The translations under genes were made by a program, and so were the position numbers. Shown here piece after piece: positions 1 through 64,000 of a DNA stretch of 64,000 nt. The notes under the pieces are model-generated. The model was not told where the DNA came from, did no database searches, and worked only from the letters and a program-made list of their open reading frames with translations. The stretch's first letter is position 1. Every line of letters begins with the position of its first letter. Source of the DNA: Natrinema salaciae (lineage in GTDB: Archaea > Halobacteriota > Halobacteria > Halobacteriales > Natrialbaceae). The DNA lies in assembly GCF_900110865.1 (NCBI RefSeq), contig NZ_FOFD01000001.1, positions 310,001 through 374,000 of the forward strand, given 5' to 3'.

Positions 1-690
1 ATCGTCGACACCGTCCTCGACGCCGTCTTCGGTATCGTCGATAGTGACGATCGCTTCGTCGACGACTGGCTCGCCGCTCGCCGTGAGGAACGGCACGTCG
101 TCCACGCCACCGCTCGTGACGAAGTCGTACGTCTGGTTGTCGTTCGTATCCCGATGCGGCATCGCGATCAGCGTCTCACCCTCCGCGGACGATTCGTTCC
201 CGTCCGCCTCGAGCGACTCGTTCGCAGCCGCTCCGATCGGCTCGTCGAGGGTGATTTCGACCTCATCGTACGTGCCTGCCTCGAGATACGTCGAGACGCC
301 GATGACGCTCCCGACGACGTTCCCCGTGAGGAGGCTACTGTCGTGAATCGCCACGAAGCCGGGGCTCGCGAGCGAAACGTTCTCGACGACGACCGTCTCG
401 CCCTCGGTCGTCTGGTCTTCGAACGTCACGTACGCGCCTTGCTGGCCGTCGGACTCGTTATCGGACGGCGTTAGCTCGCCGTCACTGAGTCCGGCAGCCG
501 CCTCGGCATGTTCCTGCATGTCGTCCGACTCGTTCGTCGTCTCGTTGTCCGTCTGGTCGTACTCGTCCTCGCTGACGTCGTTGCTCTGCTCGACGGTGTC
601 GCCGCCTGTTGCGGCTGTCACCATCGCCCCGCTCGAGCAAACGAGCATCAGCGCGGTAAGTACGACGAGTAACTGTTTGCGTGCGTTCAT
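1..690 (-). CDS. Secreted DUF7282-type protein, 3' end cut off by window
   Basis: The reading frame opens at ATG 690 and runs off the left edge. Residues 1-27 form a Sec-type signal peptide (basic start, hydrophobic core, AAT cleavage region). A very acidic, Asn/Glu/Asp-rich linker follows to about residue 80. Then comes a beta-rich stretch starting VTFEDQTTEGETVVVENV and continuing with SPGFVAIHDSSL, which is the hallmark of the haloarchaeal DUF7282 domain, often found in repeats on surface proteins. The function is unknown; export to the cell surface is inferred from the signal peptide. Whether a PGF-type sorting tail follows cannot be seen. The gene lies downstream of a co-directional wHTH gene with a 150-bp gap, so it may have its own promoter. 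Confidence 0.75.
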   Translation of the reverse strand, partial: MNARKQLLVVLTALMLVCSSGAMVTAATGGDTVEQSNDVSEDEYDQTDNETTNESDDMQEHAEAAAGLSDGELTPSDNESDGQQGAYVTFEDQTTEGETVVVENVSLASPGFVAIHDSSLLTGNVVGSVIGVSTYLEAGTYDEVEITLDEPIGAAANESLEADGNESSAEGETLIAMPHRDTNDNQTYDFVTSGGVDDVPFLTASGEPVVDEAIVTIDDTEDGVEDGVDD

Positions 691-840
691 GGTTGCCGTA
701 ATGGCATCCGTTTCGTCGTGGGTTCAGCGGATAAACTGGCAGAACCATTACGCCAAGAAACCGAATACTACGGCTCAGCGACGGGGATTCAGTGAGCGGT
801 TCGCCTTCGGAAAACAACGATTGCTGATAGGAACGTTCCG

Positions 841-1332
841 TCAGTCGTCGTTGGTCTGTTCGGGCGATTTCGACGCCGTCGGCTCGTGTCCCGGCAGACA
901 GACCAGGTTCTCCCGCCCGAGACGCAGTTTCGTGATCTGGCCGTCCTCCTCGAGGTCGGCGAGCAGTCGGCTGACCTTGGCTTTCGACCAGCTGACGGAG
1001 TCGACGATGTTCGACTGCTTCATTCGGCCCCCGTTCTCCCGGAGGAGCCGCTGGACTCGCTCCCGATCGGTCACGAACTCCTCCCGGTCCGTGTCCCCCT
1101 CGCTCCCGATCGAGTTCGGCTCATCGTACCGGTTGCGAGCGACGAGCACCCCGCCGAGCAGGGCGAGCGCGATCATACCGGCGAGGGCGGCGAGATGCGC
1201 GCTCCCCTCGAGTTGAAGGGGGCGGGCGGCCCCCGAGACGAACCCGGACCACGAACTCGCGGCGATTGCGGCCGCGTCACTGCTCGACACGCCGAGCGAC
1301 TCGAGTAGCGTGGAAGGCCGTCGGATGCTCAT
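841..1332 (-). CDS. Membrane-anchored winged-helix transcriptional regulator
   Basis: A 163-residue protein. Residues about 46-66 (LAALAGMIALALLGG region) form one clear membrane helix, preceded by a weakly hydrophobic alanine-rich N-terminus. After an acidic linker, residues 88-150 form a winged helix-turn-helix: the segment around RLLRENGGRMKQSNIVD and WSKAKVSRLLADLEEDG is the MarR/IclR-like DNA-binding fold seen in many haloarchaeal one-TM regulators (DUF7343-like). It probably senses an envelope signal and acts on DNA from the inner face of the membrane. The target is unknown; the downstream secreted DUF7282 gene is the nearest candidate (inference). Confidence 0.78.
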   Translation of the reverse strand: MSIRRPSTLLESLGVSSSDAAAIAASSWSGFVSGAARPLQLEGSAHLAALAGMIALALLGGVLVARNRYDEPNSIGSEGDTDREEFVTDRERVQRLLRENGGRMKQSNIVDSVSWSKAKVSRLLADLEEDGQITKLRLGRENLVCLPGHEPTASKSPEQTNDD

Positions 1333-1805
1333 AGCTGTGGAGCAGTCGTATTCGAGTGATTCATGTCCTGTACCGTCGTGACCGTTCTACAAATCGTTTT
1401 TTATAACTCATATGCTGTTAGTATATAACGAGTATCTCACGGGCTCCTCGAATTCACTCTCGTCGACCAGTTTCGGCTTCGAGACGGCCGCGAGCGGCCG
1501 ATACTGTCCGGCGGCGGGACCGTGACGGTGCGGCCGGAACTCGAGCGGGTGAAACACTCGTCAGTCATGGTATAGACCGACTTTGCTCGACGGACCGAAT
1601 AAACTCGACCGGACGTTCGAAACGGTTAGCGCGGATTCGCTCCGGATTCAGTCAGTAAAAGAATCTTGGAACGACTCTCCGTCGAACGGACACGAGACGG
1701 GCGGATACCGCGCTGGCCGGTTCCGTGGCGATCCCGAACCGGTACGGCGATTCGACGCGCCGCCGGCCCCGGTCTCGCGGGGTCGCAACGGACGGTTTCT
1801 TCGAC
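1333..1805. other. Intergenic region, no gene recognised
   Basis: About 470 bp between the wHTH start and the epimerase stop, both on the minus strand. Apart from the AT-rich promoter island near 1395-1435 I see no convincing coding frame, RNA or repeat. Confidence 0.5.
1397..1406 (-). promoter_or_regulatory. Putative TATA box for the wHTH gene
   Basis: On the minus strand this reads TTATAAAAAA, about 65 nt upstream of ATG 1332, inside a short AT-rich island in otherwise GC-rich DNA. A start site about 25 nt downstream would leave a leader of about 40 nt. This is based on sequence alone. Confidence 0.5.
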
Positions 1806-2795
1806 TCAGCTGTACGACTCGCTCTCCCGGCTCGGTTCCGGCGCGGCGTCGGCTTCCTCACCGGTCAGCGCCACCCGTCCGTCGCCGACGAGCGATCGAA
1901 TCCCCGACTCGAGGCCGACTCGCGCCTCGAACCCGAGGTCCCGCGCCGCCTTCGACGTGTCCGCGCCGCTGTGTCTGATGTCGCCGGCGCGGGGTTCGCA
2001 GTGGGCGATCGTCGACGACGAGTCGGTCGCGTCGCGGATCGTCTCGGCCAGTTCGCGGATCGACGTCCGCTGGCCCGTGCCGACGTTGTACGCCTCGCCG
2101 ACCGCGTCGGTCGTCGCCGCTCGCAGGTTCGCCCGGACGATATCGCTGACGTGGACGAAGTCGCGGCTCTGCTGTCCGTCACCCTCGATGGTGATCGGCT
2201 CGTTCGCCCGCGCCTGCTCGAGGAACGTCGAGATGACGCCGCTGTAGGGGCCCTGCTGGCGGGGCCCGTAGGCGTTGAAGTATCGCAACGCGACGGTCTC
2301 GAGCCCGTACAGCTCCTCGTAGAGCCGGGTGTACTGGTCCAGGGCGAGTTTCTGGACGCCGTACGGCGAGGCCGGATTCGTCGACGCCGTCTCCGGCACC
2401 GGCAACTCGTCGGGGTGGCCGTAGACCGCCGCGCTCGAGGCGACGACGACCCGGGCGTCCTCCTGGCGGGCCTGCTCGAGGACCAGCAGGCTCGCCTCGA
2501 GATTCGTCCGATTGCTTTGCCGGGGCTCGTCGACGCTCTGGGAGACGCTGACGAGCGCGGCGTGGTGGAAGATCACGTCGACGCCGCGGGCGGCTTTCTG
2601 GAGGGCGATCGGGTCGCCAACGTCGCCCTCGACGACGGTCACGTCGTCGGGGAGGTGCGCGCGGTCGCCGGTGGTGAAGTTATCGAGCACTCTGACCTCG
2701 TTTCGGGGGGCGAGGGCGTCGACGAGGTGGCTGCCGATGAAGCCCGCACCGCCGGTGACGAGGATCGTGCTGTCGCGGATCGCTGGCGTGTTCAT
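1806..2795 (-). CDS. NAD-dependent epimerase/dehydratase (UDP-glucose 4-epimerase type)
   Basis: A 329-residue extended SDR enzyme, normal length for the family. The Rossmann motif TGGAGFIG is at residues 14-21, catalytic Ser is in VVASSAAVYG (about 121), and the YxxxK pair is Tyr145/Lys149 in SPYGVQK. NDP-sugar binding is suggested by RYFNAYGPRQ. Such enzymes interconvert nucleotide sugars (for example UDP-Glc/UDP-Gal) for surface glycans and N-glycosylation. The substrate cannot be set from sequence, so galE is not assigned. ATG 2795 is the only start in front of the Rossmann fold. A TATA-like ACTATAAG near 2880 could serve as promoter. Confidence 0.88.
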   Translation of the reverse strand: MNTPAIRDSTILVTGGAGFIGSHLVDALAPRNEVRVLDNFTTGDRAHLPDDVTVVEGDVGDPIALQKAARGVDVIFHHAALVSVSQSVDEPRQSNRTNLEASLLVLEQARQEDARVVVASSAAVYGHPDELPVPETASTNPASPYGVQKLALDQYTRLYEELYGLETVALRYFNAYGPRQQGPYSGVISTFLEQARANEPITIEGDGQQSRDFVHVSDIVRANLRAATTDAVGEAYNVGTGQRTSIRELAETIRDATDSSSTIAHCEPRAGDIRHSGADTSKAARDLGFEARVGLESGIRSLVGDGRVALTGEEADAAPEPSRESESYS

Positions 2796-3035
2796 TGTCG
2801 GGCCGACCAGTCGCGCGCTGTTAAGTATCGCGCACGTACGCTCGAGCAGTGGCCGCTGAGACCGCGTAAAGCGCCGCTTATAGTCATGCCGTCACACTCG
2901 CGGACGGGCCTCGAGTCGCCGAAATAGCGCCCTCGTGTCTCGGGAATCGCGCCGACGGTCGCGACCGCGATCGAACTGTCGGTGAAAAATGCAGTACGGG
3001 AAACACGTTTGTGCGAGGCGCTCCACCGGTCGCGT

Positions 3036-3215
3036 ATGATACGGACGGCGCTGTCGCGGCTCCGCGAGTGGATCGCCGTCGACGACCCCGAGGAGCGCAT
3101 CGAGGGCTCGGGCGAGGCGATCGTCTCCCCCCAGCATCGACGGTCGGCGGAGGCGGAGCGCGAACTCGAGCGACTCGGCGACCCGCCCGACGGAACCGAC
3201 CGCCGAAACCGGTGA
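3036..3215 (+). CDS. Small hypothetical protein (59 aa)
   Basis: ATG 3036 opens a 59-residue charged protein: an amphipathic N-terminus (LSRLREWIAV) followed by acidic and arginine-rich segments with no Cys and no membrane helix. The composition is typical of small haloarchaeal cytosolic proteins. It is divergent from the epimerase. I do not recognise the family, and it could be a chance frame in GC-rich DNA. Confidence 0.4.
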   Translation: MIRTALSRLREWIAVDDPEERIEGSGEAIVSPQHRRSAEAERELERLGDPPDGTDRRNR

Positions 3216-3324
3216 CGCGCGGGTCATCTCGAACTGGTCGCCCGCGGCTCGGCGGTCGGTGCTCGCGTCCCCGCTGCCCGGTCGCTCCGCTCGAGTAGGC
3301 GCTCCTTTCGGCATATTAGCAGTA

Positions 3325-3332
3325 GATATAAG
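3325..3332 (+). promoter_or_regulatory. TATA box of candidate structured RNA
   Basis: GATATAAG lies in an AT-rich island (3311-3342). The spacing to position 3353, where the folded RNA begins, is about 25 nt, the usual archaeal TATA-to-start distance. No protein start lies at this distance, which argues for a non-coding transcript. Confidence 0.55.
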
Positions 3333-3352
3333 TCACAATAGGTCAACGAGTA

Positions 3353-3459
3353 GAACGGAAGCCGGTCTCCTCGGGGACGGTATCGAAACGTCCCGGGTGG
3401 GGCAAGCACCCGAGACTGGCTTCCAAACCCGGAAGGGTTCAGGAGCCATGCTTACGTTC
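3353..3459 (+). ncRNA. Candidate structured RNA with multi-branched fold
   Basis: Hand folding gives nested helices that chance would rarely produce. The ends GAACG (3353-3357) and CGTTC (3455-3459) pair. A 13-bp helix pairs 3357-3369 with 3412-3424 (one G-U); position 3357 is shared, so one of the two helices frays there. Inside it are two hairpins: 3374-3379 with 3389-3394 (6 bp) and 3395-3399 with 3407-3411 (5 bp), forming a three-way junction. A further hairpin, 3426-3430 with 3435-3439, is capped by GGAA, a GNRA tetraloop. A TATA box sits at the right distance upstream. It does not match my recollection of tRNA, 5S, RNase P, SRP, TPP or fluoride RNAs. It lies ahead of a zinc-ribbon gene and a dihydroorotase-like gene, so it may be an sRNA or a leader element. 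Confidence 0.55.
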
Positions 3460-3466
3460 AAACTAC

Positions 3467-3484
3467 CGGGATATAAACATCCCG
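3467..3484 (+). promoter_or_regulatory. Inverted repeat enclosing a TATA-like box
   Basis: CGGGAT and ATCCCG form perfect 6-bp arms around ATAAAC, so a TATA-like TATAAA straddles the arm and the loop. It could be the promoter of the zinc-ribbon gene at 3561 (start near 3500, leader about 60 nt), with the palindrome acting as an operator. It could instead be the 3' hairpin of the structured RNA just upstream. Confidence 0.4.
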
Positions 3485-3560
3485 CACGACAACGGAATCG
3501 CCCGACACGAGGAGCCTCGAGTCCGGTTTTCGAATTGCGAGGGATCGCGGAGGAGTCCGG

Positions 3561-3776
3561 ATGAGCGACGGCGACGAAGCGGGCGACGACACCAACAAGG
3601 CGGGCGACGACACCGACGAGGTGGCCGTCTTCGTCGAGCCGGCACCGGTCTCCGTCTGCCCGCGCTGTGGCGATCCGGTTTCCTTCGCCGTCGTCACCCC
3701 TCCGGAGAGCGGGACGCTCGAGCCGTGTGGCTGTGGGATGCCGCCCGACCTGCTCGAGCAGGTTCGCGGGGGCTGA
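3561..3776 (+). CDS. Small CPxCG-type zinc-finger protein (71 aa)
   Basis: The N-terminal 25 residues are acidic and low complexity (repeated GDDT). The C-terminal part has CPRCG followed about 25 residues later by CGCG, giving four cysteines able to bind one Zn2+. Haloarchaea encode many such very small zinc-finger proteins; most are of unknown role and some affect motility, biofilm or stress. An SD-like GGAG precedes ATG 3561. It is followed after 84 bp by the amidohydrolase gene, so co-transcription is possible. Confidence 0.7.
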   Translation: MSDGDEAGDDTNKAGDDTDEVAVFVEPAPVSVCPRCGDPVSFAVVTPPESGTLEPCGCGMPPDLLEQVRGG

Positions 3777-3860
3777 TCGGGGCTCGCTCGAGGGCGGCCC
3801 CGCTATCGGCGCGACCGGTTTCGGGAAGCTATATGCGCCGCCCGCCGCAACTCCACGCCA

Positions 3861-5225
3861 ATGACCGTCGACCTCGTGGTGCGCAACTGTACCGTCGTGA
3901 CGCCCGCCGGGCGGACGCCCGACGCGGGCGTCGCCGTCGAGGACGGTGAGATCGTCGCCGTCGGCCGGAGCGACCGCCTCCCCGACGCGGATCGCGTCCT
4001 CGACGCCGAGGGGAACGTTCTGGTCCCCGGAATCGTCGACTGCCACATCCACAACCGCGAACCCGGGCTCGAGTACAAGGAGGACTGGGAGTCCGCGACG
4101 CGGGCGGCGGCCGCCGGCGGCGTGACGACCGTCGTCGGAATGCCGAACACGGACCCGGTCATCGACCGGCCCGAGCACCTCGAGCTCAAGTTCGAGCGCG
4201 GCGAGGCGTCGGCCCACGTCGATTTCCAGAGCTACGCCGTCGTCACCTCGGAGAACCTCGAGTTGATCCCCGAGATCGCCGAGGTCGGCCCGCTCGGGTT
4301 CAAGATCTTCCTCGGCTCGACCGTCGGTGACGTGCCGCCGCCGAACGACGGCGAGATACTCGAGGCGATGGAGCGCATCCGCGAAACGGGCAAACGGCTC
4401 GGCTTCCACGAGGAGAACGGCGAGATCATCGACTACTACACGGAGCGGTTCAAAGCCGCGGGGCGAAACGAGCCGATCGACCACTCCCACTCCCGTCCCG
4501 TGATCGCCGAGCGGGAAGCCGTCGAGCGGATGATCACCTTCGCCGAGGAGACCGGCGCGAAGATCCACATGTTCCACGTCTCGTCGGGGTCGGCCGCCGA
4601 GGCCGTCGCCCGCGGGAAGTCCCGCGGCGTCGACGTCACCGCCGAGACGACGCCCCACTACCTCTGGTTCACCGAGGACGTCGTGCGCGAGAAGGGCAAC
4701 GTCGCCCGCGTCCAGCCGCCGATCCGGGACGCCGCGGAGCGCGACGCGCTCTGGGACGCGGTCGACGACGGCACGATCGACTGCATGGCGACCGACCACG
4801 CGCCCCACACCCCGGAGGAGAAAAAGGTCGACGACCCGTTCGGCAACACCTGGGACGCCATCTCGGGGTTCGTCGGCCTCGAGACCGAAGTGCCGGCGAT
4901 GCTCACCTTCGTCGATCGGGGTCGGTTCACGCTCGAGGAGTGGGTCCACCGACACTCGACGCGCCCGGCCCAGGTCTGGGGGATGTACCCGCAGAAGGGA
5001 TCGCTGCAGGTCGGTACCGACGCCGACTTCACGATCGTCGATCCGGATCGGGAGTGGACGCTCGAGGACCGGACGGACTTGCACTCGAAGAACTGCGTCA
5101 CGCCGTTCGAGGGCGAGTCCTTCACCGGCAAGGCGGTCGCGACGGTCGTCCGCGGCGCGGTCGTGGCCGAGGACGGCGCGGTCGTCGGCGAGTCGGGACA
5201 CGGAACGCGCGTGGACGTCGACTGA
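3861..5225 (+). CDS. Dihydroorotase/allantoinase-family cyclic amidohydrolase
   Basis: A 454-residue metal-dependent amidohydrolase. A binuclear metal centre is complete: His62 and His64 (HIH), Lys148 in GFKIFLG (the lysine that becomes carboxylated), His183, His239 (HMFHVSS) and Asp312 in MATDHAPHT. This family opens cyclic amides such as dihydroorotate, allantoin or hydantoins. The first motif reads HIHNREPG, whereas classical dihydroorotase has HVHLREPG. Dihydroorotase is the most likely call because REPG and the MPNT loop are kept, but a paralogue acting on another cyclic ureide is possible. pyrD lies 1.6 kb downstream on the opposite strand, which weakly supports a pyrimidine role. ATG 3861 is preceded by a short leader. 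Confidence 0.78.
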   Translation: MTVDLVVRNCTVVTPAGRTPDAGVAVEDGEIVAVGRSDRLPDADRVLDAEGNVLVPGIVDCHIHNREPGLEYKEDWESATRAAAAGGVTTVVGMPNTDPVIDRPEHLELKFERGEASAHVDFQSYAVVTSENLELIPEIAEVGPLGFKIFLGSTVGDVPPPNDGEILEAMERIRETGKRLGFHEENGEIIDYYTERFKAAGRNEPIDHSHSRPVIAEREAVERMITFAEETGAKIHMFHVSSGSAAEAVARGKSRGVDVTAETTPHYLWFTEDVVREKGNVARVQPPIRDAAERDALWDAVDDGTIDCMATDHAPHTPEEKKVDDPFGNTWDAISGFVGLETEVPAMLTFVDRGRFTLEEWVHRHSTRPAQVWGMYPQKGSLQVGTDADFTIVDPDREWTLEDRTDLHSKNCVTPFEGESFTGKAVATVVRGAVVAEDGAVVGESGHGTRVDVD

Positions 5226-5343
5226 GACGGCCACCGGCCGAGTGCGAGTCACCGCCGCGCTGATCGATGGCTCGAGGGGGCGGGCCGTCCTGCATAATGA
5301 TGCCGTTCCGTGATCGTTCTCAGTTCGTGAAAGTCGCGACGGG

Positions 5344-5350
5344 TTTATAT
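5344..5350 (+). promoter_or_regulatory. Putative TATA box for the 82-aa gene
   Basis: TTTATAT lies 41-47 nt upstream of ATG 5391 and would place the start of transcription about 15-20 nt before the gene. Confidence 0.5.
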
Positions 5351-5390
5351 TCGGCTGCCGTCCATCCGGCCCGGGTGAGGATCGCTCGCA

Positions 5391-5639
5391 ATGACCGAGA
5401 CAGATTCCACGGCGGACGAGAGCGAGGAACCGAACGAGCAGACGGGGACGGACAAGACCGAACGGTTACGGTCCGTGTTCCTCTCCGTCACCGACGGTGA
5501 GACGGAGCCGATGGTCGAATCCCAGCGAGAGGACTCCCAGACCCGGGAGATCCGCGAGGAGCGGACCGACGACGTCGTCGGCCCTGCGGAACACCACGGA
5601 CTCGGCGACGCGATCGACGATCCCGAACCCGCCGACTGA
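5391..5639 (+). CDS. Small acidic hypothetical protein (82 aa)
   Basis: A strongly acidic 82-residue protein with no cysteine and no membrane helix. A short ordered stretch (RLRSVFLSVTDGE) is flanked by disordered Glu/Asp/Thr-rich tails. A TATA box at a fitting distance and normal haloarchaeal codon use support it as a real gene. The family is not recognised and no function is proposed. Confidence 0.5.
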   Translation: MTETDSTADESEEPNEQTGTDKTERLRSVFLSVTDGETEPMVESQREDSQTREIREERTDDVVGPAEHHGLGDAIDDPEPAD

Positions 5640-5821
5640 ACGGTCACGGTGACCGATCGGGTCGTCGCCGCTTCCGGCGGCCGCTCTTCGATTGCGGGTC
5701 GTATTCGGTGGCCGCTCCGTTTCGCTTTGTTCTTGTGCTGCTCTATTTCACACGAACGTATATTATATATGCTCGAACTAGAAAAACCATAATTAATAGC
5801 ATATGGTACTTGGTTCGTACA

Positions 5822-6748
5822 ATGGTCGATCGACCTGCTTCCTCGGAGGGACGGACTAACCGCTCGCGACGAACCGTACTGAAGGCCGTCGGCGGAACTG
5901 GACTCGCGGCGGCGACCGTTCCCGGCTTCGGTGCCGCGTCGACCGGTGACGGGTTCCTCTGTTCGGTTTCCTTCCCGACGTTGTTCCGGAAGGACAACAC
6001 GCCGCTCGACCCCGAACAGGTCGGCGTCGTCAACGGGCAGTGGAACGCTGACGGGATCGTTATGCACCGGAACGAAACCCTCCGTGGCTGTGGCCTGTTC
6101 GGCGGGAACTGCGACTCCTACGAGGTCGATCTCCCCTTTGTTATCAGCTGGGCCACCGACGCGGACCCGGACGACATCGGCGACGTGTACGTCCGACTCA
6201 ACGTCGACACGCCCGCGACCTCCTACGAGAACACGAACTGGAGCTGGATCATCGAGAGCACCCAGACCACGGTCGAAAGCCAAAACGCCACCGGCACGCT
6301 CATGGCCGAGTATCACACCGAAACCGGCATGCCCGGAAACCTGTTCAGACCGACAGCTCTCGAACTCGAGGTCGACTTCAGCGACTCGAACATCCACGAC
6401 GGCGTCGAACGACACGAAGTCGAGTTCGCGACCCCGAACGAGGGGCTGCTCGAGGCCCAAAACCTGATCGGGACGACGGATACCATCTACGACAGCGGCG
6501 TCACGATCGCGAACCGCCTCGTCAACATCAACCTGAATACGCTGCGCAAGGCGGTCCGGCTCTGGGCGTACGCGCCGAACGCCGGCGGCGTGGACATGAT
6601 CGATCCGGACGGCCTCCCCGAAAACGCGGTCGTCTCGGGGATTTCGGCGTTCGAAGAGCCGATCGAGGAACAGCAGGAACGCGACGTCTGGGCGGGTGAA
6701 GACGCGGTTCCAACCCTCGCCGGCCCCACGGTCGTCCGTCGGTCCTGA
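5822..6748 (+). CDS. Tat-exported protein of unknown function (308 aa)
   Basis: ATG 5822 is chosen because it places a twin-arginine signal (NRSRRTVLKAVGG, then an Ala/Gly-rich core ending GAAS) at the N-terminus. An upstream in-frame start would add 38 residues translated from the promoter region. The mature part is beta-rich and acidic, with three Cys near residues 40-100 (GFLCS, RGCGLFGGNC) that may form disulfides outside the cell. No known catalytic motif is evident. An AT-rich tract (5755-5815) holds the promoter. It is convergent with pyrD. Confidence 0.65.
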   Translation: MVDRPASSEGRTNRSRRTVLKAVGGTGLAAATVPGFGAASTGDGFLCSVSFPTLFRKDNTPLDPEQVGVVNGQWNADGIVMHRNETLRGCGLFGGNCDSYEVDLPFVISWATDADPDDIGDVYVRLNVDTPATSYENTNWSWIIESTQTTVESQNATGTLMAEYHTETGMPGNLFRPTALELEVDFSDSNIHDGVERHEVEFATPNEGLLEAQNLIGTTDTIYDSGVTIANRLVNINLNTLRKAVRLWAYAPNAGGVDMIDPDGLPENAVVSGISAFEEPIEEQQERDVWAGEDAVPTLAGPTVVRRS

Positions 6749-6787
6749 GGCCGACCGGACCGACTCGGCCCGCCGTTCGTCGGTCGA

Positions 6788-7861
6788 TCACTCGTCGAGG
6801 TCCGCACCGACCGCCGCGTCGACCGACGAGAACCCGTCGCGCTCGAGCAGCGCCGCCAGCCCGCGATTGATCCGCTTGGCGGTCGAGGGACCTTCGTAGA
6901 CGAACCCGGTATACAGCTGGACGAGCGAGGCACCGGCCCTGATCTTTTCGTACGCACTCGCCGGGGAGTCGACGCCGCCGACGCCGATAATCGGCAGATC
7001 GCCGTCCGTGTACTCGGCGAGGGTGCGGATGACGGCCGTCGATCGACTCTCGAGCGGGTCGCCGCTGAGGCCGCCCCACTCGTCCCGTCGGGGCGACGCG
7101 AGCCCCTCGCGGCTCGTCGACGTGTTCGTCGCGACGATGCCGTCGAGATCGAACTCGGTGACGATGTCGACGAGGTCGAGGATCGATTCGTCGGGTGAGT
7201 CGGGGCCGATCTTCACCAGAATCGGGACGTCCCGATCGTTTTCGGCCTCGAGCGTCTCGAAGATCGCCCGGAGGTGCTCGGGCGAGCCCTCGTCGAACTC
7301 GTCGGGGGTGTTCGGACAGGAGACGTTCACGACGACGTAGTCGGCAAAGGGCGAGAGCCGGTCGAAGACGCGCCGGTAGTCCTCGACCGCCTCCCGTTCG
7401 GTCGAGGAGTTCATCTTGCCGACGTTGACGCCGAGGGGGATGGTGGGAGTCCCCTCGTCCTCGAGTCGCGATTTGACCCGCTCCATCCCCTGGCCGTTGA
7501 ACCCCATGCGGTTGATCATCGCGTCGTCCTCGCGAAGGCGAAAGAGCCTGGGGCGGTCGTTACCGTCCTGCGGATAGGGCGTGACGGTCCCGATTTCGAC
7601 GAAGCCAAAGCCCAGCGCCGCGAGCGCGTGGGTCACTTCGGCGTTCTTGTCGAAGCCGGCGGCGACGCCGACCGGGTTCGGAAACGTGGTGTCGAACAGG
7701 TCGACTTCGAGGGCGGGATCGTCGTACCGGTAGGCGTACGAGAGCGCCGTCCGCGTCGGCCACGTCGACTGGGCAGCCCGGAGCGTCAGCTTGCCGAGAT
7801 CGTGGGCCGTCTCGGCTGGGAGTTTGAACGCGAGGGGGCGGACCCGCGAGTACAGCGTCAT
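6788..7861 (-). CDS. pyrD: Dihydroorotate dehydrogenase, membrane-type (class 2) architecture
   Basis: A 357-residue FMN enzyme that oxidises dihydroorotate to orotate, the fourth step of de novo pyrimidine synthesis. The N-terminal helical extension (about residues 1-50) and the PNPVGVAAGFDKN, FVEIGTVTP and NRMGFNGQG blocks are those of quinone-linked class 2 enzymes. The base motif reads NVSCPNTP, with Cys182 where class 2 enzymes normally have Ser and class 1 enzymes have Cys. FMN phosphate binding is seen in GVGGVDSP. ATG 7861 is chosen over an upstream frame because homology starts there (MTLYSRVRPLAFKL). Confidence 0.92.
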   Translation of the reverse strand: MTLYSRVRPLAFKLPAETAHDLGKLTLRAAQSTWPTRTALSYAYRYDDPALEVDLFDTTFPNPVGVAAGFDKNAEVTHALAALGFGFVEIGTVTPYPQDGNDRPRLFRLREDDAMINRMGFNGQGMERVKSRLEDEGTPTIPLGVNVGKMNSSTEREAVEDYRRVFDRLSPFADYVVVNVSCPNTPDEFDEGSPEHLRAIFETLEAENDRDVPILVKIGPDSPDESILDLVDIVTEFDLDGIVATNTSTSREGLASPRRDEWGGLSGDPLESRSTAVIRTLAEYTDGDLPIIGVGGVDSPASAYEKIRAGASLVQLYTGFVYEGPSTAKRINRGLAALLERDGFSSVDAAVGADLDE

Positions 7862-7938
7862 TGTGATTATGACTACGTCGGGACGGCGGAAAGGTAAACG
7901 TCTCGAAGCCGACGAGAGCGGGCCGCTCTCGAGGCCGG

Positions 7939-9309
7939 CTACACCGACTCGAGGACGTCGCTCACGTCGGAGACCGACCGCAGGTCGTCCAGCGCGGCCA
8001 GCGCGTCGTCGGTGGCGACCGACGTCGGCGCGTGCGCGGCACACATCCGGAACTTCTCGTGCAGTTCGTCGTCCGAGAGCGGATCGTCGTGCGTGCCCGG
8101 CGGTCGGTCCTGCGTGCGCTCGTACACGTCGCCGGCCCGGGTCGTCACCGCGACGCGAGCCGCGTTCGAGTCGTACGGCAGGTCGTCGTCAACCGTCAGC
8201 GAGACCCGTTCGCGGACGGTCTGGACCGCCGGTTCGTCGATACTGTCCTCGTCGAACGCGTCGAGTCCGACCCGCTGGCGGGCGATCGCGCTCCCGATCA
8301 GATACGGCATCGAGAACTTCGCCTCGAGTCCCGTCGCGGGATCGTCGTGCGCGAGCGCGTCGGCCGCGCCCTGCGAGGCCGTCACGACGACCGCGTCGAC
8401 GTCGTCGGGCGTGAGCTCGTGCGACTCGGTGAGCCGAATCGCGGCGTAGATCGCGGCGTGGGTGTAGTAACAGCAGGGATACTTCTTGACGTCGATGCCG
8501 TCCTCGCACAGCGCCCAGCGGGTGCCGAGGTCGGGCAGTCGCTCGAGGGCCGGTTCGCCGTCGCCTCGGTAGAGATCGAAGAACCCGCGTTCGCCGTCGA
8601 CCGCCGCCGAATCCGCCGTCGCGCCCTCGGCGGCGAGCAGGGCCGCGGTGGTTCCGGAGCGGGCGGCCTGTCCCGCGTGGACCGGTTTGGTCGTCGTTCC
8701 GAAGTTGCGCTTGAGCCCGGCCGGCATCGAGGCGGCGACGTTGAGGGCGTGCGCGGTGCGTTCCGGGGAGAGTCCGAGCAGGTTCGCGACGGCCGCGGCG
8801 GCACCGAAGACGCCGACGGTCGAGGTGGCGTGCCAGCCTCCCTCGTAGTGGCCGGGGCTGATCGGTCTCGAGAGGTAGTTCTGGGTCTCGAATCCGGCGA
8901 CGAACGCGGTGAGCAGCTCTCGGCCCGTCGCACCCTCGCGCTCGCCGACGGCCAGCAGCGGGGCGACCATCGGGACGCTCGGGTGCCCGTCCATCGCCGC
9001 CAGCGCGACGTCGTCGAAGTCCAGCGCGTGGCCGGCGGTCGCGTTGACGAAGACGGCGTCGGAGAGCGGGAGCCGTTCGTCTCGGCCGAGGAGCGTCGCT
9101 TCGCCGCCACCCCCGCCGCCACCGCTTCCGACCGTACTCGCGGCGATATCTCCCGCTTCCGCGCCCGCTCCAGCGAGGGTCACGCCGACGGTATCGAGGA
9201 TGGCGCGTTCTCCCAGCCGACGTGCGGCGTCGGGGACGTCCTCGCTCTCGAGCGAGGACGCGAACGCCGCGAGTTCGGCGATACCCCTGCTCGTGTCTGC
9301 GTCTGTCAT
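7939..9309 (-). CDS. MmgE/PrpD-family protein (2-methylcitrate dehydratase superfamily)
   Basis: A 456-residue protein of the MmgE/PrpD fold, which includes 2-methylcitrate dehydratase, cis-aconitate decarboxylase and iminodisuccinate epimerase. Family blocks are visible: HALDFDD (about 90-96), GWHATSTVGVFGAAAA (about 155-170), TKPVHAGQAARSG and KKYPCCYYTHAAI (about 280-295). A run of seven glycines (about residues 63-69) sits in an N-terminal loop. The substrate is uncertain; context among acyl-CoA enzymes suggests an organic-acid breakdown route. The start is ATG 9309; the longer frame adds 36 unlike residues. It follows the thiolase gene after 73 bp on the same strand. Confidence 0.87.
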   Translation of the reverse strand: MTDADTSRGIAELAAFASSLESEDVPDAARRLGERAILDTVGVTLAGAGAEAGDIAASTVGSGGGGGGGEATLLGRDERLPLSDAVFVNATAGHALDFDDVALAAMDGHPSVPMVAPLLAVGEREGATGRELLTAFVAGFETQNYLSRPISPGHYEGGWHATSTVGVFGAAAAVANLLGLSPERTAHALNVAASMPAGLKRNFGTTTKPVHAGQAARSGTTAALLAAEGATADSAAVDGERGFFDLYRGDGEPALERLPDLGTRWALCEDGIDVKKYPCCYYTHAAIYAAIRLTESHELTPDDVDAVVVTASQGAADALAHDDPATGLEAKFSMPYLIGSAIARQRVGLDAFDEDSIDEPAVQTVRERVSLTVDDDLPYDSNAARVAVTTRAGDVYERTQDRPPGTHDDPLSDDELHEKFRMCAAHAPTSVATDDALAALDDLRSVSDVSDVLESV

Positions 9310-9382
9310 GGCTGTTCGTCTACCGGGGAGCGGTATAATCGTGCTCCCCGCGTCGCCCGGTGTCCCGATCCGTTCGAGGCGG

Positions 9383-10594
9383 TCAGTACTGCTCGAGCAA
9401 CGCCATGATCGCGCCACCGCCGCCGACGCTCATGCCGACGAGGCCGCGAGCGACGTCCGAATCGTCGCGCAGCTGATAGCCGAGGCTCGCGGCGAGCATT
9501 CCGCCCGAGGCGCCGATCGGGTGCCCGAACGCGACCGCGCCGCCGCGGGGGTTCATCTTCTCGCGCGGGATACCGACACGGTCCATGACGTACACCGACT
9601 GCGCGGCGAACGCTTCGTTGATCCAGAACGCGTCGACGTCCGCGACCGCCAACTCGTTGCGCTCGAGCAGGCTCTCGACGACGTCGCCGACGGCCTCGTT
9701 GAACGCGTCGGGGTCGCGATAGACCACGTCGTAGTCGACCAGCGTCGCCAGCGGCGCGAGGTCGCGATCGGCGGCCACGTCACCGTCGGCCAGCAACACT
9801 GCGCCCGCGCCGTCGCTGAGTTTGGACGCGTTCCCCGGGGTGATCGTCCCGTCGTCGCGAAACGGCGTCGGCAGTCGGGCCAGATCCGACAGCGTCGAAT
9901 CGGGCCGCGGGCCCTGATCCCGGTCGACCGCGTCGCCGTCGTCTGCCCGGTTCGTCTCCGACGCACCGCTGGTCTCGACCGGAACGATCTCCTCGTCGAA
10001 CGCGCCCGATTCGATCGCCTCGGCCGCCAGTCGGTGGCTCTCGAGGGCGTACTCGTCCTGGGCCTCCCGAGGGATCTCCTCGCGGTCGACGAGCCCTTCG
10101 GTGATTTCGCCCATGTGAACGTCGAGGGACACGTCCCACAGCGAGTCCAGGATCATCGAGTCCTTGAGCTCGACGTCGCCGTACCGACGACCGCTCCGGT
10201 AGTCCGGGAGGACCCACGGCGCGTTCGACATGGATTCGAACCCGCCAGCGACCGCGATCTCGGCGCGGCCGGCCGCGATCCGATCCGCCGCGAGCGCGAT
10301 CGCGCGCAGTCCGGACCCCGACGCTTCGTTCACGGTCGTTACCGCGGTCTCGTTGGGAACCGACGATTCGACGACGGCCTGCCGGCCCGGGGCCTGTCCG
10401 ATCCCGGCCTGAATGGCGTTCCCGAGGCCGACCCAATCGATTTCCGCGCCGGCGATCTCGACGCGCTCGAGCAGTCCGTCCAGCGCCGTTCGCCCCAGCT
10501 CGACCGGCTCTATTCCCGCGAGCGAGCCCAGCAGCGTGCCGTGTGGCGTTCGCGCACCGTCGACGAGAACCAGGTCGGTATCAGTGTCGGGCAT
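9383..10594 (-). CDS. Thiolase (acetyl-CoA C-acyltransferase) with Ser in place of both catalytic Cys
   Basis: A 403-residue thiolase that should cleave or form 3-ketoacyl-CoA. The normal nucleophile motif NxxCxSG is NEASGSG here, with Ser92 at the Cys position. The C-terminal CxGxG motif is SVGGGG, with Ser389. The NEAFA block and GHPIGASG (His358) are intact. I recall that haloarchaeal-type beta-ketothiolases with a Ser-based catalytic triad were described in Haloferax mediterranei, so this need not mean loss of activity. ATG 10594 is preferred to a start 30 nt upstream. It is probably co-transcribed with the MmgE/PrpD gene. Confidence 0.9.
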   Translation of the reverse strand: MPDTDTDLVLVDGARTPHGTLLGSLAGIEPVELGRTALDGLLERVEIAGAEIDWVGLGNAIQAGIGQAPGRQAVVESSVPNETAVTTVNEASGSGLRAIALAADRIAAGRAEIAVAGGFESMSNAPWVLPDYRSGRRYGDVELKDSMILDSLWDVSLDVHMGEITEGLVDREEIPREAQDEYALESHRLAAEAIESGAFDEEIVPVETSGASETNRADDGDAVDRDQGPRPDSTLSDLARLPTPFRDDGTITPGNASKLSDGAGAVLLADGDVAADRDLAPLATLVDYDVVYRDPDAFNEAVGDVVESLLERNELAVADVDAFWINEAFAAQSVYVMDRVGIPREKMNPRGGAVAFGHPIGASGGMLAASLGYQLRDDSDVARGLVGMSVGGGGAIMALLEQY

Positions 10595-10902
10595 GCGCGA
10601 TCGCACCACGCGGAATCGAATCAAGGTTGGCGATGACTCGCGTTCGCCGGCGGGTCCACCGTCCGCGTCCGATCGGAACCATCGAGCGCTCGCCGAACCG
10701 TCGCTTGGGCCCGCGCGCTCGTTCCCGGTCCGCTACCGCGGTCTCGCGTCCCCGCGGCTCCGGTTTCGCACCTGTCGCTACGGGACGAATAATGACAACT
10801 TCCAAAATAAAACCACAAATGTCTAGTTCTAGGCCAATATCTTCTACATATATCCACAAAGTATTTGCCAGGACGACCTGCAGAACTCATTCGAAGTCAC
10901 GA
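10595..10902. other. Divergent intergenic region with AT-rich core
   Basis: 308 bp separate the thiolase (minus) and a zinc-ribbon gene (plus). The segment 10790-10870 is strikingly AT-rich for this genome and contains several TATA-like stretches usable in both directions (for example ACATATATCC near 10845). No gene is seen. Confidence 0.5.
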
Positions 10903-11067
10903 ATGTCCGTTCTCGACGAACTCATCGACAGAATCGGAATCCCCCGCGAGCCGGCCGACCGATCGTCCGTCCACTACGAGTGCCGCCGGTGCGGGACGAC
11001 GCTCTCGAAACGCGACGCCTCCTGTCCGAGGTGCGGCTCCGCAGACGTCGCGGCGATTCCGCTGTAA
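10903..11067 (+). CDS. Small zinc-ribbon protein (54 aa)
   Basis: A 54-residue protein: a helical N-terminus (LDELIDRIGIP) followed by CRRCGT and, 12 residues on, CPRCGS. The paired CxxC knuckles form a rubredoxin-like zinc ribbon. The function is unknown; such proteins often bind nucleic acid or partner proteins. ATG 10903 lies about 55 nt after a TATA-like tract. Confidence 0.72.
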   Translation: MSVLDELIDRIGIPREPADRSSVHYECRRCGTTLSKRDASCPRCGSADVAAIPL

Positions 11068-11149
11068 CGGTATCGCCGTTCCGCCGACGGCTCGTGCGAG
11101 CCGTCGGTCGACGGTACGGGATCGCGGACCCGAGGCCGTACTCGCGGCC

Positions 11150-12328
11150 CTAGATCGCGCCCGACTCGCGCAACGCCTCGCGTTCCTCGCTCGAGTAGCC
11201 CAGCGCGTCGAGCACGTCGTCGGTGTGCTCGCCGAGGTCCGGCATCGGTGCCGCCGCGAACTCGAGCGAATCGGAGTCGATCGGGTTGTCGATGTACGGC
11301 ACTGGCCCGTCCTCGGTCTCGAGTTCCTTCACGAGGTCCAGATGCTCGGTCTGCGGGTGGTCGAGCACGTCGTCGAGTCGGTTGACGTCGCCCCACGGAA
11401 TGCCCGCCTCGGCGAGCCGCTCGGCCCAGTAGTCGCGGGGCTCGTCTGCGATGCGGGACTCGATCATCGGCTCGAGGGCCCCGCGGTTCTCGACGCGCTT
11501 CTCGTTGGTCGCGAAGCGCTCGTCGGCGAGCAGGTCGGGGCGCTCGAGAACGGCCTCACAGAGCAGTTCCCAGTGGGCCTCGCTGAGGACGGCGAAGTTG
11601 ACGTACTGGTCGTCGGCCGTCTCGTGGGGGCCGTACGGTGTCAGCAGGTGGTGGCGCATCCCGATGCGTTCGGGGAGTTCGTCGCTGTGCCAGTACTTCT
11701 GGGGGAAGTAGCCGAGCCACGAGAGCATCCCGCCGAACATCGTGACGTCGAGTTCCTGGCCCTCGCCGGTGCGCTCGCGGTGGAACAGCGCGAGCAGCGC
11801 GGATATCGTGCCGTAGGTCGCGGCGTTGATGTCGCAGACGCTGAGCGGAATCTTCGCGGGGGCGTCCGGCGAGCCGTTCATCAGTATCAGTCCGGTCTCG
11901 CCCTGCATGACCATATCGTACGCTTTGCGGTCGCTGTAGGGGCCGTCCCGACCGTACCCCGAGACGTTCAGGTAGATCACGTCCTCGTTGATCGCCGCGA
12001 CGTCGTCGTAGCCGACGCCGAGCCGTTCGACCACGCCCGGCGAGTAGTTCTGGACGACCACGTCGGCCTCCGCGGCGAGTTCGCGAAAGAGTTCGAGACC
12101 CGCGTCGGACTTCAAGTTCAGCTCGACGCTCAGCTTGTTCCGATCGACCCAGACGTGGGCCGAAGAGTCGCCGTACACGACCGAGTCCCAGTGGCGGTTG
12201 ACGTCGCCCACGTCCGGGCGCTCGACTTTGATCACCTCCGCGCCGAAGTCGCCCAGCATCCGCGTACAGAGTGGCGCGCTGATCCCGCTCTCGAGGCTCA
12301 CGACCGTGATGTCGTCGAGTGCGAGCAC
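11150..12328 (-). CDS. CaiB/BaiF-family (class III) CoA-transferase
   Basis: A 392-residue class III CoA-transferase moving CoA between carboxylic acids through an aspartyl-CoA anhydride. Typical blocks are LGDFGAEVIKVERP (about 27-40), a DRNKLSVELNLKS motif (about 62-75) and VVVQNYSPGVVERLG (about 90-104). The nucleophilic Asp should lie in the DMVMQGETG region (about residue 135). The start is GTG 12328. It is followed by a MaoC gene 39 bp upstream in the same direction, so the two are probably one transcript. The substrate is unknown; succinyl-CoA is a common donor. Confidence 0.88.
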   Translation of the reverse strand: MLALDDITVVSLESGISAPLCTRMLGDFGAEVIKVERPDVGDVNRHWDSVVYGDSSAHVWVDRNKLSVELNLKSDAGLELFRELAAEADVVVQNYSPGVVERLGVGYDDVAAINEDVIYLNVSGYGRDGPYSDRKAYDMVMQGETGLILMNGSPDAPAKIPLSVCDINAATYGTISALLALFHRERTGEGQELDVTMFGGMLSWLGYFPQKYWHSDELPERIGMRHHLLTPYGPHETADDQYVNFAVLSEAHWELLCEAVLERPDLLADERFATNEKRVENRGALEPMIESRIADEPRDYWAERLAEAGIPWGDVNRLDDVLDHPQTEHLDLVKELETEDGPVPYIDNPIDSDSLEFAAAPMPDLGEHTDDVLDALGYSSEEREALRESGAI

Positions 12329-12367
12329 GGTTAGCGGTCCCCCATTCGGTCGACTGTCGCGGTCATT

Positions 12368-12949
12368 TCAGCAATCCTCCGGCTGCGTGCCGATCCCGTC
12401 CGGCCAGCCCGGCGGTGCCGCGGCCGAGGGCTCGGCGTACTCGCGTTTCAGTACCATCGGCGTGCGCTCGAGGCTCAACACGAGGTCGTCGTGCTGGTTG
12501 TACGCCCGGAGTTCGGTCTCGACGATGCCGACGTGGTCGCGGGACTCGAGTTCCCGCTTGCGCAGGACCTCGCTCTCGGCGAAGATGGTATCGCCATGGA
12601 AGACCGGGCTGTGGTGACGAACGTCGTCGTAGCCGAGGTTCGCCGTCGCGTTGACCGAGACGTCGATGACGCTCATCCCGACGGCCAGCGCGATGACGAC
12701 GGTGCCGTTGACGAGGCGCTCGCCGAACTCCGTCTCCGCGGCGTAGGCCTCGTTGAAGTGCATCGGGTTGAGGTTCATCGTCACGTTGGTCATCCAGACG
12801 TTGTCCGTCTCGGTGACGGTGCGGCCGAACGGATGCTTGTAGACGTCGCCGACCTCGAAGTCCTCGTAGTAGCGGCCGTGCCATCCTTCGACGAGCTGTT
12901 TGTCCGGCGATTCCTCCGTGTCGTCCGTGTCGTCGGTCGTGTCCGTCAT
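12368..12949 (-). CDS. MaoC-like enoyl-CoA hydratase (single hot-dog domain)
   Basis: A 193-residue protein. After a 25-residue acidic Thr/Asp tail it has one MaoC hot-dog domain: YYEDFEVGDVYKHPFGRTVTE, TMNLNPMHFNEAYA (Asn and His forming the hydratase dyad region) and a FHGDTIFAESEVLRKRE strand. Such enzymes hydrate 2-enoyl-CoA or mesaconyl/itaconyl-type CoA esters. The haloarchaeal mesaconyl-CoA hydratase I know of is about twice as long, so that specific role is not assigned. It sits between the acyl-CoA dehydrogenase and CoA-transferase genes, fitting a desaturate-then-hydrate sequence. Confidence 0.85.
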   Translation of the reverse strand: MTDTTDDTDDTEESPDKQLVEGWHGRYYEDFEVGDVYKHPFGRTVTETDNVWMTNVTMNLNPMHFNEAYAAETEFGERLVNGTVVIALAVGMSVIDVSVNATANLGYDDVRHHSPVFHGDTIFAESEVLRKRELESRDHVGIVETELRAYNQHDDLVLSLERTPMVLKREYAEPSAAAPPGWPDGIGTQPEDC

Positions 12950-12990
12950 GATTCTGAGTCGCGTATTGCGGGTCGCGGATCGCGCGTCGA

Positions 12991-14196
12991 TCAGTACGAG
13001 CGCGGCAGGCCGAGTACGTTCTCGCCGAGATAGTTCAGCGCGAGCTGTTGGGTGATCGGCACCAGCCGCGTCAACCGGGCCTCGCGGAAGTAGCGCTCGA
13101 CGTCGTACTCCGTCGCGATGCCGAACCCGCCGTGGGTCTGGACCGCCGCGTCGGCCGCCTCGTAGGCCGCGTCGGCCGCGAGGAATTTCGCCGCGTTGGC
13201 GTACGCACCGAGGTCTACGTCCTCGTCGGAAGCGGCTCGGTCGGCGGCGTTGTACGTCAACTGCTTGGCCGCCTGCAGCCGCGCGTAGGCCTCCGCCAGC
13301 GGGTGCTGGATCGCCTGGTTCTTCCCGATCGGGCGGTCGAACACCTCCCGGTCGTTGGCGTACTGGACCGCGCGCTCGAGCGCCAGCCGTCCGAGGCCGA
13401 TACATTCGGCGGCGATGACGAGCCGCTCCTCGTTGAGTCCGTCGAGCACCTGGTAGAACCCGTCGCCCTCGCCGCCGATCAGGTTCTCCGCGGGGACGCG
13501 CAGGTCGTCGAACCAGAGCTCGAACGAGTGGACGAAATCGCTCGCCGACTTGGGGATCGCCTCCATCTCGAGTGCACCCTGTTCCATCGCGTCCTCGAGG
13601 TCGACGAGGAACATCGAAATGCCCCGCGTCCGTTTGTCGACGTCCTCGAGCGGGGTCGTGCGCGCGACGAGAACGATGTAGTCGGAGACGTCGACGCGGG
13701 AGGTCCAGATCTTCTGGCCGGTGACGACGTACTCGTCCCCGTCTCGTTCGGCGCGCGTCTCGATCGCCGGCGAGTTCGACCCCGCGTTGGGTTCGGTGAG
13801 GCCGAACGCCTGGATCGACGCTTCGCCGTCGGCGACCTTCGGGAGCAGGTCCCGTTTGAGCTCCTCGCTGGCGTACTCGACGATTGGGACGGAGTTGTAG
13901 ACGCCGCCGTGGACCGCCTGCGCGGCGCTGAACCCGCCGCCGTTGGCGGCGATCTCCTCCATCATGACGACGGTCTCCTGGGTTCCCATTCCCGCGCCGC
14001 CGTACTCCTCGGGCAGGAGGACGCCCATCCAGCCGTGGTCGGTCAACGCGTCGACGAACTCGCGGGGGTACGTCCCGTCGGCGGCTCGCCGACGCCAGTA
14101 CTCGTGGTCGAAGTCGGAACAGATATCGCGGACGCTGGAGCGAACGAGCTGTTGGCTCTCGGTGAGCGCGACTGCGTCGCTCAGGAGTCGGGCCAT
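12991..14196 (-). CDS. Acyl-CoA dehydrogenase
   Basis: A 401-residue FAD flavoprotein that introduces a 2,3-double bond into acyl-CoA and passes electrons to ETF. The signature GLTEPNAGSNS is at 132-142, KIWTS at 162-166 and HGGFG near residue 355. The usual C-terminal catalytic YEGT motif is replaced by VPIT. Instead Glu257, in the NEERLVIA helix, matches the position used by isovaleryl-CoA and long-chain dehydrogenases, so activity is likely kept, with branched or unusual substrates possible (inference). The start is ATG 14196. The gene is 41 bp from the MaoC gene. Confidence 0.9.
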   Translation of the reverse strand: MARLLSDAVALTESQQLVRSSVRDICSDFDHEYWRRRAADGTYPREFVDALTDHGWMGVLLPEEYGGAGMGTQETVVMMEEIAANGGGFSAAQAVHGGVYNSVPIVEYASEELKRDLLPKVADGEASIQAFGLTEPNAGSNSPAIETRAERDGDEYVVTGQKIWTSRVDVSDYIVLVARTTPLEDVDKRTRGISMFLVDLEDAMEQGALEMEAIPKSASDFVHSFELWFDDLRVPAENLIGGEGDGFYQVLDGLNEERLVIAAECIGLGRLALERAVQYANDREVFDRPIGKNQAIQHPLAEAYARLQAAKQLTYNAADRAASDEDVDLGAYANAAKFLAADAAYEAADAAVQTHGGFGIATEYDVERYFREARLTRLVPITQQLALNYLGENVLGLPRSY

Positions 14197-14269
14197 TGGC
14201 TGCCCCTCATCAGGTCGGGAGAAAAACGTTGTGCCCAGCGCTCGAGTTTCCGGTGACGGCGGCCGGGTT

Positions 14270-15904
14270 TCACGCCTCGAACCGATCCGCGACCCGTTCG
14301 CGTAGCACCGTCTTCTGGACCTTCTCCCCGTTGGGCCCCTCCGTCGTCGGGAACCCGTCGACGAACTCGAACGCCTCGGGGACCTTGTAGTCGGCCACGC
14401 GGTCGTCGAGGAACGCCTCGAGATCCGCGGCGATCAGGCCGCCATCCGCGGGAACGACGAACGCGACCGGTACCTCCCCGTGGCGCGGGTGGGGTGCGCC
14501 GACGACCTCGCACGAGCGGACGTCGGGGTGGTCCGTGACCGCCGACTGGATCTCCCGCGGCGCGACGAGGAAGCCGCGCACCCGTAACGCGTCGTCGAGC
14601 CGCGAACGGTAGTAGACGTAGCCGTCGTCGTCTCTCTCGGCGAGATCGCCGGTGTAGAACCATCCCGAATCGTCGACGGCCGCGGTGGTCGCCTCGGGGT
14701 TGCCGAGGTAGCCGTCGGCCAGCAGGTAGCCCCGGATCGCGAGTTCCCCCTCCTCGCCGGCCGGTCGTTCTTCCCCGGTCTCCGGATCGACGATCTTCGC
14801 GTCGATCGCCGGGTGGATCGGCGGCCCGCCGACGCGCTTCCGTCGCTCGGCGGGGTCCGACGGCTCGCCGACGAAGATCTGACTGTTGGCCTCCGAGAGA
14901 CCGTAGGGCTGGACTACCGGGAAGCCGAACGTCGACTCGATGCGGTCGAACAGGGCCTCGTCGTACCCCTTGCTGATGAACCCGACGACTCCCCGCTCGA
15001 CCGTCTCGACGCGCGACGGGTCGAAGATCTCGTGCTCGAGCAGCCGCTCGAACATCACGCCTAGCCCGGTGAGGTACGTCGCGTCGTACTCGTCGACCAG
15101 CCGGATCGTCTCCCCGGGGTCGAAGTGCGTCTGCGCCACGAGCGTTGCCCCAGTCGCGAGGACGCTGAAGAGGGTGTTGTACCCCCAGATGCCACAGAAC
15201 GGCAGCGTCGCGACGGCGACGTCGTCCGCGGTCACGCCGAGATGATCCGCGACGTGGGCGGAGTGGTTCAGCAGCGACCGACTCGACTGCAGACAGCCTT
15301 TCGGGTCGCTCGTCGTCCCGCTGGTGTAGAAGATCGCCGCCGGAGCCTCGGGGTCAGTCGCGGGCTCGAGTTCGCCCCGGTCACGCTCTCGTCCCGTCTC
15401 GAGCACGTCGTCGTAGCCCCGCAGCGCCGGCAGGTCGGCCGACGGCTCGAGACTCACCACCGCCTCGAGCGCGGGGGCGGAGTCGGGATCGAACGCGGCC
15501 GGCGACTGCGCCGTGACTTCGGGGACGGCGGTCGCGATCATCTCGTGATAGTCCCGCCCGAGCAGTTCGTCCTCGCTGACGAGAACGCTCGCGCCCGAAT
15601 CCGCGAGCATGTACTCGAGTTCGTGGGGCCGATAGCGGGTGTTGACGGCGACCGTCGCCGCGCCCAGCGACGACGCCGCGAGTTGGCAGGCGATCCACTC
15701 CGGCCGGTTGCCCAGCCAGACCGCGACGACGTCGCCCGCCGAGACGCCGAGATCGGCGAGTCCGCCGGCGAGCGCACGGCTTTGGGTTAGCAGCTCCTCG
15801 TAGGTCCACGTCGTTCCCTCGAAGACGACGGCCCGGCCGTCGGGGCGGTCCGCCGCGACCGACGCGATCCCCTCGTACATCGTTTCGTCCGGCCACGCGA
15901 GCAT
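14270..15904 (-). CDS. AMP-dependent acyl-CoA synthetase
   Basis: A 544-residue ANL-superfamily ligase that activates an acid through an acyl-AMP to its CoA thioester. P-loop AIFYTSGTTSDPKG is at about residues 173-186, the core motif QPYGLSEAN around 315-323, the GWFYTGDLAERDDDGY block near 420, and the C-terminal lysine in GEKVQKTVLRER. Substrate is unknown; the context of dehydrogenase, hydratase and thiolase suggests it feeds the same catabolic route. ATG 15904 is preferred; an in-frame TTG lies 6 nt upstream. Confidence 0.9.
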   Translation of the reverse strand: MLAWPDETMYEGIASVAADRPDGRAVVFEGTTWTYEELLTQSRALAGGLADLGVSAGDVVAVWLGNRPEWIACQLAASSLGAATVAVNTRYRPHELEYMLADSGASVLVSEDELLGRDYHEMIATAVPEVTAQSPAAFDPDSAPALEAVVSLEPSADLPALRGYDDVLETGRERDRGELEPATDPEAPAAIFYTSGTTSDPKGCLQSSRSLLNHSAHVADHLGVTADDVAVATLPFCGIWGYNTLFSVLATGATLVAQTHFDPGETIRLVDEYDATYLTGLGVMFERLLEHEIFDPSRVETVERGVVGFISKGYDEALFDRIESTFGFPVVQPYGLSEANSQIFVGEPSDPAERRKRVGGPPIHPAIDAKIVDPETGEERPAGEEGELAIRGYLLADGYLGNPEATTAAVDDSGWFYTGDLAERDDDGYVYYRSRLDDALRVRGFLVAPREIQSAVTDHPDVRSCEVVGAPHPRHGEVPVAFVVPADGGLIAADLEAFLDDRVADYKVPEAFEFVDGFPTTEGPNGEKVQKTVLRERVADRFEA

Positions 15905-15969
15905 CGGCAATACACGTGGTAACGAAGACCACGATAAAAACGGTTGGGTCGCCGCCGGGCCGCCCCGGC

Positions 15970-16302
15970 TCAGTCTTTGCCCCGGATTCGCTCCGCGTTC
16001 GGCCCGAACGCCGACTCGAGCAACTCGGGAACGGACTCGGGCGTCACGTCCGAGTACCAGCTGTTATGGGGCTGGATCGACACCGCGGTGCCGCCCTCGC
16101 TACAGAGCCCGAGACACGAGGTCTCGCTGACGGAGACTGCGGTCCAGAAGGCGTTTCGCTCCCGCAGCCAGTCTTTGATCGCGGCGACCGTCTCCTCGGC
16201 ACCGACCGCACCGCAGCTCGCGTGCTCGGAATCGCGGTCGTTGGTACAGACGAAGACGTGCGCGTCGAGGCGCTCGCGGTGTTCCTCGGTTCGATTCTTC
16301 AT
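15970..16302 (-). CDS. Thioredoxin-like [2Fe-2S] ferredoxin
   Basis: A 110-residue protein with four cysteines in the thioredoxin-like ferredoxin pattern: Cys in HVFVCTND, Cys in HASCGAVG, then CLGLC about 45 residues on, able to hold one [2Fe-2S] cluster. The start ATG 16302 overlaps the cbtA stop by 4 bp, so translation is coupled to cbtA. Members of this family are often found with cobalt uptake and cobalamin synthesis genes, where a role in electron supply for corrin-ring chemistry has been suggested. Here that is inference from context. Confidence 0.85.
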   Translation of the reverse strand: MKNRTEEHRERLDAHVFVCTNDRDSEHASCGAVGAEETVAAIKDWLRERNAFWTAVSVSETSCLGLCSEGGTAVSIQPHNSWYSDVTPESVPELLESAFGPNAERIRGKD

Positions 16303-17063
16303 GGGCTGGCCAGCAGTTCCTCGCGTCGGTCGGCGGCCGACCGGACGCCGGCTCGAGCCTGTAGCCAGCCGAAACAGCCGGCGACGAGCGCCCAGAGCGC
16401 GGCCTGGCTCAACGCGGTCAGTCCGCGGAACGCGGTCACGAGCTCGGCCGGCATCGCGCCGGGCTCGACGACCGTCGGGGCCGCGATCGCGGTGACCGCG
16501 ACGAGCGCGACGATCGGAACCGCCGCCGTAGCACATCCGAGTGCCCGGCTTCGAGCCGACACGCGCCGGTAGCCGTAAATCGACGCTGCGGCGACGAGCG
16601 CGCCGACGGCCATCAGTCCGACGTAGATCGCGATCCGGATCGTGGGATCGAACGCCTGCTCCGCACCCGGCGTCGTCGGCGGGAGCACCAGCCACGGCGC
16701 GAGCGAGACGCTGAGGAAGCCGGCACCGGCCAGGACGGCGATCTTGCGCCGCCCCCGACCGGGCAGCGCCGGCTCGAGGAAGTAGAACGCGAGCGCGAGG
16801 GCCCCGCCGAGCAGGATGCCCCAGAGGACCCCGCTGCCGACGCTCACGGCAGCGGTCGTCGCTTCGTTCACCGCGTGAGCATGCTCGCCCGCGGCGTGTG
16901 CGTGTTCGCCGGCCTCGTGTGCGTGGGTTCCGTGTTCGGCACCCTCGGCGACGGTTTCCATATACCCGATCAGCGGGTTCGCGACGAGCGCTATGTAGGT
17001 CCCGTAGGCGACGCCGGCGATCGCGCCGGCGAGCACGCCCCGTTCGAGGTAGTCGACGAGCAT
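16299..17063 (-). CDS. cbtA: CbtA-family cobalt transporter subunit
   Basis: A 254-residue membrane protein with about six helices. After the first helix, an extracytoplasmic loop (residues about 42-64) holds a His-rich segment with repeated EHAHAAG-type units, a likely Co2+-collecting site. The conserved LPPTTPG and VEPGAMPAELV blocks match CbtA. It works with CbtB in B12-dependent cobalt import. It follows cbtB after 5 bp and overlaps the downstream ferredoxin gene. ATG 17063 lies directly before the first helix. Confidence 0.88.
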   Translation of the reverse strand: MLVDYLERGVLAGAIAGVAYGTYIALVANPLIGYMETVAEGAEHGTHAHEAGEHAHAAGEHAHAVNEATTAAVSVGSGVLWGILLGGALALAFYFLEPALPGRGRRKIAVLAGAGFLSVSLAPWLVLPPTTPGAEQAFDPTIRIAIYVGLMAVGALVAAASIYGYRRVSARSRALGCATAAVPIVALVAVTAIAAPTVVEPGAMPAELVTAFRGLTALSQAALWALVAGCFGWLQARAGVRSAADRREELLASP

Positions 17064-17068
17064 CGGTA

Positions 17069-17251
17069 TCAGTGACAGACGACGCCGGCCGCGTGCCGGA
17101 AGTTGTGCATCGCGTCGTGAGCGAGGGGCTCCTGAAGGAAGAGCAGCGCGAACGTCATCGCCGCGACGAACGCAAAGACGGCCAGTAGCTGTGCTGTCGT
17201 GAGATCGTCACGTGCGGTCCCGATTCGATCGTGAACGGTTTCGGTCGTCAT
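17069..17251 (-). CDS. cbtB: CbtB cobalt transporter subunit (60 aa)
   Basis: A 60-residue protein with one membrane helix (about 22-44) and the family-defining C-terminus HDAMHNFRHAAGVVCH, whose His and Cys residues bind metal. ATG 17251 is chosen over a TTG 9 nt upstream. CTTTACA about 30-40 nt upstream on the minus strand fits a TATA-like element, giving a nearly leaderless transcript. No cobalamin riboswitch pattern is visible in the short upstream region, so control is probably by protein. Confidence 0.88.
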   Translation of the reverse strand: MTTETVHDRIGTARDDLTTAQLLAVFAFVAAMTFALLFLQEPLAHDAMHNFRHAAGVVCH

Positions 17252-17482
17252 GCAAGTCAACTTTTCCTACTGAAAGTGTGATTGTAAAGCTACCGATCGA
17301 ACGGTGACGGCTCCGAAATCCATCCGTGCCGAACGACCAGCGGAACGGACTCCCGACTGTCACGAACGCCCCGACGAGTGCGCCGAAATGGGGGACGACT
17401 GGCGGATAACGAAATCGTTTTCCTACGGCTACCGTTTGATTCGAGTAACAACGAGAGCCATGAGTATCCAACGACGGTCGCC

Positions 17483-17490
17483 AGGAGGGA
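17483..17490 (+). promoter_or_regulatory. Strong Shine-Dalgarno site fixing the GTG start of mrpE
   Basis: AGGAGGGA ends 6 nt before GTG 17497. The site lies within a 15-codon frame (17460-17507, ATG to TAA) that overlaps the mrpE start, so ribosomes could be handed on by translational coupling. Confidence 0.6.
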
Positions 17491-17496
17491 GACGTC

Positions 17497-18531
17497 GTGG
17501 CGGCTAAACGCCTGCTCGTCCCGCTGTCGGACACGGTGACCGTCCGGCAGACGGTCGGCTACGCCGTCCAGTCCGGGCTCGAGGGGGCCGACTCGCTCGA
17601 ATGCCACCTCGTCGTGGCGCTGCCGTACGACGCCGACGTGCCCGAGAGCGAGCAGTACAGCGAGGACGCTGCTGGATTACTCTCGCGGGCGCGAAACTGG
17701 ATCGAAGAGGACGCCGGCGACGCCGACGTGACGGTGGAAACGGCGACGCTCGGTGCCGACGAGTACCTCTTCGGCCCGCGCGACTACGCCGAAATATTCG
17801 ACACCTACGCCGACGAGCACGGGATCGACCGCGTCGTCCTCGATCCCGAGTACCAGCCCGGCGTCACCGCCCAGCTGCTCCAGCCGCTCGAGCGCGAACT
17901 CGAGCGCATCGGGCTCGCCTACGACGAGGCGCCGGTCGAGCGGTCGGCTCGCCGCGGACGCCTCACCGGCGGGACCGAGGATTTCGATCGCCTGTTCGCG
18001 ACCTTCATGATCTCCTACGGCTTCTATCTCGTGCTCGGCGATCCGACCTACTGGTTCGATCTCGTCACCGGCGCGGCGGTCGCCGGCATCGCCGCCGTCT
18101 CGCTCGCACAGGTGACGTTCACCGTCCCGCTCGACCGCGTTCAGTCACCGATCCGGGTCGTTCGATTCATCGTCTACGTCCCGTACCTGCTCTGGGAGAT
18201 CGTCAAGGCCAACATCGCCGTCTCGGCCGTGATCCTCCGGCCGTCGATGCCGATCGAACCCACGCTGACGCGGGTCAACTCCCGCGTCAGGAGCGGGCTA
18301 CCGCTGACCGCGCTGGCCAACAGCATCACGCTCACGCCGGGGACGCTGACCGTCCGGGCGAACAACCAGCAGCTGCTCGTCCACACGCTGATCCCCGCCG
18401 CCCGCGAGGACCTCTTCGACGGCGGGCTCGAGCGGGGGATCCGCTTCGTCTTCTACGGCCGCGACTCGGCGGCGATCCCCTCGCCGCGCGAACGCGACGA
18501 CGCCGAAATCGTCGGAGGTGACGAGCTGTGA
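17497..18531 (+). CDS. mrpE: Universal-stress-domain/MrpE fusion, Na+/H+ antiporter subunit E
   Basis: A 344-residue fusion. Residues 1-145 resemble a universal stress protein alpha/beta domain (AAKRLLVPLSDTVTVRQTV start; VVLDPEYQPG). Residues about 165-325 are a complete MrpE: two to three membrane helices, then IVKANIAVSAVILRPS and TPGTLTV, the family signature. Most bacterial MrpE are about 160 residues, so the N-terminal half is an added soluble domain that may bind nucleotide and regulate the antiporter (inference). GTG 17497 with a strong SD site is the start. First gene of a nine-gene operon; its stop overlaps mrpF. Confidence 0.88.
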   Translation: MAAKRLLVPLSDTVTVRQTVGYAVQSGLEGADSLECHLVVALPYDADVPESEQYSEDAAGLLSRARNWIEEDAGDADVTVETATLGADEYLFGPRDYAEIFDTYADEHGIDRVVLDPEYQPGVTAQLLQPLERELERIGLAYDEAPVERSARRGRLTGGTEDFDRLFATFMISYGFYLVLGDPTYWFDLVTGAAVAGIAAVSLAQVTFTVPLDRVQSPIRVVRFIVYVPYLLWEIVKANIAVSAVILRPSMPIEPTLTRVNSRVRSGLPLTALANSITLTPGTLTVRANNQQLLVHTLIPAAREDLFDGGLERGIRFVFYGRDSAAIPSPRERDDAEIVGGDEL

Positions 18532-18809
18532 TACCGGCGTCCCTCGACGAGCTCTTCCTCGCCGCGGCCGTACTGTTCGTCGTGCTGGCGGTCGCGTTGT
18601 TCTATCGCGCCGTCGTCGGGCCGACGACGCAGGATCGGCTGTTAGCCGTGAACGTTCTCGGGACGAACACGGTCGTCATCCTCGCGCTGTTAGCTGCGGG
18701 GCTCGACCAGGCGTGGTTCCTCGACGTGGCGCTGATCTACGCCCTGCTGAACTTCCTGATGTCGATCGCCATCTCGAAGTTCACCGTCGAACGGGGTGGG
18801 GTGCTGTGA
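18528..18809 (+). CDS. mrpF: Na+/H+ antiporter subunit F
   Basis: A 93-residue protein with three membrane helices and the MrpF core YRAVVGPTTQDRLLAVN followed by FLDVALIYALLNF. Small subunit of the multi-protein Mrp complex that swaps Na+ for H+ across the membrane. GTG 18528 overlaps the mrpE stop (GTGA) and is preceded by GGAGGTGA. Confidence 0.9.
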   Translation: MIPASLDELFLAAAVLFVVLAVALFYRAVVGPTTQDRLLAVNVLGTNTVVILALLAAGLDQAWFLDVALIYALLNFLMSIAISKFTVERGGVL

Positions 18810-19171
18810 TCGAGGCCGCCCGGTTCTGGGCGATCGTCGTCCTGCTGGGACTTGGCGTGTTCTTCACGTTCGTCTCGACGGTCGGCGTCATCCGCCTCCC
18901 GGACATCTACGCGCGGGCCCACACCGCCTCGCAGGCGGACACGCTCGGCGCGGGCTTCGCACTCGCCGGCGTCGCAGTGGCGTTCGGCTGGAAACAGGGG
19001 GCGATCTACACCGTCCTCCTGTTGTTCTTCATCTTCATCACGAACCCGACGGCGGCCCACGCGATCGCCCGCTCGGCCGCGGAGACGGGCGTCGAACCGA
19101 TCCTCGCCGAAGAGGACACGGACGCGGACGAAACCGACGCACCCACCGAAACGGACGGTGAGCTGACATGA
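18806..19171 (+). CDS. mrpG: Na+/H+ antiporter subunit G
   Basis: A 121-residue protein with three helices and the MrpG signature VGVIRLPDIYARAHTASQADTLG. The C-terminal 20 residues are acidic and cytoplasmic (repeated DTDADET-type sequence). GTG 18806 overlaps the mrpF stop by 4 bp; an ATG-only search misses this start. Confidence 0.9.
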   Translation: MIEAARFWAIVVLLGLGVFFTFVSTVGVIRLPDIYARAHTASQADTLGAGFALAGVAVAFGWKQGAIYTVLLLFFIFITNPTAAHAIARSAAETGVEPILAEEDTDADETDAPTETDGELT

Positions 19172-19707
19172 GCCTGTTCGCCTACACGCTCGCGGTCTTC
19201 ATCCTCGCGACGGCCGTCGCGACGGCGCTGTTCCGCGACATCCTGTCGGTGATCATCGTCTTCGGGGCGTACAGCCTCGGCATGGCGATCCTCTACACGT
19301 TCCTGCTGGCCCCCGACGTGGCGATGACCGAGGCCGCGATCGGTGCCGGCGTCACGACGCTCCTGCTGTTGCTGACGATCGCCCGCACGACGCGACCGTC
19401 GACCGACCGGCTCAGAGAACGGATTCACGTCCCGGGAGTCGTCGTCGTCGGTGCGTTCGTGCTCCTGCTCTGTACCGCTGTCCTGCCCGAGATGTACGCA
19501 GTCGGCGGGACGAATACGCCGGTCTGGTCGAATCCCGAGGTGACTCAACACTACATCCAGGAGACGTACCATCAGACGAAGGTCCAGAACGCTGTTACGT
19601 CCGTGCTCGCCGCCTACCGTGGGTTCGACACCTTCGGCGAGGCGGTCGTCGTCTTCGCCGCTGGCGTCGCGACGCTCGTCGTCCTGAAACGCGAGGTGTT
19701 CGCCTAA
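19168..19707 (+). CDS. Mrp antiporter subunit with DUF4040 domain (MbhD/MrpA C-terminal equivalent)
   Basis: A 179-residue membrane protein with five to six helices. The first part carries the DUF4040 pattern (LFRDILSVIIVFGAYSLGMAILY, then LAPDVAMTEAAIGAG), which in bacteria is the C-terminal part of MrpA. The second part, from about residue 90, resembles the MbhE-like segment. Splitting MrpA into separate chains is usual in archaea. ATG 19168 overlaps the mrpG stop (ATGA). Confidence 0.85.
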   Translation: MSLFAYTLAVFILATAVATALFRDILSVIIVFGAYSLGMAILYTFLLAPDVAMTEAAIGAGVTTLLLLLTIARTTRPSTDRLRERIHVPGVVVVGAFVLLLCTAVLPEMYAVGGTNTPVWSNPEVTQHYIQETYHQTKVQNAVTSVLAAYRGFDTFGEAVVVFAAGVATLVVLKREVFA

Positions 19708-20225
19708 TGTCCGGCTCCGTCGACGATACCTACACCGAGAGTCAGGTGATCATGACCGCCGTCAAGATCATCGCACCGTTTACGCTCACCTACGGACTGT
19801 TCATGACCTTCCACGGGGGCGACGCCCCCGGTGGCGGCTTTCAGGGCGGAACCATCGTCGGGGTTACGGTCCTCATGCTCGCCTTCGCCTTCGGCATCGA
19901 ACCGACCCGACAGTGGCTCCGGAACTCCTTCCTCGTCGGCATCGTCACCGGCGGCGTCGTCATCTTCGGGGCTATCGGCCTCGCGATGGTCGCCCTCGGC
20001 GGGGGGTTCCTCGAGTTCACGATGCTCAAAGAGGCCTTCCACATCAAGCCCAAATGGGGACTCGAGGCCGTCGAGATCGGCGGTATTTCCCTGATCGTCA
20101 CGGGAACCATCATCAGCCTCTTCTTCACGATGGCAGCAGGCTTCTCGCCCGAGCGGCCCAGCGGAACCGGTGGCCGCGAGGAGCGCGGTGAATCGGGCGA
20201 TCGGGAGGTGAGCGACGATGATTGA
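19707..20225 (+). CDS. mrpB: Na+/H+ antiporter subunit B (MnhB)
   Basis: A 172-residue protein with four helices and the MnhB hallmark GLFMTFHGGDAPGGGFQGG (about 31-49). The C-terminus is a charged cytoplasmic tail of about 25 residues. The start shares a base with the previous stop (TAATG), a tight translational coupling. Confidence 0.9.
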   Translation: MSGSVDDTYTESQVIMTAVKIIAPFTLTYGLFMTFHGGDAPGGGFQGGTIVGVTVLMLAFAFGIEPTRQWLRNSFLVGIVTGGVVIFGAIGLAMVALGGGFLEFTMLKEAFHIKPKWGLEAVEIGGISLIVTGTIISLFFTMAAGFSPERPSGTGGREERGESGDREVSDDD

Positions 20226-20595
20226 GTATCTGTTCAGCCACTACACGTACGTGCTGATGTTCGTCCTGCTGGGTACCGGGATCTACATGGTGATCGCCAG
20301 CGAGAACCTCGTGAAGAAGCTGATCGGCGTGAACCTCTTCCAGACTGCCATCTTCCTGTTTTTCATCTCGATGGCCTACATCGACGACGAGGGTGCATCG
20401 GCACCGATCGTCCCCGCGACGAAGGACCCCGGCGAACTCATGGTCGCGAGCCCGCTGCCCCAGGTCATCGTGCTGACCGCCATCGTCGTCGGCATCGCCC
20501 TGACGGCGGTCGGACTGGCGCTGATCATCCGCATCTACGCGGAGTACGGGACGCTCCGCGAGGACACGCTCAGGGAGGTGCGGGCCGATGAGTAG
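20218..20595 (+). CDS. mrpC: Na+/H+ antiporter subunit C (NuoK-like)
   Basis: A 125-residue protein with three membrane helices, homologous to complex I subunit NuoK (GTGIYMVIASENLVKKLIGVNLFQTA; then PLPQVIVLTAIVVGIALTAVG). A membrane Glu in the SENL segment matches a residue used in proton transfer. It overlaps mrpB by 8 bp and the next gene by 8 bp. Confidence 0.9.
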   Translation: MIEYLFSHYTYVLMFVLLGTGIYMVIASENLVKKLIGVNLFQTAIFLFFISMAYIDDEGASAPIVPATKDPGELMVASPLPQVIVLTAIVVGIALTAVGLALIIRIYAEYGTLREDTLREVRADE

Positions 20596-22183
20596 TGTCG
20601 ACCTGCTGTTGCCGCTGTTGATCGTTGCGCCGATCCTCGCGGCGACGCTCCCGATCGCGCTGGGCCTGTGGTTCGACCGGACCGGCTGGTCCGTCGCCGC
20701 GCTCACGACGCTCGGCCTGCTCGGCGCGGCCCTCGCCCTCGCACGCGCCGTTTACACCGGTGGAGAGGAGGTAACTCACCGGCTCGGCGGCTACGATCCC
20801 GAGTACGGGATCCAGCTCGTCGCCGACGAGTTTTCGATGCTGATCGTCCTGCTCGTGACCGCCGTCGCCGCCGGCGTCCTCGCCTACACCCGGCGGGGCG
20901 GCCCGCGCGGGAACACGTTCTACACCACCTACCTGCTGCTGGTCGGCGGCCTGCTCGGCATCTCGCTGACCGGCGACGTCTTCAACCTCTTCGTCTTCCT
21001 CGAGATCACGAGCCTGGCGACCTACGCGCTGGTCGCCAGCGGCGACGGCCCCGAGGCGGCCGTCGCCTCCCTGAAGTACCTGATCCTGGGGACCGTCGCC
21101 GCGTCGATGTACCTCATCGGCGTCGCCTTCGTCTTCATGGCGACCGGGACGCTCAACATGCTCGAGCTCGCGGCGGCGATTCCGGACGCGGAACGCCAGG
21201 TCCTGATCCACACCGGCTTCGCGTTCATGGTCGTCGGCTTCGCCGTCAAGGTCGCCCAGTGGCCGCTCCACACCTGGCAGCCGAGCGCCTACCAGCAGGC
21301 CCCCGACGGCGTGACGCCCCTGATCGCGGCGCTCGTCTCGACCGCCTCCGCGTACGCCTTCGGCCGCCTGATCGTCACCGTCTTCGAAGTCGACTACCTC
21401 GCAGCCGTGCCGAACGCGGCCGCGATCGTTCTCACGATCGGCTGCGTGAGCGTCCTCGCGGGCACGGTGCTCGCCGTCATCCAGACCGAAGTCAAACGGA
21501 TGCTCGCGTACTCGTCGGTCTCCCAGTTTGGGCTAGTGATTGCCGCCTACGGGGTCGTCATCGCCGGCAGCTCCGAGACGGCGCTGATCGGTGCCGCGAT
21601 CCACCTCGTCGGCCACGGCCTGCTGAAAGCCGGTCTCTTCCTCGGCGTCGGGCTCGTGGCGGCGAGTTACGGTGCCCGGACCGTCGACGAGTACGCCGGC
21701 CTCGCCAAGCGGCGACCGATCGCCGCCGGTGCCATCGCCGTCCTCTTGCTGGCGCTGGTCGGCGTCCCGCCGGGTGTCGGCTTCGTCGGCAAGTGGTACA
21801 TCGCCCTCGGTGCCGTCGAATCCCAGCTCTGGCCGGTCGCTGCCGTGATCTTCCTCAGTACCATGCTCACCCTCGCCTACGTCGCCCGCCTGCTCGAGAA
21901 GATGTACTTCACGCCGCCGACGGCGGCCGAACGACCCCGCGCGCCGGGCGCGGTGGCGACGGACGGCGGCGACGCTGACTCCGACGAGTCCACCGCCGCT
22001 GCGCCCGAGTTCGGCGGTCCCGACGCCGCCGCAGCCATCCACGGGACGGACGCCCGCGACGCCGTCTCGACCGGGATGGTCGCCATCGTCGTCGTCGCCG
22101 CGCTCGGTGCCGTCGCCCTCGGCTTCGCCGGCGGCGCGATCGCCGACTTGCTCTGGCCGTTCCTGACGGAGGTGTTCAACTGA
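20588..22183 (+). CDS. mrpD: Proton-conducting antiporter subunit D (NuoN/M-like)
   Basis: A 531-residue protein of about 14 helices. The channel signature includes FLEITSLATYALVASG (Glu in helix 5), a KVAQWPLHTWQPSAYQQAP block (Lys in helix 7) and VIQTEVKRMLAYSSVSQFG (helix 10/11). Near the C-terminus, residues about 446-485, lies an acidic Ala/Asp/Glu-rich cytoplasmic linker before the last helix, absent from typical bacterial MrpD. It forms the ion path with the next two subunits. Confidence 0.88.
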   Translation: MSSVDLLLPLLIVAPILAATLPIALGLWFDRTGWSVAALTTLGLLGAALALARAVYTGGEEVTHRLGGYDPEYGIQLVADEFSMLIVLLVTAVAAGVLAYTRRGGPRGNTFYTTYLLLVGGLLGISLTGDVFNLFVFLEITSLATYALVASGDGPEAAVASLKYLILGTVAASMYLIGVAFVFMATGTLNMLELAAAIPDAERQVLIHTGFAFMVVGFAVKVAQWPLHTWQPSAYQQAPDGVTPLIAALVSTASAYAFGRLIVTVFEVDYLAAVPNAAAIVLTIGCVSVLAGTVLAVIQTEVKRMLAYSSVSQFGLVIAAYGVVIAGSSETALIGAAIHLVGHGLLKAGLFLGVGLVAASYGARTVDEYAGLAKRRPIAAGAIAVLLLALVGVPPGVGFVGKWYIALGAVESQLWPVAAVIFLSTMLTLAYVARLLEKMYFTPPTAAERPRAPGAVATDGGDADSDESTAAAPEFGGPDAAAAIHGTDARDAVSTGMVAIVVVAALGAVALGFAGGAIADLLWPFLTEVFN

Positions 22184-24117
22184 TGGTCGCAGATATCCGC
22201 CCGCTCGCCGCCGTGTTGGTGTCGGCGGTCGCCATCGTCCTGATCGTCGCGTCGCATCGCCGGCCGAACCTCCGCGAGGGCTGGTCCGTGCTGGCCGCCC
22301 TCGCGAAGTTCGGCATTATCGTCAGTATGCTTCCCGCGGTCATGTCCGGCACCGTCTTCCGGTGGAGCCTCGCCGATTCGACGGGGATTCAGTTCCTCGA
22401 GGGGATCGACTTCGCCCTGCGCGCCGATCCGCTGGGGATCTTCTTCGCGTTACTCGCGAGTTTCCTCTGGATCTTTACGTCGTTTTACGCGACGGGGTAC
22501 ATGCGCGGGCTCGACGAGCACGCCCAGACGCGCTTTTTCGCCGCGTTCGCGGCCAGCCTCTCGACCGCCGTCGGGATCGCCTTCGCCGCGAACCTGGTGA
22601 CGATCTTCGTCTTCTACGAACTCCTGTCGCTGGTCACCTACCCGCTGGTCGCCCACAACGAGGACGACGAGGCCCGCATCGCCGGCCGGAAGTACCTCAC
22701 GTACACGTTCTTCGGCGGCGGCGTCTTCCTGCTCGCCGGAACGGTCATGATCTACTGGCTGACCGGGCTGGTCGCCGACGGGCCGACCCTCGCCTTCGAG
22801 GCAGGGGGGATGGAGGCGCTGGCGGCGGCCGCACAGGTCGAGCCAGTCTACGCACAGGCCGCCTTCTTCCTGCTGATCGCCGGCTTCGGCGTCAAGGCCG
22901 CGCTGATGCCGCTTCACTCCTGGCTCGCCGACGCGATGGTCGCGCCGACCCCCGTCTCCGGGCTGCTCCACGCCGTGGCGGTCGTCAAGTCCGGCGCGTT
23001 CGGCATCGCGCGCGTCATCCTCGAGGTCTACGGCCCCGGCCTGATCCACGACCTGCCGCTCGACGTCCCGGGAATCGGCGAGGTCGGACTGAACATCCCC
23101 GTCGCGATCGTCGCCGCGTTCACGCTGACCGCGGCGAGCATCATCGCGATGCGGAAAGACCACCTCAAGCGGCGGCTGGCGTACTCGACGACGGCACAGC
23201 TGTCCTACATCGTGCTCGGGCTCTCGATGCTGCATCCGTACGCGATGGTCGGGGCGCTGTTCCACATCCCCGCCCACGCGTTCGCGAAACTCACGCTGTT
23301 CTTCTGTGCGGGCGCGATCCACGTCGAGACCCACACCGACTACATCAGCGAGATGGCCGGGATCGGCAAGCGGATGCCGCTGACGATGACCGCCTTTACC
23401 GTCGGTGCGGCCGGTATGGCCGGTCTCCCGCCGATCGCCGGCTTCGTCAGCAAGTTCTACATGCTCATCGGAGCCGGTTCCATGGGCGGCGAGTACTGGC
23501 TGTTCGCCGGCGCACTGCTCCTGTCGGCCGTCCTCAACGTCGCCTACTTCTGGCCGATCGTCTACACCGCCTTCTTCGAGAGCGAGGATCGACACGACGC
23601 CAAACCGCTGCTCGAGTTCCCGCGGGGCGGCGTGCTCCAGTCGTACGGGGCCGACGAGGAGTCGGTCGCCGCCGACGGCGGGGAGCCGACCGACGCCGAG
23701 GACGCGGGAGCCACAGCTAACGCCGAGACCGCCGAGAACGCGGCGGACGAGGCGGACGAGTTCGAGTACGCCGTCGACCGCAATCCCAGCGATCACACGG
23801 CTTCGGACGATGCCGGGAACGAGGGGACGGGGACGACGGTCGACGCCGTCGACCACCACGGCGACCACGACGACCACCTCACCGGTGGGCCGCCGGCCGC
23901 CGGCTGGCAGCGCCGCTCGCCGTTGACCGAGAGTACGTGGCTCATGCTCGTGCCGATCGCCGTGATCGCCACCGGTGCGGTCGTCCTCGGCGTTGGCCCC
24001 GACTACGCCGTCTTCCTCGAGCTGGCGACCCGGATCGTCGAGGGCGTCTTCGGAGTGCCGTTCGAGGAATTCGGTGAGATTCCGTTCGAGGAACTCGTGA
24101 CGGAGGTGAACGAATAA
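22183..24117 (+). CDS. Proton-conducting antiporter subunit (MrpD/NuoL-like), second copy
   Basis: A 644-residue protein with about 14 helices. VFYELLSLVTYPLVAH (helix 5 Glu), GVKAALMPLHSWLADAMVAPTPVSG (helix 7 Lys) and MRKDHLKRRLAYSTTAQLSY mark the antiporter channel. Residues about 480-570 form a 90-residue, extremely acidic, His-containing loop (HHGDHDDH) before the last helix. The loop is likely cytoplasmic and could sense cations (inference). The start overlaps the previous stop (TGATG). Confidence 0.88.
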   Translation: MVADIRPLAAVLVSAVAIVLIVASHRRPNLREGWSVLAALAKFGIIVSMLPAVMSGTVFRWSLADSTGIQFLEGIDFALRADPLGIFFALLASFLWIFTSFYATGYMRGLDEHAQTRFFAAFAASLSTAVGIAFAANLVTIFVFYELLSLVTYPLVAHNEDDEARIAGRKYLTYTFFGGGVFLLAGTVMIYWLTGLVADGPTLAFEAGGMEALAAAAQVEPVYAQAAFFLLIAGFGVKAALMPLHSWLADAMVAPTPVSGLLHAVAVVKSGAFGIARVILEVYGPGLIHDLPLDVPGIGEVGLNIPVAIVAAFTLTAASIIAMRKDHLKRRLAYSTTAQLSYIVLGLSMLHPYAMVGALFHIPAHAFAKLTLFFCAGAIHVETHTDYISEMAGIGKRMPLTMTAFTVGAAGMAGLPPIAGFVSKFYMLIGAGSMGGEYWLFAGALLLSAVLNVAYFWPIVYTAFFESEDRHDAKPLLEFPRGGVLQSYGADEESVAADGGEPTDAEDAGATANAETAENAADEADEFEYAVDRNPSDHTASDDAGNEGTGTTVDAVDHHGDHDDHLTGGPPAAGWQRRSPLTESTWLMLVPIAVIATGAVVLGVGPDYAVFLELATRIVEGVFGVPFEEFGEIPFEELVTEVNE

Positions 24118-25964
24118 TGGCAGTCGAATCCCTGTCGCTCGCGTACCCGCCGCTTTTGATCTTCGCGGCGGCGCTGCTCGTGCTCGTGCTCCCGCGGATC
24201 GCCGGCTTCACCGTCGGCGCGCTCAGCCTCGCGGCGGTGCTGGCGATCTCGCTCGTCGCACCGGGAGGACAACACCTGGCCGGGACCTTCCTCGGGTTCG
24301 AGGTCGTCCCGTTCTACGTCGACGACTTCTCCCGGATGGTCGGCATCGGACTCGGCTTCCTCGGCGTCTGCAGCGTGATCTACGCCTACTCGAGCGAGGC
24401 CAGCGAGACGCTGGTCGCGTTCGCGCTGGTGTACGTCGCCTCGTCGGTCGGGGCCGCCTTCGCGGGCGACTGGCTCGTGCTCCTGTTCATGTGGGAGCTG
24501 ATGGCCGTGACCAGCACGCTGGTGGTCTGGCACTACGGCGGCGAGGCGGTCCGGGCCGGCTTCCGGTACGCGCTCTTCCACGGGACCGGCGGGGTGCTCG
24601 TGATGATGGCGGTCGCCGTCCACTACGTCGAGGTCGGGACGTTCGTCTACAGCGATGCGGGGATCGCCAACGGGATCCCGGCGATACTCGCGGTGCTGGG
24701 GATGGGCGTCAACGTCGCCTTCGTCGGCTTCCACACGTGGCTGCCCGACACCTACCCGCGACCGCACATCGCAGCCTCGGTGTTCCTCTCGGTGTACACG
24801 ACGAAGACGAGCGCGTTCGTCCTCTACCGAGCCTTCCCGGTCGACGCCCAGAGCGAGATTGGGATCTACATCGCGTACATGGGCGGTCTGATGGCCGTCT
24901 ACGGCGCGACCTTCGCCCTGCTGCAACACGACATGCGGGCGCTGCTGTCCTACCACATTCAGGCCCAGCTCGGCTACATCGTCGCCGGGATCGGGATGGG
25001 GACGGTGGTCCACTCCGATATCGCCGTCGCCGGCGCCATGAGCCACCTGTTCAACAACATCCTGTTCAAGAGCCTGCTGTTCATGGCCGTCGGCGTCGTC
25101 ATCTACCGGACCGGCGAGGAGGACCTGTACAAGCTCGGCGGGCTCTGGCGCGAGATGCCCCTGACCGCGATCGGGTTCGGGCTCGGCGCGCTCTCGATCA
25201 CCGCGATCCCGGGTTTCAACGGGTACGTGAGCAAGGGGATGCTCTTCGATGCAGCTGATCCCCACTACTACGGCGAGCCGGAGTTCCAGGCGCTGTACTG
25301 GCTGCTCTACCTCGGGGCCATCGGAACCTTGCTGTCGTTCATCAAGCTCGGTTACTACGTCTTCCTTCACGGCGAGAGCGACATCGAGGTCGCCGACGCT
25401 AAGCCCGGCCAGACTGTCGCGATGCTCGGACTGGGCGGTGCCTGTCTCCTCTTCGGCGTCTGGTGGCAGGGGCTGGCCGACCTCGCGCCGACGATTCACG
25501 GGGCCGATTTTGCGTTCGAGTATCCCGGCGGCGAGAGCCACCTCCATCCGTACAGTGCGAGCCACCGCCGGACGGCGGGGATACTGACGGCGATCGGTCT
25601 CGTCGGGTTCGTCGTCGTCCGCAAGCCGCTCTCGAAGCTCGATCTGGGCGATCCGGCGATGGTCGTCTACCCCGCAACCTACTACGTCAGCCGCTGGACG
25701 ATGCTGGCCGTCACCGAGACCTACGCCGTCGTCGACGCCGCCGTCGTCGGGCTGGTCAAACGCTGTTACTGGCTCGGAAACAACCCCGTCCTCGCAGTCG
25801 ACGCGGCCGCGGGTCGGCTTCCAAACTGGCTGGTCGACGTCGAGGAACGTCAGCCGACCGACGGCGGTCGCCCGTCGACGATCCACCTCCGAACGAGTAT
25901 CGGGACGACCGTCTTGCTGTTGACGATCGCCCTGACGGTGGTCCTGTGGTTCCTCGTCGTCTGA
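24117..25964 (+). CDS. Proton-conducting antiporter subunit (MrpD/MrpA N-terminal-like), third copy
   Basis: A 615-residue protein with about 16 helices. LFMWELMAVTSTLVVWHYGG holds the helix-5 Glu, FVGFHTWLPDTYPRPHI the helix-7/8 block and LLQHDMRALLSYHIQAQLGYI the lateral helix region. It is probably the largest channel subunit, partly equivalent to the N-terminal part of bacterial MrpA. Last gene of the operon (start at TAATG of the previous gene). A convergent recombinase-like gene follows after 80 bp. Confidence 0.87.
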   Translation: MAVESLSLAYPPLLIFAAALLVLVLPRIAGFTVGALSLAAVLAISLVAPGGQHLAGTFLGFEVVPFYVDDFSRMVGIGLGFLGVCSVIYAYSSEASETLVAFALVYVASSVGAAFAGDWLVLLFMWELMAVTSTLVVWHYGGEAVRAGFRYALFHGTGGVLVMMAVAVHYVEVGTFVYSDAGIANGIPAILAVLGMGVNVAFVGFHTWLPDTYPRPHIAASVFLSVYTTKTSAFVLYRAFPVDAQSEIGIYIAYMGGLMAVYGATFALLQHDMRALLSYHIQAQLGYIVAGIGMGTVVHSDIAVAGAMSHLFNNILFKSLLFMAVGVVIYRTGEEDLYKLGGLWREMPLTAIGFGLGALSITAIPGFNGYVSKGMLFDAADPHYYGEPEFQALYWLLYLGAIGTLLSFIKLGYYVFLHGESDIEVADAKPGQTVAMLGLGGACLLFGVWWQGLADLAPTIHGADFAFEYPGGESHLHPYSASHRRTAGILTAIGLVGFVVVRKPLSKLDLGDPAMVVYPATYYVSRWTMLAVTETYAVVDAAVVGLVKRCYWLGNNPVLAVDAAAGRLPNWLVDVEERQPTDGGRPSTIHLRTSIGTTVLLLTIALTVVLWFLVV

Positions 25965-26044
25965 AATAGTCGCTCGAGACTGCCAGCGTCCGCGAAAATT
26001 CCACACCCGGTTTCTCGATCCGTTCGCCGGTCGCCAGCGCGCAG

Positions 26045-27169
26045 TCAATCGGTTTCCGGCGACTCGCTCCGTGACCGGCCGTCGCGATCCGCGGCAGTCG
26101 GCTGTTCCTCCGAGACGACGATCGATTGCTCGAGGACCGACGCCCGAAGGGTCGGTTTCGAGGCCGTCGCCTCGCGGCGATACGCGTCGGTGTCGCGCTC
26201 GCGGCGAACGCCCCGTGGCGTCAGGTAGTCGCCGTCGATGTCGACGCCGGCCCCCTCACAGAGGCGCTTCAGGACCGACCGCGCACCCTCGGTCGTGATC
26301 GCCGGCGGCGCGATCGAGCGCTCGCGTGCGAGTTCGGTCGCCGTCGCGTCGTCGAGCAGGGCCTCGATTTCGGTCTCGTCGTGCCCGCGGTCGCGCAGGA
26401 CCGATCGCACCCGTGCAGCGATCGACGGCGCGTGCCCCGTCGGAAACAGCGGCCAGTCGTTCGACGGCGGGTCCAGCACGACCCGGTAGCGACGCAGCGG
26501 CGTCCGCGCCCGCGCGGGCAGCGGGACGTCCTCGAGCCGCTGCGATTTTCCGAGGACGCGGATCGTTCCGGTATAGAAGTCGACGTCGTCCCAGGTCGCA
26601 CCTGTGCGCCGGTCGTCTTCGGGCACGCGGAACAGCTCCGAGCCGCGGACGGTCGAGTGGGCCAGGACCGCCACCATCGCGTACTCGCGCAACCGGGTCC
26701 GTCGCTCGGCGGTCGACCGAGCGCCCGCCTCGAGCCCCCGGTCGCGGACGTAGCGCTCGAGTTCGCGACGCTGGTCGGCCGTCCAGGAGTCGCTCGTCGG
26801 TCGGGCGTCGGCGGTCGGCAGCGCGGTTTCGGCGCGGTCGGTCGCCGCGGGGTTCGTGTCGCGGATGCCGCCGCGGACGCACCACGAGAGGAACGCGCGG
26901 ACGACCGCGTAGTAGGTGCCGGCGGTCGAGGCGGTGTACTCCCCGCGGTCGGTCCGCCGCTGCAGTTCTATTGCGTACGCGCGCATGTGCTCGACGTCGA
27001 GCGCGGCGATCGATCGGACGTCGTGATCGCGCTCGAGCCAGTCGGCCCACCGCCGGAGGATCGATTCGGCGTTGGACGCGTAGGCTCCCGCGCCGGCCCC
27101 GTCCGGATCGCCGACGGCCTTTCGCTGCAGGTAGGCGTCGACCGCGTCCGCGATCGCGACGTCGGTCAC
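26045..27169 (-). CDS. Tyrosine-recombinase (XerC/D-like) homologue, catalytic residues degenerate
   Basis: A 374-residue protein. Residues about 1-115 form the SAM-like core-binding domain (AESILRRWADWLERDHDVRS). The C-terminal domain has the first Arg (HSTVRGSELFR), a Lys loop (GKSQRLEDVPLP) and DNA-contact regions. The second motif, normally HxxR, reads TPRGVRRE (His replaced by Arg). The expected C-terminal nucleophile region (ALRHKS...YSH in relatives) reads TLRASVLEQSIVVSEEQ, with no Tyr. It is therefore unlikely to cut DNA and may be a structural or regulatory relic, or a DNA-binding protein. The start is GTG 27169. No att sites were seen. Confidence 0.75.
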   Translation of the reverse strand: MTDVAIADAVDAYLQRKAVGDPDGAGAGAYASNAESILRRWADWLERDHDVRSIAALDVEHMRAYAIELQRRTDRGEYTASTAGTYYAVVRAFLSWCVRGGIRDTNPAATDRAETALPTADARPTSDSWTADQRRELERYVRDRGLEAGARSTAERRTRLREYAMVAVLAHSTVRGSELFRVPEDDRRTGATWDDVDFYTGTIRVLGKSQRLEDVPLPARARTPLRRYRVVLDPPSNDWPLFPTGHAPSIAARVRSVLRDRGHDETEIEALLDDATATELARERSIAPPAITTEGARSVLKRLCEGAGVDIDGDYLTPRGVRRERDTDAYRREATASKPTLRASVLEQSIVVSEEQPTAADRDGRSRSESPETD

Positions 27170-27390
27170 GCGTCGATCACCCGCTCGATTTCCCCATCGG
27201 CGACGGACGGCGGTCGCCGGTCGCTGCTCGGTCGCTCGAGACGGCCGTCACCACAGTCGAACCGGGTCGCGAGGGTGACGCCAGGGATCATCAGTTCGTC
27301 TGGTACTGTTTCACGGATCTAAATCCGTGTTTCGGTCTCAGGGGGGCGGAAAAAACGCGAACCGATTGCGGTCCGCGCGGCAACGGCGTC

Positions 27391-28479
27391 TCAGTCGAAC
27401 GCGCTGAACCGGCACACGTCCGCGTAATCGCTGATGAGTCCGTCTACGCCGACCGCCGCGAGGCGGGCCGCCTGATACCAGGTTCCGACGGTGAACACGT
27501 TCACCTCGCGTCCCGCTTCGTGTGCGACCGCGAGGAGGTCGATGTCCGACCAGCCCGCGCCCGCTTCGTACCGTTGGTCGGCGTAAAACGGCGTTCCCCG
27601 GATCATCTGGTAGGGCGGGTGGACCGCCTCGGCGTCGTACCGTCGCGCGATTTCGACGCCGGCCCGCACGTCGTCCCAGAGGAGCGGTGCAACCGCGTAG
27701 TCGGACGCGTCACGCGTCGCCGCAAGCGCCGCCTCGTAGAACGACGAGAAGCGGTATTCGTGCTCGAAGTCGTCGACGACGTCGAGCACCCGCGCGACGA
27801 ACGGCTGCCAGATCTCCGTCTGGGCCGCGCGCTCCTCGCTCGAGAGCGATTCGGCGAACCGCACGTCGAACGAGCCCGGATTCTTCAGTTCGACGTTCAC
27901 GCCGACGTGTGCCGGAATCACCTCGAGGACGTCTCGGAGCAGCGGCACGGTTTCGCCGCTCTCGAGGACCTCCGCGTCCGTGACGGTGGCAGTGTCCGTC
28001 TCCCAGACGACGCCGTCGACGTCGGTGAGCCCGCGCTCGCCGCCGTCGCGTTCCGCGAGCCGATCGTCGTGGAAGACGACGACATCGTTCTCGGCCGTCG
28101 GAACGACGTCGATCTCGATCGCGTCGGCACCGCGCGACGGTGCGTACGGAGACTGAATCCCGCGGGCCGATGCTTCGACGGCTCCGACGGTATTTTCGGG
28201 ATACAGGCCGGCGAATCCGCGGTGGGCGATCAGTTCCGGGCACCCGTCAGAGTCGGGGAAGCGACTTGCGTTCGACTCTCCGGGCCGGTACTCGTCGGAT
28301 TCGCCGAATCGCTGTTCGCCGGGTCCGGGCTCTCCCTCGTGACCGCGGTTCGCGCCTGCAACCCCCGCGAGTCCGGTCGCCGACGCACCCGCCGCGACGA
28401 GAAAGGAACGACGGCGGAGCGCGGCGCTGGACGTGTTCGGGTGGTCGGTTCGTCTTTCGTCGGCGTTCGCCCGTGTCAT
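27391..28479 (-). CDS. Tat-exported glycerophosphodiester phosphodiesterase
   Basis: A 362-residue protein. A twin-arginine signal (LRRRSFLVAAGASATG) spans residues about 22-42, so the enzyme is folded before export. The GDPD TIM barrel shows HRGFAGLYPENT (catalytic His and metal Glu), IEIDVVPTAENDVVVFHDD (metal Glu/Asp plus second catalytic His) and VNVELKNPG. It hydrolyses glycerophosphodiesters from lipids to glycerol 3-phosphate or its archaeal counterpart and an alcohol, probably to scavenge phosphate outside the cell. ATG 28479 is chosen; GTG 28485 is also possible. Confidence 0.9.
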   Translation of the reverse strand: MTRANADERRTDHPNTSSAALRRRSFLVAAGASATGLAGVAGANRGHEGEPGPGEQRFGESDEYRPGESNASRFPDSDGCPELIAHRGFAGLYPENTVGAVEASARGIQSPYAPSRGADAIEIDVVPTAENDVVVFHDDRLAERDGGERGLTDVDGVVWETDTATVTDAEVLESGETVPLLRDVLEVIPAHVGVNVELKNPGSFDVRFAESLSSEERAAQTEIWQPFVARVLDVVDDFEHEYRFSSFYEAALAATRDASDYAVAPLLWDDVRAGVEIARRYDAEAVHPPYQMIRGTPFYADQRYEAGAGWSDIDLLAVAHEAGREVNVFTVGTWYQAARLAAVGVDGLISDYADVCRFSAFD

Positions 28480-28515
28480 GGACACGTCGGAGAACCGGAC
28501 CGTCAGTCATAACCT

Positions 28516-28525
28516 GTTATAATTG
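28516..28525 (-). promoter_or_regulatory. Putative TATA box for the glycerophosphodiesterase gene
   Basis: The minus strand reads CAATTATAAC, about 37-46 nt before ATG 28479, which leaves a leader of only about 10-15 nt. Confidence 0.5.
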
Positions 28526-28695
28526 TTGCCGGTAGCGCTACGAGCACTCGGTAGTGGGAACGATTCCCACTGGACGCCTCCAAACGGCTACCAGGACCGC
28601 CGCCGAACCGACGGAGGCGGCCCGGGCGAATCTCTGTATCGCAATACGTGGTATACCGTGGTGAAATGACTCCGCCCGCCGATCGGATGCGGGAG

Positions 28696-28860
28696 TCAGG
28701 ACGGGTGTTGATGGCGAATCTTCTCGGCAGTCATTCCCGGAACCGGCGTCCCACAGTCCTTGCACTGCCAGTTCGGGGTCACCGTCCCCCGCTCTTTCTC
28801 GAGGTCCTGTTTGAACTCGATGTGTGCGCCACACGGACACTGGTAGGTCGTGCGGGTCAT
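28696..28860 (-). CDS. Small zinc-ribbon protein (54 aa)
   Basis: Translating the minus strand from ATG 28860 gives a 54-residue protein beginning MTRTTYQCPCGAHIEF, with CPCG and, 23 residues later, CKDCG. Two paired-cysteine knuckles can hold one Zn2+. The C-terminus PGMTAEKIRHQHPS is helical and basic. Codon use and Cys spacing make this a real small gene. The function is unknown. Confidence 0.7.
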   Translation of the reverse strand: MTRTTYQCPCGAHIEFKQDLEKERGTVTPNWQCKDCGTPVPGMTAEKIRHQHPS

Positions 28861-28967
28861 AGTTGAGAGGAACCGACGGGAAGCGATAAACGATTCGCCG
28901 TCAGCCGCGGCGACCGAGAATCGATCGGTCGAAGACGATTCGACTGACGACCGCCCCGGTATCCCAG

Positions 28968-30008
28968 TCAGGGCTGGGCGGTCGAGTCGGAGGTCTGCCC
29001 CCCGTTCACCGGCTGCGACGGCATCGGTCCGTTCGGATTTCCGGTAGTCGGACTCTCGTTGAAGACGGGGTCGGAGGTCTCGCCCGTGACCAGGAAGTCC
29101 GCGAGGTTGCCGACGAGGACGTCGTTGTCGACGCGGTAGGCGTTTTCGGGCTCCAGGAAGCTCGAGTCACCGATCACGGCCATATCGCCGCTGTGTGCGG
29201 CGACGGCGTAGGTTCCCGCTTCCCGCGTCGTCGAGAGGGTCGTTCCGTCGATCGTCTCGAGGTCGGTCTCACCGTCGTCGGTTCCGACGGGTGCCGCACC
29301 GCGCAACACCACGCGATCGACGCCGTCGGTCAGCGGCGAGTCGCCGGTCGGCTCGGCGTAGACGCCGAGGTGGTTGTTGTCGTTCTCCTCGAGGTTGTAG
29401 AGGTAGCCGGTCTCCGTGTACAGTCCGGCCGTCGCGGCGATCTGTGCCGTGTCACTCGTACTCCCCGGGCTGGCGGCGATGACGGTTCGCCCGCCGGCGT
29501 CGGCGAACTGTCCGATGGACTCGCGCTCGGTCGGCGTGAACGTGGCGGAGCCGACCGTCACGAAGGCATCGGCGTCGGCCAGCGTCTCGCGAAGCGTCTG
29601 TCTCGAGGACGGACCCCCGTCGTAGAAGACGACCTCGTGGCCGTTTTCGACGAGTGTCGAGACGAGTGGACCGACGCCTCTGTTCGTGCCACCGAGCGAA
29701 CCGACCGATAGCGTGTGGCCGGAGCCGTCGTCACTGATCGGGAGTGGCTGTCCCATACCGGCACCGCCCGCGCTGCTCCCGCCGGTGTGAACGACGACGG
29801 TCTTCCCCGTGGTCGTGCTGTTCATCGTGATCTCGCCGCCGTCGGGTGCCTCCTCCGGAATCACCGTGTCCGGATCCCAGTGGTCCGTGTCGACGTCGGA
29901 CGGTCGGGGCGTGTCGTCGTGGACGACGAGCCCGCCGACGGAGACGGTACCGACGATAACGACGAAGACGACGACGAAGGTCCCGATCACGGCCCGTGCG
30001 GAACTCAC
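28968..30008 (-). CDS. Membrane-anchored DUF4350-like protein
   Basis: A 346-residue protein with one N-terminal membrane anchor (residues about 6-30). The rest is likely extracytoplasmic and shows a Rossmann-like pattern: GVGPLVSTLVENGHEVVFYDGG, DADAFVTVGSATFTPTERESI and GGRTVIAASPG. This resembles DUF4350/GldG-type domains that bind unknown ligands; no catalytic residues are evident. GTG 30008 overlaps the SppA stop by 4 bp, so the pair is translationally coupled and the protein may assist or be processed by the peptidase (inference). Confidence 0.65.
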   Translation of the reverse strand: MSSARAVIGTFVVVFVVIVGTVSVGGLVVHDDTPRPSDVDTDHWDPDTVIPEEAPDGGEITMNSTTTGKTVVVHTGGSSAGGAGMGQPLPISDDGSGHTLSVGSLGGTNRGVGPLVSTLVENGHEVVFYDGGPSSRQTLRETLADADAFVTVGSATFTPTERESIGQFADAGGRTVIAASPGSTSDTAQIAATAGLYTETGYLYNLEENDNNHLGVYAEPTGDSPLTDGVDRVVLRGAAPVGTDDGETDLETIDGTTLSTTREAGTYAVAAHSGDMAVIGDSSFLEPENAYRVDNDVLVGNLADFLVTGETSDPVFNESPTTGNPNGPMPSQPVNGGQTSDSTAQP

Positions 30009-31009
30009 GTCTGCTCACCTCCGTTGTCGGCGGTCGACGGAGTTGGATCGGCGTTCGTCGCCGTTCGATCGTCCGCAGTCACCGCCCCGTCACGGTCGAA
30101 CAGCGCGTTCCAGAGTTCGGTCGTGACGAGGAGCGGACGGTTCGGATTGAGCGTGGTGCCCGCCGTTTCGACGGCGTCGCCGTCGCGTGCCGTTCCCTCG
30201 AGCCCCAGCGGGAGGCGCTGTGGCTGTTCTGACTCGCGGATATCGACCTCGTACGATCCCATGCCGGCCTCGTCGGCGACGTCGCCGATCGCGTCGTCGA
30301 CGGTGCCGATCTCGTCGGCGTAGCCGTTTTCGACCGCCTCGACGCCGGGGTACGTCTGCGCGTGCGCCACTTCCTCGCGGCTCAGTTCGAGCTCGTCACC
30401 GCGCTGTTCCATGACGCTCTCGAGGAACGCTCGTTTGATCGTCTCGGTCTGTGCCCGGTGGTCGTCGGGGTGGAACGTCCCCTTGTCGGGGGCGCTCGCG
30501 CCCTCGTTCGGCCCGGTCGGCTGCGGGGCCGGTCCGATCACGCCGACGCTGCCGACTTCGCCCGTTGGCGTCACGTAGATCTCGTCGGCCGGCAACATCG
30601 TGTAGTAGGCGCCGGAGGCACCCACCGTGTCGACGGCCGCGATTACGGGCATTTCCTCGGCGGTCCGCTCGACCGCCATGTACATCCGTTCGCTCGAGCC
30701 GGGTGCGCCGCCGCCGCTGTTGACGTCGAGGACGACCGCCTCGACGGATTCGTTGTGGCGTGCGTTCCTGAGCTCGGTCTCGACCTCCTGGGCCGTGTTT
30801 GCGTCGATCGTTCCGCTCACTTCGATTACCGCAACGATTCCGTCGTCGTCCGTCGTTTCCCCGTACACCTGTGGGGCGACGAGCGCCCCGGCGGCGACGG
30901 CGAACACGGCGGCGAGAGCAATTTGCTGTCGCCTCGAGAGTCGTTCGAGTGGCCAAAACACCATGACAGCGGCGGTTCGTAGCAACTGAACGTAGTTCCG
31001 TACGTGCAT
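30005..31009 (-). CDS. SppA-type signal peptide peptidase (S49 family)
   Basis: A 334-residue protein with a hydrophobic N-terminus (about 25-48). The S49 fold shows VIEVSGTIDANTAQEVETEL, LDVNSGGGAPGSSERMY and the nucleophile block VDTVGASGAYYTM (Ser in GASGAYY) followed by GEVGSVGVIG. Such membrane proteases cut leftover signal peptides or membrane proteins. ATG 31009 is chosen because it precedes the anchor; a later Met (30964) could also start it. A C-terminal extension of about 60 polar residues is of unknown role. Confidence 0.85.
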   Translation of the reverse strand: MHVRNYVQLLRTAAVMVFWPLERLSRRQQIALAAVFAVAAGALVAPQVYGETTDDDGIVAVIEVSGTIDANTAQEVETELRNARHNESVEAVVLDVNSGGGAPGSSERMYMAVERTAEEMPVIAAVDTVGASGAYYTMLPADEIYVTPTGEVGSVGVIGPAPQPTGPNEGASAPDKGTFHPDDHRAQTETIKRAFLESVMEQRGDELELSREEVAHAQTYPGVEAVENGYADEIGTVDDAIGDVADEAGMGSYEVDIRESEQPQRLPLGLEGTARDGDAVETAGTTLNPNRPLLVTTELWNALFDRDGAVTADDRTATNADPTPSTADNGGEQT

Positions 31010-31661
31010 TTTCTGGGTCAGAAAAAGCGGTGGACAGCCGATCCGTCGCCGGGTAGCGGTCGAGTTTGTCCCGAGGGTGCGCGCTCGAAACCCCGATAGT
31101 GTGATAGTCGCCCGAGAGAACAGTGGGCGGAAACGGCGTGCTGAAGGATGGGGCGGTCGTCGGTGGGGACGATGGCGGAACCGCATACGATTCCGATCCG
31201 GGACGAAGCCGCGGCCGACGACGCACTCGAGATCGCTGCCGTCCACCACGAGGCCGATTCCGACGACTGGCTCGTTTGCTGTCACGGCCTTCGAAGTGAC
31301 AAGTCCGGCAGTTACGAACGACGGTGTCGGCGGGCCCGCGAAGAAGGGTACAATGCCGTCCGGTTCGACGCCAGGGGCTGTGGCGAGTCCGACGGCGAGT
31401 TCGTCGAGTCGACGCTCGAGGCGCGGCTTGCCGGCCTTCGCCGCGTCGTGGGCTACTTCGAGTCGAGCAGCTACAGCCTGTTCGGCTTGAGTTTCGGTGG
31501 GAAAGTCGCGCTTCACGCCGCTGCCGAGGACGACCGGGTCGGTGCGGTCGCCACGCTGGCTCCCGTGACTATCTTCATTTTCAATCACCTTCAGAAGCTC
31601 AGTCCTTAGTGGCCTTCATCGCTTTCTACTACTTCATAACTGTAAATATCGATGAAGGTTT

Positions 31662-31680
31662 TAAATACAGTCCGAAGAAT
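31662..31680. repeat. 19-bp direct repeat, copy 1
   Basis: TAAATACAGTCCGAAGAAT matches copy 2 at 32744-32762 at 17 of 19 positions. It lies about 47 bp beyond the stop codon of the intact protease gene. Confidence 0.6.
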
Positions 31681-31726
31681 TAAAATGGGGTAGAAGCCGC
31701 CTACCGCCCGTCAAGCGTTATCTACG

Positions 31727-32611
31727 TTAGTAGGGTTTTTCATTCGTATCGATATCACAGAAATCTTTCATATCGGCTAGCCGGTAGCTGTCATCCGGAT
31801 CGTGGTAGTTCAGAATCTGATGAGAACTACACTTCGTAAAGACCGGCTGCGGTGTCGGATTGAAGTACTGAGTCCAGTCGTCTCCGAAGCAGTCCGTAAA
31901 GTCTGGTGGCGAGGCGACTTCGTCAGTGTAGCCGGTAGCCATAACCGTGGGTTCAGCCGCGTCGAAGTAGGCTTCAGGCTTACCCATATAGTGACTACCT
32001 TTCATCGTATGAGTCAGTTCATGGATAATAGTATTATATCCATGATCATATCCGGTTGCCCAGTCAGCCGCATGGCCGTCATTAATGTAGCAGATAGCGC
32101 CTTCGTAGTCGTAGAGAAGTTCGCCGTAGGTCTGGCCGTCTTCGCCACGGTAGCCGGAGGCATGGCCTAGATGCCAGTTACCGTCGTCGATGAAGACGAT
32201 ATTCGCGGCACCAGCCGTCTGCATGTCGTATGAGATTTCGCCACGCAGCTTCGCCACCCAGTCGTCCCACCCATCGTGATTCTTATCATACGTTCCGTCG
32301 TTACCGTCAGCCGCCTGAACGTTCTGGTTATCGCCTTTATCATTAACGTAAACGTCGTCTACGTATGGTGCCCACGATTCCAGCCACGTAGCAAAATCAT
32401 AAGCACCCTGACGCGCACCGTCGAAAAACGATTCCGACGCGTTTCCTGCACTCTGGTCATAGTGTAGATTAAACCAGAGTGTAGTCTGATTATCAGACGA
32501 CACATCATTAGTTCCATCGTCAGCTGTAACGGTACCTGCACCGGCTGCACCGGCCGTAATTCCTGCTGCTGTTCCTTTTAGGACGTCCCGGCGTGAAAAT
32601 ACTTCGGACAT
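31727..32611 (-). CDS. Tat-exported metzincin-like zinc metalloprotease
   Basis: A 294-residue protein. The Tat signal FSRRDVLKGTAAG is at residues 6-18, followed by an Ala/Gly core. The mature domain contains IIHELTHTMKGSH, i.e. HExxHxxxxxH with the third ligand His at the metzincin spacing (Lys-Gly where the classical Gly sits). About 20 residues on, EPTVMATGY resembles a Met-turn. Four Cys could form disulfides outside the cell. It probably digests or processes extracellular proteins; a halocin-like or host-interaction role is possible but unsupported. Codons are AT-richer than the neighbours. The promoter lies in the very AT-rich 32640-32680 tract. Confidence 0.72.
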   Translation of the reverse strand: MSEVFSRRDVLKGTAAGITAGAAGAGTVTADDGTNDVSSDNQTTLWFNLHYDQSAGNASESFFDGARQGAYDFATWLESWAPYVDDVYVNDKGDNQNVQAADGNDGTYDKNHDGWDDWVAKLRGEISYDMQTAGAANIVFIDDGNWHLGHASGYRGEDGQTYGELLYDYEGAICYINDGHAADWATGYDHGYNTIIHELTHTMKGSHYMGKPEAYFDAAEPTVMATGYTDEVASPPDFTDCFGDDWTQYFNPTPQPVFTKCSSHQILNYHDPDDSYRLADMKDFCDIDTNEKPY

Positions 32612-32743
32612 TACGAATACTCATGTGTGGTGGAAGGTGATAAATCTTTATCAGTATAAAATAAATACTTATATATGGGATGTTGAGAATTTTCCACACA
32701 CTGTGCGAATTCAGGCGACATAACATTAGTACACGGTACATCC

Positions 32744-32762
32744 TAAATATAGTCCGACGAAT
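32744..32762. repeat. 19-bp direct repeat, copy 2
   Basis: TAAATATAGTCCGACGAAT lies about 97 bp beyond the stop of the decayed protease copy, in the same relative place as copy 1 behind the intact gene. This supports a tandem duplication of gene plus tail. Confidence 0.6.
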
Positions 32763-32858
32763 CGATCAGTGCTGTAGGGTAGTCAGCAGGCGCGTTAGTG
32801 GTGTGAAATCAATGTAGCACATGAGCGTATGCGACCATGTTCTATCTATATCTTTCTG

Positions 32859-33104
32859 TCACCCTAAATAATCGCTCGTAGCGTCTGTAATAAGGCACCC
32901 GGCTTCATGCACGGCTGAACGATCTAGCGCATAATCGCCCATAGTGAAGGCGTTATGAACTTCGTCGCTATAGATATCTGTGTCTTCAGTCCAGCACCTA
33001 GTTTGGTCGGTGAAATCTTTAGCGTAGCCGCCGTAGCCGGCCTTATCGTGGTGTTGCCCGGTGATTAGTACGTTTACGGCAGACTTAGTGTTATAGTTAC
33101 CCAT
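32859..33104 (-). pseudogene. Fragment of a second metalloprotease copy, active site lost
   Basis: An 81-residue frame from ATG 33104 aligns with the middle of the intact protease: VNVLITGQHHDKAGYGGYA parallels NIVFIDDGNWHLGHASGYRG, and DRSAVHEAGCLITD sits where IIHELTHTMKG is. The HExxH motif has become HEAGC, the third His is absent, and the chain stops after about 10 more residues. It lacks any signal peptide; the open frame extends only about 9 codons upstream of the ATG. It is best read as a 5'- and 3'-truncated relic. Confidence 0.6.
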
Positions 33105-33265
33105 ACGCCCATGTTTTGCTCGGATTTTTCGTTAATCCGGCTATTAATAGACTTATCGAGTGACCTGTCTATATCAATATTGTTTATTAATGGACAATCG
33201 GATATTCCGAACACATCAGGTCCGTGTCACTGATCAGATCGATTAGCATGTTATGCTGGTGTGAA

Positions 33266-33622
33266 CTACTCCGCCCTACCGCGCTCGGGCCTACCCGGCC
33301 CTCGCTTGTTGAGGACGGAGCTTCCTGTTTCTGTGTCGGAACTTGCAGGAACAAGTCCCACATCGGTTCCAGACTCCGCAGGCGATTTCCCTTTATAGGC
33401 GGTTCGGAGTGTCCCACTCCTACCGAATCGACACTCGGCCACAACCGACGATGCACGCTTTTTGTCGCGTTTGAACAACGCCGGAAGCGTGGCGAGCATC
33501 TTACTGCCCTCTTCGACTGCCGGGTAGTAAGGATGCCGATTCACACGGAAACAAGACGTGCGGGCGCTGTATCTCCTCCCTGCTCGCTTCGCTCGCTGAG
33601 GAAGGGGGCTTAGCGCCCTCAA
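33266..33622 (-). pseudogene. Probable TnpB (IS200/IS605 family) C-terminal remnant
   Basis: The frame ends with SGTLRTAYKGKSP, then SSDTETGSSVLNKRG and a stop. This resembles the variable tails of haloarchaeal IS1341-type TnpB proteins (ALPVD..., V(E)AGSPVLNE...). The RuvC-like catalytic part and zinc finger are absent. GC content is higher than in the protease genes next to it. A strong hairpin (GGGCGCT/AGCGCCC, about 33566-33620) marks the upstream edge. The call rests on recalled sequence flavour, not on an alignment. Confidence 0.4.
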
Positions 33623-33806
33623 TTACAGCTAAAATCTGTGGGTGGTCGTTAACGCTTCCGCTGTACGGCTGGCGGGTGTTAATGTCGATAAAGACGTTAC
33701 AGATTCCGCTCGTTCCGTCGTGCGCGTAATAGCCGTTCGTACAGCGGAATAAAATCTTCTAGCGAAGCGTAGCCTTCGTAATAATTCTCGTCGTAGTGAG
33801 CCACGA
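33620..33806 (-). pseudogene. Frameshifted gene scrap at the right end of the insertion
   Basis: Two minus-strand frames look protein-like: YYEGYASLEDFIPLYERLL (stop at 33697) and, shifted, TNGYYAHDGTSGICNVFIDI continuing NTRQPYSGSV. Joined across a shift near 33745 they would give one continuous chain. The upstream part is cut off at the hydrolase junction. The family is not recognised. Confidence 0.3.
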
Positions 33807-34192
33807 AACGAGACGTTCGGCGAGTATCGGGCTATAGTTGACCACGACGGGGACTGGACCTTCGATACCGGGGAACGAATCGACCAACGGTTTTTCGACG
33901 ACCTCGAGCAGTACCCGTTCGCGGATGTCGCGGAATCGCTCGAGATCCCGGTCGCGATCTTTCACGGCGGCGACGACGAGGTCGTCGATCCGGCCGATAG
34001 CTTCGCCGCCGCCGGGCGACTCGAGACCGACGTCTGCCTCGAGCGGTTCGCCGGGGAAGGTCACCGGTTCTCGCGGGCGGGCGAGGATCGATTGCTCGAC
34101 CGGCTGTTCGGCTGGCTCGAGTGGGTAGAGCAGCGTCCCTAACGCGGCTCAGCGGGCGTTCCGAACCGGCGTCCGGGAGGCGATCGGGGACC

Positions 34193-34393
34193 TCACGGTC
34201 TCGTACCGCTGCCAGCGCCCCGGTGTCCCTCGAGCGGCGACATCGCGACGTAGAGCGCCAAGAAGATCAGGACGACGTTCACCGTCGCGACGAGCCCGCC
34301 CAGTCCGGATCGGGTCAGCCCGAAGACGATCGTCGGAACGGCGGCGAGCAATCCCACCGCGACTGCGGCTCTTGGCGTAAGCGTCTCGAACAT
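34193..34393 (-). CDS. Small two-helix protein, probable ba3-oxidase accessory subunit
   Basis: A 66-residue protein with two membrane helices (about 10-26 and 32-52) and a short basic tail. The pattern LTPRAAVAVGLLAAVPTIVFGLTRSGLGG matches small proteins called cytochrome-ba3 oxidase subunit in haloarchaea. It lies 126 bp downstream of cbaC on the same strand. The role is inferred from the resemblance and the location. Confidence 0.65.
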   Translation of the reverse strand: MFETLTPRAAVAVGLLAAVPTIVFGLTRSGLGGLVATVNVVLIFLALYVAMSPLEGHRGAGSGTRP

Positions 34394-34519
34394 CGTGTGG
34401 ACCGTCCATCGAAGCCGCCTTTAATGGGCCACACTGTTCCAGCCGAGACGCTCACGGTGGGGGCGTCGGAATCGGCGTCTCGACGGGGTTCCCGGTATCG
34501 GCTGAACGGGCGCAGGATG

Positions 34520-34717
34520 TCAATCTGACTCCGAGGGATCGCCACCGAGCGGTCGAATCGCCCAGACGAGGAGCGCGACGATGGCGAGGAAGCCGATCAG
34601 CGCCGTCTCGAGCGGTGAAATACCGATCCCGAAGAACGCGAGGACCGTGCGTCCCTCGACGAGGATCACGAGGGTCAGTGCGACGAGGATCAGTAATTTA
34701 GCGGGGGAAGTATGCAT
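34520..34717 (-). CDS. cbaC: CbaC-like small membrane subunit of ba3 oxidase
   Basis: A 65-residue protein with two membrane helices (LLILVALTLVILVEGRTVLAFFGI and ALIGFLAIVALLVWAI) and an acidic tail, matching haloarchaeal CbaC. ATG 34717 overlaps the stop of the subunit I gene by one base, giving coupled translation. It probably stabilises the oxidase complex. Confidence 0.78.
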   Translation of the reverse strand: MHTSPAKLLILVALTLVILVEGRTVLAFFGIGISPLETALIGFLAIVALLVWAIRPLGGDPSESD

Positions 34718-36474
34718 CAGGTGACTAGCGCTCCGACGTACTCTAGTCCGAACTGGAGGTACATGACGGCTTCGCTGGAGACGGGAAACGCCCTGATGTC
34801 CTGGCCGAAGAGTCCACTCTGGCGCACGATGGCGACCAACGGAAGCGCGTAGGCGAGAACGAGCAGCACGAACGCGATCCCGAACCACAGCGCCAGGTTG
34901 TCCAGAACGCGGGGCGAGTCCTCCGGCCCGGACAGTGCCGGTGGGATCGTCCCGTCGACGATCGGCTCGCTGTCGTTGTTGAACACCGTCAGGAGCATGA
35001 GAGCGAGAAAGAGCATCGCGGAGAGAAACAGCAGGGTGCCGCCGAGCGCGAGCTGGGCGTTGAGTTCGCCCATCGAGCCGACGCCGACGTTGTAGTCGAA
35101 GCCCTGGTACTGCGGCTCCGCCGTCCGGCGCGGGACGCCGACGAGCCCCGCTCGATACATCGAGTTCGTCATGAACACGATGCCGACGAACCAGAGTACG
35201 ACCTGAAAGAGGGCGACCTCCCGGCCGACGAGCCGGTTCCCGGTCAGTTGTGGGACGAGCCAGTACGCTCCGGCCATGAGCGTCAACGCGGTCGCGGTCC
35301 CCACCTGTGTGTGAATGTGTCCGGGAATCCACAGCGCGTTGTGGACGAGATAGTTGATGTTCATCCCCGCGTTGACGATGCCAGTAAAGCCGCCGAACGC
35401 GAAGACCGCTCCGGCCAGCGCCATCCCGGTAAACGCCGGGTTCCGCCACGGGAGCGCTCGGAGCCAGGCGAACGTCCCTTCGCCCCCGCGCTGGCGGGCC
35501 CCGTGTTCCATACTGGCGACGACGGTAAAGGCGGTCAACAGGCTCGGCAACAGCAGGAACATCGTGTTGGTCATCGCGATGAACTTGAACCCTTCTGCGA
35601 TGCCCGGGTCCATGTACTGGTGGTGGATCCCGACCGGCGTCGAGAGCAACACGAACAGGATGAACACGACCCGCGCGAGCGGATCGCTGAACAGTCGCCC
35701 GCCCGAGAGCTTCGGTAACACGTTGTACCACAGCAGGTACGCCGGCAGCAACCAGAAGTACACGACCATGTGGCCGAAAAACCAGAACAGCGTTCGCGTC
35801 AACAGGGGATTGACGCTCTCGATCATCTCGAGCGACCACGGCAGGAGAAACACCAGAATGGCGGTCGCGATGCCGATCGTGCCGAGATACCACATGATCA
35901 TCGTAGTCAACACCATGAACGTCGGGAGCGGGATCCGCTCGTCGGGGTGGTCGTCCTTCCAGGCCCACCACGTGCGGAACCAGTCGAATCCGGCGAGCCA
36001 CGTCCCGACGACGAACACGGTCAGTCCCGCATAGAAAAGCGGGTGAGCCTGCAGCGGCGCGTAGAACGTAAAGAGCACGTCCGAACTCAGCTCCGAGCCG
36101 AGCACCACCGGGGGCTCCTCGAGGAATCCGGCGAGGATCGCGATCCCCGTGACCAGCGATCCGATCGACATCAGGCCGTACCAGAGCCAACTGAATCGTC
36201 GGTCGACTGGACCCCGCTCGAGGCTGTCCGTTACCGCCCACTGGTAGAGCCCGACGAGAAAGAAGATGGTGAACGCGATGACGAGGAAGACGCCGTGGCC
36301 GGTCAGGACGGTGTAGTACTCCGCCGACTCGAGAAAGCGGAAGATGTCCGTCCGGTGGAATGCCTGAATGAGCCCGAAGAGCGCGCCGATCCCGAACGCG
36401 ATAAACGAGTTCAGGAAGGCGGCCCGAACGAGACGCGCCTCGGCGGGATACCGATCGACGAACAGGGTGGTCAT
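34717..36474 (-). CDS. cbaA: ba3-type cytochrome oxidase subunit I
   Basis: A 585-residue protein with about 13 helices; the catalytic heme-copper subunit that reduces O2 to water while pumping protons. Heme and copper ligands are visible: HGVFLVIAFTIFF (low-spin heme His), GHMVVYFWLLPAY (CuB His cross-linked to Tyr), TPVGIHHQYMDPG (two CuB His) and HIHTQVGTATALTLMAG (heme His). No HxxxE-type D-channel motif is evident, as expected for B-type oxidases. It sits between the subunit II gene, which it overlaps by 4 bp, and cbaC. Confidence 0.92.
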   Translation of the reverse strand: MTTLFVDRYPAEARLVRAAFLNSFIAFGIGALFGLIQAFHRTDIFRFLESAEYYTVLTGHGVFLVIAFTIFFLVGLYQWAVTDSLERGPVDRRFSWLWYGLMSIGSLVTGIAILAGFLEEPPVVLGSELSSDVLFTFYAPLQAHPLFYAGLTVFVVGTWLAGFDWFRTWWAWKDDHPDERIPLPTFMVLTTMIMWYLGTIGIATAILVFLLPWSLEMIESVNPLLTRTLFWFFGHMVVYFWLLPAYLLWYNVLPKLSGGRLFSDPLARVVFILFVLLSTPVGIHHQYMDPGIAEGFKFIAMTNTMFLLLPSLLTAFTVVASMEHGARQRGGEGTFAWLRALPWRNPAFTGMALAGAVFAFGGFTGIVNAGMNINYLVHNALWIPGHIHTQVGTATALTLMAGAYWLVPQLTGNRLVGREVALFQVVLWFVGIVFMTNSMYRAGLVGVPRRTAEPQYQGFDYNVGVGSMGELNAQLALGGTLLFLSAMLFLALMLLTVFNNDSEPIVDGTIPPALSGPEDSPRVLDNLALWFGIAFVLLVLAYALPLVAIVRQSGLFGQDIRAFPVSSEAVMYLQFGLEYVGALVT

Positions 36475-37271
36475 GTATCCGCCCCTCCGTCCGTCCCGTT
36501 GGTCTCGTTGCTCACCACTTCCACCGATCCCGTCTCCTCCTCGTCGTCGACGGAGACCGACCAGTCGTGCTCGCCCTCGCCGAGTTGGGCGCTATCGACG
36601 GTGAACGTGACGTTCTGGGTTCCCTCGCCGTCGACTGTGACCTCCCGCTGGAACGTTTCGGTTCCGATCTCGGCGTCGACCGTGGTCTCGAGCGGCTCGA
36701 GTTGGCCGTTCTCGACCGTCGCGGTGAGTTCGATCGTGTCGTCCGGCGCGACGGTGTCCTGTGACTCGACGGAGAGGTCTGTCAGGTCGAACTCGTCCTC
36801 GGGCTGGACGACGATCAGCCCCTCCATCTCGTGGTGGCTGACGCCGCAGTACTCGTGGCAGATGAGGCCGTACTCGCCGGAATCGTCGAATTCGACGGTC
36901 ATCTCGGAGATCTGCCCCGGAATGGCCATCGCGTTGAGGTTCGTACCGGGGACGTAGAAGCCGTGAACGACGTCCCGGCTCGTCACGTGGAACGTGATCT
37001 CGTTGTTCGCCGGGATTTCGATCGGATCGGGTTGGAAGATGAACGTCTGGGCGACGACGTACACCGCGTACTCGTCTTCACCGATCTGTTCGACTCGTGG
37101 CTCGCCGAACTGTTCGTCGTCGTTGAGTTCGTTCGGCGCGATCGTCTCCTCTTCGTTACCGATCATCGTGATCCCGAGCCCGACCGACCCGTACGTGATC
37201 GTCACGATGAAGCCGACGATCAGCACCATCGATCCCACGATCCAGAGCTTCTCGTACGTGTGAATCCTCAT
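36471..37271 (-). CDS. cbaB: ba3-type cytochrome oxidase subunit II with extra C-terminal domain
   Basis: A 266-residue protein. One membrane anchor spans 9-29. The cupredoxin domain carries the CuA site: His103, then CHEYCGVSHHEM with Cys138, Glu140, Cys142, His146 and Met149. It accepts electrons from halocyanin-type donors. After the CuA domain ends (about 158), 100 further residues form a beta-rich Ig/CARDB-like module (VESQDTVAPDDTIELTATVENGQ) not found in Thermus-type ba3 subunit II. ATG 37271 is chosen because it precedes the anchor; the longer frame adds unlike residues. Overlaps cbaD and cbaA by 4 bp each. Confidence 0.9.
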   Translation of the reverse strand: MRIHTYEKLWIVGSMVLIVGFIVTITYGSVGLGITMIGNEEETIAPNELNDDEQFGEPRVEQIGEDEYAVYVVAQTFIFQPDPIEIPANNEITFHVTSRDVVHGFYVPGTNLNAMAIPGQISEMTVEFDDSGEYGLICHEYCGVSHHEMEGLIVVQPEDEFDLTDLSVESQDTVAPDDTIELTATVENGQLEPLETTVDAEIGTETFQREVTVDGEGTQNVTFTVDSAQLGEGEHDWSVSVDDEEETGSVEVVSNETNGTDGGADT

Positions 37272-37447
37272 CCGGCCATCACTGACACAATCGTGCCAAA
37301 GACCGTCAGGTCGTTTCCGACGAACTCGACGAAGTACGTAAACAGCCACATGAGAGTGAGAGCCAGGAAGTACAGCGCGACCAGCGCGAGTGTCCCCCAG
37401 GGGTCGTACTCGTCGTGACTGATCTCTCGCGAGACCTGAGAATCCAT
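37268..37447 (-). CDS. cbaD: CbaD small subunit of ba3 oxidase (59 aa)
   Basis: A 59-residue protein with an acidic N-terminus (SHDEYDPWGTLAL) and one long membrane helix (about 18-40), as in CbaD. First gene of the oxidase operon; a TATA-like ATTATTTC about 30 nt before ATG 37447 suggests a leaderless message. Confidence 0.78.
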   Translation of the reverse strand: MDSQVSREISHDEYDPWGTLALVALYFLALTLMWLFTYFVEFVGNDLTVFGTIVSVMAG

Positions 37448-37647
37448 ATCGGAGTTGCCACTACAAGCAAAGAAATAATGGCTACAGAGTGTTTGCACGG
37501 GAAATACCGACTTGGCCACCGAAAGAATAGATTACCGTCCTGTGAACTCCGCCAGGTGGTCGAGCCCGGCACGCCGTCGTCGGCGCTTCCCTCGGCTGAG
37601 CGACGACCGCGTTTTCTCGTTCGGAAAAATCGGACTGCTTTTCATAG

Positions 37648-37653
37648 TTATAC
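37648..37653 (+). promoter_or_regulatory. TATA box for the HTH regulator gene
   Basis: TTATAC lies 21-26 nt before GTG 37674, so the message would be leaderless. This spacing decides the GTG start. Confidence 0.6.
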
Positions 37654-37673
37654 CGGAACGAACTGCTATACCA

Positions 37674-38021
37674 GTGAGTGAGGATACCGACCTGTCGACA
37701 CTGCTCGAGGTTCTCGACGACGAGTACGCACGGGATATCCTCACCCACACGAGCGTCGAACCCATGTCTGCCAGTACACTGAGCGAACGGTGTGATGCGT
37801 CCCTCCCGACGATCTACCGGCGGCTCGACCGGCTCGAGGAGTGTCGTCTCGTCACCGAAGAGACGGAACTCGCACCGGACGGCAACCACTACAGCGTCTA
37901 CAGCGCGAACCTCGACCGGCTCGAACTCTCGCTGGAGGACGGCTCGTTCTCGCTCGAGTTATCGTATCGCGAAGAAGACGTCGCCGACAAGTTCACCCGT
38001 ATGTGGGAGGGACTGCGATGA
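37674..38021 (+). CDS. ArsR-like winged-helix regulator
   Basis: A 115-residue protein from GTG 37674 (chosen by the TATA spacing; longer frames read through the promoter). The winged helix covers about 8-75: LLEVLDDEYARDILTH, then the recognition helix in SERCDASLPTIYRRLDRLEE. It probably binds near its own start and may control the divergent ba3 oxidase operon (226 bp between the gene starts). Overlaps the following membrane protein gene by 4 bp. Confidence 0.82.
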   Translation: MSEDTDLSTLLEVLDDEYARDILTHTSVEPMSASTLSERCDASLPTIYRRLDRLEECRLVTEETELAPDGNHYSVYSANLDRLELSLEDGSFSLELSYREEDVADKFTRMWEGLR

Positions 38022-38329
38022 GCCGAAACGTCGTCCGGATAGACGAGGCGACGTTGTTCGAACTGGTGACAGTCGCGAGCCTCTTTCTCGTCGCGCTCTT
38101 CGGGACACTCATCGCCTACCAGGCCTATCGGGGCTACCGTCGCAACGGTGCGACGTCGATGCTCTATCTCGCCATCGGTCTCCTCCTGTTGACGCTGTTT
38201 CCGTTCCTGATTAACGTCGTCATGGCGACGCTCGTCAGTTCGGACCGGATCGTCATCGCACTGCTGGAGAACGTGAGCCGACTGCTCGGGCTGGTCGCGA
38301 TCACGTACTCGTTGTACGGTCGTCATTGA
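38018..38329 (+). CDS. DUF7521-type three-helix membrane protein
   Basis: A 103-residue protein with three membrane helices (about 11-33, 43-66, 74-98) and a conserved YQAYRGYRRN loop, as in the haloarchaeal DUF7521 family that is commonly paired with ArsR-type HTH genes. ATG 38018 overlaps the regulator stop (ATGA). It may be a membrane sensor for the regulator (inference). Confidence 0.75.
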   Translation: MSRNVVRIDEATLFELVTVASLFLVALFGTLIAYQAYRGYRRNGATSMLYLAIGLLLLTLFPFLINVVMATLVSSDRIVIALLENVSRLLGLVAITYSLYGRH

Positions 38330-38666
38330 TCGAGAATCGGATCTACCGACCGTGTCGGGCCGAAGCGATCCCAGGATCACCGTCGCGCTGGCAACGAGAG
38401 GGCCGGTCGACGCGGAACGTCCCCGCGGAGGGGCGGTTCGCGGGAACGCGTGGGGCAGGCGTCGCGACCCTGGGATGATCGGATGCGGGGAAGCACGGGG
38501 GATCGCTGAAGGCGGACGGGGATAGCCTCTCGTCCCCCGTTCGATTCGTATCGGTGCTTCGTATTAGTGGTACGAGCGCGTTTTCTGGACCGGAAAATAC
38601 GGCAATACCTGCGGCTGCCGGCCGTCGGTCCGCAGGGTTCTTCGAACTCGCCGCCGTAGGGCCGCC
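38330..38666. other. Intergenic region, no gene recognised
   Basis: 337 bp before the stress-protein gene. GC-rich with no convincing coding frame or RNA. A mildly AT-rich patch (TCGTATTAGTGG, near 38560) could be promoter material. Confidence 0.4.
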
Positions 38667-39050
38667 ATGCAGTATCTCGTGGGAACCGACTCCGTCCACA
38701 CGACGGCGGCGATCTGTGATTATCTGGCCGATCGGGTAACGCCCGACGACACCGTGACCGCGATCGGCGTGTCACCGTCCGACGATCCGACGGCACGTCG
38801 CGATCGCGAGGAAGCGCTGAACGTCGCACCGGTCAGGCTCGCGACCGCGGGCGACGTGAAGACGGCGCGTCGATCGGGTGCCCCCGCCGAGACCCTGCTC
38901 GAGGCGGCGGACGAGGTCGACGCCGACGAGATCGTCGTCGGAACGCACGGCGGCGATCCCGAGGCGACGCGCGAACTCGGCTCGACAGCGCGACGCCTTC
39001 TCGGCGACGCGAGCCGGCCGGTCGTCGTCGTTCCGATCCCCGAACTCTAA
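38667..39050 (+). CDS. Universal stress protein (UspA family)
   Basis: A 127-residue alpha/beta protein. Strand 1 (MQYLVGTDS), VTAIGVSP and the C-terminal ATP-site pattern IVVGTHGGDPEATRELGSTARRLLGDASRPVVVVP (G-2x-G-9x-G type) mark the USP fold. It is likely a nucleotide-binding stress protein of the cytosol. Monocistronic. Confidence 0.83.
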   Translation: MQYLVGTDSVHTTAAICDYLADRVTPDDTVTAIGVSPSDDPTARRDREEALNVAPVRLATAGDVKTARRSGAPAETLLEAADEVDADEIVVGTHGGDPEATRELGSTARRLLGDASRPVVVVPIPEL

Positions 39051-39235
39051 CGGTTCGAACAGCACGTCCCGGCCGAGCCGGCGGCGTCCCGTGATCGACG
39101 TCGGAACGGTGAACGGTTGTACTGACCCGTGCGTCGCCGGGAGCGATCTGCGGTCGGTCGGACGGCGACGGGTGCGGGAGAACAGGAGAGAGAAAGCGGC
39201 CGGTTGCCACCCCGCCACTGCGCGGGACGGCCGTT

Positions 39236-40024
39236 CTAGAACGGGAACAGCGAGTCGGCCTCGAGGTCGCGTTCGATGAGTTCGATCTCGTGACCGTCCT
39301 GATCTTTCGTAAAGGCGTACATGTCGTCGCAGCTCTCGGGATCACGATAGTCGGCGGCCTCCCGCTCCATGAGTCGGTCCCAGTCCGCTTCGAGGTCGTC
39401 GATACGGACACAGAGGTGCCCCCAGGCGTCGCCTAGCTCGTAGCTCCGGCCGTCGTAGTTGTAGGTGAGTTCGACGGACATCGCTTCGTCGGCGGCGTCC
39501 GTGGGTTCGACGAAGTAGTTCGCGAAGGTGTCGGCCTCCCAGCGGCCGACCTCGTCGTACTCGAACTTACGCGTCCAGAAGCCGAGCGCCTCGTCGGCGT
39601 CCTCGACGCGGATCATCGTGTGATCGAGCGACCAGCGTGCGCCGGTCTCGCGCTGGACGATCTCGATCTCGTGGCCGTCGGGATCTTTGACGAACGCGTA
39701 GCGGCCGCCACAGGATTCGGGGTCGCGGTAGTCGTCGACGCCCTCGTCCATGAGCTGCTGGTAGTAGTCCTCGAGTTCGCCCTCGGGGACGCGGACGGCG
39801 ATGTGGCCCCAGGCGTCGCCCACGTCGGGCTCCTCGCCCTCGTTGTGGGTGATCTCGAGCATCGCCCCGTCCTCGTGCATCTCCTCGGGCCCGAGATAGA
39901 CGATGGTGAACCCGTCGCCCTCGTAGCGATCTTTTTCTTCGTACTCGAGGTGGGTCCGATACCAGTCGAGCGATTCCTCGAGGTCGGCGACGCGGATCAT
40001 CGTGTGGTCGAGCGTTCCGTCCAT
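39236..40024 (-). CDS. Tandem VOC (glyoxalase-fold) protein
   Basis: A 262-residue protein made of two related VOC halves: LDHTMIRVADLEESLDWYR (about 4-22) with VKDPDGHEIEIVQ, and again LDHTMIRVEDADEALGFW with TKDQDGHEIELIE. Each half keeps the N-terminal His and C-terminal Glu used as metal ligands in glyoxalase I. The best guess is a lactoylglutathione-lyase-like enzyme. ATG 40024 is chosen; CATATTTTTGCC just upstream on the minus strand fits a leaderless promoter. Confidence 0.83.
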   Translation of the reverse strand: MDGTLDHTMIRVADLEESLDWYRTHLEYEEKDRYEGDGFTIVYLGPEEMHEDGAMLEITHNEGEEPDVGDAWGHIAVRVPEGELEDYYQQLMDEGVDDYRDPESCGGRYAFVKDPDGHEIEIVQRETGARWSLDHTMIRVEDADEALGFWTRKFEYDEVGRWEADTFANYFVEPTDAADEAMSVELTYNYDGRSYELGDAWGHLCVRIDDLEADWDRLMEREAADYRDPESCDDMYAFTKDQDGHEIELIERDLEADSLFPF

Positions 40025-40072
40025 ACGCAATCTCTGTCTTGCGGACGGCAAAAATATGGCGGAGACGGCGGT

Positions 40073-41788
40073 CTAGTCGAGGTCTTCCGGGGTGGATCCG
40101 GGTTCGGCCTCGGGCCCTCGACCGGTGCGGTCGACGTCGGCTGAGGAGGCTCTGGGAGCGATGCCTTTGCGCTGTGCGTCGATCTCCGAGAGCCCGTAGA
40201 CGAGTCCGACCAGCAGGACGACGCCGAGGGGGAGGAAGACCATCCACGGAACACCGAAGAAACCGTAGAGCGCGTAACAGACGACCACGACGAACAGGAC
40301 GGTTCCGGCGTAGTAGAGCTGCGTGCGGATGTGATCGATGAGGTCTGCACCGGTGAACGTCGCCGAGAGGACCGAGGTATCGGAGATCGGTGACGAGTGG
40401 TCCCCGAAGATCGCGCCCGAGAACACTGCGCCGACCATCACCGGCATGAGTTCGAACGTGCCGGTGAGTTCGTAGGCGACCCGGATCGAGATCGGCGTCA
40501 CGATACCCATCGTCGCCCACGACGAGCCCATGGTGAACGCGACGAACGCGGACACGAGCAACACGACGATCGGGAGGACGGCCGGCGAGACGACCCCTTC
40601 CGCGATGCCGGCGACGTAGTTGCCAGTGCCGAGCTCCTCCGCGACCGCACTGATCGACCAGGCGAGGACCAGGATCGTCACCGCGGTCAGCATCAGGGAG
40701 AAGCCATCGAGAATCGTGTCGACACTGTCTCCGAGGTCGAAGAGATCGTAGGCCAGTCCGATGAGGATCAGGGTCGCGACCATCGCGAACGAGCCCCAGA
40801 CGAGCGCGGCCGCGAAGTCGCCCGCGCCGACGACGTCGACCAGCACCTGGACGACGCCGTCGTTTCCGATGGCGGTCTCGAGCGACGTCGTCGCACCCGC
40901 CTCAGCCTGCTGGTCGAGCCACGACTGATAGCCGGTCCAGAACGCCCCGGAGAGCGTGACCGCGATCAGCACGACGATCGGTGCGAAGAACGTCCGGAGC
41001 ATCGGTCGGTCCTCGATCGGCGCGCCCAGATCCTTCTCGACTTCCTGGAGGGGCTGTGCCTCGTCGCGGTTTACCTTCCCAGTCTGCCACGATCGGTGTT
41101 CAGCGTCGAGCATTTCCCCGTAGTCGCGCTGTGAGAGGACGATAACGCCCACCATGACGATCGCGAGTAGGGAGTACGTGTTGAACGGAATCGAACTAAC
41201 GAACGTCTCGAACACACCCGGCGTGTCAGCCGCGGTGACAGCGTAGTCGTCGCTCTCGACGAGGGCAGTGTATCCGTCGTCGATCATCGAGAGCTGGAAC
41301 GCGACCCAGCTCGAGAGCCCGATCGTCGCAACGGGCGCGGCCGTTGAGTCGACGATGTAGGACAGCTTTTCGCGAGAGATGTGCAGCTGATCCGAGATCT
41401 CGCGCATCGTACTGCCGACGATCGCCGTGTTGGCATAATCGTCGAAAAACAGGAGGATTCCCAGTATCCACGTCGCCGCGCCGGCATTTCGCTGGGTCTC
41501 GAGCCTGCTGGTCGCCCAGTTCCGGACGGCGCTCGCACCGCCGAGTCGCCAGATCAGTGCCACACCCGATCCGAGCAGCAGGGTGAAAACCAGGATATTC
41601 GCGTGGAACACGTCCGCGATGGCTCCAGTGATCCACTCGAACGTTTGTCCGATGCCGATGCTTCCGGTAGCGATGACTCCGCCCGACCAGATCCCGAGGA
41701 ACAGCGACAGGATCGGTCGCCGCGTCCAGATCGCGAGGACGATCGCGAGCAGCGGCGGAGCCAGCGAGAGTGCGCCGAATTCAGCCAT
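40073..41788 (-). CDS. NhaC-family Na+/H+ antiporter
   Basis: A 571-residue protein with about 11-12 helices, of the NhaC family. Typical features are the SLFLGIWSGG region near the start, FFDDYANTAIVGSTMREISD (about 120-140) and the second-half repeat GSSWATMGIVTPI with FGDHSSPISDTSVLSA (acidic and polar residues of the transport site). It expels Na+ in exchange for H+ and complements the Mrp system. The last 25 residues are a polar acidic tail. Confidence 0.88.
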   Translation of the reverse strand: MAEFGALSLAPPLLAIVLAIWTRRPILSLFLGIWSGGVIATGSIGIGQTFEWITGAIADVFHANILVFTLLLGSGVALIWRLGGASAVRNWATSRLETQRNAGAATWILGILLFFDDYANTAIVGSTMREISDQLHISREKLSYIVDSTAAPVATIGLSSWVAFQLSMIDDGYTALVESDDYAVTAADTPGVFETFVSSIPFNTYSLLAIVMVGVIVLSQRDYGEMLDAEHRSWQTGKVNRDEAQPLQEVEKDLGAPIEDRPMLRTFFAPIVVLIAVTLSGAFWTGYQSWLDQQAEAGATTSLETAIGNDGVVQVLVDVVGAGDFAAALVWGSFAMVATLILIGLAYDLFDLGDSVDTILDGFSLMLTAVTILVLAWSISAVAEELGTGNYVAGIAEGVVSPAVLPIVVLLVSAFVAFTMGSSWATMGIVTPISIRVAYELTGTFELMPVMVGAVFSGAIFGDHSSPISDTSVLSATFTGADLIDHIRTQLYYAGTVLFVVVVCYALYGFFGVPWMVFLPLGVVLLVGLVYGLSEIDAQRKGIAPRASSADVDRTGRGPEAEPGSTPEDLD

Positions 41789-42008
41789 ACCTACCTAGTC
41801 TTCGGGCTGTCGTATATTCTTCGCCATTCCGATACGAATACTGTCAAATCAAACATTTTAGACTGAGTGAATGTCGGAGAAAGAGCACCTCGGACGCCAT
41901 CTACTCTACCATTCGACACAACTATGGGTATTTTATATTATTCATGGCCGAATAATTTCGCAGACCGAGCGCGGTGACGGATACGTGTGGGCAACGGGGC
42001 CGAACCGG

Positions 42009-43121
42009 CTATCGCCGCAGGATCAACTTCAGCACGTCCTCGTCCTCGAGGACGTGATCCTTCCCGACCTGCTGTTGATCGTGGGCCGCACTCGGACCGG
42101 TCACCCGGGCGAAGCGGAACCGCTCCTCCATCTCGCCGCCGAGTTTCTCGATCGCCTCGCCGACGGTGGTTCCCCGCTCGATCACGAGCGGTTCCTCCCA
42201 GTCGATGCCGCGGCCGGGTTTGTCCATGTAGACGCGGATGAGGCCGAGGTTGTCCCAGATGCGGTCCTTGAGCGCCTCGAGGCCCTTCTCCTCCTCGGCG
42301 CTGATGAAAGTGACGTCCGCGGGATCGAGGTCGCGCTGGCGCAACTGCTCGTCGACCGTCTCCTTGTAGTCGGGATCGATTAGGTCGACCTTGTTGACGC
42401 AGGTGATCGAGGGAATGTACTCCCGGTTCTCCATCAGCCCGTCGACCAGCCGGTCGATGGTGACGTTCTCCTGCAGGTTGACGACGGCGTTGACGTAGCC
42501 GTGCTCGCGGAGAACGTGCTTGATCGTCTCCTCGTCCAGGTCCTGGTCGGTGCTCGAGGTGATCTTGATGCCGTCTTTGATCTTCGGTCGGACCGTGACC
42601 CGCGGGGGCTCCTGATCGACGCGGATGTTGATGTCGTACAGCTCCTTCTGGAGGCGGTCGTACTGCTCGATCTCGAACACCGAGAGCATGAAGATGATCA
42701 GATCGGCGTTGCGGACGACCGCCAGCACCTGCTGGCCGTCGCCCTTGCCCGTCGCAGCGCCCTCGATCAGCCCGGGGACGTCGAGCAGCTGGATGTTCGC
42801 GCCGCGGTGGGTGAGCATGCCCGGGTTGACGTCGAGTGTCGTGAACTCGTAGGAGCCGGTTTCGCTCTCGGCGTTGGTCAGCGAGTTCAGCAGCGACGAC
42901 TTGCCGACGCTCGGAAATCCGACCAGCGCGACGGTCGCGTCGCCGTGCTTCTCGACGGAGTAGCCGCCGCCACCGCCGGAGCCGGACTGCTGTTTCTCGA
43001 GTTTCTCCTTTTTCTCCGCGAGCTTCGACTTCAGCCGGCCGATGTGGGCCTCCGTCGACTTGTTGTAGGGCGTGTTGGCGATTTCATCCTCGATTGCCTC
43101 GATTTCATCCTCGAGCCCCAT
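42009..43121 (-). CDS. Drg-type Obg-family GTPase
   Basis: A 370-residue protein. The N-terminal coiled-coil (LEDEIEAIEDEIANTPYNK) is followed by a Gly-rich linker, then the G domain: G1 GFPSVGKSS (about 66-74), TTLDVNPG switch I, G3 DVPGLIEGA, G4 NKVD and a C-terminal TGS domain (about 300-370). Drg proteins bind ribosomes or RNA and are conserved across archaea and eukaryotes. ATG 43121 begins the canonical MGLEDEI N-terminus. Confidence 0.93.
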   Translation of the reverse strand: MGLEDEIEAIEDEIANTPYNKSTEAHIGRLKSKLAEKKEKLEKQQSGSGGGGGYSVEKHGDATVALVGFPSVGKSSLLNSLTNAESETGSYEFTTLDVNPGMLTHRGANIQLLDVPGLIEGAATGKGDGQQVLAVVRNADLIIFMLSVFEIEQYDRLQKELYDINIRVDQEPPRVTVRPKIKDGIKITSSTDQDLDEETIKHVLREHGYVNAVVNLQENVTIDRLVDGLMENREYIPSITCVNKVDLIDPDYKETVDEQLRQRDLDPADVTFISAEEEKGLEALKDRIWDNLGLIRVYMDKPGRGIDWEEPLVIERGTTVGEAIEKLGGEMEERFRFARVTGPSAAHDQQQVGKDHVLEDEDVLKLILRR

Positions 43122-43383
43122 TTGTCCGTATACAACCGGTCGTGCCGAAAAACCCTTTCGAGACACACGTTGCGAATCCCGACCGACGGCCCGGCCCTCG
43201 GCCCGATCCCGACGGCGACTGCGACCGAGCGCGGGGCCGATCGAATCGGCTGTAACTGACGCGACGGTCCCGATTTCGACTCCGTCGCGATCCTCCGGCC
43301 GAACCGAACACTCGTTTTCTCGGTTGTCTTCGTCTCACCAATGTTGTACTAGCTATACCGGCCCGTACGCCGTACGATACCGT

Positions 43384-45027
43384 ATGCGACGGCGGGAATA
43401 CGTGGCAGTGGTGGGAAGTAGCGTGGGTGCCCTCGCGACGACGGGCGTCTCCGACGCCCAGTCGCGCTCCCTCGAGCGCGTGTGTCCCACGGAACGCACC
43501 ACGGCCGTCCGGCCCGGTGACGAGATCGTTTTCGAGGCCGCGGCGACGCCGGCGGTCGAACCGCCGGCAGCGGACTGGCGAGTCGACGGCGCGGACGGGG
43601 ATGGGGACGAGATCGCACCGGCGGCACCGTTCTACAGCTACACCGATATCACGGGTAACCCGGCCGCTTACGGCCGGTTCGACGAGACCGGGTCGTACGA
43701 CGTGCGCGTGACCGTCGACGGGACGACGGTCTCGTGGACGGTCGACGTCACCGAGAGCGCGCCGGCGGTACCGAGCGTCGACGTGACGTGCGACCCTGGA
43801 CCGGACGCCACAGTTACCGTGCGCGACGAGATCCGCGTGACGGCGACGGCCACCGACGAGAGCGGGACGCTCCGGCGACTCTTCTGGCAGGAAGGGCGCA
43901 ACGCGACGTACGTCGACCGCACCGATCTGTCGGGGTCGACGGCGACGGTCACGTACACGACGGCCGGCGGGAACGCGATCTGGTTCATCGGCGAGTACCC
44001 GATGATGGCGTGGGTCGCCTGCCGCGACGGGCGGCTCTCGAGCGGTCGAACCGACGGGCCGTCCGTCGACGCGTTCCACCGTGTCTCGAGTATCGACACG
44101 AACGCGCCGGTCCGTGCGGGCGACGAGCTAATCGTCGAGGCCGAAATCGAGCCCGAAGGGAGTTCCACGTATCACGCGTTCGTCGACGTGGAGACCGAGC
44201 TGATCGTCGGTCACGATCCCACCCGCGTCGACGGCGAGACGGTCGAGGTGTTCACGGGGCAGACCGAGACCGTGCGACTCGAGTTTACGACGGCCACCGT
44301 CCGCAACACGCAGACGTTCCCCGCTCGCGTCGAGACGGCCCACGATGCCTCGGAGACCGATGTCACCGTCGTCGGAACCGAGGACGCCGACGCCCACGGC
44401 TCACTCGAAGTGACCACCCTCTCGACGAACGCGCCGGTGACCGGCGGGGAACGGCTCGAGGTAACCGCCGTGCTCTCGAACGCGGGCGACGGCCCGGCCG
44501 GTCGCGAGGTCGAACTCGTCGTGGGCCACGATCCGACGACGGTCGACACGCGGGCGGTGACCGTCGGCGCGGGCGAGACGGTGACGGTCTCGCTGGGGTA
44601 CGAGACCTATCCGGTCGAGAACGACGACGAGTTTCCCGTTCGCGTCCGGACGGGCGACGACGCCGCCGCACAGACGGTACTCGTCCGCGGACGCGACGGG
44701 GGCGGCAGCGGAGGCCAGGGTGACGCCGCGTTCGCGGTTTCGATCACCGGGACGAACGCGCCGGTGACCGGCGGCGAGTGGCTCTCGGTGAGTGCCGTCG
44801 TCGAAAATACGGGTGACGCCGTGGGGAGCCACGAGATCGATCTCGTCGTCGGTCACACGCCCGAAGTGGTCGACGGGACGAGCGTGCGTCTCGCTCCCGG
44901 CGAGACGAGGACGGTGTCGCTCGGCTACGAGACCTATCCCGTGGCCTCCGACGACACGTTTCCGGTGCTGGTTCGGTCGCCGCACGCGAGCGACACGCGG
45001 ACGGTAACCGTCCACGGGACGGGGTGA
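43384..45027 (+). CDS. Exported protein with three CARDB-like repeats
   Basis: A 547-residue protein with an N-terminal Arg-rich export signal (MRRREYVAVVGSSVG, Tat-like). Residues about 30-130 form a PKD/Ig-like domain (TAVRPGDEIVFEAAA, with FDETGSYDVRVTVDG). Three further beta-sandwich repeats follow (about 245-340, 350-445, 460-547), each built on TNAPV-x-G-GE-x-L, VVGHDPTTVD and SLGYETYPVxxDDxFPVxVR. Acidic and beta-rich, it is probably a surface or secreted adhesion-type protein. ATG 43384 is chosen because it starts the signal peptide. Confidence 0.7.
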   Translation: MRRREYVAVVGSSVGALATTGVSDAQSRSLERVCPTERTTAVRPGDEIVFEAAATPAVEPPAADWRVDGADGDGDEIAPAAPFYSYTDITGNPAAYGRFDETGSYDVRVTVDGTTVSWTVDVTESAPAVPSVDVTCDPGPDATVTVRDEIRVTATATDESGTLRRLFWQEGRNATYVDRTDLSGSTATVTYTTAGGNAIWFIGEYPMMAWVACRDGRLSSGRTDGPSVDAFHRVSSIDTNAPVRAGDELIVEAEIEPEGSSTYHAFVDVETELIVGHDPTRVDGETVEVFTGQTETVRLEFTTATVRNTQTFPARVETAHDASETDVTVVGTEDADAHGSLEVTTLSTNAPVTGGERLEVTAVLSNAGDGPAGREVELVVGHDPTTVDTRAVTVGAGETVTVSLGYETYPVENDDEFPVRVRTGDDAAAQTVLVRGRDGGGSGGQGDAAFAVSITGTNAPVTGGEWLSVSAVVENTGDAVGSHEIDLVVGHTPEVVDGTSVRLAPGETRTVSLGYETYPVASDDTFPVLVRSPHASDTRTVTVHGTG

Positions 45028-45595
45028 GACCGGTTCTCCGCCGCGGGGATACGTTCGGGCCGCGGACTCCCGACGCGCTCGACCGATGCATCTCCGCGGC
45101 AGCAACCGGTAGACGAGCGGGCGGCGTGGCTCATGCACCGGTGATCGTGCGATCGAAACGAAGAGCGACCTCGCAGTTGCCCGGCGGTGAACCCGGTCGC
45201 GTTCTGGAAGCAGCCGTCGTCGCCCGATGGGCCGCGGTGGAAAAGGTATTGTCGGTCAGCTCTCGCCCCCGCCGGTGTGATACTCACCGAACGAATCGGC
45301 CATCGTCGGTGCGCTCACGGGTCCGATTCAGTGGTGGGTCGTGATGACACTGATCCGACGCCGGGTCCGTCCCCGTTGAACTGGAATTTCGTCCGCTACG
45401 GGCGCTCCAGTCGCCGGTATCCGGAACGGACCATCTAGATGTATGTTATCCATGTGCATAGTTGGCCTGCATGGTATCGCCAGCGACCATCGGTCGCGAT
45501 CGTCGCCGCGTTCGCCCCCCGACCACTCTCGACTCGATTACCGAAACCAACGGAAGTTCGACACACATAAACGATTGGCGACGGTTTTACTACGT
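45028..45595. other. Intergenic region, promoter only
   Basis: 568 bp with scattered short frames of poor composition. CACATAAACG near 45565 sits about 28 nt before ATG 45596 and is a likely TATA element. Nothing else is recognised. Confidence 0.45.
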
Positions 45596-45799
45596 ATGCC
45601 AACCGCGTCGCAGCTGCGCGACAGCACCCAGATCGTCCTCCCGCGAGAGACGCTCGAGGGACTCGAATCGCAGCTCGACGACGAGTTCACCGTCACCGTC
45701 TTCCCGGCGGGCGAGGACTACTGTCGGATCATCGGTAGCCCCGTCGAGATCAAGGCGGCCAGCGAGTTCCTGGCTCGCCACGGCGTCACTATGCGCTGA
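45596..45799 (+). CDS. Small conserved haloarchaeal protein (67 aa, VNG_1110C-like)
   Basis: A compact 67-residue protein with an alternating helix/strand pattern (QIVLPRETLEGLESQLDDEF, then TVTVFPAGEDYCRIIGSP and EFLARHGVTMR). I recall a similar conserved family named after Halobacterium VNG_1110C, but this is from memory. Leaderless by TATA spacing. The function is unknown. Confidence 0.68.
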   Translation: MPTASQLRDSTQIVLPRETLEGLESQLDDEFTVTVFPAGEDYCRIIGSPVEIKAASEFLARHGVTMR

Positions 45800-45903
45800 T
45801 CGACGCTTTCTCTTCTCGCCAGCAGCTCGATCGGTTTCCAGTGCGCAGTTTCGATCCGCGTTCGCGACCGATTCCGTCGGTCAGCGGGGAGCCGTAGCCG
45901 TCC

Positions 45904-47223
45904 CTACCGCTCGACGTGCGTCGGCGCGTCGAACCCGCCGCGGACGAGCGGCTTCGCGATGTGACGGCGCGCACACGGCGGCACCTCGTACCAGCCGACT
46001 TCGAGGTCGCGCTCGAGCGGTCGTTCCGCCTTCCCCGCCGTCCCGGTCTCGCAGTCCCGGCAGCGGTAGCCCTGCGCTCGACCGGCGCTCTCCATCGTTC
46101 GCCCGCAGTCGGGACAGGTCGGCGTCACTCGTTCGGTCCGCACGAGCTCGCGGACGGCGAACTTCTCGAGTTTGAGCGTTCCGTCGGACACCTCGCCGCA
46201 GGCGGTGATCCGATCGCCCACGCGAAGCGCTCGCACGCGGTCACGAAACCGCTTCGTCGGCTCGAAGGCCGCACAGGCGAGTCGTTCGGTCGACCGCTCG
46301 CCGTCGCCGTTGCCGTTCCCGTCCGCGGCAGTGACCGGCGGCTCGAGATCGACGAAAACGTGTCCGCCGCGTCTCGTTTCGGGCTCGCCGGCGACCCTTC
46401 CCTCGAGTCGGTAGGCCCGTCCGTCCTCGACGGCCGCGATCGAGCCGTCCCGGAGGTGGACGTCCGTGCCCTGATTGGTCACGAAGCACTGGCTCGCGGC
46501 GACGGGCTCGCTCTCGATTTCCTCGGCGACCGCTCGCACCGCGTCCGGATCGTCGCCGCGGATCCCGTGCAGGATCGGGCCGGGCGCGTGTGGGACGCAG
46601 ACGGTCTCGCCCTCGCCGCGGTCGACGGTGTCCCACACCGCCGGATACCCCCGCTCCGCTGCGGCGAAGACGCTCTCGTGATCCACGTCGCGGGGCGTCC
46701 CCCACCGTTCGGGCGCGCGGTAGGAGATGTACTCGTAGGTCCACTCCTCGAGCGCCGCTCGGGCCCCGACGGCGGCCAGCGCGCCGATCCGGCCGCGGCC
46801 GTCGCCGGCGTGCCACGACCGATAGCCGCGGCGCTCGATCAGGGCTGCGGCGTCGGCGGGCTCGAGGTGGTCGCGGATCGCCGCCCGCGCGAACCGGCTC
46901 ACGTCGTCCGGAATCGCGGCCGCTTCGGGTGCGTGGTCGGCCACGACCAGCCCCGGATTCGTCCGCTCGTCCCCGGTTTCGGCCAGCGACTCGAGTCGGT
47001 CGCGGCCGATCTCGACCGCGCGGCCGGGGTCGCAGTCGGTGTGAATCGCCAGCGCGGCGTTCCCTCGCGTCTTGTACTCGACGGCGGGGTTGAGCCGAAC
47101 GAGCAGCGGCCGGGCGACGGACGCCCCGTCGTGGCGCAGTCGCTCAGCGATCGCCGTGGCGACGTAGGTCGTACACATGCCTCGCTCGCGCGAGTCGGTA
47201 TCGTCGAGCCCGACGACTGTCAT
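45904..47223 (-). CDS. tiaS: tRNA(Ile2) 2-agmatinylcytidine synthetase TiaS
   Basis: A 439-residue enzyme that attaches agmatine to the wobble C34 of tRNA-Ile(CAU) so that it reads AUA, an essential archaeal modification. N-terminal kinase-like domain: [20 protein letters not shown] (about 3-22) and [15 protein letters not shown]. The middle holds a ferredoxin-like and OB region ([23 protein letters not shown]). The C-terminus has a zinc ribbon, CPDCG and CRDC. ATG 47223 directly starts the conserved block; the longer frame is not homologous. Confidence 0.92.
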
Positions 47224-47362
47224 CGGCGGCTCTTGGTCGGGTGTCCGGTAACCGTTTTCGGGATTCCACCGCCGTCGCCGCGCGGAGAAAACCAGTATAT
47301 AACTATGTTCCCGATACGGGTTCGAATCGCGATACGGCACCCGGACATCCCGGGGAAAATGT

Positions 47363-47369
47363 CTTATAC
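47363..47369 (+). promoter_or_regulatory. TATA box for the HTH regulator at 47392
   Basis: CTTATAC lies 23-29 nt before ATG 47392, so the message would be leaderless. This supports that start within a much longer open frame. Confidence 0.6.
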
Positions 47370-47391
47370 GAGGAATCGCTTACAACCCCGT

Positions 47392-48357
47392 ATGTCCCGC
47401 TCCGCACTGGTCGGCAACGTGACCGCGATGTTAGAGGACGCGGGATTCATGGTGAGCGATCGGTGTGCGATTCGACCGAAGAGCTTCGATATCGCCGCGC
47501 GGCGCGGCGAGGACCTCATCCTCGTCAAGATCCTCGCGAACATCGACGCGTTCAACGAGGCGACGGGCCACGAGATGCGCCGCCTGGGTACGTACCTCGG
47601 CGCGACGCCGCTCGTCATCGGCCTGCGCAGCCGCGACGAGGACCTCAAACCCGACGTCGTCTACTTCCGACACGGCGTCCCCGTCTTCAGCCCCGATACG
47701 GCGTACAACCTGTTCATCGAGAAGGTCCCGCCACTGATCTACGCCGCTCCCGGCGGCCTCTACGTCAACATCGACGGCGACCTGCTGGCCGACGAGCGCG
47801 AGGACCGCGACTGGAGTCTCGGGCAACTCGCCAACGAACTCGGCGTCTCGCGTCGGACCGTTTCGAAGTACGAGGACGGGATGAACGCCTCCGTCGAGGT
47901 CGCGATGGCGCTCGAGGAACTGTTCGAAGCACCCCTGACCAGCCCCGTCGACGTACTCGAGGGGGCAGACGACGTCCACGAGAGCGAGGCGACGCCGGAC
48001 GATCCCGAGGCAGACCCGGACGACGAACAGGTCGTCGCCGTCTTCACGCGGGCCGGATACAGCGTTCACCCGACGGCCCGATCGCCGTTTACGGCGATCA
48101 GCGAGGACGAAGACGACAGCGACATCGTCCTGACCGGCCACTCGAAGTTCACGAAGGCCGCGGAGAAACGTGCCCGGATCATGAGTTCGATCGGCCAAGT
48201 CACGCGCACGCGATCCGTGTACGTCGTCGACCGGGCGAAACAGGAGTCCGTCGACGGCACCGCGCTGGTCGAGCGCGACGAACTCGCGAAACTCCGGAAC
48301 GCCGACGACCTCCGGGACGTTATCCGGGAGCGCTCCGAGCACGAAGAAGCGGCCTGA
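47392..48357 (+). CDS. Conserved archaeal HTH-type (XRE) transcriptional regulator
   Basis: A 321-residue protein. The N-terminal domain (1-125) resembles a nuclease-like/effector fold ([18 protein letters not shown] with spaced D and K). Residues about 140-170 form a classic [23 protein letters not shown]. An acidic linker and a second alpha/beta domain follow ([19 protein letters not shown]). This layout fits the conserved archaeal HTH-type regulatory proteins of unknown targets. It is divergent from tiaS. Stop at 48357. Confidence 0.85.
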
Positions 48358-48460
48358 GAGTGTCGACGGGTCGCTGACTCCAGCCTGACTGTCGGCCGTC
48401 AGTTTCTGGTACCGCTCGACCGCCGCACGAGAAACGCGACCTGTCGCTCACCGAGCGTCC

Positions 48461-48718
48461 CTACGCCGCACCGCCGCCGTACGTCTCCTCGAGGTACTCG
48501 ACGATGTCGCCGCTCTCGTTCATTCCGTCGACGCCGTTCGCCTCGTCGACGATGACCGGCACGCCCGTCTGGCCGCTGACGTTCTCGACCTCGGTGCGTT
48601 CGCCGTGCGAACGGGGGACCTCGATGGTATCGTACTCGAGCTCGAGTTCGTCGAGCTTCGAGCGGACCTTCGCACAGTACGGACAGCCGGGAAGCTCGTA
48701 CATGGTGATGTCTGCCAT
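48461..48718 (-). CDS. Glutaredoxin-family protein (85 aa)
   Basis: An 85-residue thioredoxin fold with the redox motif CPYC (Cys12/Cys15), TGVPVIVDE (cis-Pro loop) and a GDIVEYLEETYG C-terminal helix. Haloarchaea lack glutathione and use gamma-glutamylcysteine, so the partner thiol likely differs from the bacterial one. ATG 48718 immediately precedes the first strand; an upstream frame start is rejected. Confidence 0.88.
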   Translation of the reverse strand: MADITMYELPGCPYCAKVRSKLDELELEYDTIEVPRSHGERTEVENVSGQTGVPVIVDEANGVDGMNESGDIVEYLEETYGGGAA

Positions 48719-48826
48719 TGTGACGTAACGTAGGGGCCTCGAAGCGTAAGAACACACGGGTTGCGGCGGTCTCCGCGATCAGGAGACGGGATGATGAATC
48801 AACGACGATCGGATACGTGACCTGGA

Positions 48827-50233
48827 TTAGCCGATCATGCCGCTCGTGTGGACGTAGAAGTAACCCACGAGGACGGCGGCCATGAGCCACTGTCCGAGGC
48901 GAATGTCGTCGAACTCGCCCATCGCAGCCTTGAGGATCGGGAACGCGATGATGCCGGCCGCGAGGCCGTTGGCGATCGAGTAGGTCAGCGGCATGATCGT
49001 GATCGTCAGCCCCGCGGAGACGGCCCACGCCGGATCGTCCCAGTCGATGTCGAGGACGCCCTGTAACATGATGATCCCGACGACGACGAGCGCGATGAAC
49101 GACGCGTACGCGGGAATCATCGCGATCAGCGGAATGAGCACGAGCGTGGCGAGAAACAGGAGTCCGACGACGAGCGCCGTCAGGCCCGTCCGGCCGCCTT
49201 CCTCGACGCCGGTCGAGGATTCGACGTACGTCGTCACGGTCGACGTCCCGACCATCGCGCCGACGGTCGTCCCGATCGCGTCGGCCATCAGCGGCTTGTC
49301 GATGTCGGGGAGGTTGCCGTCGTCGTCGAGAAAGCCGCCGAACTGCGAGACGCCGATGAGCGTCCCGGCGGTGTCGAAGAAGTCCACGAAGAAGAACGTG
49401 AAGACGACCAGCGTGAACGTGAGCGGATCGATGTCCTGGAGCCCGTCGACGAAGGCGAACAGCAGCGGGGAGATGTCGTACTGCGGGGACGTGACGACCG
49501 CATACGATAGCTGTCCGTCCTCGCTCAGCAGCGCCGTCGGCAGAACCGACGTCGGGCTGGCCAGTCCCGTGAAGTACGCGAGCCAGCCGGCGACGGACGT
49601 CCCGAAGATACCGAGGATGATCGAGCCGGTGACGTCGCGCGCCCAGAGCACGAACGTCAGGAAGAGGCCGAACAGGCCGAGCAGGGCTGCCGGGTTCGTC
49701 GCGATGTCACCGAGCGCGACGGCGGTCGCTTCGTCCGGAACCACGACGCCCATCTCTTGCAGTCCGATGAACAGTAGGAAGATCCCGATCCCCGCGCCGA
49801 CCGAGAACTTCACCGGCTCCGGGAACAGCCTGATGACGTACTCTCGAGCGCCGATCGCCGTGATGACGATGAAAACGATCCCCTCGACGAACACGGCTGC
49901 GAGAGCCGTCTCCCACGGGATTCCCATCCCGATGACGACCGTGTACGCGAAGAAGACGTTCAATCCCATACCGGGGGCGAGTCCGAACGGTCTGTTCGCG
50001 TAGAACGCCATCACGAAGATGGCGACTGCCGACGCGATGATCGTCCCGATTGCGATCATCTGGACGACCTGTAAGTAGGAGTAGCCGGGAATTTCGATCG
50101 CGTCCGCCAGAATGAACGGATTGACCAAGATGATGTACGACATCGCGAGGAACGTCGTCACTCCCGCGATGGTTTCGGTACCGACGTCGGAATCGTGTTC
50201 GGCGAGCCCGAAGTAATTCTCGAGTGCCCCCAT
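48827..50233 (-). CDS. NCS2-family nucleobase permease
   Basis: A 468-residue protein with about 13-14 helices of the AzgA-like branch of NCS2 purine transporters: GVTTFLAMSYIILVNPFILA (about 23-42), GLAPGMGLNVFFAYTVV and TFFFVDFFDTAGTLIGVS, followed by STVTTYVESSTGVEEGGRTGLTA. It imports adenine, guanine or hypoxanthine with H+. ATG 50233 is chosen; GTTTAACTAA about 30 nt upstream on the minus strand fits a leaderless promoter. Confidence 0.9.
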   Translation of the reverse strand: MGALENYFGLAEHDSDVGTETIAGVTTFLAMSYIILVNPFILADAIEIPGYSYLQVVQMIAIGTIIASAVAIFVMAFYANRPFGLAPGMGLNVFFAYTVVIGMGIPWETALAAVFVEGIVFIVITAIGAREYVIRLFPEPVKFSVGAGIGIFLLFIGLQEMGVVVPDEATAVALGDIATNPAALLGLFGLFLTFVLWARDVTGSIILGIFGTSVAGWLAYFTGLASPTSVLPTALLSEDGQLSYAVVTSPQYDISPLLFAFVDGLQDIDPLTFTLVVFTFFFVDFFDTAGTLIGVSQFGGFLDDDGNLPDIDKPLMADAIGTTVGAMVGTSTVTTYVESSTGVEEGGRTGLTALVVGLLFLATLVLIPLIAMIPAYASFIALVVVGIIMLQGVLDIDWDDPAWAVSAGLTITIMPLTYSIANGLAAGIIAFPILKAAMGEFDDIRLGQWLMAAVLVGYFYVHTSGMIG

Positions 50234-50448
50234 ATTGGATGTCCGAGCATAACCAGAGCGATTAGTTAAACGTTCCTGTCCGGATCTGCGAGCGTAGTAT
50301 CCACATATGTGCACATTTGCCGCCGAGGCGGAACCCGGGTGAGACGGATCGACTGCTAGTTCGATCGCTCGCGTCGGCCGGGGATCGAACGCGCTCCCGT
50401 GGCGAGACGGACTAACGTATTTCACCTCGGAGCGCGTACCACGGTAGC

Positions 50449-51111
50449 ATGAGGTTTGTCATCGTGGGATACGGTCGGGTCGGATCGCGGACCGCGAGGA
50501 TCCTCGACGAGGAGGGCCACGACGTCGTGATCGTCGACAGCGACGCGGATCGCATCGATCGCGCCAGCAACGACGGACTCGAGACGGTTCGCGGTGACGG
50601 GGCCGACGAGGACGTGCTCGTCGACGCGGGCATCGAGAGCGCCGACGCGATCGGCGCGTTCACGCCCGATCTCAACGCCAACTTCGCGGCCTGTATGGTC
50701 GGCACGCACCACGGCTGTCGGACCGTTCTGCGAATCGACGAGGACTACCGCGAGGACATCTACGAGAAGTACGCCGCGGAGGTCGACGAGATCGTCTATC
50801 CGGAGCGTCTGGGGGCGGCGGGCGCGAAGACAGCCCTGCTCGGCGGCGACTTCAACGTCGTCGCCGACCTCGCCGCGAACCTCCAGTTGACCGTCCTCGA
50901 GATCCGGGAGGGGTCGCCGGCAGTCGGCAAGCGAATGAGCGAACTCGAACTCCCGGAATCCGCGCGAATCTACGCCCACGGCCGCGCGCGAGAACCCCTG
51001 ACCATTCCGCTTCCAGGAACCGAACTCGAGGTCGGCGACGAGGTCGCGGTCATCGCCGAGACCGATCGGACGGAGGAGGTTCGGTCGACGCTGTTGCCCG
51101 CCACCGCCTGA
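50449..51111 (+). CDS. trkA: TrkA-type K+ transport regulatory protein (RCK)
   Basis: A 220-residue protein with TrkA-N (GYGRVGSRTARIL, NAD(H) Rossmann motif at residues 7-19; DSDADRID with the ribose-binding Asp) and TrkA-C (about 140-215, LPLPGTELEVGDEVAVIAE-type). It gates a K+ uptake channel or Trk complex in response to nucleotide; high internal K+ is central to haloarchaeal osmotic balance. No channel gene is adjacent. Confidence 0.88.
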   Translation: MRFVIVGYGRVGSRTARILDEEGHDVVIVDSDADRIDRASNDGLETVRGDGADEDVLVDAGIESADAIGAFTPDLNANFAACMVGTHHGCRTVLRIDEDYREDIYEKYAAEVDEIVYPERLGAAGAKTALLGGDFNVVADLAANLQLTVLEIREGSPAVGKRMSELELPESARIYAHGRAREPLTIPLPGTELEVGDEVAVIAETDRTEEVRSTLLPATA

Positions 51112-51286
51112 CCGGCGGTTCGATCGCGTATCGAAAGGGAGAGAAACGGGTACAGGCGCACCGGCGGATGGGGGATTGGGAGGGGTGGGGAGACCGCCGC
51201 GCGCCTGTTCGACACGTCACGACGGGGACCAATAAAACTGCGTCAGACGATCGACCGACGGGAGTCAGACGAGCCGTCGTCGGACG

Positions 51287-52354
51287 TCAGGTATCCGTTT
51301 CGTTCCCCTCCTCGAGGCGGAAGACGAGGACGTTCTGGTGGACCATCGAGGGGACGAACGAAAACGGGTAGCCGTAGACGTGGAGGTCTTTCGTGGGGTC
51401 GTACCAGATCAGGTTCGCCGCCAGCGTCAGCGGGGCCGTCGATTCGATCGCTCGCGCGAGATCCGCCGAGAGAAACTCGTAGGACTGCTCGCGGTACATG
51501 TCGCCGATGAAGACGACGACGTGGCCGTCCGGCGCGACGGCGTCCGCGAATCGGTCGAACTTGTCGGCCATGTCGGCGAGCCAGTCGTCCTTGGAGTCCC
51601 ACTCCCCGCCGTCGTCGCCGGCCTCGATATCGGCGGCCGCGTCGGTCCCGTCCGGCCCGTCGAACGATCCAAGCTTGCTCTCTCGAGTCCGACGCTCGTT
51701 GCGCGTCTGCTCGAGTTCGTCCATGTGCCAGTAGGGAACGTCGGTCAGCAGAAGCTCCACGTCGTCGTCGGGCACGTCGTCGATCAGGTCGGCACAGTCG
51801 CCGTGGCGCATGTCCTGGGCGGCGAGCGGCGGGTCGCCGCGAGCCCCGCGCGCTTCGTTTTCCCGCTCGAGGACCGTCCGATAGATCTCGATCCAGCGCT
51901 CGGTGCGCTCGAAGCCGATCGCCTCGCGACGCCCGGTACCCTCGTGTTCGCAGAAGCTCGCGCCCAGCAAAGTGCCGCCGACGCCGGCGAACGGGTCGAG
52001 GACGGTGTCGCCGGCCTTGCTGAACCGGCCGATCAGCTCCGCGCAGAGCCGCGGCGGTTTCTGGCCGCCGTGATCGCTGCGCAGGTCGTGCTGGACGGCG
52101 GGCGGATAGCCCTCGGCGATCACGGACTTCGTGGCGTACTTCCACTCCCTGCCCGTGAGATCGTTCACCCGGTTGCGCTCGTCGTAGATTCCACGGCCCT
52201 CCAGGTAGCGCTGATGGTCGGCCAGGTCGTCGGTATCGATCACCTCGCCGTCCTCGACCGGGAGGGACTCCTCCCGCGCGCGGTCGGCGTCGAATCCGCC
52301 GTCGTCGTCCGTGAACAGGCGGCTCTGGCGGTGTCGATCCCCGTCGTCTGCCAT
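51287..52354 (-). CDS. DNA methyltransferase (N4-cytosine/N6-adenine type), orphan
   Basis: A 355-residue SAM-dependent DNA methylase. The SAM motif LDPFAGVGGTLLGA is at 119-132. The catalytic motif IV reads TDVPYW (204-209), where the family norm is (D/N/S)PPY/W, so the first Pro is Val. HGDCADLIDD precedes it, and a DxHVVVFIGDMYRE strand follows. Motif I comes before motif IV. No restriction enzyme or second methylase gene is nearby, so it is an orphan, perhaps for regulation or replication marking. An Asp/Glu-rich insert (about 230-250) is halophilic padding. Confidence 0.8.
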   Translation of the reverse strand: MADDGDRHRQSRLFTDDDGGFDADRAREESLPVEDGEVIDTDDLADHQRYLEGRGIYDERNRVNDLTGREWKYATKSVIAEGYPPAVQHDLRSDHGGQKPPRLCAELIGRFSKAGDTVLDPFAGVGGTLLGASFCEHEGTGRREAIGFERTERWIEIYRTVLERENEARGARGDPPLAAQDMRHGDCADLIDDVPDDDVELLLTDVPYWHMDELEQTRNERRTRESKLGSFDGPDGTDAAADIEAGDDGGEWDSKDDWLADMADKFDRFADAVAPDGHVVVFIGDMYREQSYEFLSADLARAIESTAPLTLAANLIWYDPTKDLHVYGYPFSFVPSMVHQNVLVFRLEEGNETDT

Positions 52355-52486
52355 GTATGGACTCGAGTGCTCACGCGAGGCGCTTAAACGCTTGTACGTC
52401 CCCTCGAATACGTTTCCCGAACTGGTGCGTCGACCGCTGACGGCCGTTCCCGGCGCTTTTTACGGCCCCGTCCGAAGAGACGCACG

Positions 52487-53482
52487 ATGATGGTGCCCGT
52501 CGGAGACGCCGTCGCGTTTGTCGCCGGCATGTTCGCGCTGTGGATCGGTGCCCGCCTGCTCGTAACCGGTGCCTCGAGACTCGCGAGCGCGGCCGGCGTC
52601 TCCGCGCTCGTCGTCGGCCTCACGGTCGTCGCGTTCGGAACCTCCGCGCCGGAACTCGTCGTTTCGACCGGTGCCGCGCTCGAGGGGCAGGGTAACGTCG
52701 CGGTCGGGAACGTCGTCGGCTCGAACGTGTTCAATCTCGGCATCATCCTCGGGGCAGTTGCCACGCTCTCGCCGTTTCGAATCACCGGCCAACTGCTCCG
52801 TCGTGACGTGCTCACGATGGCGGCATCGACGGTCGTCGCGGCCGCCGTCCTCGCAAACGCCGTCGTCTCGCGGCTCGACGGTGCGATACTCCTCGTGCTC
52901 CTGGGCTGCTACCTCGGCGCGCTCGGCCTCGCGATTCGGACGGGCGACGACGCCGCGGCGAACGGGGCGTCCGCGTCGCTCGAGGCCGTGGACCGCTCGT
53001 CGTTGCCGGTCGGGTCCACCGCCGTCGGCGGAGCGACGCGCCTCGGCCTGGACATCGTCAGCGTCGTCGCCGGCCTCGCGCTGGTGATCGTCGGCGGCCG
53101 GCTGCTGGTCGACGGCGCGGTCGGGGTAGCGCTGACCGCCGGCGTCTCGGAGTGGGTCGTCGGCGCGACGATCGTCGCGGCTGGCACCTCGGTGCCGGAA
53201 CTCGTGACCTCGGTCGTGGCCGCACGCGGGGAGAACGTCAGCATCGCCGCGGGGAACGTCGTCGGCTCGAGCGTCTTCAACGTCCTCGGCGTGCTGGGGG
53301 TCGCAGCGTCGATCCGTCCGCTCACGGTCGCTCCCGCCGTCTTCCCCGCGCTGGCGTGGCTCGCCGTACTGACCGCCTTCACGACCGCGGTACTCGCAAC
53401 GGGCCGACGGCTCACCCGTCTCGAGGGGGTCGCCCTCATCGCGCTCGGTGCGAGCTACTGGGTCGGTAGCGTGGTCGCCTGA
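52487..53482 (+). CDS. CaCA-family Ca2+(Na+) exchanger
   Basis: A 331-residue protein with 10 helices in two inverted halves. Alpha-repeat 1 is GLTVVAFGTSAPELVVS with GNVVGSNVFNLG; alpha-repeat 2 is GATIVAAGTSVPELVTS with GNVVGSSVFNVLG. The paired Glu residues (APEL, VPEL) bind the cation. It exports Ca2+ (or another cation) in exchange for Na+ or H+. ATG 52487; ATG 52490 is equally possible. Confidence 0.92.
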   Translation: MMVPVGDAVAFVAGMFALWIGARLLVTGASRLASAAGVSALVVGLTVVAFGTSAPELVVSTGAALEGQGNVAVGNVVGSNVFNLGIILGAVATLSPFRITGQLLRRDVLTMAASTVVAAAVLANAVVSRLDGAILLVLLGCYLGALGLAIRTGDDAAANGASASLEAVDRSSLPVGSTAVGGATRLGLDIVSVVAGLALVIVGGRLLVDGAVGVALTAGVSEWVVGATIVAAGTSVPELVTSVVAARGENVSIAAGNVVGSSVFNVLGVLGVAASIRPLTVAPAVFPALAWLAVLTAFTTAVLATGRRLTRLEGVALIALGASYWVGSVVA

Positions 53483-53536
53483 TCCGGCGCGAGTCGGCGG
53501 CTCGCGGCCCGGTAACGCGAGTGTTAGCGAGGCCAT

Positions 53537-54574
53537 ATGAACCCACCGACCGTACGTCGGGGTATGAATATGCTCGTCGACGGGGAGTGGCGGACCGACG
53601 CGTACGACACGACCGACGACGACGGCTCGTTCGAACGGCAGTCGACGACGTTTCGAAACGAGATCCGAGACGATCCCGACGCCCGGTTCCAGCCCGAGGC
53701 GGGCCGATACCACCTGTACGTCTCCGCCGCCTGTCCGTGGGCCCACCGGGCGCTCGTGACGCGGGCGCTGACGGGACTCGAGGACGCGATCTCCGTCTCG
53801 GTGGTCGACCCGTATCGCGACGAAGACGGCTGGCAGTTCACGCCCGACAAGGCGGGTTGTACGCCCGATCACGTCCACGGCGCGGACTATCTCCGAGAGC
53901 TGTACGTGCGCGCGGACCCGGACGCGACCTGTCGCGTGACCGTGCCGGTCCTGTGGGACAAACGAGAGGACACCATCGTCAACAACGAGTCCGCAGAGAT
54001 CATGCGGATGCTCGCCACCGAGTTCGGGAGCCTCGCCTCGCGGAACGTCGATCTCTACCCCGAGGGCTATCGGGCGGCGGTCGATCGAATCGTCGACGAG
54101 ATCTACGAGCCGATCAACAACGGCGTCTATCGGGCCGGGTTCGCGACGAAGCAAGACCCCTACGACGAGGCGGTCGACGACCTCTTCGCGGCGCTCGATC
54201 ACTGGGACGAGGTGCTGGCAGAGCAGCGCTACCTCGCCGGCGACCGACTGACCGAGGCCGACATCGCGATGTTCACGACGCTCGTTCGATTCGACAACGT
54301 CTATCACACGCACTTCATGTGTAACGTCCAGTACGTCCGGGAGTACGACAACCTCTGGCCGTACCTGCGGGACCTCTACCAGACACCGGGCGTCGCCCGG
54401 ACGGTGAACATGGACCACATCAAGGAACACTACTACACGACCCACCCGGACGTGAATCCCCACCGGATCGTCGCCCGCGGCCCCGATCCGGAGTTCGACG
54501 CCCCCCACGACCGCGACGAGCTGCCGGGCGGACCGCCTTCGGCCCTCCTCGCGGGCGCGAGCGCCGACGAGTAA
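53537..54574 (+). CDS. Xi-class GST-like glutathionyl-hydroquinone reductase
   Basis: A 345-residue protein of the ECM4/YqjG family. The active site is Cys66 in AACPWAHR, followed by VPVLWDKREDTIVNNES (thiol-peptide-binding loop) and the C-terminal GST helical domain (RYLAGDRLTEADIAMFTTLVRFD, then YHTHF). In bacteria it reduces glutathionylated quinones; here the thiol would be gamma-glutamylcysteine (inference). ATG 53537 is used; ATG 53564 is an alternative. Confidence 0.88.
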   Translation: MNPPTVRRGMNMLVDGEWRTDAYDTTDDDGSFERQSTTFRNEIRDDPDARFQPEAGRYHLYVSAACPWAHRALVTRALTGLEDAISVSVVDPYRDEDGWQFTPDKAGCTPDHVHGADYLRELYVRADPDATCRVTVPVLWDKREDTIVNNESAEIMRMLATEFGSLASRNVDLYPEGYRAAVDRIVDEIYEPINNGVYRAGFATKQDPYDEAVDDLFAALDHWDEVLAEQRYLAGDRLTEADIAMFTTLVRFDNVYHTHFMCNVQYVREYDNLWPYLRDLYQTPGVARTVNMDHIKEHYYTTHPDVNPHRIVARGPDPEFDAPHDRDELPGGPPSALLAGASADE

Positions 54575-54613
54575 CGGAGCGCGCTCGAGAGAGAAGGAAC
54601 CGAGCCGGCGGGC

Positions 54614-54946
54614 TTACGACTCCGCGGCCGTCTGATCGGCCTCGCTTCGGTCGGCGTCCGCGTCTTCGGGTTCGGGATCGGTTTCCGCGGGCTCGGTTTC
54701 GTCGGCCGCGCCGGAGGCGGAGTCGGCCCGATCGGACGCGGTCCGACCGGACTCGCGCCGCCAGTTCTCGAAGCTGTGTTCGAACTCCTCCTCGGAGACG
54801 AATAGCTTCCAGAGAATCCACGCCGGGACGAGGACGGGGATCAGCGGCAGCAAAACGACGACGAGTACCGCGGCCATGATGTAGCCGAACAGGGACATCT
54901 GTGTGTTCGGCCCGTAGCCCGTCGACTCGGACACCTTGACTGACAT
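54614..54946 (-). CDS. One-helix membrane protein with acidic tail (DUF7535-like)
   Basis: A 110-residue protein: SESTGYGPNTQMSLFGYI leads into a long membrane helix (about 21-48, rich in Val/Leu/Pro), followed by a charged helix and an acidic disordered tail of about 45 residues. I recall a haloarchaeal DUF (7535) with the same TGYGPxTQM start, but the number is from memory. The function is unknown. Confidence 0.65.
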   Translation of the reverse strand: MSVKVSESTGYGPNTQMSLFGYIMAAVLVVVLLPLIPVLVPAWILWKLFVSEEEFEHSFENWRRESGRTASDRADSASGAADETEPAETDPEPEDADADRSEADQTAAES

Positions 54947-55040
54947 GTGTGACGGTAGGAACGTGTCGGTATTCCGTCTTTCGATCTCACGGGTCGTCCG
55001 ACGGGCTCTCGAGGCGACCGACGCTGCGTCGTCCGTGACA

Positions 55041-55847
55041 TCAGGGCGAGTCGAGACCGTCGCGCCCGCTCGAGTCGTCGCTCAGCACCGCTTCGGCGTC
55101 GTCCTGCGGTCGATACGCGAGCGACTGCATGGTCTCGGACAGCGAGAGGAATCGCTCGGAGTTGTCGGAGATCCCGTGGGCGATCAGGGGCGAGCCGTCG
55201 AGTGCCGTCGTCGCGGCCGCGTTGAGGAGCCGTCGACAGTCGTCGGGGCTGAGCCACATCGCGCGGGCGTAGCGCTCGCCGGAGGCGTCCCGTTCTCGAC
55301 ACTCCTGGCGGAGTTCGTCGCGGGTGAGCAGCCAGCCGATCCGCAGGTTCACGACGTCGAACCCGTGGCGGTTCGCGTAGTACGACCCCATCGCCTCGCC
55401 GAAGACCTTCGTGACGCCGTAGTAGGTGTCTGGGTCCGTCGGATCGGCCGGCCGGACGATCTCGGGTGTGCCGACCGTCGACTCCGGTCGGATTCCCGAG
55501 ACGGTGTTTTTCATGTTGACCGCGTGGTTCGAACTCGCGAAGACGACCCGCTCGAGTCCGTTTTCGGCCGCCGCCTCGAAGGTGTTGTAGACCCCGTCGA
55601 CGTTCGGCCCGCTCACCTCGTCCCACTCGGCCCGCGGCGACGGGTTGGCCGCGAGGTGGATCAGCACGTCCTGCCCGTCGAGAGCGTCCAGAAACTCCTC
55701 GCGGTCGGTGATCTCGAGCGGCGTCGCGTCCAGGTCTTCGGTCTCGCTGTGGGAGAAGAGCGTGAGCTCGTGGTCGTCGTCCGGAAAGGCGTCGACGGCC
55801 TCTCTGCCGACGTTCCCTGCCGCGCCGGTGATCGCGATACTCGTCAT
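55041..55847 (-). CDS. NAD(P)-dependent SDR, Azf/uronate-dehydrogenase-like
   Basis: A 268-residue extended SDR. The cofactor motif TGAAGNVG is at 7-14, HLAANPSP near 88, VVFASSNHAVNM (catalytic Ser) near 118, and YYGVTK supplies Tyr and Lys. The FASSNHAV and VVNLRIGWLL blocks are shared with the archaeal NAD-dependent glucose-6-phosphate dehydrogenase (Azf) of Haloferax and with bacterial uronate dehydrogenase. Oxidation of a sugar phosphate or uronate is likely; which one cannot be told. ATG 55847 starts the Rossmann fold. Confidence 0.83.
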   Translation of the reverse strand: MTSIAITGAAGNVGREAVDAFPDDDHELTLFSHSETEDLDATPLEITDREEFLDALDGQDVLIHLAANPSPRAEWDEVSGPNVDGVYNTFEAAAENGLERVVFASSNHAVNMKNTVSGIRPESTVGTPEIVRPADPTDPDTYYGVTKVFGEAMGSYYANRHGFDVVNLRIGWLLTRDELRQECRERDASGERYARAMWLSPDDCRRLLNAAATTALDGSPLIAHGISDNSERFLSLSETMQSLAYRPQDDAEAVLSDDSSGRDGLDSP

Positions 55848-56052
55848 ACCGAACGGTCGATCACCGGACCAAAATAGGTCGGGCCAGCGCCTTCCGGCCG
55901 AACCGTCCGCATCGCGGACGGTGGTGTCTCCGGAGACATCGGGACGAGAGCGACCGACAGCGCCCCCAACGCTCCAGGCAGCGCCACTTCCGTTCCCGCC
56001 CGTCGCGGAACGCACGGGCGGCCGATACCGAGTCCTCGGTGGAGTCGCCCAC

Positions 56053-57066
56053 CTACGGCTCGACGACGATCTTCCCGACGGTCTCGCGGTCTTGCATCGC
56101 CGCGAAGGCCGCGTCGGTGTCCTCGAGCGCGTAGGTCTCGTCGATCTCGGGTGCCAGGTCGCCGTCGGCCGCGAGGTCGACGAGTCGCCGGAGATCGTCC
56201 TGGGTGCCCATCGTGGAGCCGATAACGCGCTTGTGTCCGAGAAAGAGGTTCGCCACGCGAATCGTCGACTCGCCGCCGGCCGTGCGGCCGCAGATCGTCA
56301 TCGTCCCGCCGCGACGCATGACCGACTGTCCCAGCTCGGTGAACTCCCCGCCGAGGTGATTGATCACCGCGTCCGGCGCGCCGATCCCCTCGACGGCCTC
56401 GCGAATGTCGTCGACGTCGGCGGATCGAATCCCGTGATCGAGCCCGAGTTCGCGGACCCGCTCGAGTTTCGCTTCCGAGGAGGACGTGCCGATCGTCTCG
56501 GCACCGAAGATATCGGCGAGTTGGACGGTCGCGACGCCGACGCCGCCGGTCGCACCGGGGACGAACACCAGATCGCCGGGACCGACCTCGGCCCGCCGGA
56601 GCATGTGGAAGGCGGTCATGGACGCCGTCGGAATCGCGGCGGCCGTCGTCGCGTCGACGCCCTCGGGCAGCGGGATGAGGCGATCGGCCTGCACGCGGGC
56701 GGTCTCCGCGAGGCCGCCGTGATACAGCGAGAACCGTTCGCACAGGTTCTCCGGCCCCTCGCGGCAGAACCGACAGGAACCGCAGGTCTGGTTCGGGCAG
56801 AGGACGACCTCGTCGCCGGGTTCGACGCCGCGGACGTCGTCGCCGACCTCGCTCACGACGCCGGCCACGTCCAGGCCCGTGACGAACGGCAGGTCGGTGG
56901 CGTCGACCATCGCCGACTCCCCCTCGAGGATCCAGAGGTCGTGGCGGTTGATCGCGCAGGCCTCGACGTCGACCAGCGCCGCTTCGGGGCCGCAGTCGGG
57001 GACCTCGCGCTCGATCGTGCTCACTCCGTCCGGGCCGATCAGATCGGTGAACGCTGCGGCTCGCAT
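56053..57066 (-). CDS. Zinc-dependent alcohol dehydrogenase/quinone-oxidoreductase-type MDR
   Basis: A 337-residue medium-chain dehydrogenase. The structural zinc site is CPNQTCGSCRFCREGPENLC (four Cys, about 93-112). NAD(P)H is bound at GATGGVGVATVQLA. The usual catalytic Cys near residue 38 is replaced (INRHDLW), as in many MDRs that lack catalytic zinc. Substrate is unknown (alcohol, aldehyde or enone). ATG 57066 precedes a canonical MRAAAF start; divergent from the ferredoxin gene. Confidence 0.87.
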   Translation of the reverse strand: MRAAAFTDLIGPDGVSTIEREVPDCGPEAALVDVEACAINRHDLWILEGESAMVDATDLPFVTGLDVAGVVSEVGDDVRGVEPGDEVVLCPNQTCGSCRFCREGPENLCERFSLYHGGLAETARVQADRLIPLPEGVDATTAAAIPTASMTAFHMLRRAEVGPGDLVFVPGATGGVGVATVQLADIFGAETIGTSSSEAKLERVRELGLDHGIRSADVDDIREAVEGIGAPDAVINHLGGEFTELGQSVMRRGGTMTICGRTAGGESTIRVANLFLGHKRVIGSTMGTQDDLRRLVDLAADGDLAPEIDETYALEDTDAAFAAMQDRETVGKIVVEP

Positions 57067-57210
57067 CGGTTCTCCGGTCGGTCTCGAGGGTAAAGATCCT
57101 ATGGAAGGCGGAACGGGTGACGTTCGTACGCCGCGTTCCCAGTCGCGCTGGGCGGTGGCTTGCGACCGTCCGGCCGCAGGCCTTTTCGTCGGCCGACCGA
57201 ACACGTACCC

Positions 57211-57585
57211 GTGACAGCCCCCACGACGTGGGAGGTCGAACTACGCGTCCCGGCGGACGCCGAGCTGGACGCCGCCGGGGAATCCCGGACGATCGAGGTC
57301 CGCGACGACGAAGCGATTCTCGCGGCGGCCCGATCGGCGGGGCTCTGGCTCTCCGCCGACTGCCAGCAGGGGTGGTGCATCACGTGCGGCGCGAAGCTTC
57401 TCGAGGGCGAGGTGGACCACAGCCGGGCCAAGCGCTACTACCCGGAAGACGAGGACGCGGGCTTCGTCCTCACCTGCGTCGCGCGCCCCCGCTCGGACTG
57501 CGTCATCGAGGTCGAACGGTACGACGAACTGCTTCGCCACCGCGCGGAACACGACCGGCCGCCGGGGCGATCGAAGTTCGGGTAG
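57211..57585 (+). CDS. Plant-type [2Fe-2S] ferredoxin
   Basis: A 124-residue protein from GTG 57211. Cluster ligands are in ADCQQGWCITCGAKL (three Cys) and VLTCVARP (fourth), the CxxxxCxxC...C pattern of plant-type ferredoxins. A C-terminal basic tail follows. Lacks the large halophilic insert found in the main haloarchaeal ferredoxin, so it may be a secondary electron carrier for a specific oxygenase or reductase. Followed after 77 bp by a DUF393 thiol protein. Confidence 0.87.
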   Translation: MTAPTTWEVELRVPADAELDAAGESRTIEVRDDEAILAAARSAGLWLSADCQQGWCITCGAKLLEGEVDHSRAKRYYPEDEDAGFVLTCVARPRSDCVIEVERYDELLRHRAEHDRPPGRSKFG

Positions 57586-57662
57586 GTCGGCGAACGGGAC
57601 GCGGGACGATACCGGCGACTGCCCCACCGAACGTTTTCCGCGCTCGCGACGTACGGGCGGCT

Positions 57663-58097
57663 ATGACCGAGCCGCAGTTCACCGGCGTCCTGCTCTACGA
57701 CGGCGACTGCCCCTTCTGCTCGGCGGCCTCGACCGCGATGCGCCGGCTCGAGGCGGTCGGCGTCGTCCCGTGGGACGACCCGGCTGCACAGGCGTTCCTC
57801 GAGGCCCAGTTCGGCGAGACGCCGTTCGCGCTGTTTCTCGCCGATATCGAAGCCGAGACGGTCTGGGCGGGCCGAGCCGCGGCGGCGGAGCTGTGCGAGC
57901 GGGCCGGAATGCCGGTGCTCGTGCAGGACATCGTCGACGAGCGCTACGAGCGCGTCGCGGACGCGGTGCAGTTCGTCTCCGGGACCGACCGCGACGTCGA
58001 TCCCTTCCACGACGCGTACCCCCTGGCGGACGACGCCGCGGCGCTGTTCGACGCCCTCGCAGCCAGCGGGAGCCGGACGCACGTTCCGAACGCGTGA
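57663..58097 (+). CDS. DUF393 thiol-disulfide oxidoreductase-like protein
   Basis: A 144-residue protein with the family signature YDGDCPFCSAA (Cys16/Cys19) on a thioredoxin-like fold, and a conserved ALFLAD strand. DUF393 proteins are predicted disulfide reductases. It is probably co-transcribed with the preceding ferredoxin. Confidence 0.84.
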   Translation: MTEPQFTGVLLYDGDCPFCSAASTAMRRLEAVGVVPWDDPAAQAFLEAQFGETPFALFLADIEAETVWAGRAAAAELCERAGMPVLVQDIVDERYERVADAVQFVSGTDRDVDPFHDAYPLADDAAALFDALAASGSRTHVPNA

Positions 58098-58176
58098 ATT
58101 CGACCCCCGCGTATCGAGCGTCGATACCGGAGTCACGAGGGGGCGAGCGTCCGATTGCGCCGCTCGAGGCCGCCGA

Positions 58177-59610
58177 TCACTGCACGTCGATCGAGCCGCG
58201 CATCGACTCGGGGTGGACCTGACAGTAGTACTCGGCCATCTCGGCCGACGCAGTGAACGTAACCGTCTGGGTCGCTCCGTCCTGATTCATGAACTCCGAG
58301 GCGAGCAGCTCCTCGCCGGTCTCGTCTTCGATCGCGAAGTTGTGCTGCAGGCCGTCGCCGTTCTCCCAGATGAGGGTGTACTCGGCCCCCTCCTCGAGCG
58401 GCAGCGTCGGGTTTTCGGTCCCCGTGATGGCGTCCGGGGCCTCGCCTTGCCAGCCGGGTGCTTCCCCGAGGAGCCGGATATCGGCCTGTGTGTCGGCAGC
58501 GTTACCGGTATCGGCCGCTCGTCCGTTCGCTGTGTCGGGATCGTTCCAGTCCGCGAACGGTCCCTCGACGATCTCGTCTTGCTCCCACATGGCGTGAACG
58601 AACGGCTGCGTCTCGCCGTTGGGGAGTTCGAAGGCGGTCGGGACCGGCGCGTACACCGGGCCGTCGGGCGTCGGTTTGATCGGCAGGACGACGCCGTGGG
58701 TGTGATGGGCCTGCCCCGCGATCGTCGTGTCCGGATCGAGGGGCATCTCCTCGTCGAGCGCCATCCGGTACTGCTCGTCCCGCACCGTCTGGGTCGTCAT
58801 GAAATGGATAACGCGCATCCCGTCGTCGGTGGCCCGTTCGCCGTTGATGGTGACGTGGCCGACGCCCCAGGACGCGCCGTAGGTGTACACCTGCGGAAAC
58901 AGCGGTGAGCCAGTTCCCGAAATGCCGTGTAGCTGCCCGCCCGTCAACACGCCGCCGCCGGTCTCGTAGCCCGGAATCGGCGGTTGGATGACGTGATCGT
59001 GCTCGAGTTCGTACTCGTTGCCCGCCGGATCGGTGAACTGCGCGTCGAGGTCGACCTGATCGGGCGTATCGCCCGGTTGCCCGGGGAGATCGTATGGCCG
59101 GTGATCCCGATAGCTGATCTCGAACGCTCCACTGGTTACTTCGGCATCGTTGCTGTACAGCGTCGGTTCGGCCAGCCGCTGCTGGGCGATCGAGTCCCCG
59201 TTCGAGCCGTTCGAGTTGCCGTCCGAATCGTCGATCGGTTCGCGCGCCTCGTCGGGCGCGGCCACGAGGAACGGGAGCTCCTCGAGCAGCTGTGGAACGG
59301 CCTCGCCGAGCGGCGACGGCAACCGACTCGCCTGTTCGATCCGCGCCTCGAGGAGATCGGTGCCGGTCCGCGGGTTCGCTTCGGTTCCGAACACCATCGG
59401 ACTCAACGGCCGGGGACCGGGACGCACCCAGTAGACGGCGTTGCCCGGTTCTTGCCTGGCGGTAACCGTGACTTCAGGATCGCCGCTGGTTCCGCTCTCA
59501 CTGCCGTTCTCGCCGTCGGACTGGGCTGCGCCGACGCCGGCCGTGCCCGCGATACCGCCGATCGATGCCACCGCCCCCAATTCGAGGAACCGCCGTCGTG
59601 ATGACGACAT
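58177..59610 (-). CDS. Tat-exported protein with C-terminal cupredoxin (halocyanin-like) domain
   Basis: A 477-residue protein. Tat signal SSRRRFLELGAVAS at residues 3-16. A long middle region of unknown fold (about 60-370) follows, with His-rich motifs (QAHHTHGVVLP; HDHVIQPP). The last 100 residues form a cupredoxin: LQHNFAIED supplies the first His, and YYCQVHPESM the Cys, His and Met of a type-1 copper site. It likely carries electrons or binds copper at the cell surface. Next to a DyP-like Tat protein on the same strand (122 bp). ATG 59610 precedes the Tat motif. Confidence 0.78.
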   Translation of the reverse strand: MSSSRRRFLELGAVASIGGIAGTAGVGAAQSDGENGSESGTSGDPEVTVTARQEPGNAVYWVRPGPRPLSPMVFGTEANPRTGTDLLEARIEQASRLPSPLGEAVPQLLEELPFLVAAPDEAREPIDDSDGNSNGSNGDSIAQQRLAEPTLYSNDAEVTSGAFEISYRDHRPYDLPGQPGDTPDQVDLDAQFTDPAGNEYELEHDHVIQPPIPGYETGGGVLTGGQLHGISGTGSPLFPQVYTYGASWGVGHVTINGERATDDGMRVIHFMTTQTVRDEQYRMALDEEMPLDPDTTIAGQAHHTHGVVLPIKPTPDGPVYAPVPTAFELPNGETQPFVHAMWEQDEIVEGPFADWNDPDTANGRAADTGNAADTQADIRLLGEAPGWQGEAPDAITGTENPTLPLEEGAEYTLIWENGDGLQHNFAIEDETGEELLASEFMNQDGATQTVTFTASAEMAEYYCQVHPESMRGSIDVQ

Positions 59611-59732
59611 ACGTGACCGATCACTGAGGATGCGGATAAAGGCCGACCCGGTGGTGTGTACCAGCCGAATGGCCATCGGTCACGAAACAGTCCTCGTGCC
59701 GAAAGACAGGGCGAATGAGACGCCCAGTACTG

Positions 59733-61013
59733 CTACGTCGGGTTCGGCTCGGGCAAGGCGCGACGGCCGCGCGGCGGGACGAGGTAGTTCGCCCGGTTGC
59801 GGACGCTGATGTACTGGAGGATGCCGTTGTTCGTCCGCGACCCGACCGAGCCCTCGGTGAGGTCGCGTCCGGTCATCGCCCGCCGCGTTTTCACGAAGTC
59901 CGCGATCGACCGCTGCAGGGAGAGGAAGTGGACCGCCGCCCTGCCGTCGTCGGTCGAATCGAAGTCCCGCCGGAGGATGATCGGCTCGCCGTCCTCGCGG
60001 GCACGAGCGGCCTTCTGGGCGTGGCCGACGGTCCCGGGGTTTCGGGCGTCTTCGGCCGCGCTCCCCGGGATGTCGGCGATCCCGCTCGAGTCCCCGAGGT
60101 TGTGGCCGGCCCCGTCGACGAGCCCCTCCTCGGCGTGGGTCGGGGAGAACATCTTGGCGACGCGCTGGTCGCGACTGTCCTGTTCGTACCACTGGTGGAG
60201 GTGAAGCTGGATCTTCGAGAGGTGGATCGTCGTCCCGCCGGCGAACGGGCCGTCCGGAATCGTCACGCGGTCCTCGCTCGCCTGCGTCTTCCTGAACCCC
60301 GATTTGAACCCCATGAACAGCGGCGCGTCCTCCGGGACGGGCTCGCTGTCGGGGATGCCCCCGACGCCGGACTGGTTCTTCGCCGGGAGCCCGCGACCGA
60401 TGAATCCCGTTCGGCGATCCGCGACGTCGAAGATCCCGTCGAACGAGTCCTCGACCGCGATCCCGTTGAGTTCCTCGAGTTCGCCCGTCAGCGCCTCCTC
60501 GGCGCTCAGCGTGACGTGGCCGTAGTCGCTGGCCAGGTGGACGAGTGCGTCGTACTCGTCGAGCCGTGGGTCCTCGATCGGCGCGAGCGCTTCCGGGTCG
60601 GGCAGGTCGACCGTCTCCGGGAGATCGGTCTCGAATCGGTCGACGTATCGGGGACCGTACCCGAGCGTGAACGCGAGCCCGTCGTTGCCGCGCTCGTAGG
60701 CCCGCTCGAGGGTCCGGAGCGCGGCCTCGATTCGCTCTCGCTCGCCCTCGGCGTCGGCCGGGCCGTCGCCGACGTACTCGAGGCCGAGCAGGAGGTGGTG
60801 CTCGGGCGGTTCGACGTTTCCGTGGTCGTCCGTCGCGAGGAAGTCGTTCCAGGCGTGCTGGCGCTCGGGGAGCTCGTCGGGGGAGAGACTCGCCTGGGGC
60901 ACGTCCTCGGTTTCCTCGCGCTGGAGGCAGGCGGCGAGCGCGCTTGCACCGCCGATGGCGACTGCGCTGCGGACGAACGCGCGACGCGAGAGCCCGTGAT
61001 CCGAACCGTGCAT
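59733..61013 (-). CDS. Tat-exported DyP-peroxidase-like lipoprotein (DUF7405-like)
   Basis: A 426-residue protein. The Tat motif [11 protein letters not shown] is followed by a lipobox ending in SALAACL, so it is probably lipid-anchored outside the membrane. The C-terminal part resembles Dyp-type heme peroxidases: [30 protein letters not shown], with [10 protein letters not shown] earlier. The canonical GxxDG motif is not clear, so heme binding is uncertain. It is upstream of the cupredoxin-domain gene on the same strand, suggesting a joint extracytoplasmic redox role. Confidence 0.72.
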
Positions 61014-61180
61014 GCACGACCCTCAGGGGTTGGCGACTAAGGATATTGCGGTCGCGCTGGTCGGCCGAGAGCCGAGCAAAACGCTGGGGACCGGAATCGA
61101 CGGGCCGACGGGACGGGGTCGGCGACTGGCTGCAATTGCAGGCAAAGGTTGATGCCTCGAGTTATGGGAGTGGATCGGTA

Positions 61181-61840
61181 ATGTCCGACGAGAAACCACA
61201 CGCGGCAGGCAACGTCGGTGCCGGGGATACGAGCGAACGCGTCGGGATGGCGGTGCTTCGCGAGCGCGGACTCGAGCCGGAGGAACTGCGCGAGAAACTG
61301 ATAGACGCCATCGGGGCGGAGTTCACCACGTACTACTACTACACGAACCTGCGAATGCATCTGGCCGGCCACGAGGACTACAAGGAGATCACCGAGGACG
61401 CCCGCCTCGAGGATCGGGCCCACTTCGAACTGGTCGCGCCGCGAGTGTACGAACTCGGCGGCGCGCTGCCCAACGACATTCGGGAGTTTGCGGATCGAGC
61501 GTCCTGTCCGGACGCCGAGGTACCGACTCCCATGGACGACGACGGCGGCTTCGACACCCACGGCCTCGACGCCGAGCACATTCTCGAGGTGCTGCTCGAG
61601 GCCGAGCGCTGTGCCATTCGGACGTGGTCGGAGATCTGCGACATGACCCACGGCGTCGATCCCCGGACCTACGACATGGCCCAGCGCATCTTGCAGGAAG
61701 AGATCGAACACGAGGCGTGGTTCGTCGAACTCCTCTCGATGGAGCGCGACGGCGAGATCAACCCGGCGGGCCACTTCGTCCGGGGCGAACCCGGCGACGC
61801 GCCGCTCTCGACGAACCGCCGGTTCAACGACAGTGCGTAG
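61181..61840 (+). CDS. Ferritin-like DPSL/thioferritin-type protein
   Basis: A 219-residue four-helix protein. Diiron ligands are visible: Glu47 ([10 protein letters not shown]), Glu78/His81 (EDRAHFE), Glu140/Glu142 (LEAER) and Glu174/His177 (EEIEHE). Cys109, Cys144 and Cys153 are present; a cysteine pair near the iron site marks the thioferritins (DPSL) of archaea. It likely uses peroxide to oxidise and store iron, protecting DNA. ATG 61181 is chosen. Usual DPSL are about 180-190 residues; the extra length is at both termini. Confidence 0.78.
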
Positions 61841-61897
61841 CCGACAGCGGGTGCAGCGACCGGTACAGCCATCCGTTCTGGGGTGGTACCCGTTCGC

Positions 61898-62386
61898 ATG
61901 AAGCAGGTCGAGGTGTTCGTCGACATCGACGCGCCGCCGGCGGTCGTCTGGGACGCCCTTCTCGCCTTCGATACCTATCCCGAATGGGATCCGGTCGAGC
62001 GGCGGATCGAAGGCGTCGCAGTCGATACGGCGACGGCGCGACGCCGCAGTGATGTGGACTTCCGCCTTCACGACGGCCCGATGGCCGTCGCGATCGACCC
62101 CCACAGGCGGCTCGCCTGGCTCGACCGGCTCGTCGTCCCCTTCGCGTTCGACCGCTATCACGAGTTCCACCTCGAGCCGATCGACGATCGTGAGTCGAGT
62201 GGACCGAAGCAATCGTCGAACGCACCCTCCGATGACAGTCAGCGGACGCGATTGCTCCAGCGGGAGACCGTTCGAGGCGCGTTTGTCCCGTTCGTGTTCG
62301 ACGAACTCCGTGTCGAAAGAGCGTTCATCGAGATGAACGAGGCCATCGCGGCTCGGGCGGAACGACGGGCGAGCCCGATTTCCTGA
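61898..62386 (+). CDS. SRPBCC (START-like) domain protein
   Basis: A 162-residue helix-grip protein: VEVFVDIDAPPAVVWDALLAFDTYPEWDP at the start is the SRPBCC signature, and WLDRLV plus a C-terminal long helix (FIEMNEAIAARAE) complete the pocket. Ligand unknown; likely a hydrophobic small molecule. ATG 61898 is chosen; an in-frame GTG lies 15 nt upstream. Confidence 0.8.
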   Translation: MKQVEVFVDIDAPPAVVWDALLAFDTYPEWDPVERRIEGVAVDTATARRRSDVDFRLHDGPMAVAIDPHRRLAWLDRLVVPFAFDRYHEFHLEPIDDRESSGPKQSSNAPSDDSQRTRLLQRETVRGAFVPFVFDELRVERAFIEMNEAIAARAERRASPIS

Positions 62387-62425
62387 CCGGGTCTCGCTTC
62401 CGCTCGAGAAGCCTACACCGCGACG

Positions 62426-63124
62426 TCAGTTATCGAGGACGGAGAGAGCGTACAGCACCAACCGCAGGATGTGGATGAAGACGCCCATCACGGCGATGTA
62501 GATACCGATGGCGTTCCGGATCGGACTCGCGTACCTGTTCTCCTTGACGGCCCAGATCTCGTACGTGAGATCCGTGACGAACCCGAGGAAGAACAGGACG
62601 GACGCGAAGAGCATGAGCGAGGGATTGGTGAAGAACCCGACAGCACCCGCGGCGAATCCGGCGACGAACAGTCCCTTGGCGTAGGTCTGCCAGCCCGCGA
62701 ACGATCGGTCGGTGCGGTAGACGACGACCACGATGCCAGCCGTGAGGAGTCCCGTAATGATCGTCGTGATAGCGAGCGCCGGAACTCGAAGCGCGGACGG
62801 TGCAATCACGAGGATCGCGGAGCCGAGGAGCGTATACCCGAACTGAATCAGCGTGACGCCCGCGCCCGCGATCGGAATGTTCCCCGTTTCGATCCCCCTG
62901 TTCGACACCCAGAAGCCGCCACCGATCGTGACGACGAAGGTACCGATTCCGACAAAGTAGTTCGAGAAGAGGATGAGTCCGAGGTCCGCAAGCGGCGTGT
63001 AACTCCCAACCAGCATCAACAGGATGTTTGCCGCGACGAGCGCGGTCGCGATCCCCGCAACTTTTGGGACGTTGACCGTTGACGCGTACTGGTCGGTCCG
63101 TGTACTGCTATGGACTGATGACAT
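62426..63124 (-). CDS. Bax-inhibitor-1-like membrane protein
   Basis: A 232-residue protein with seven membrane helices after a polar 20-residue N-terminus. The C-terminal block IRNAIGIYIAVMGVFIHILRLVLYALS matches the YccA/Bax inhibitor-1 (TMBIM) family, proposed pH-sensitive Ca2+ leak channels. ATG 63124; GATAAATATT at 63153-63162 provides a promoter for a nearly leaderless message. Confidence 0.72.
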   Translation of the reverse strand: MSSVHSSTRTDQYASTVNVPKVAGIATALVAANILLMLVGSYTPLADLGLILFSNYFVGIGTFVVTIGGGFWVSNRGIETGNIPIAGAGVTLIQFGYTLLGSAILVIAPSALRVPALAITTIITGLLTAGIVVVVYRTDRSFAGWQTYAKGLFVAGFAAGAVGFFTNPSLMLFASVLFFLGFVTDLTYEIWAVKENRYASPIRNAIGIYIAVMGVFIHILRLVLYALSVLDN

Positions 63125-63638
63125 GTTCGTACGCACAACGATAGAACATGGTGATAAATATTACTGTCCGTACTGCGTAGAACAACGTCGTACGCGGCTG
63201 GCACGGGACCACAGCGGTCACGGGTCACGGTCCGTCGCGATCGGTGATCGGTGCCGAGACAGGACGGATGTGGTCGATGATAGTTCACTGAATGACCGCC
63301 TCGCCGTAACGGCGAGGGATTCTCTCCCCGACGCACGAGAGTGCGGTCGGCGGGCTTTCGGCGGTGCGTCCGCGCTCGCTCGAGTTCGCCGTCCGGATCG
63401 GTGACCGCTCGAGCACGGCACCGGCGTCCCGTCCCGATTTCTACGGCCGGAGTTCGGGAGACGGGTGAAAAGCCGTTGATCGTCGCCTCGATCCGGATCC
63501 TGCCGGCGATCGCTCCCGACGGGCGAGCCGTCCGCAGGTTGAAATACGGACGGGTGACCAGAGTCGCCGTGAGCTACGAGCTGATTCCGGAGACGTGTGT
63601 GGAGCGCACCGATTCCCGCCGTTTCGATCGGGTGGATC
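63125..63638. other. Divergent intergenic region
   Basis: 514 bp between the Bax-inhibitor-like gene (minus) and the DUF6735-like gene (plus). It holds an AT-rich promoter patch (63145-63170) and a perfect inverted repeat at 63299-63317. No credible gene was found. Confidence 0.45.
63299..63317. repeat. Perfect inverted repeat (8-bp arms, 3-nt loop)
   Basis: CCTCGCCG and CGGCGAGG flank TAA. It could be a terminator hairpin or a protein-binding palindrome; the loop is short and no T-tract follows. Confidence 0.5.
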
Positions 63639-64000
63639 ATGGGACATAGGGCGCTGGTCGCCTATCGGCGACCGGATCGGCTCTACGACGTGCGGTACAG
63701 TCACTGGGGTGGCGAGGACCTCACGCTCGCGGACGCGATCACGGCCGCGACGCCGCTGGCCAACGGCGCGATCGACGGTTCGCTGCTGGCGGATTCGATC
63801 TCCCGGGACCGGATCTTGACGGACTATCTCGATCCCTGCGTTCACGAGGCGCTGTACCTCGTCAGCCCGGCAGCGGGCTACGCGGTCGACCCCTATTTGG
63901 TCTGCTGGCTCGAGTGGGGTGACGGCCGGGACGGCGGTCGGGGCGCGATCGTCGCGTCGCAGCCCGGCGACGGCACGACGAGGACCTGGTTTCGCGCCAC
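63639..64000 (+). CDS. DUF6735-like protein, 3' end cut off by window
   Basis: From ATG 63639 the frame stays open to the window edge (120 codons visible). The start MGHRALVAYRRPDRLYDVRYSHWGGEDL matches my recollection of the haloarchaeal DUF6735 family. The visible part is acidic and soluble. The function is unknown. Confidence 0.68.
   Translation, partial: MGHRALVAYRRPDRLYDVRYSHWGGEDLTLADAITAATPLANGAIDGSLLADSISRDRILTDYLDPCVHEALYLVSPAAGYAVDPYLVCWLEWGDGRDGGRGAIVASQPGDGTTRTWFRA

Follow-up and report, generated by a model that had tools for sequence, protein, structure and literature searches.

The window analyzed here is a stretch of 64,000 nucleotides from Natrinema salaciae (RefSeq assembly GCF_900110865.1, contig NZ_FOFD01000001.1, positions 310,001 to 374,000), and the locus of interest consists of a TATA-like box, a structured RNA, two small open reading frames, namely ORF1 and ORF2, and an amidohydrolase gene (3861–5225, PF01979). 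The stop codon of ORF1 (TGA, 3562–3564) overlaps the ATG of ORF2 at 3561, and the two public records examined carry no annotation for either frame. ORF2 could not be assigned with confidence to a family of Pfam or NCBIfam. The amidohydrolase gene is a neighbor of the window copy only; the downstream neighbors vary at the other copies of the element. The features are collected in Table 1.

Table 1. Features of the leader and of the small operon behind it (window coordinates)
Feature	Position	Strand	Evidence
TATA-like promoter box TAGATATAAG	3323–3332	+	TAG.TATAAG conserved at the equivalent position of 34 aligned copies
Structured 5′ leader RNA	3353–3447	+	z = −4.02; covariance models R1 and R2; 15 of 20 pairs covary in 95 sequences
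P1, 5′ strand GGAAGCCGGTCTC	3357–3369	+	MFE fold and covariation
Hairpin H1, pairs 3374–3379/3389–3394; GAAA(C/U)G conserved on the 3′ side	3374–3394	+	fold, covariation
Hairpin H2, pairs 3395–3399/3407–3411; near-invariant GGGUG/CACCC stem, hypervariable loop	3395–3411	+	99.4% of cells paired
P1, 3′ strand (middle strand), common to P1 and the competing helix	3412–3424	+	fold and strand-sharing counts
Extended hairpin P3ext, 3418–3423/3442–3447 plus 3426–3430/3435–3439; mutually exclusive with P1	3418–3447	+	
ORF1, 38-aa basic peptide MLTFKLPGYKHPARQRN..., unannotated	3448–3564	+	conserved ORF in 36/36 genus copies
Possible small hairpin P4 within ORF1, CGGGA-UAUAAACG-UCCCG	3467–3484	+	modest excess of pairing over shuffles
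ORF2, 71-aa CPxCG...CGC zinc-ribbon protein	3561–3776	+	15 genome matches, 14 behind a leader

The initial annotation of this stretch had proposed a new structured RNA transcribed from a promoter of its own, lying upstream of a zinc-ribbon gene and a dihydroorotase-like gene, and most of this proposal was borne out: both genes are present as ORF2 and the amidohydrolase, and the MFE fold of 3345–3470 reproduces exactly the 13-bp helix with two hairpins inside it (here P1, H1, and H2), as well as the GNRA-capped hairpin that follows at 3426–3430/3435–3439, with GGAA as the cap. The fold has an energy of −57 kcal/mol compared with −42.1 ± 3.7 kcal/mol for shuffles, none of which, out of 200, equaled it. 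The TATA box was likewise found where it had been placed, about 25 nt on the 5′ side of 3353, the approximate position at which, judging from this box, the leader transcript would start; among 166 relatives, A+T richness is highest 25–29 nt before the first paired base. One part of the proposal failed, i.e., the pairing of the outer ends over 5 bp (GAACG/CGUUC), which, when scored as four pairs in 34 relatives, gave 0 compensatory cells, with shuffles performing equally. Not mentioned at that stage were the start codon at 3448, the 38-aa reading frame overlapping the zinc-ribbon start, the helix competing with P1, and the multi-copy nature of the element.

The RNA matches none of the known families: searches against Rfam (release 15) returned 0 matches at the gathering threshold in the window and 0 at E ≤ 10 around the element, and the sole match obtained with ten relatives, diverged ones included, was to an unrelated tRNA. 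No description of this leader was found in Rfam or in the open-access literature searched. Within its own order, the element is abundant. The covariance model R1, whose E-values are rough, detects 14 leaders in the home genome and has matches in 81 of 125 Natrialbaceae genomes, covering 23 of 29 genera, while blastn against the home genome and 40 relatives located it in 23 of these 41 genomes, usually in several copies each; the highest number is 33 leaders in one genome. Scanned with a DNA pattern, named genomes of Natrinema, Natrialba, Halopiger, Halovivax, Halostagnicola, Natronorubrum, and further genera, all of them Natrialbaceae, proved to contain it. Other families of the order have weaker relatives, and all the matches in a sample of 393 genomes from the phylum are confined to this order. 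The leader was not found in IMG/VR or in phage records, and a viral origin was rejected for this reason.

The initial annotation had suggested looking for homologues in which the 13-bp helix shows compensatory changes, and these exist. In an alignment of 95 relatives drawn from several families, both sides have changed in 15 of the 20 pairs of P1, H1, and H2, giving 139 both-side cells where shuffles give 28 (0 of 500 as good), and the signal collapses when the helices are slid. The copies counted are related and not independent, and the fitting of this alignment to the model makes the counts lean towards it. An alignment made within the genus by MAFFT, and not fitted to the model, gave 12 compensatory cells against 3.4. 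These covarying helices, the near-invariant H2 stem, and the conserved GAAA of H1 together form an aptamer-like core of the kind that characterizes riboswitches. The H2 stem carries 110 distinct loops, and the idea that the loop acts as a copy-specific address was discarded, as two copies sharing the same neighbors, L034 and L026, differ in it.

Regarding its position, the element directly adjoins the ATG at 3448–3450, and the same arrangement, with an ATG beginning precisely where the structure stops, as expected of a leader directly upstream of a coding region, is found in 171 of 173 relatives, a set from which two loci (L033 and L080) with ACG or AGG in place of ATG were left out. In the window, no U-run terminator is visible between the structure and the reading frame. 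Moreover, a protein profile finds 15 zinc-ribbon matches in the home genome, 14 of which immediately follow the 14 leaders that the RNA model detects independently. The fifteenth, L381 (G000:C3:70583-70726), is a degraded remnant with neither a leader nor the first Cys pair; all the intact copies of ORF2 thus have a leader, 14 to 14. The element forms the 5′ leader of an operon with two small-protein genes, and, of the two roles initially offered for it, sRNA or leader element, the second stands while the first is unsupported because of the abutting ATG, the lack of a visible terminator, and the 14-to-14 pairing. A stand-alone sRNA would have explained the dedicated TATA-like box and the stable fold, but a transcript independent of ORF2 is not what the linkage in the home genome describes, and we consider this reading very improbable. 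The many copies per genome and their differing neighborhoods could also indicate a DNA-level repeat, such as a non-autonomous transposon dispersed by a transposase and devoid of RNA function. Such a repeat, however, does not account for the compensatory base-pair changes, the conserved promoter spacing, or the constant presence of a reading frame behind the copies; in addition, one pair of copies (L117 and L130) retains the same neighbors between species, and the copies are mostly 70–90% alike instead of near-identical, so that this explanation appears extremely unlikely. Collectively, these data define what is very probably a haloarchaeal family of cis-acting 5′ leader RNAs, present in multiple copies and spread across the order, and a candidate for a new, widespread cis-regulatory RNA family.

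The layout of the two reading frames behind the leader suggests coupling. In 36 of 36 copies from the genus, ORF1 has 35–47 codons (with ACG as the start in L033) and a stop that overlaps, or nearly overlaps, the start of ORF2; family-wide, the overlap occurs in 92 of 109 copies and in two relative frames, represented by 52 and 40 copies. This is as translational coupling predicts, and a non-coding spacer would not keep such an arrangement. The first 20 codons of ORF1 are not conserved as protein, with a pN/pS of 0.95 overall and 1.26 within the genus, compared with 0.66 for the Cys region of ORF2; on these grounds a conserved peptide was rejected, and the start of ORF1 is instead conserved at the nucleotide level. 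Codon 10 is AAA in 109 of 109 copies. A second promoter at the TATAAA within ORF1 was considered and dismissed, because the bases preceding the invariant AAA vary to CAT, CTT, and CAA, which do not suit a TATA box. The hairpin P4, of 5 bp, is paired in 477 of 545 cells against 458 in shuffles (maximum 465), with CGAGA/UCUCG among its variants. From these sequences, ORF1 seems to be translated for the sake of coupling, with a start that also bears a nucleotide-level signal. As separate observations, codons with A or T in the third position are frequent at the start of ORF1, and P4 resembles H1, AAACGUCCCG being found in both.

The genes behind the leader differ among lineages. In the Natrialbaceae, the leader precedes ORF1 and the CPxCG ribbon, whereas in Haladaptatus it precedes SWIM zinc-finger genes, which carry this annotation in plasmids, with an SprT-like gene following at least one of them. 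In several other families, the leader is followed by Cys-rich, RAMP-like, weakly Cmr3-similar, DEDDh/RNase H-like, and HNH proteins. Most of the first proteins of these operons, but not all of them, are Cys-rich.

The feature that gives the leader its possible function is a strand with two partners. The segment 3418–3424 of the middle strand (GGCTTCC, or GGCUUCC in the RNA) is able to pair either with the 5′ strand of P1 or with 3442–3447, which ends at the base preceding the ATG. At least four middle-strand nucleotides are shared by P1 and P3ext in 165 of 166 leaders, and, when the region is folded alone, a hairpin reaching the base before the ATG is obtained in 150 of 166 (at least four of the last six nucleotides paired). 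This architecture recurs before unrelated genes in other lineages, where both partner strands track the type of the middle strand (GGC, GGT, or GGG): Natrinema has the set GGAAGCC/GGCTTCC/GGAGCC-ATG, Haladaptatus has GGAAGA.C/GGTCTTCC/GAAGACC-ATG, and elsewhere GGGTTCC is found with GAACCC-ATG. At position −3, the three strands form sets such as GCG, ATA, and CGC. For the 54 leaders with a middle strand other than GGCTTC, pairing with their own 3′ strand has a mean energy of −7.9 kcal/mol compared with −4.3 kcal/mol for foreign ones, and a median of 3% of the foreign strands equal it. The inner stem of P3ext covaries within the genus (14 cells against 2.9). Its basal helix shows no excess over shuffles in fixed-column covariation, because the registers differ between lineages and scarcely vary within one. 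Averaged over the leaders, the bases before the AUG are only half free in the full-length RNA (0.33 in the window copy), and in silico deletion of the 5′ strand leaves positions −6 to −1 with a mean unpaired probability of 0.17 instead of 0.48. State A, with P1 formed, is favored over state B, with P3ext, by 8.4 kcal/mol on average, so that switching needs either a strong effector or co-transcriptional kinetics.

A mechanism can be proposed on this basis. Transcription would begin from the promoter about 25 nt upstream of the leader, and the first ~95 nt of the mRNA would fold as a three-way junction of P1, H1, and H2, with the start codon of the first reading frame directly after it. The middle strand of P1 may instead pair with the strand ending just before the AUG, giving P3ext. 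With P1 formed, the bases before the AUG would be free and translation presumably on; with P3ext formed, a stable hairpin would be jammed against the AUG and translation presumably off. Translation of the first reading frame would then be coupled to that of the overlapping zinc-protein frame, and a ligand or a protein bound at the junction, possibly through the conserved GAAA of H1 and the near-invariant H2 stem, could select the state. The comparisons tip, if only slightly, towards a real two-state translational switch, and the account as a whole, i.e., a leader family with a P1/P3ext switch and coupled translation, we hold to be reasonably probable. As for the trigger, a common ion, metabolite, or trans-acting protein is likelier than each protein binding its own leader.

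Against the switch stands a static leader, whose three-way junction would protect the mRNA or fix the level of translation without regulating it; the likeness of the 5′ and 3′ strands would then arise because both pair with the middle strand during folding. The large advantage of state A, the basal P3ext helix that does no better than shuffles, and the fact that no effector is known all agree with this explanation, but it has no need for a third strand that tracks the middle strand across lineages, nor for one that always ends at the base before the AUG, and we regard it as unlikely, though worth serious consideration. Autoregulation is one form that the trigger could take, and it is compatible with the switch: in the manner of ribosomal proteins, the small zinc protein encoded downstream would bind its own leader at the junction and thereby stop its own translation. 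Autoregulation would explain why the genes behind the leader mostly encode putative zinc binders rich in Cys (CPxCG ribbons, SWIM proteins, and a Cys-rich protein before a RAMP-like gene), each intact ORF2 of the home genome being among them; yet the proteins behind the common RNA core are unrelated beyond their Cys motifs, and some of the first reading frames (L105, L363, and L368) have no such motifs, which leaves this form of the trigger a tentative one with the odds against it. Last, the switch may represent a native haloarchaeal riboswitch class, where a small ligand or metal ion at the three-way junction would control dozens of zinc-protein operons, along with a RAMP-containing CRISPR-like operon, by means of a hairpin abutting the start codon and not masking a Shine–Dalgarno sequence. 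This reading we consider rather doubtful, and zinc as the ligand is a guess prompted by the Cys-rich proteins behind the leader.

Known systems offer partial parallels. Autogenous leaders of the ribosomal-protein type are leaders of protein-coding genes with a protein-binding junction, and the element resembles them in preceding a protein gene and in having a junction possibly suited to a protein; it differs in that diverse, unrelated proteins lie behind one RNA. With translational riboswitches it shares a structured 5′ leader and a conserved core, and it has a putative competing helix beside the start codon. In contrast to them, its helix adjoins the AUG itself instead of masking a Shine–Dalgarno motif, it has no Rfam match and no known ligand, and a genome can hold as many as 33 copies. 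The Thermococcus fluoride riboswitch has been described as the only natural archaeal riboswitch determined experimentally (PMC8241225, 2021). The closest parallel for the operon is brz-brb of Halobacterium salinarum, two overlooked tiny genes for a CPxCG zinc-finger protein and a small basic protein on one mRNA, shown to regulate bop transcription (PMC2253796, PMC3184054). Here, a basic ORF1 overlaps a CPxCG ORF2, with a likeness limited to the CPxCG motif and the basic character; the order of the genes, brz and then brb, is the reverse of ORF1-ORF2, and the accessible portions of the same reports do not mention a structured leader (PMC2253796, PMC3184054).

The leader flags small genes that have been overlooked, such as ORF1 and ORF2, and offers a shared starting point for studying the small zinc-finger proteins of haloarchaea, which are poorly understood. 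These organisms mostly lack Shine–Dalgarno sequences, and an order-wide leader RNA before small zinc-protein genes is a way into their translational control.

Some of the loci have additional features. The RAMP-like operon occurs at L357, L358, L369, L355, and L371 (operons in L373 and L374), where its RAMP/Cas7-like protein carries the motif GGARNFGAG and a second RAMP-like protein is weakly similar to Cmr3. Judged from these sequences, the operon is possibly an undescribed haloarchaeal CRISPR-effector-like system; a direct-repeat scan of 13 kb around two of the operons found no CRISPR-like array. A Cas7 identity for the second gene was rejected, with no match in Pfam, NCBIfam, PADLOC, or PDB and an AlphaFold pLDDT of 39, and its RAMP/Cas7 likeness is therefore left as motif-based. 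Downstream of the leader at L134, the translated repeats FNSVVDFLPAAT and FQFRCGFSPCC suggest that a CRISPR array adjoins this copy. In Haladaptatus, about 45 nt upstream of the leader, copy-specific palindrome-like repeats flank the TATA region of L088, L089, L095, L111, L114, and L115, for example, CCTACGTAGG / CCCACATAGG and ACTACGTAGT / ACTACATAGT, an arrangement that would suit a separate operator for each paralogue.
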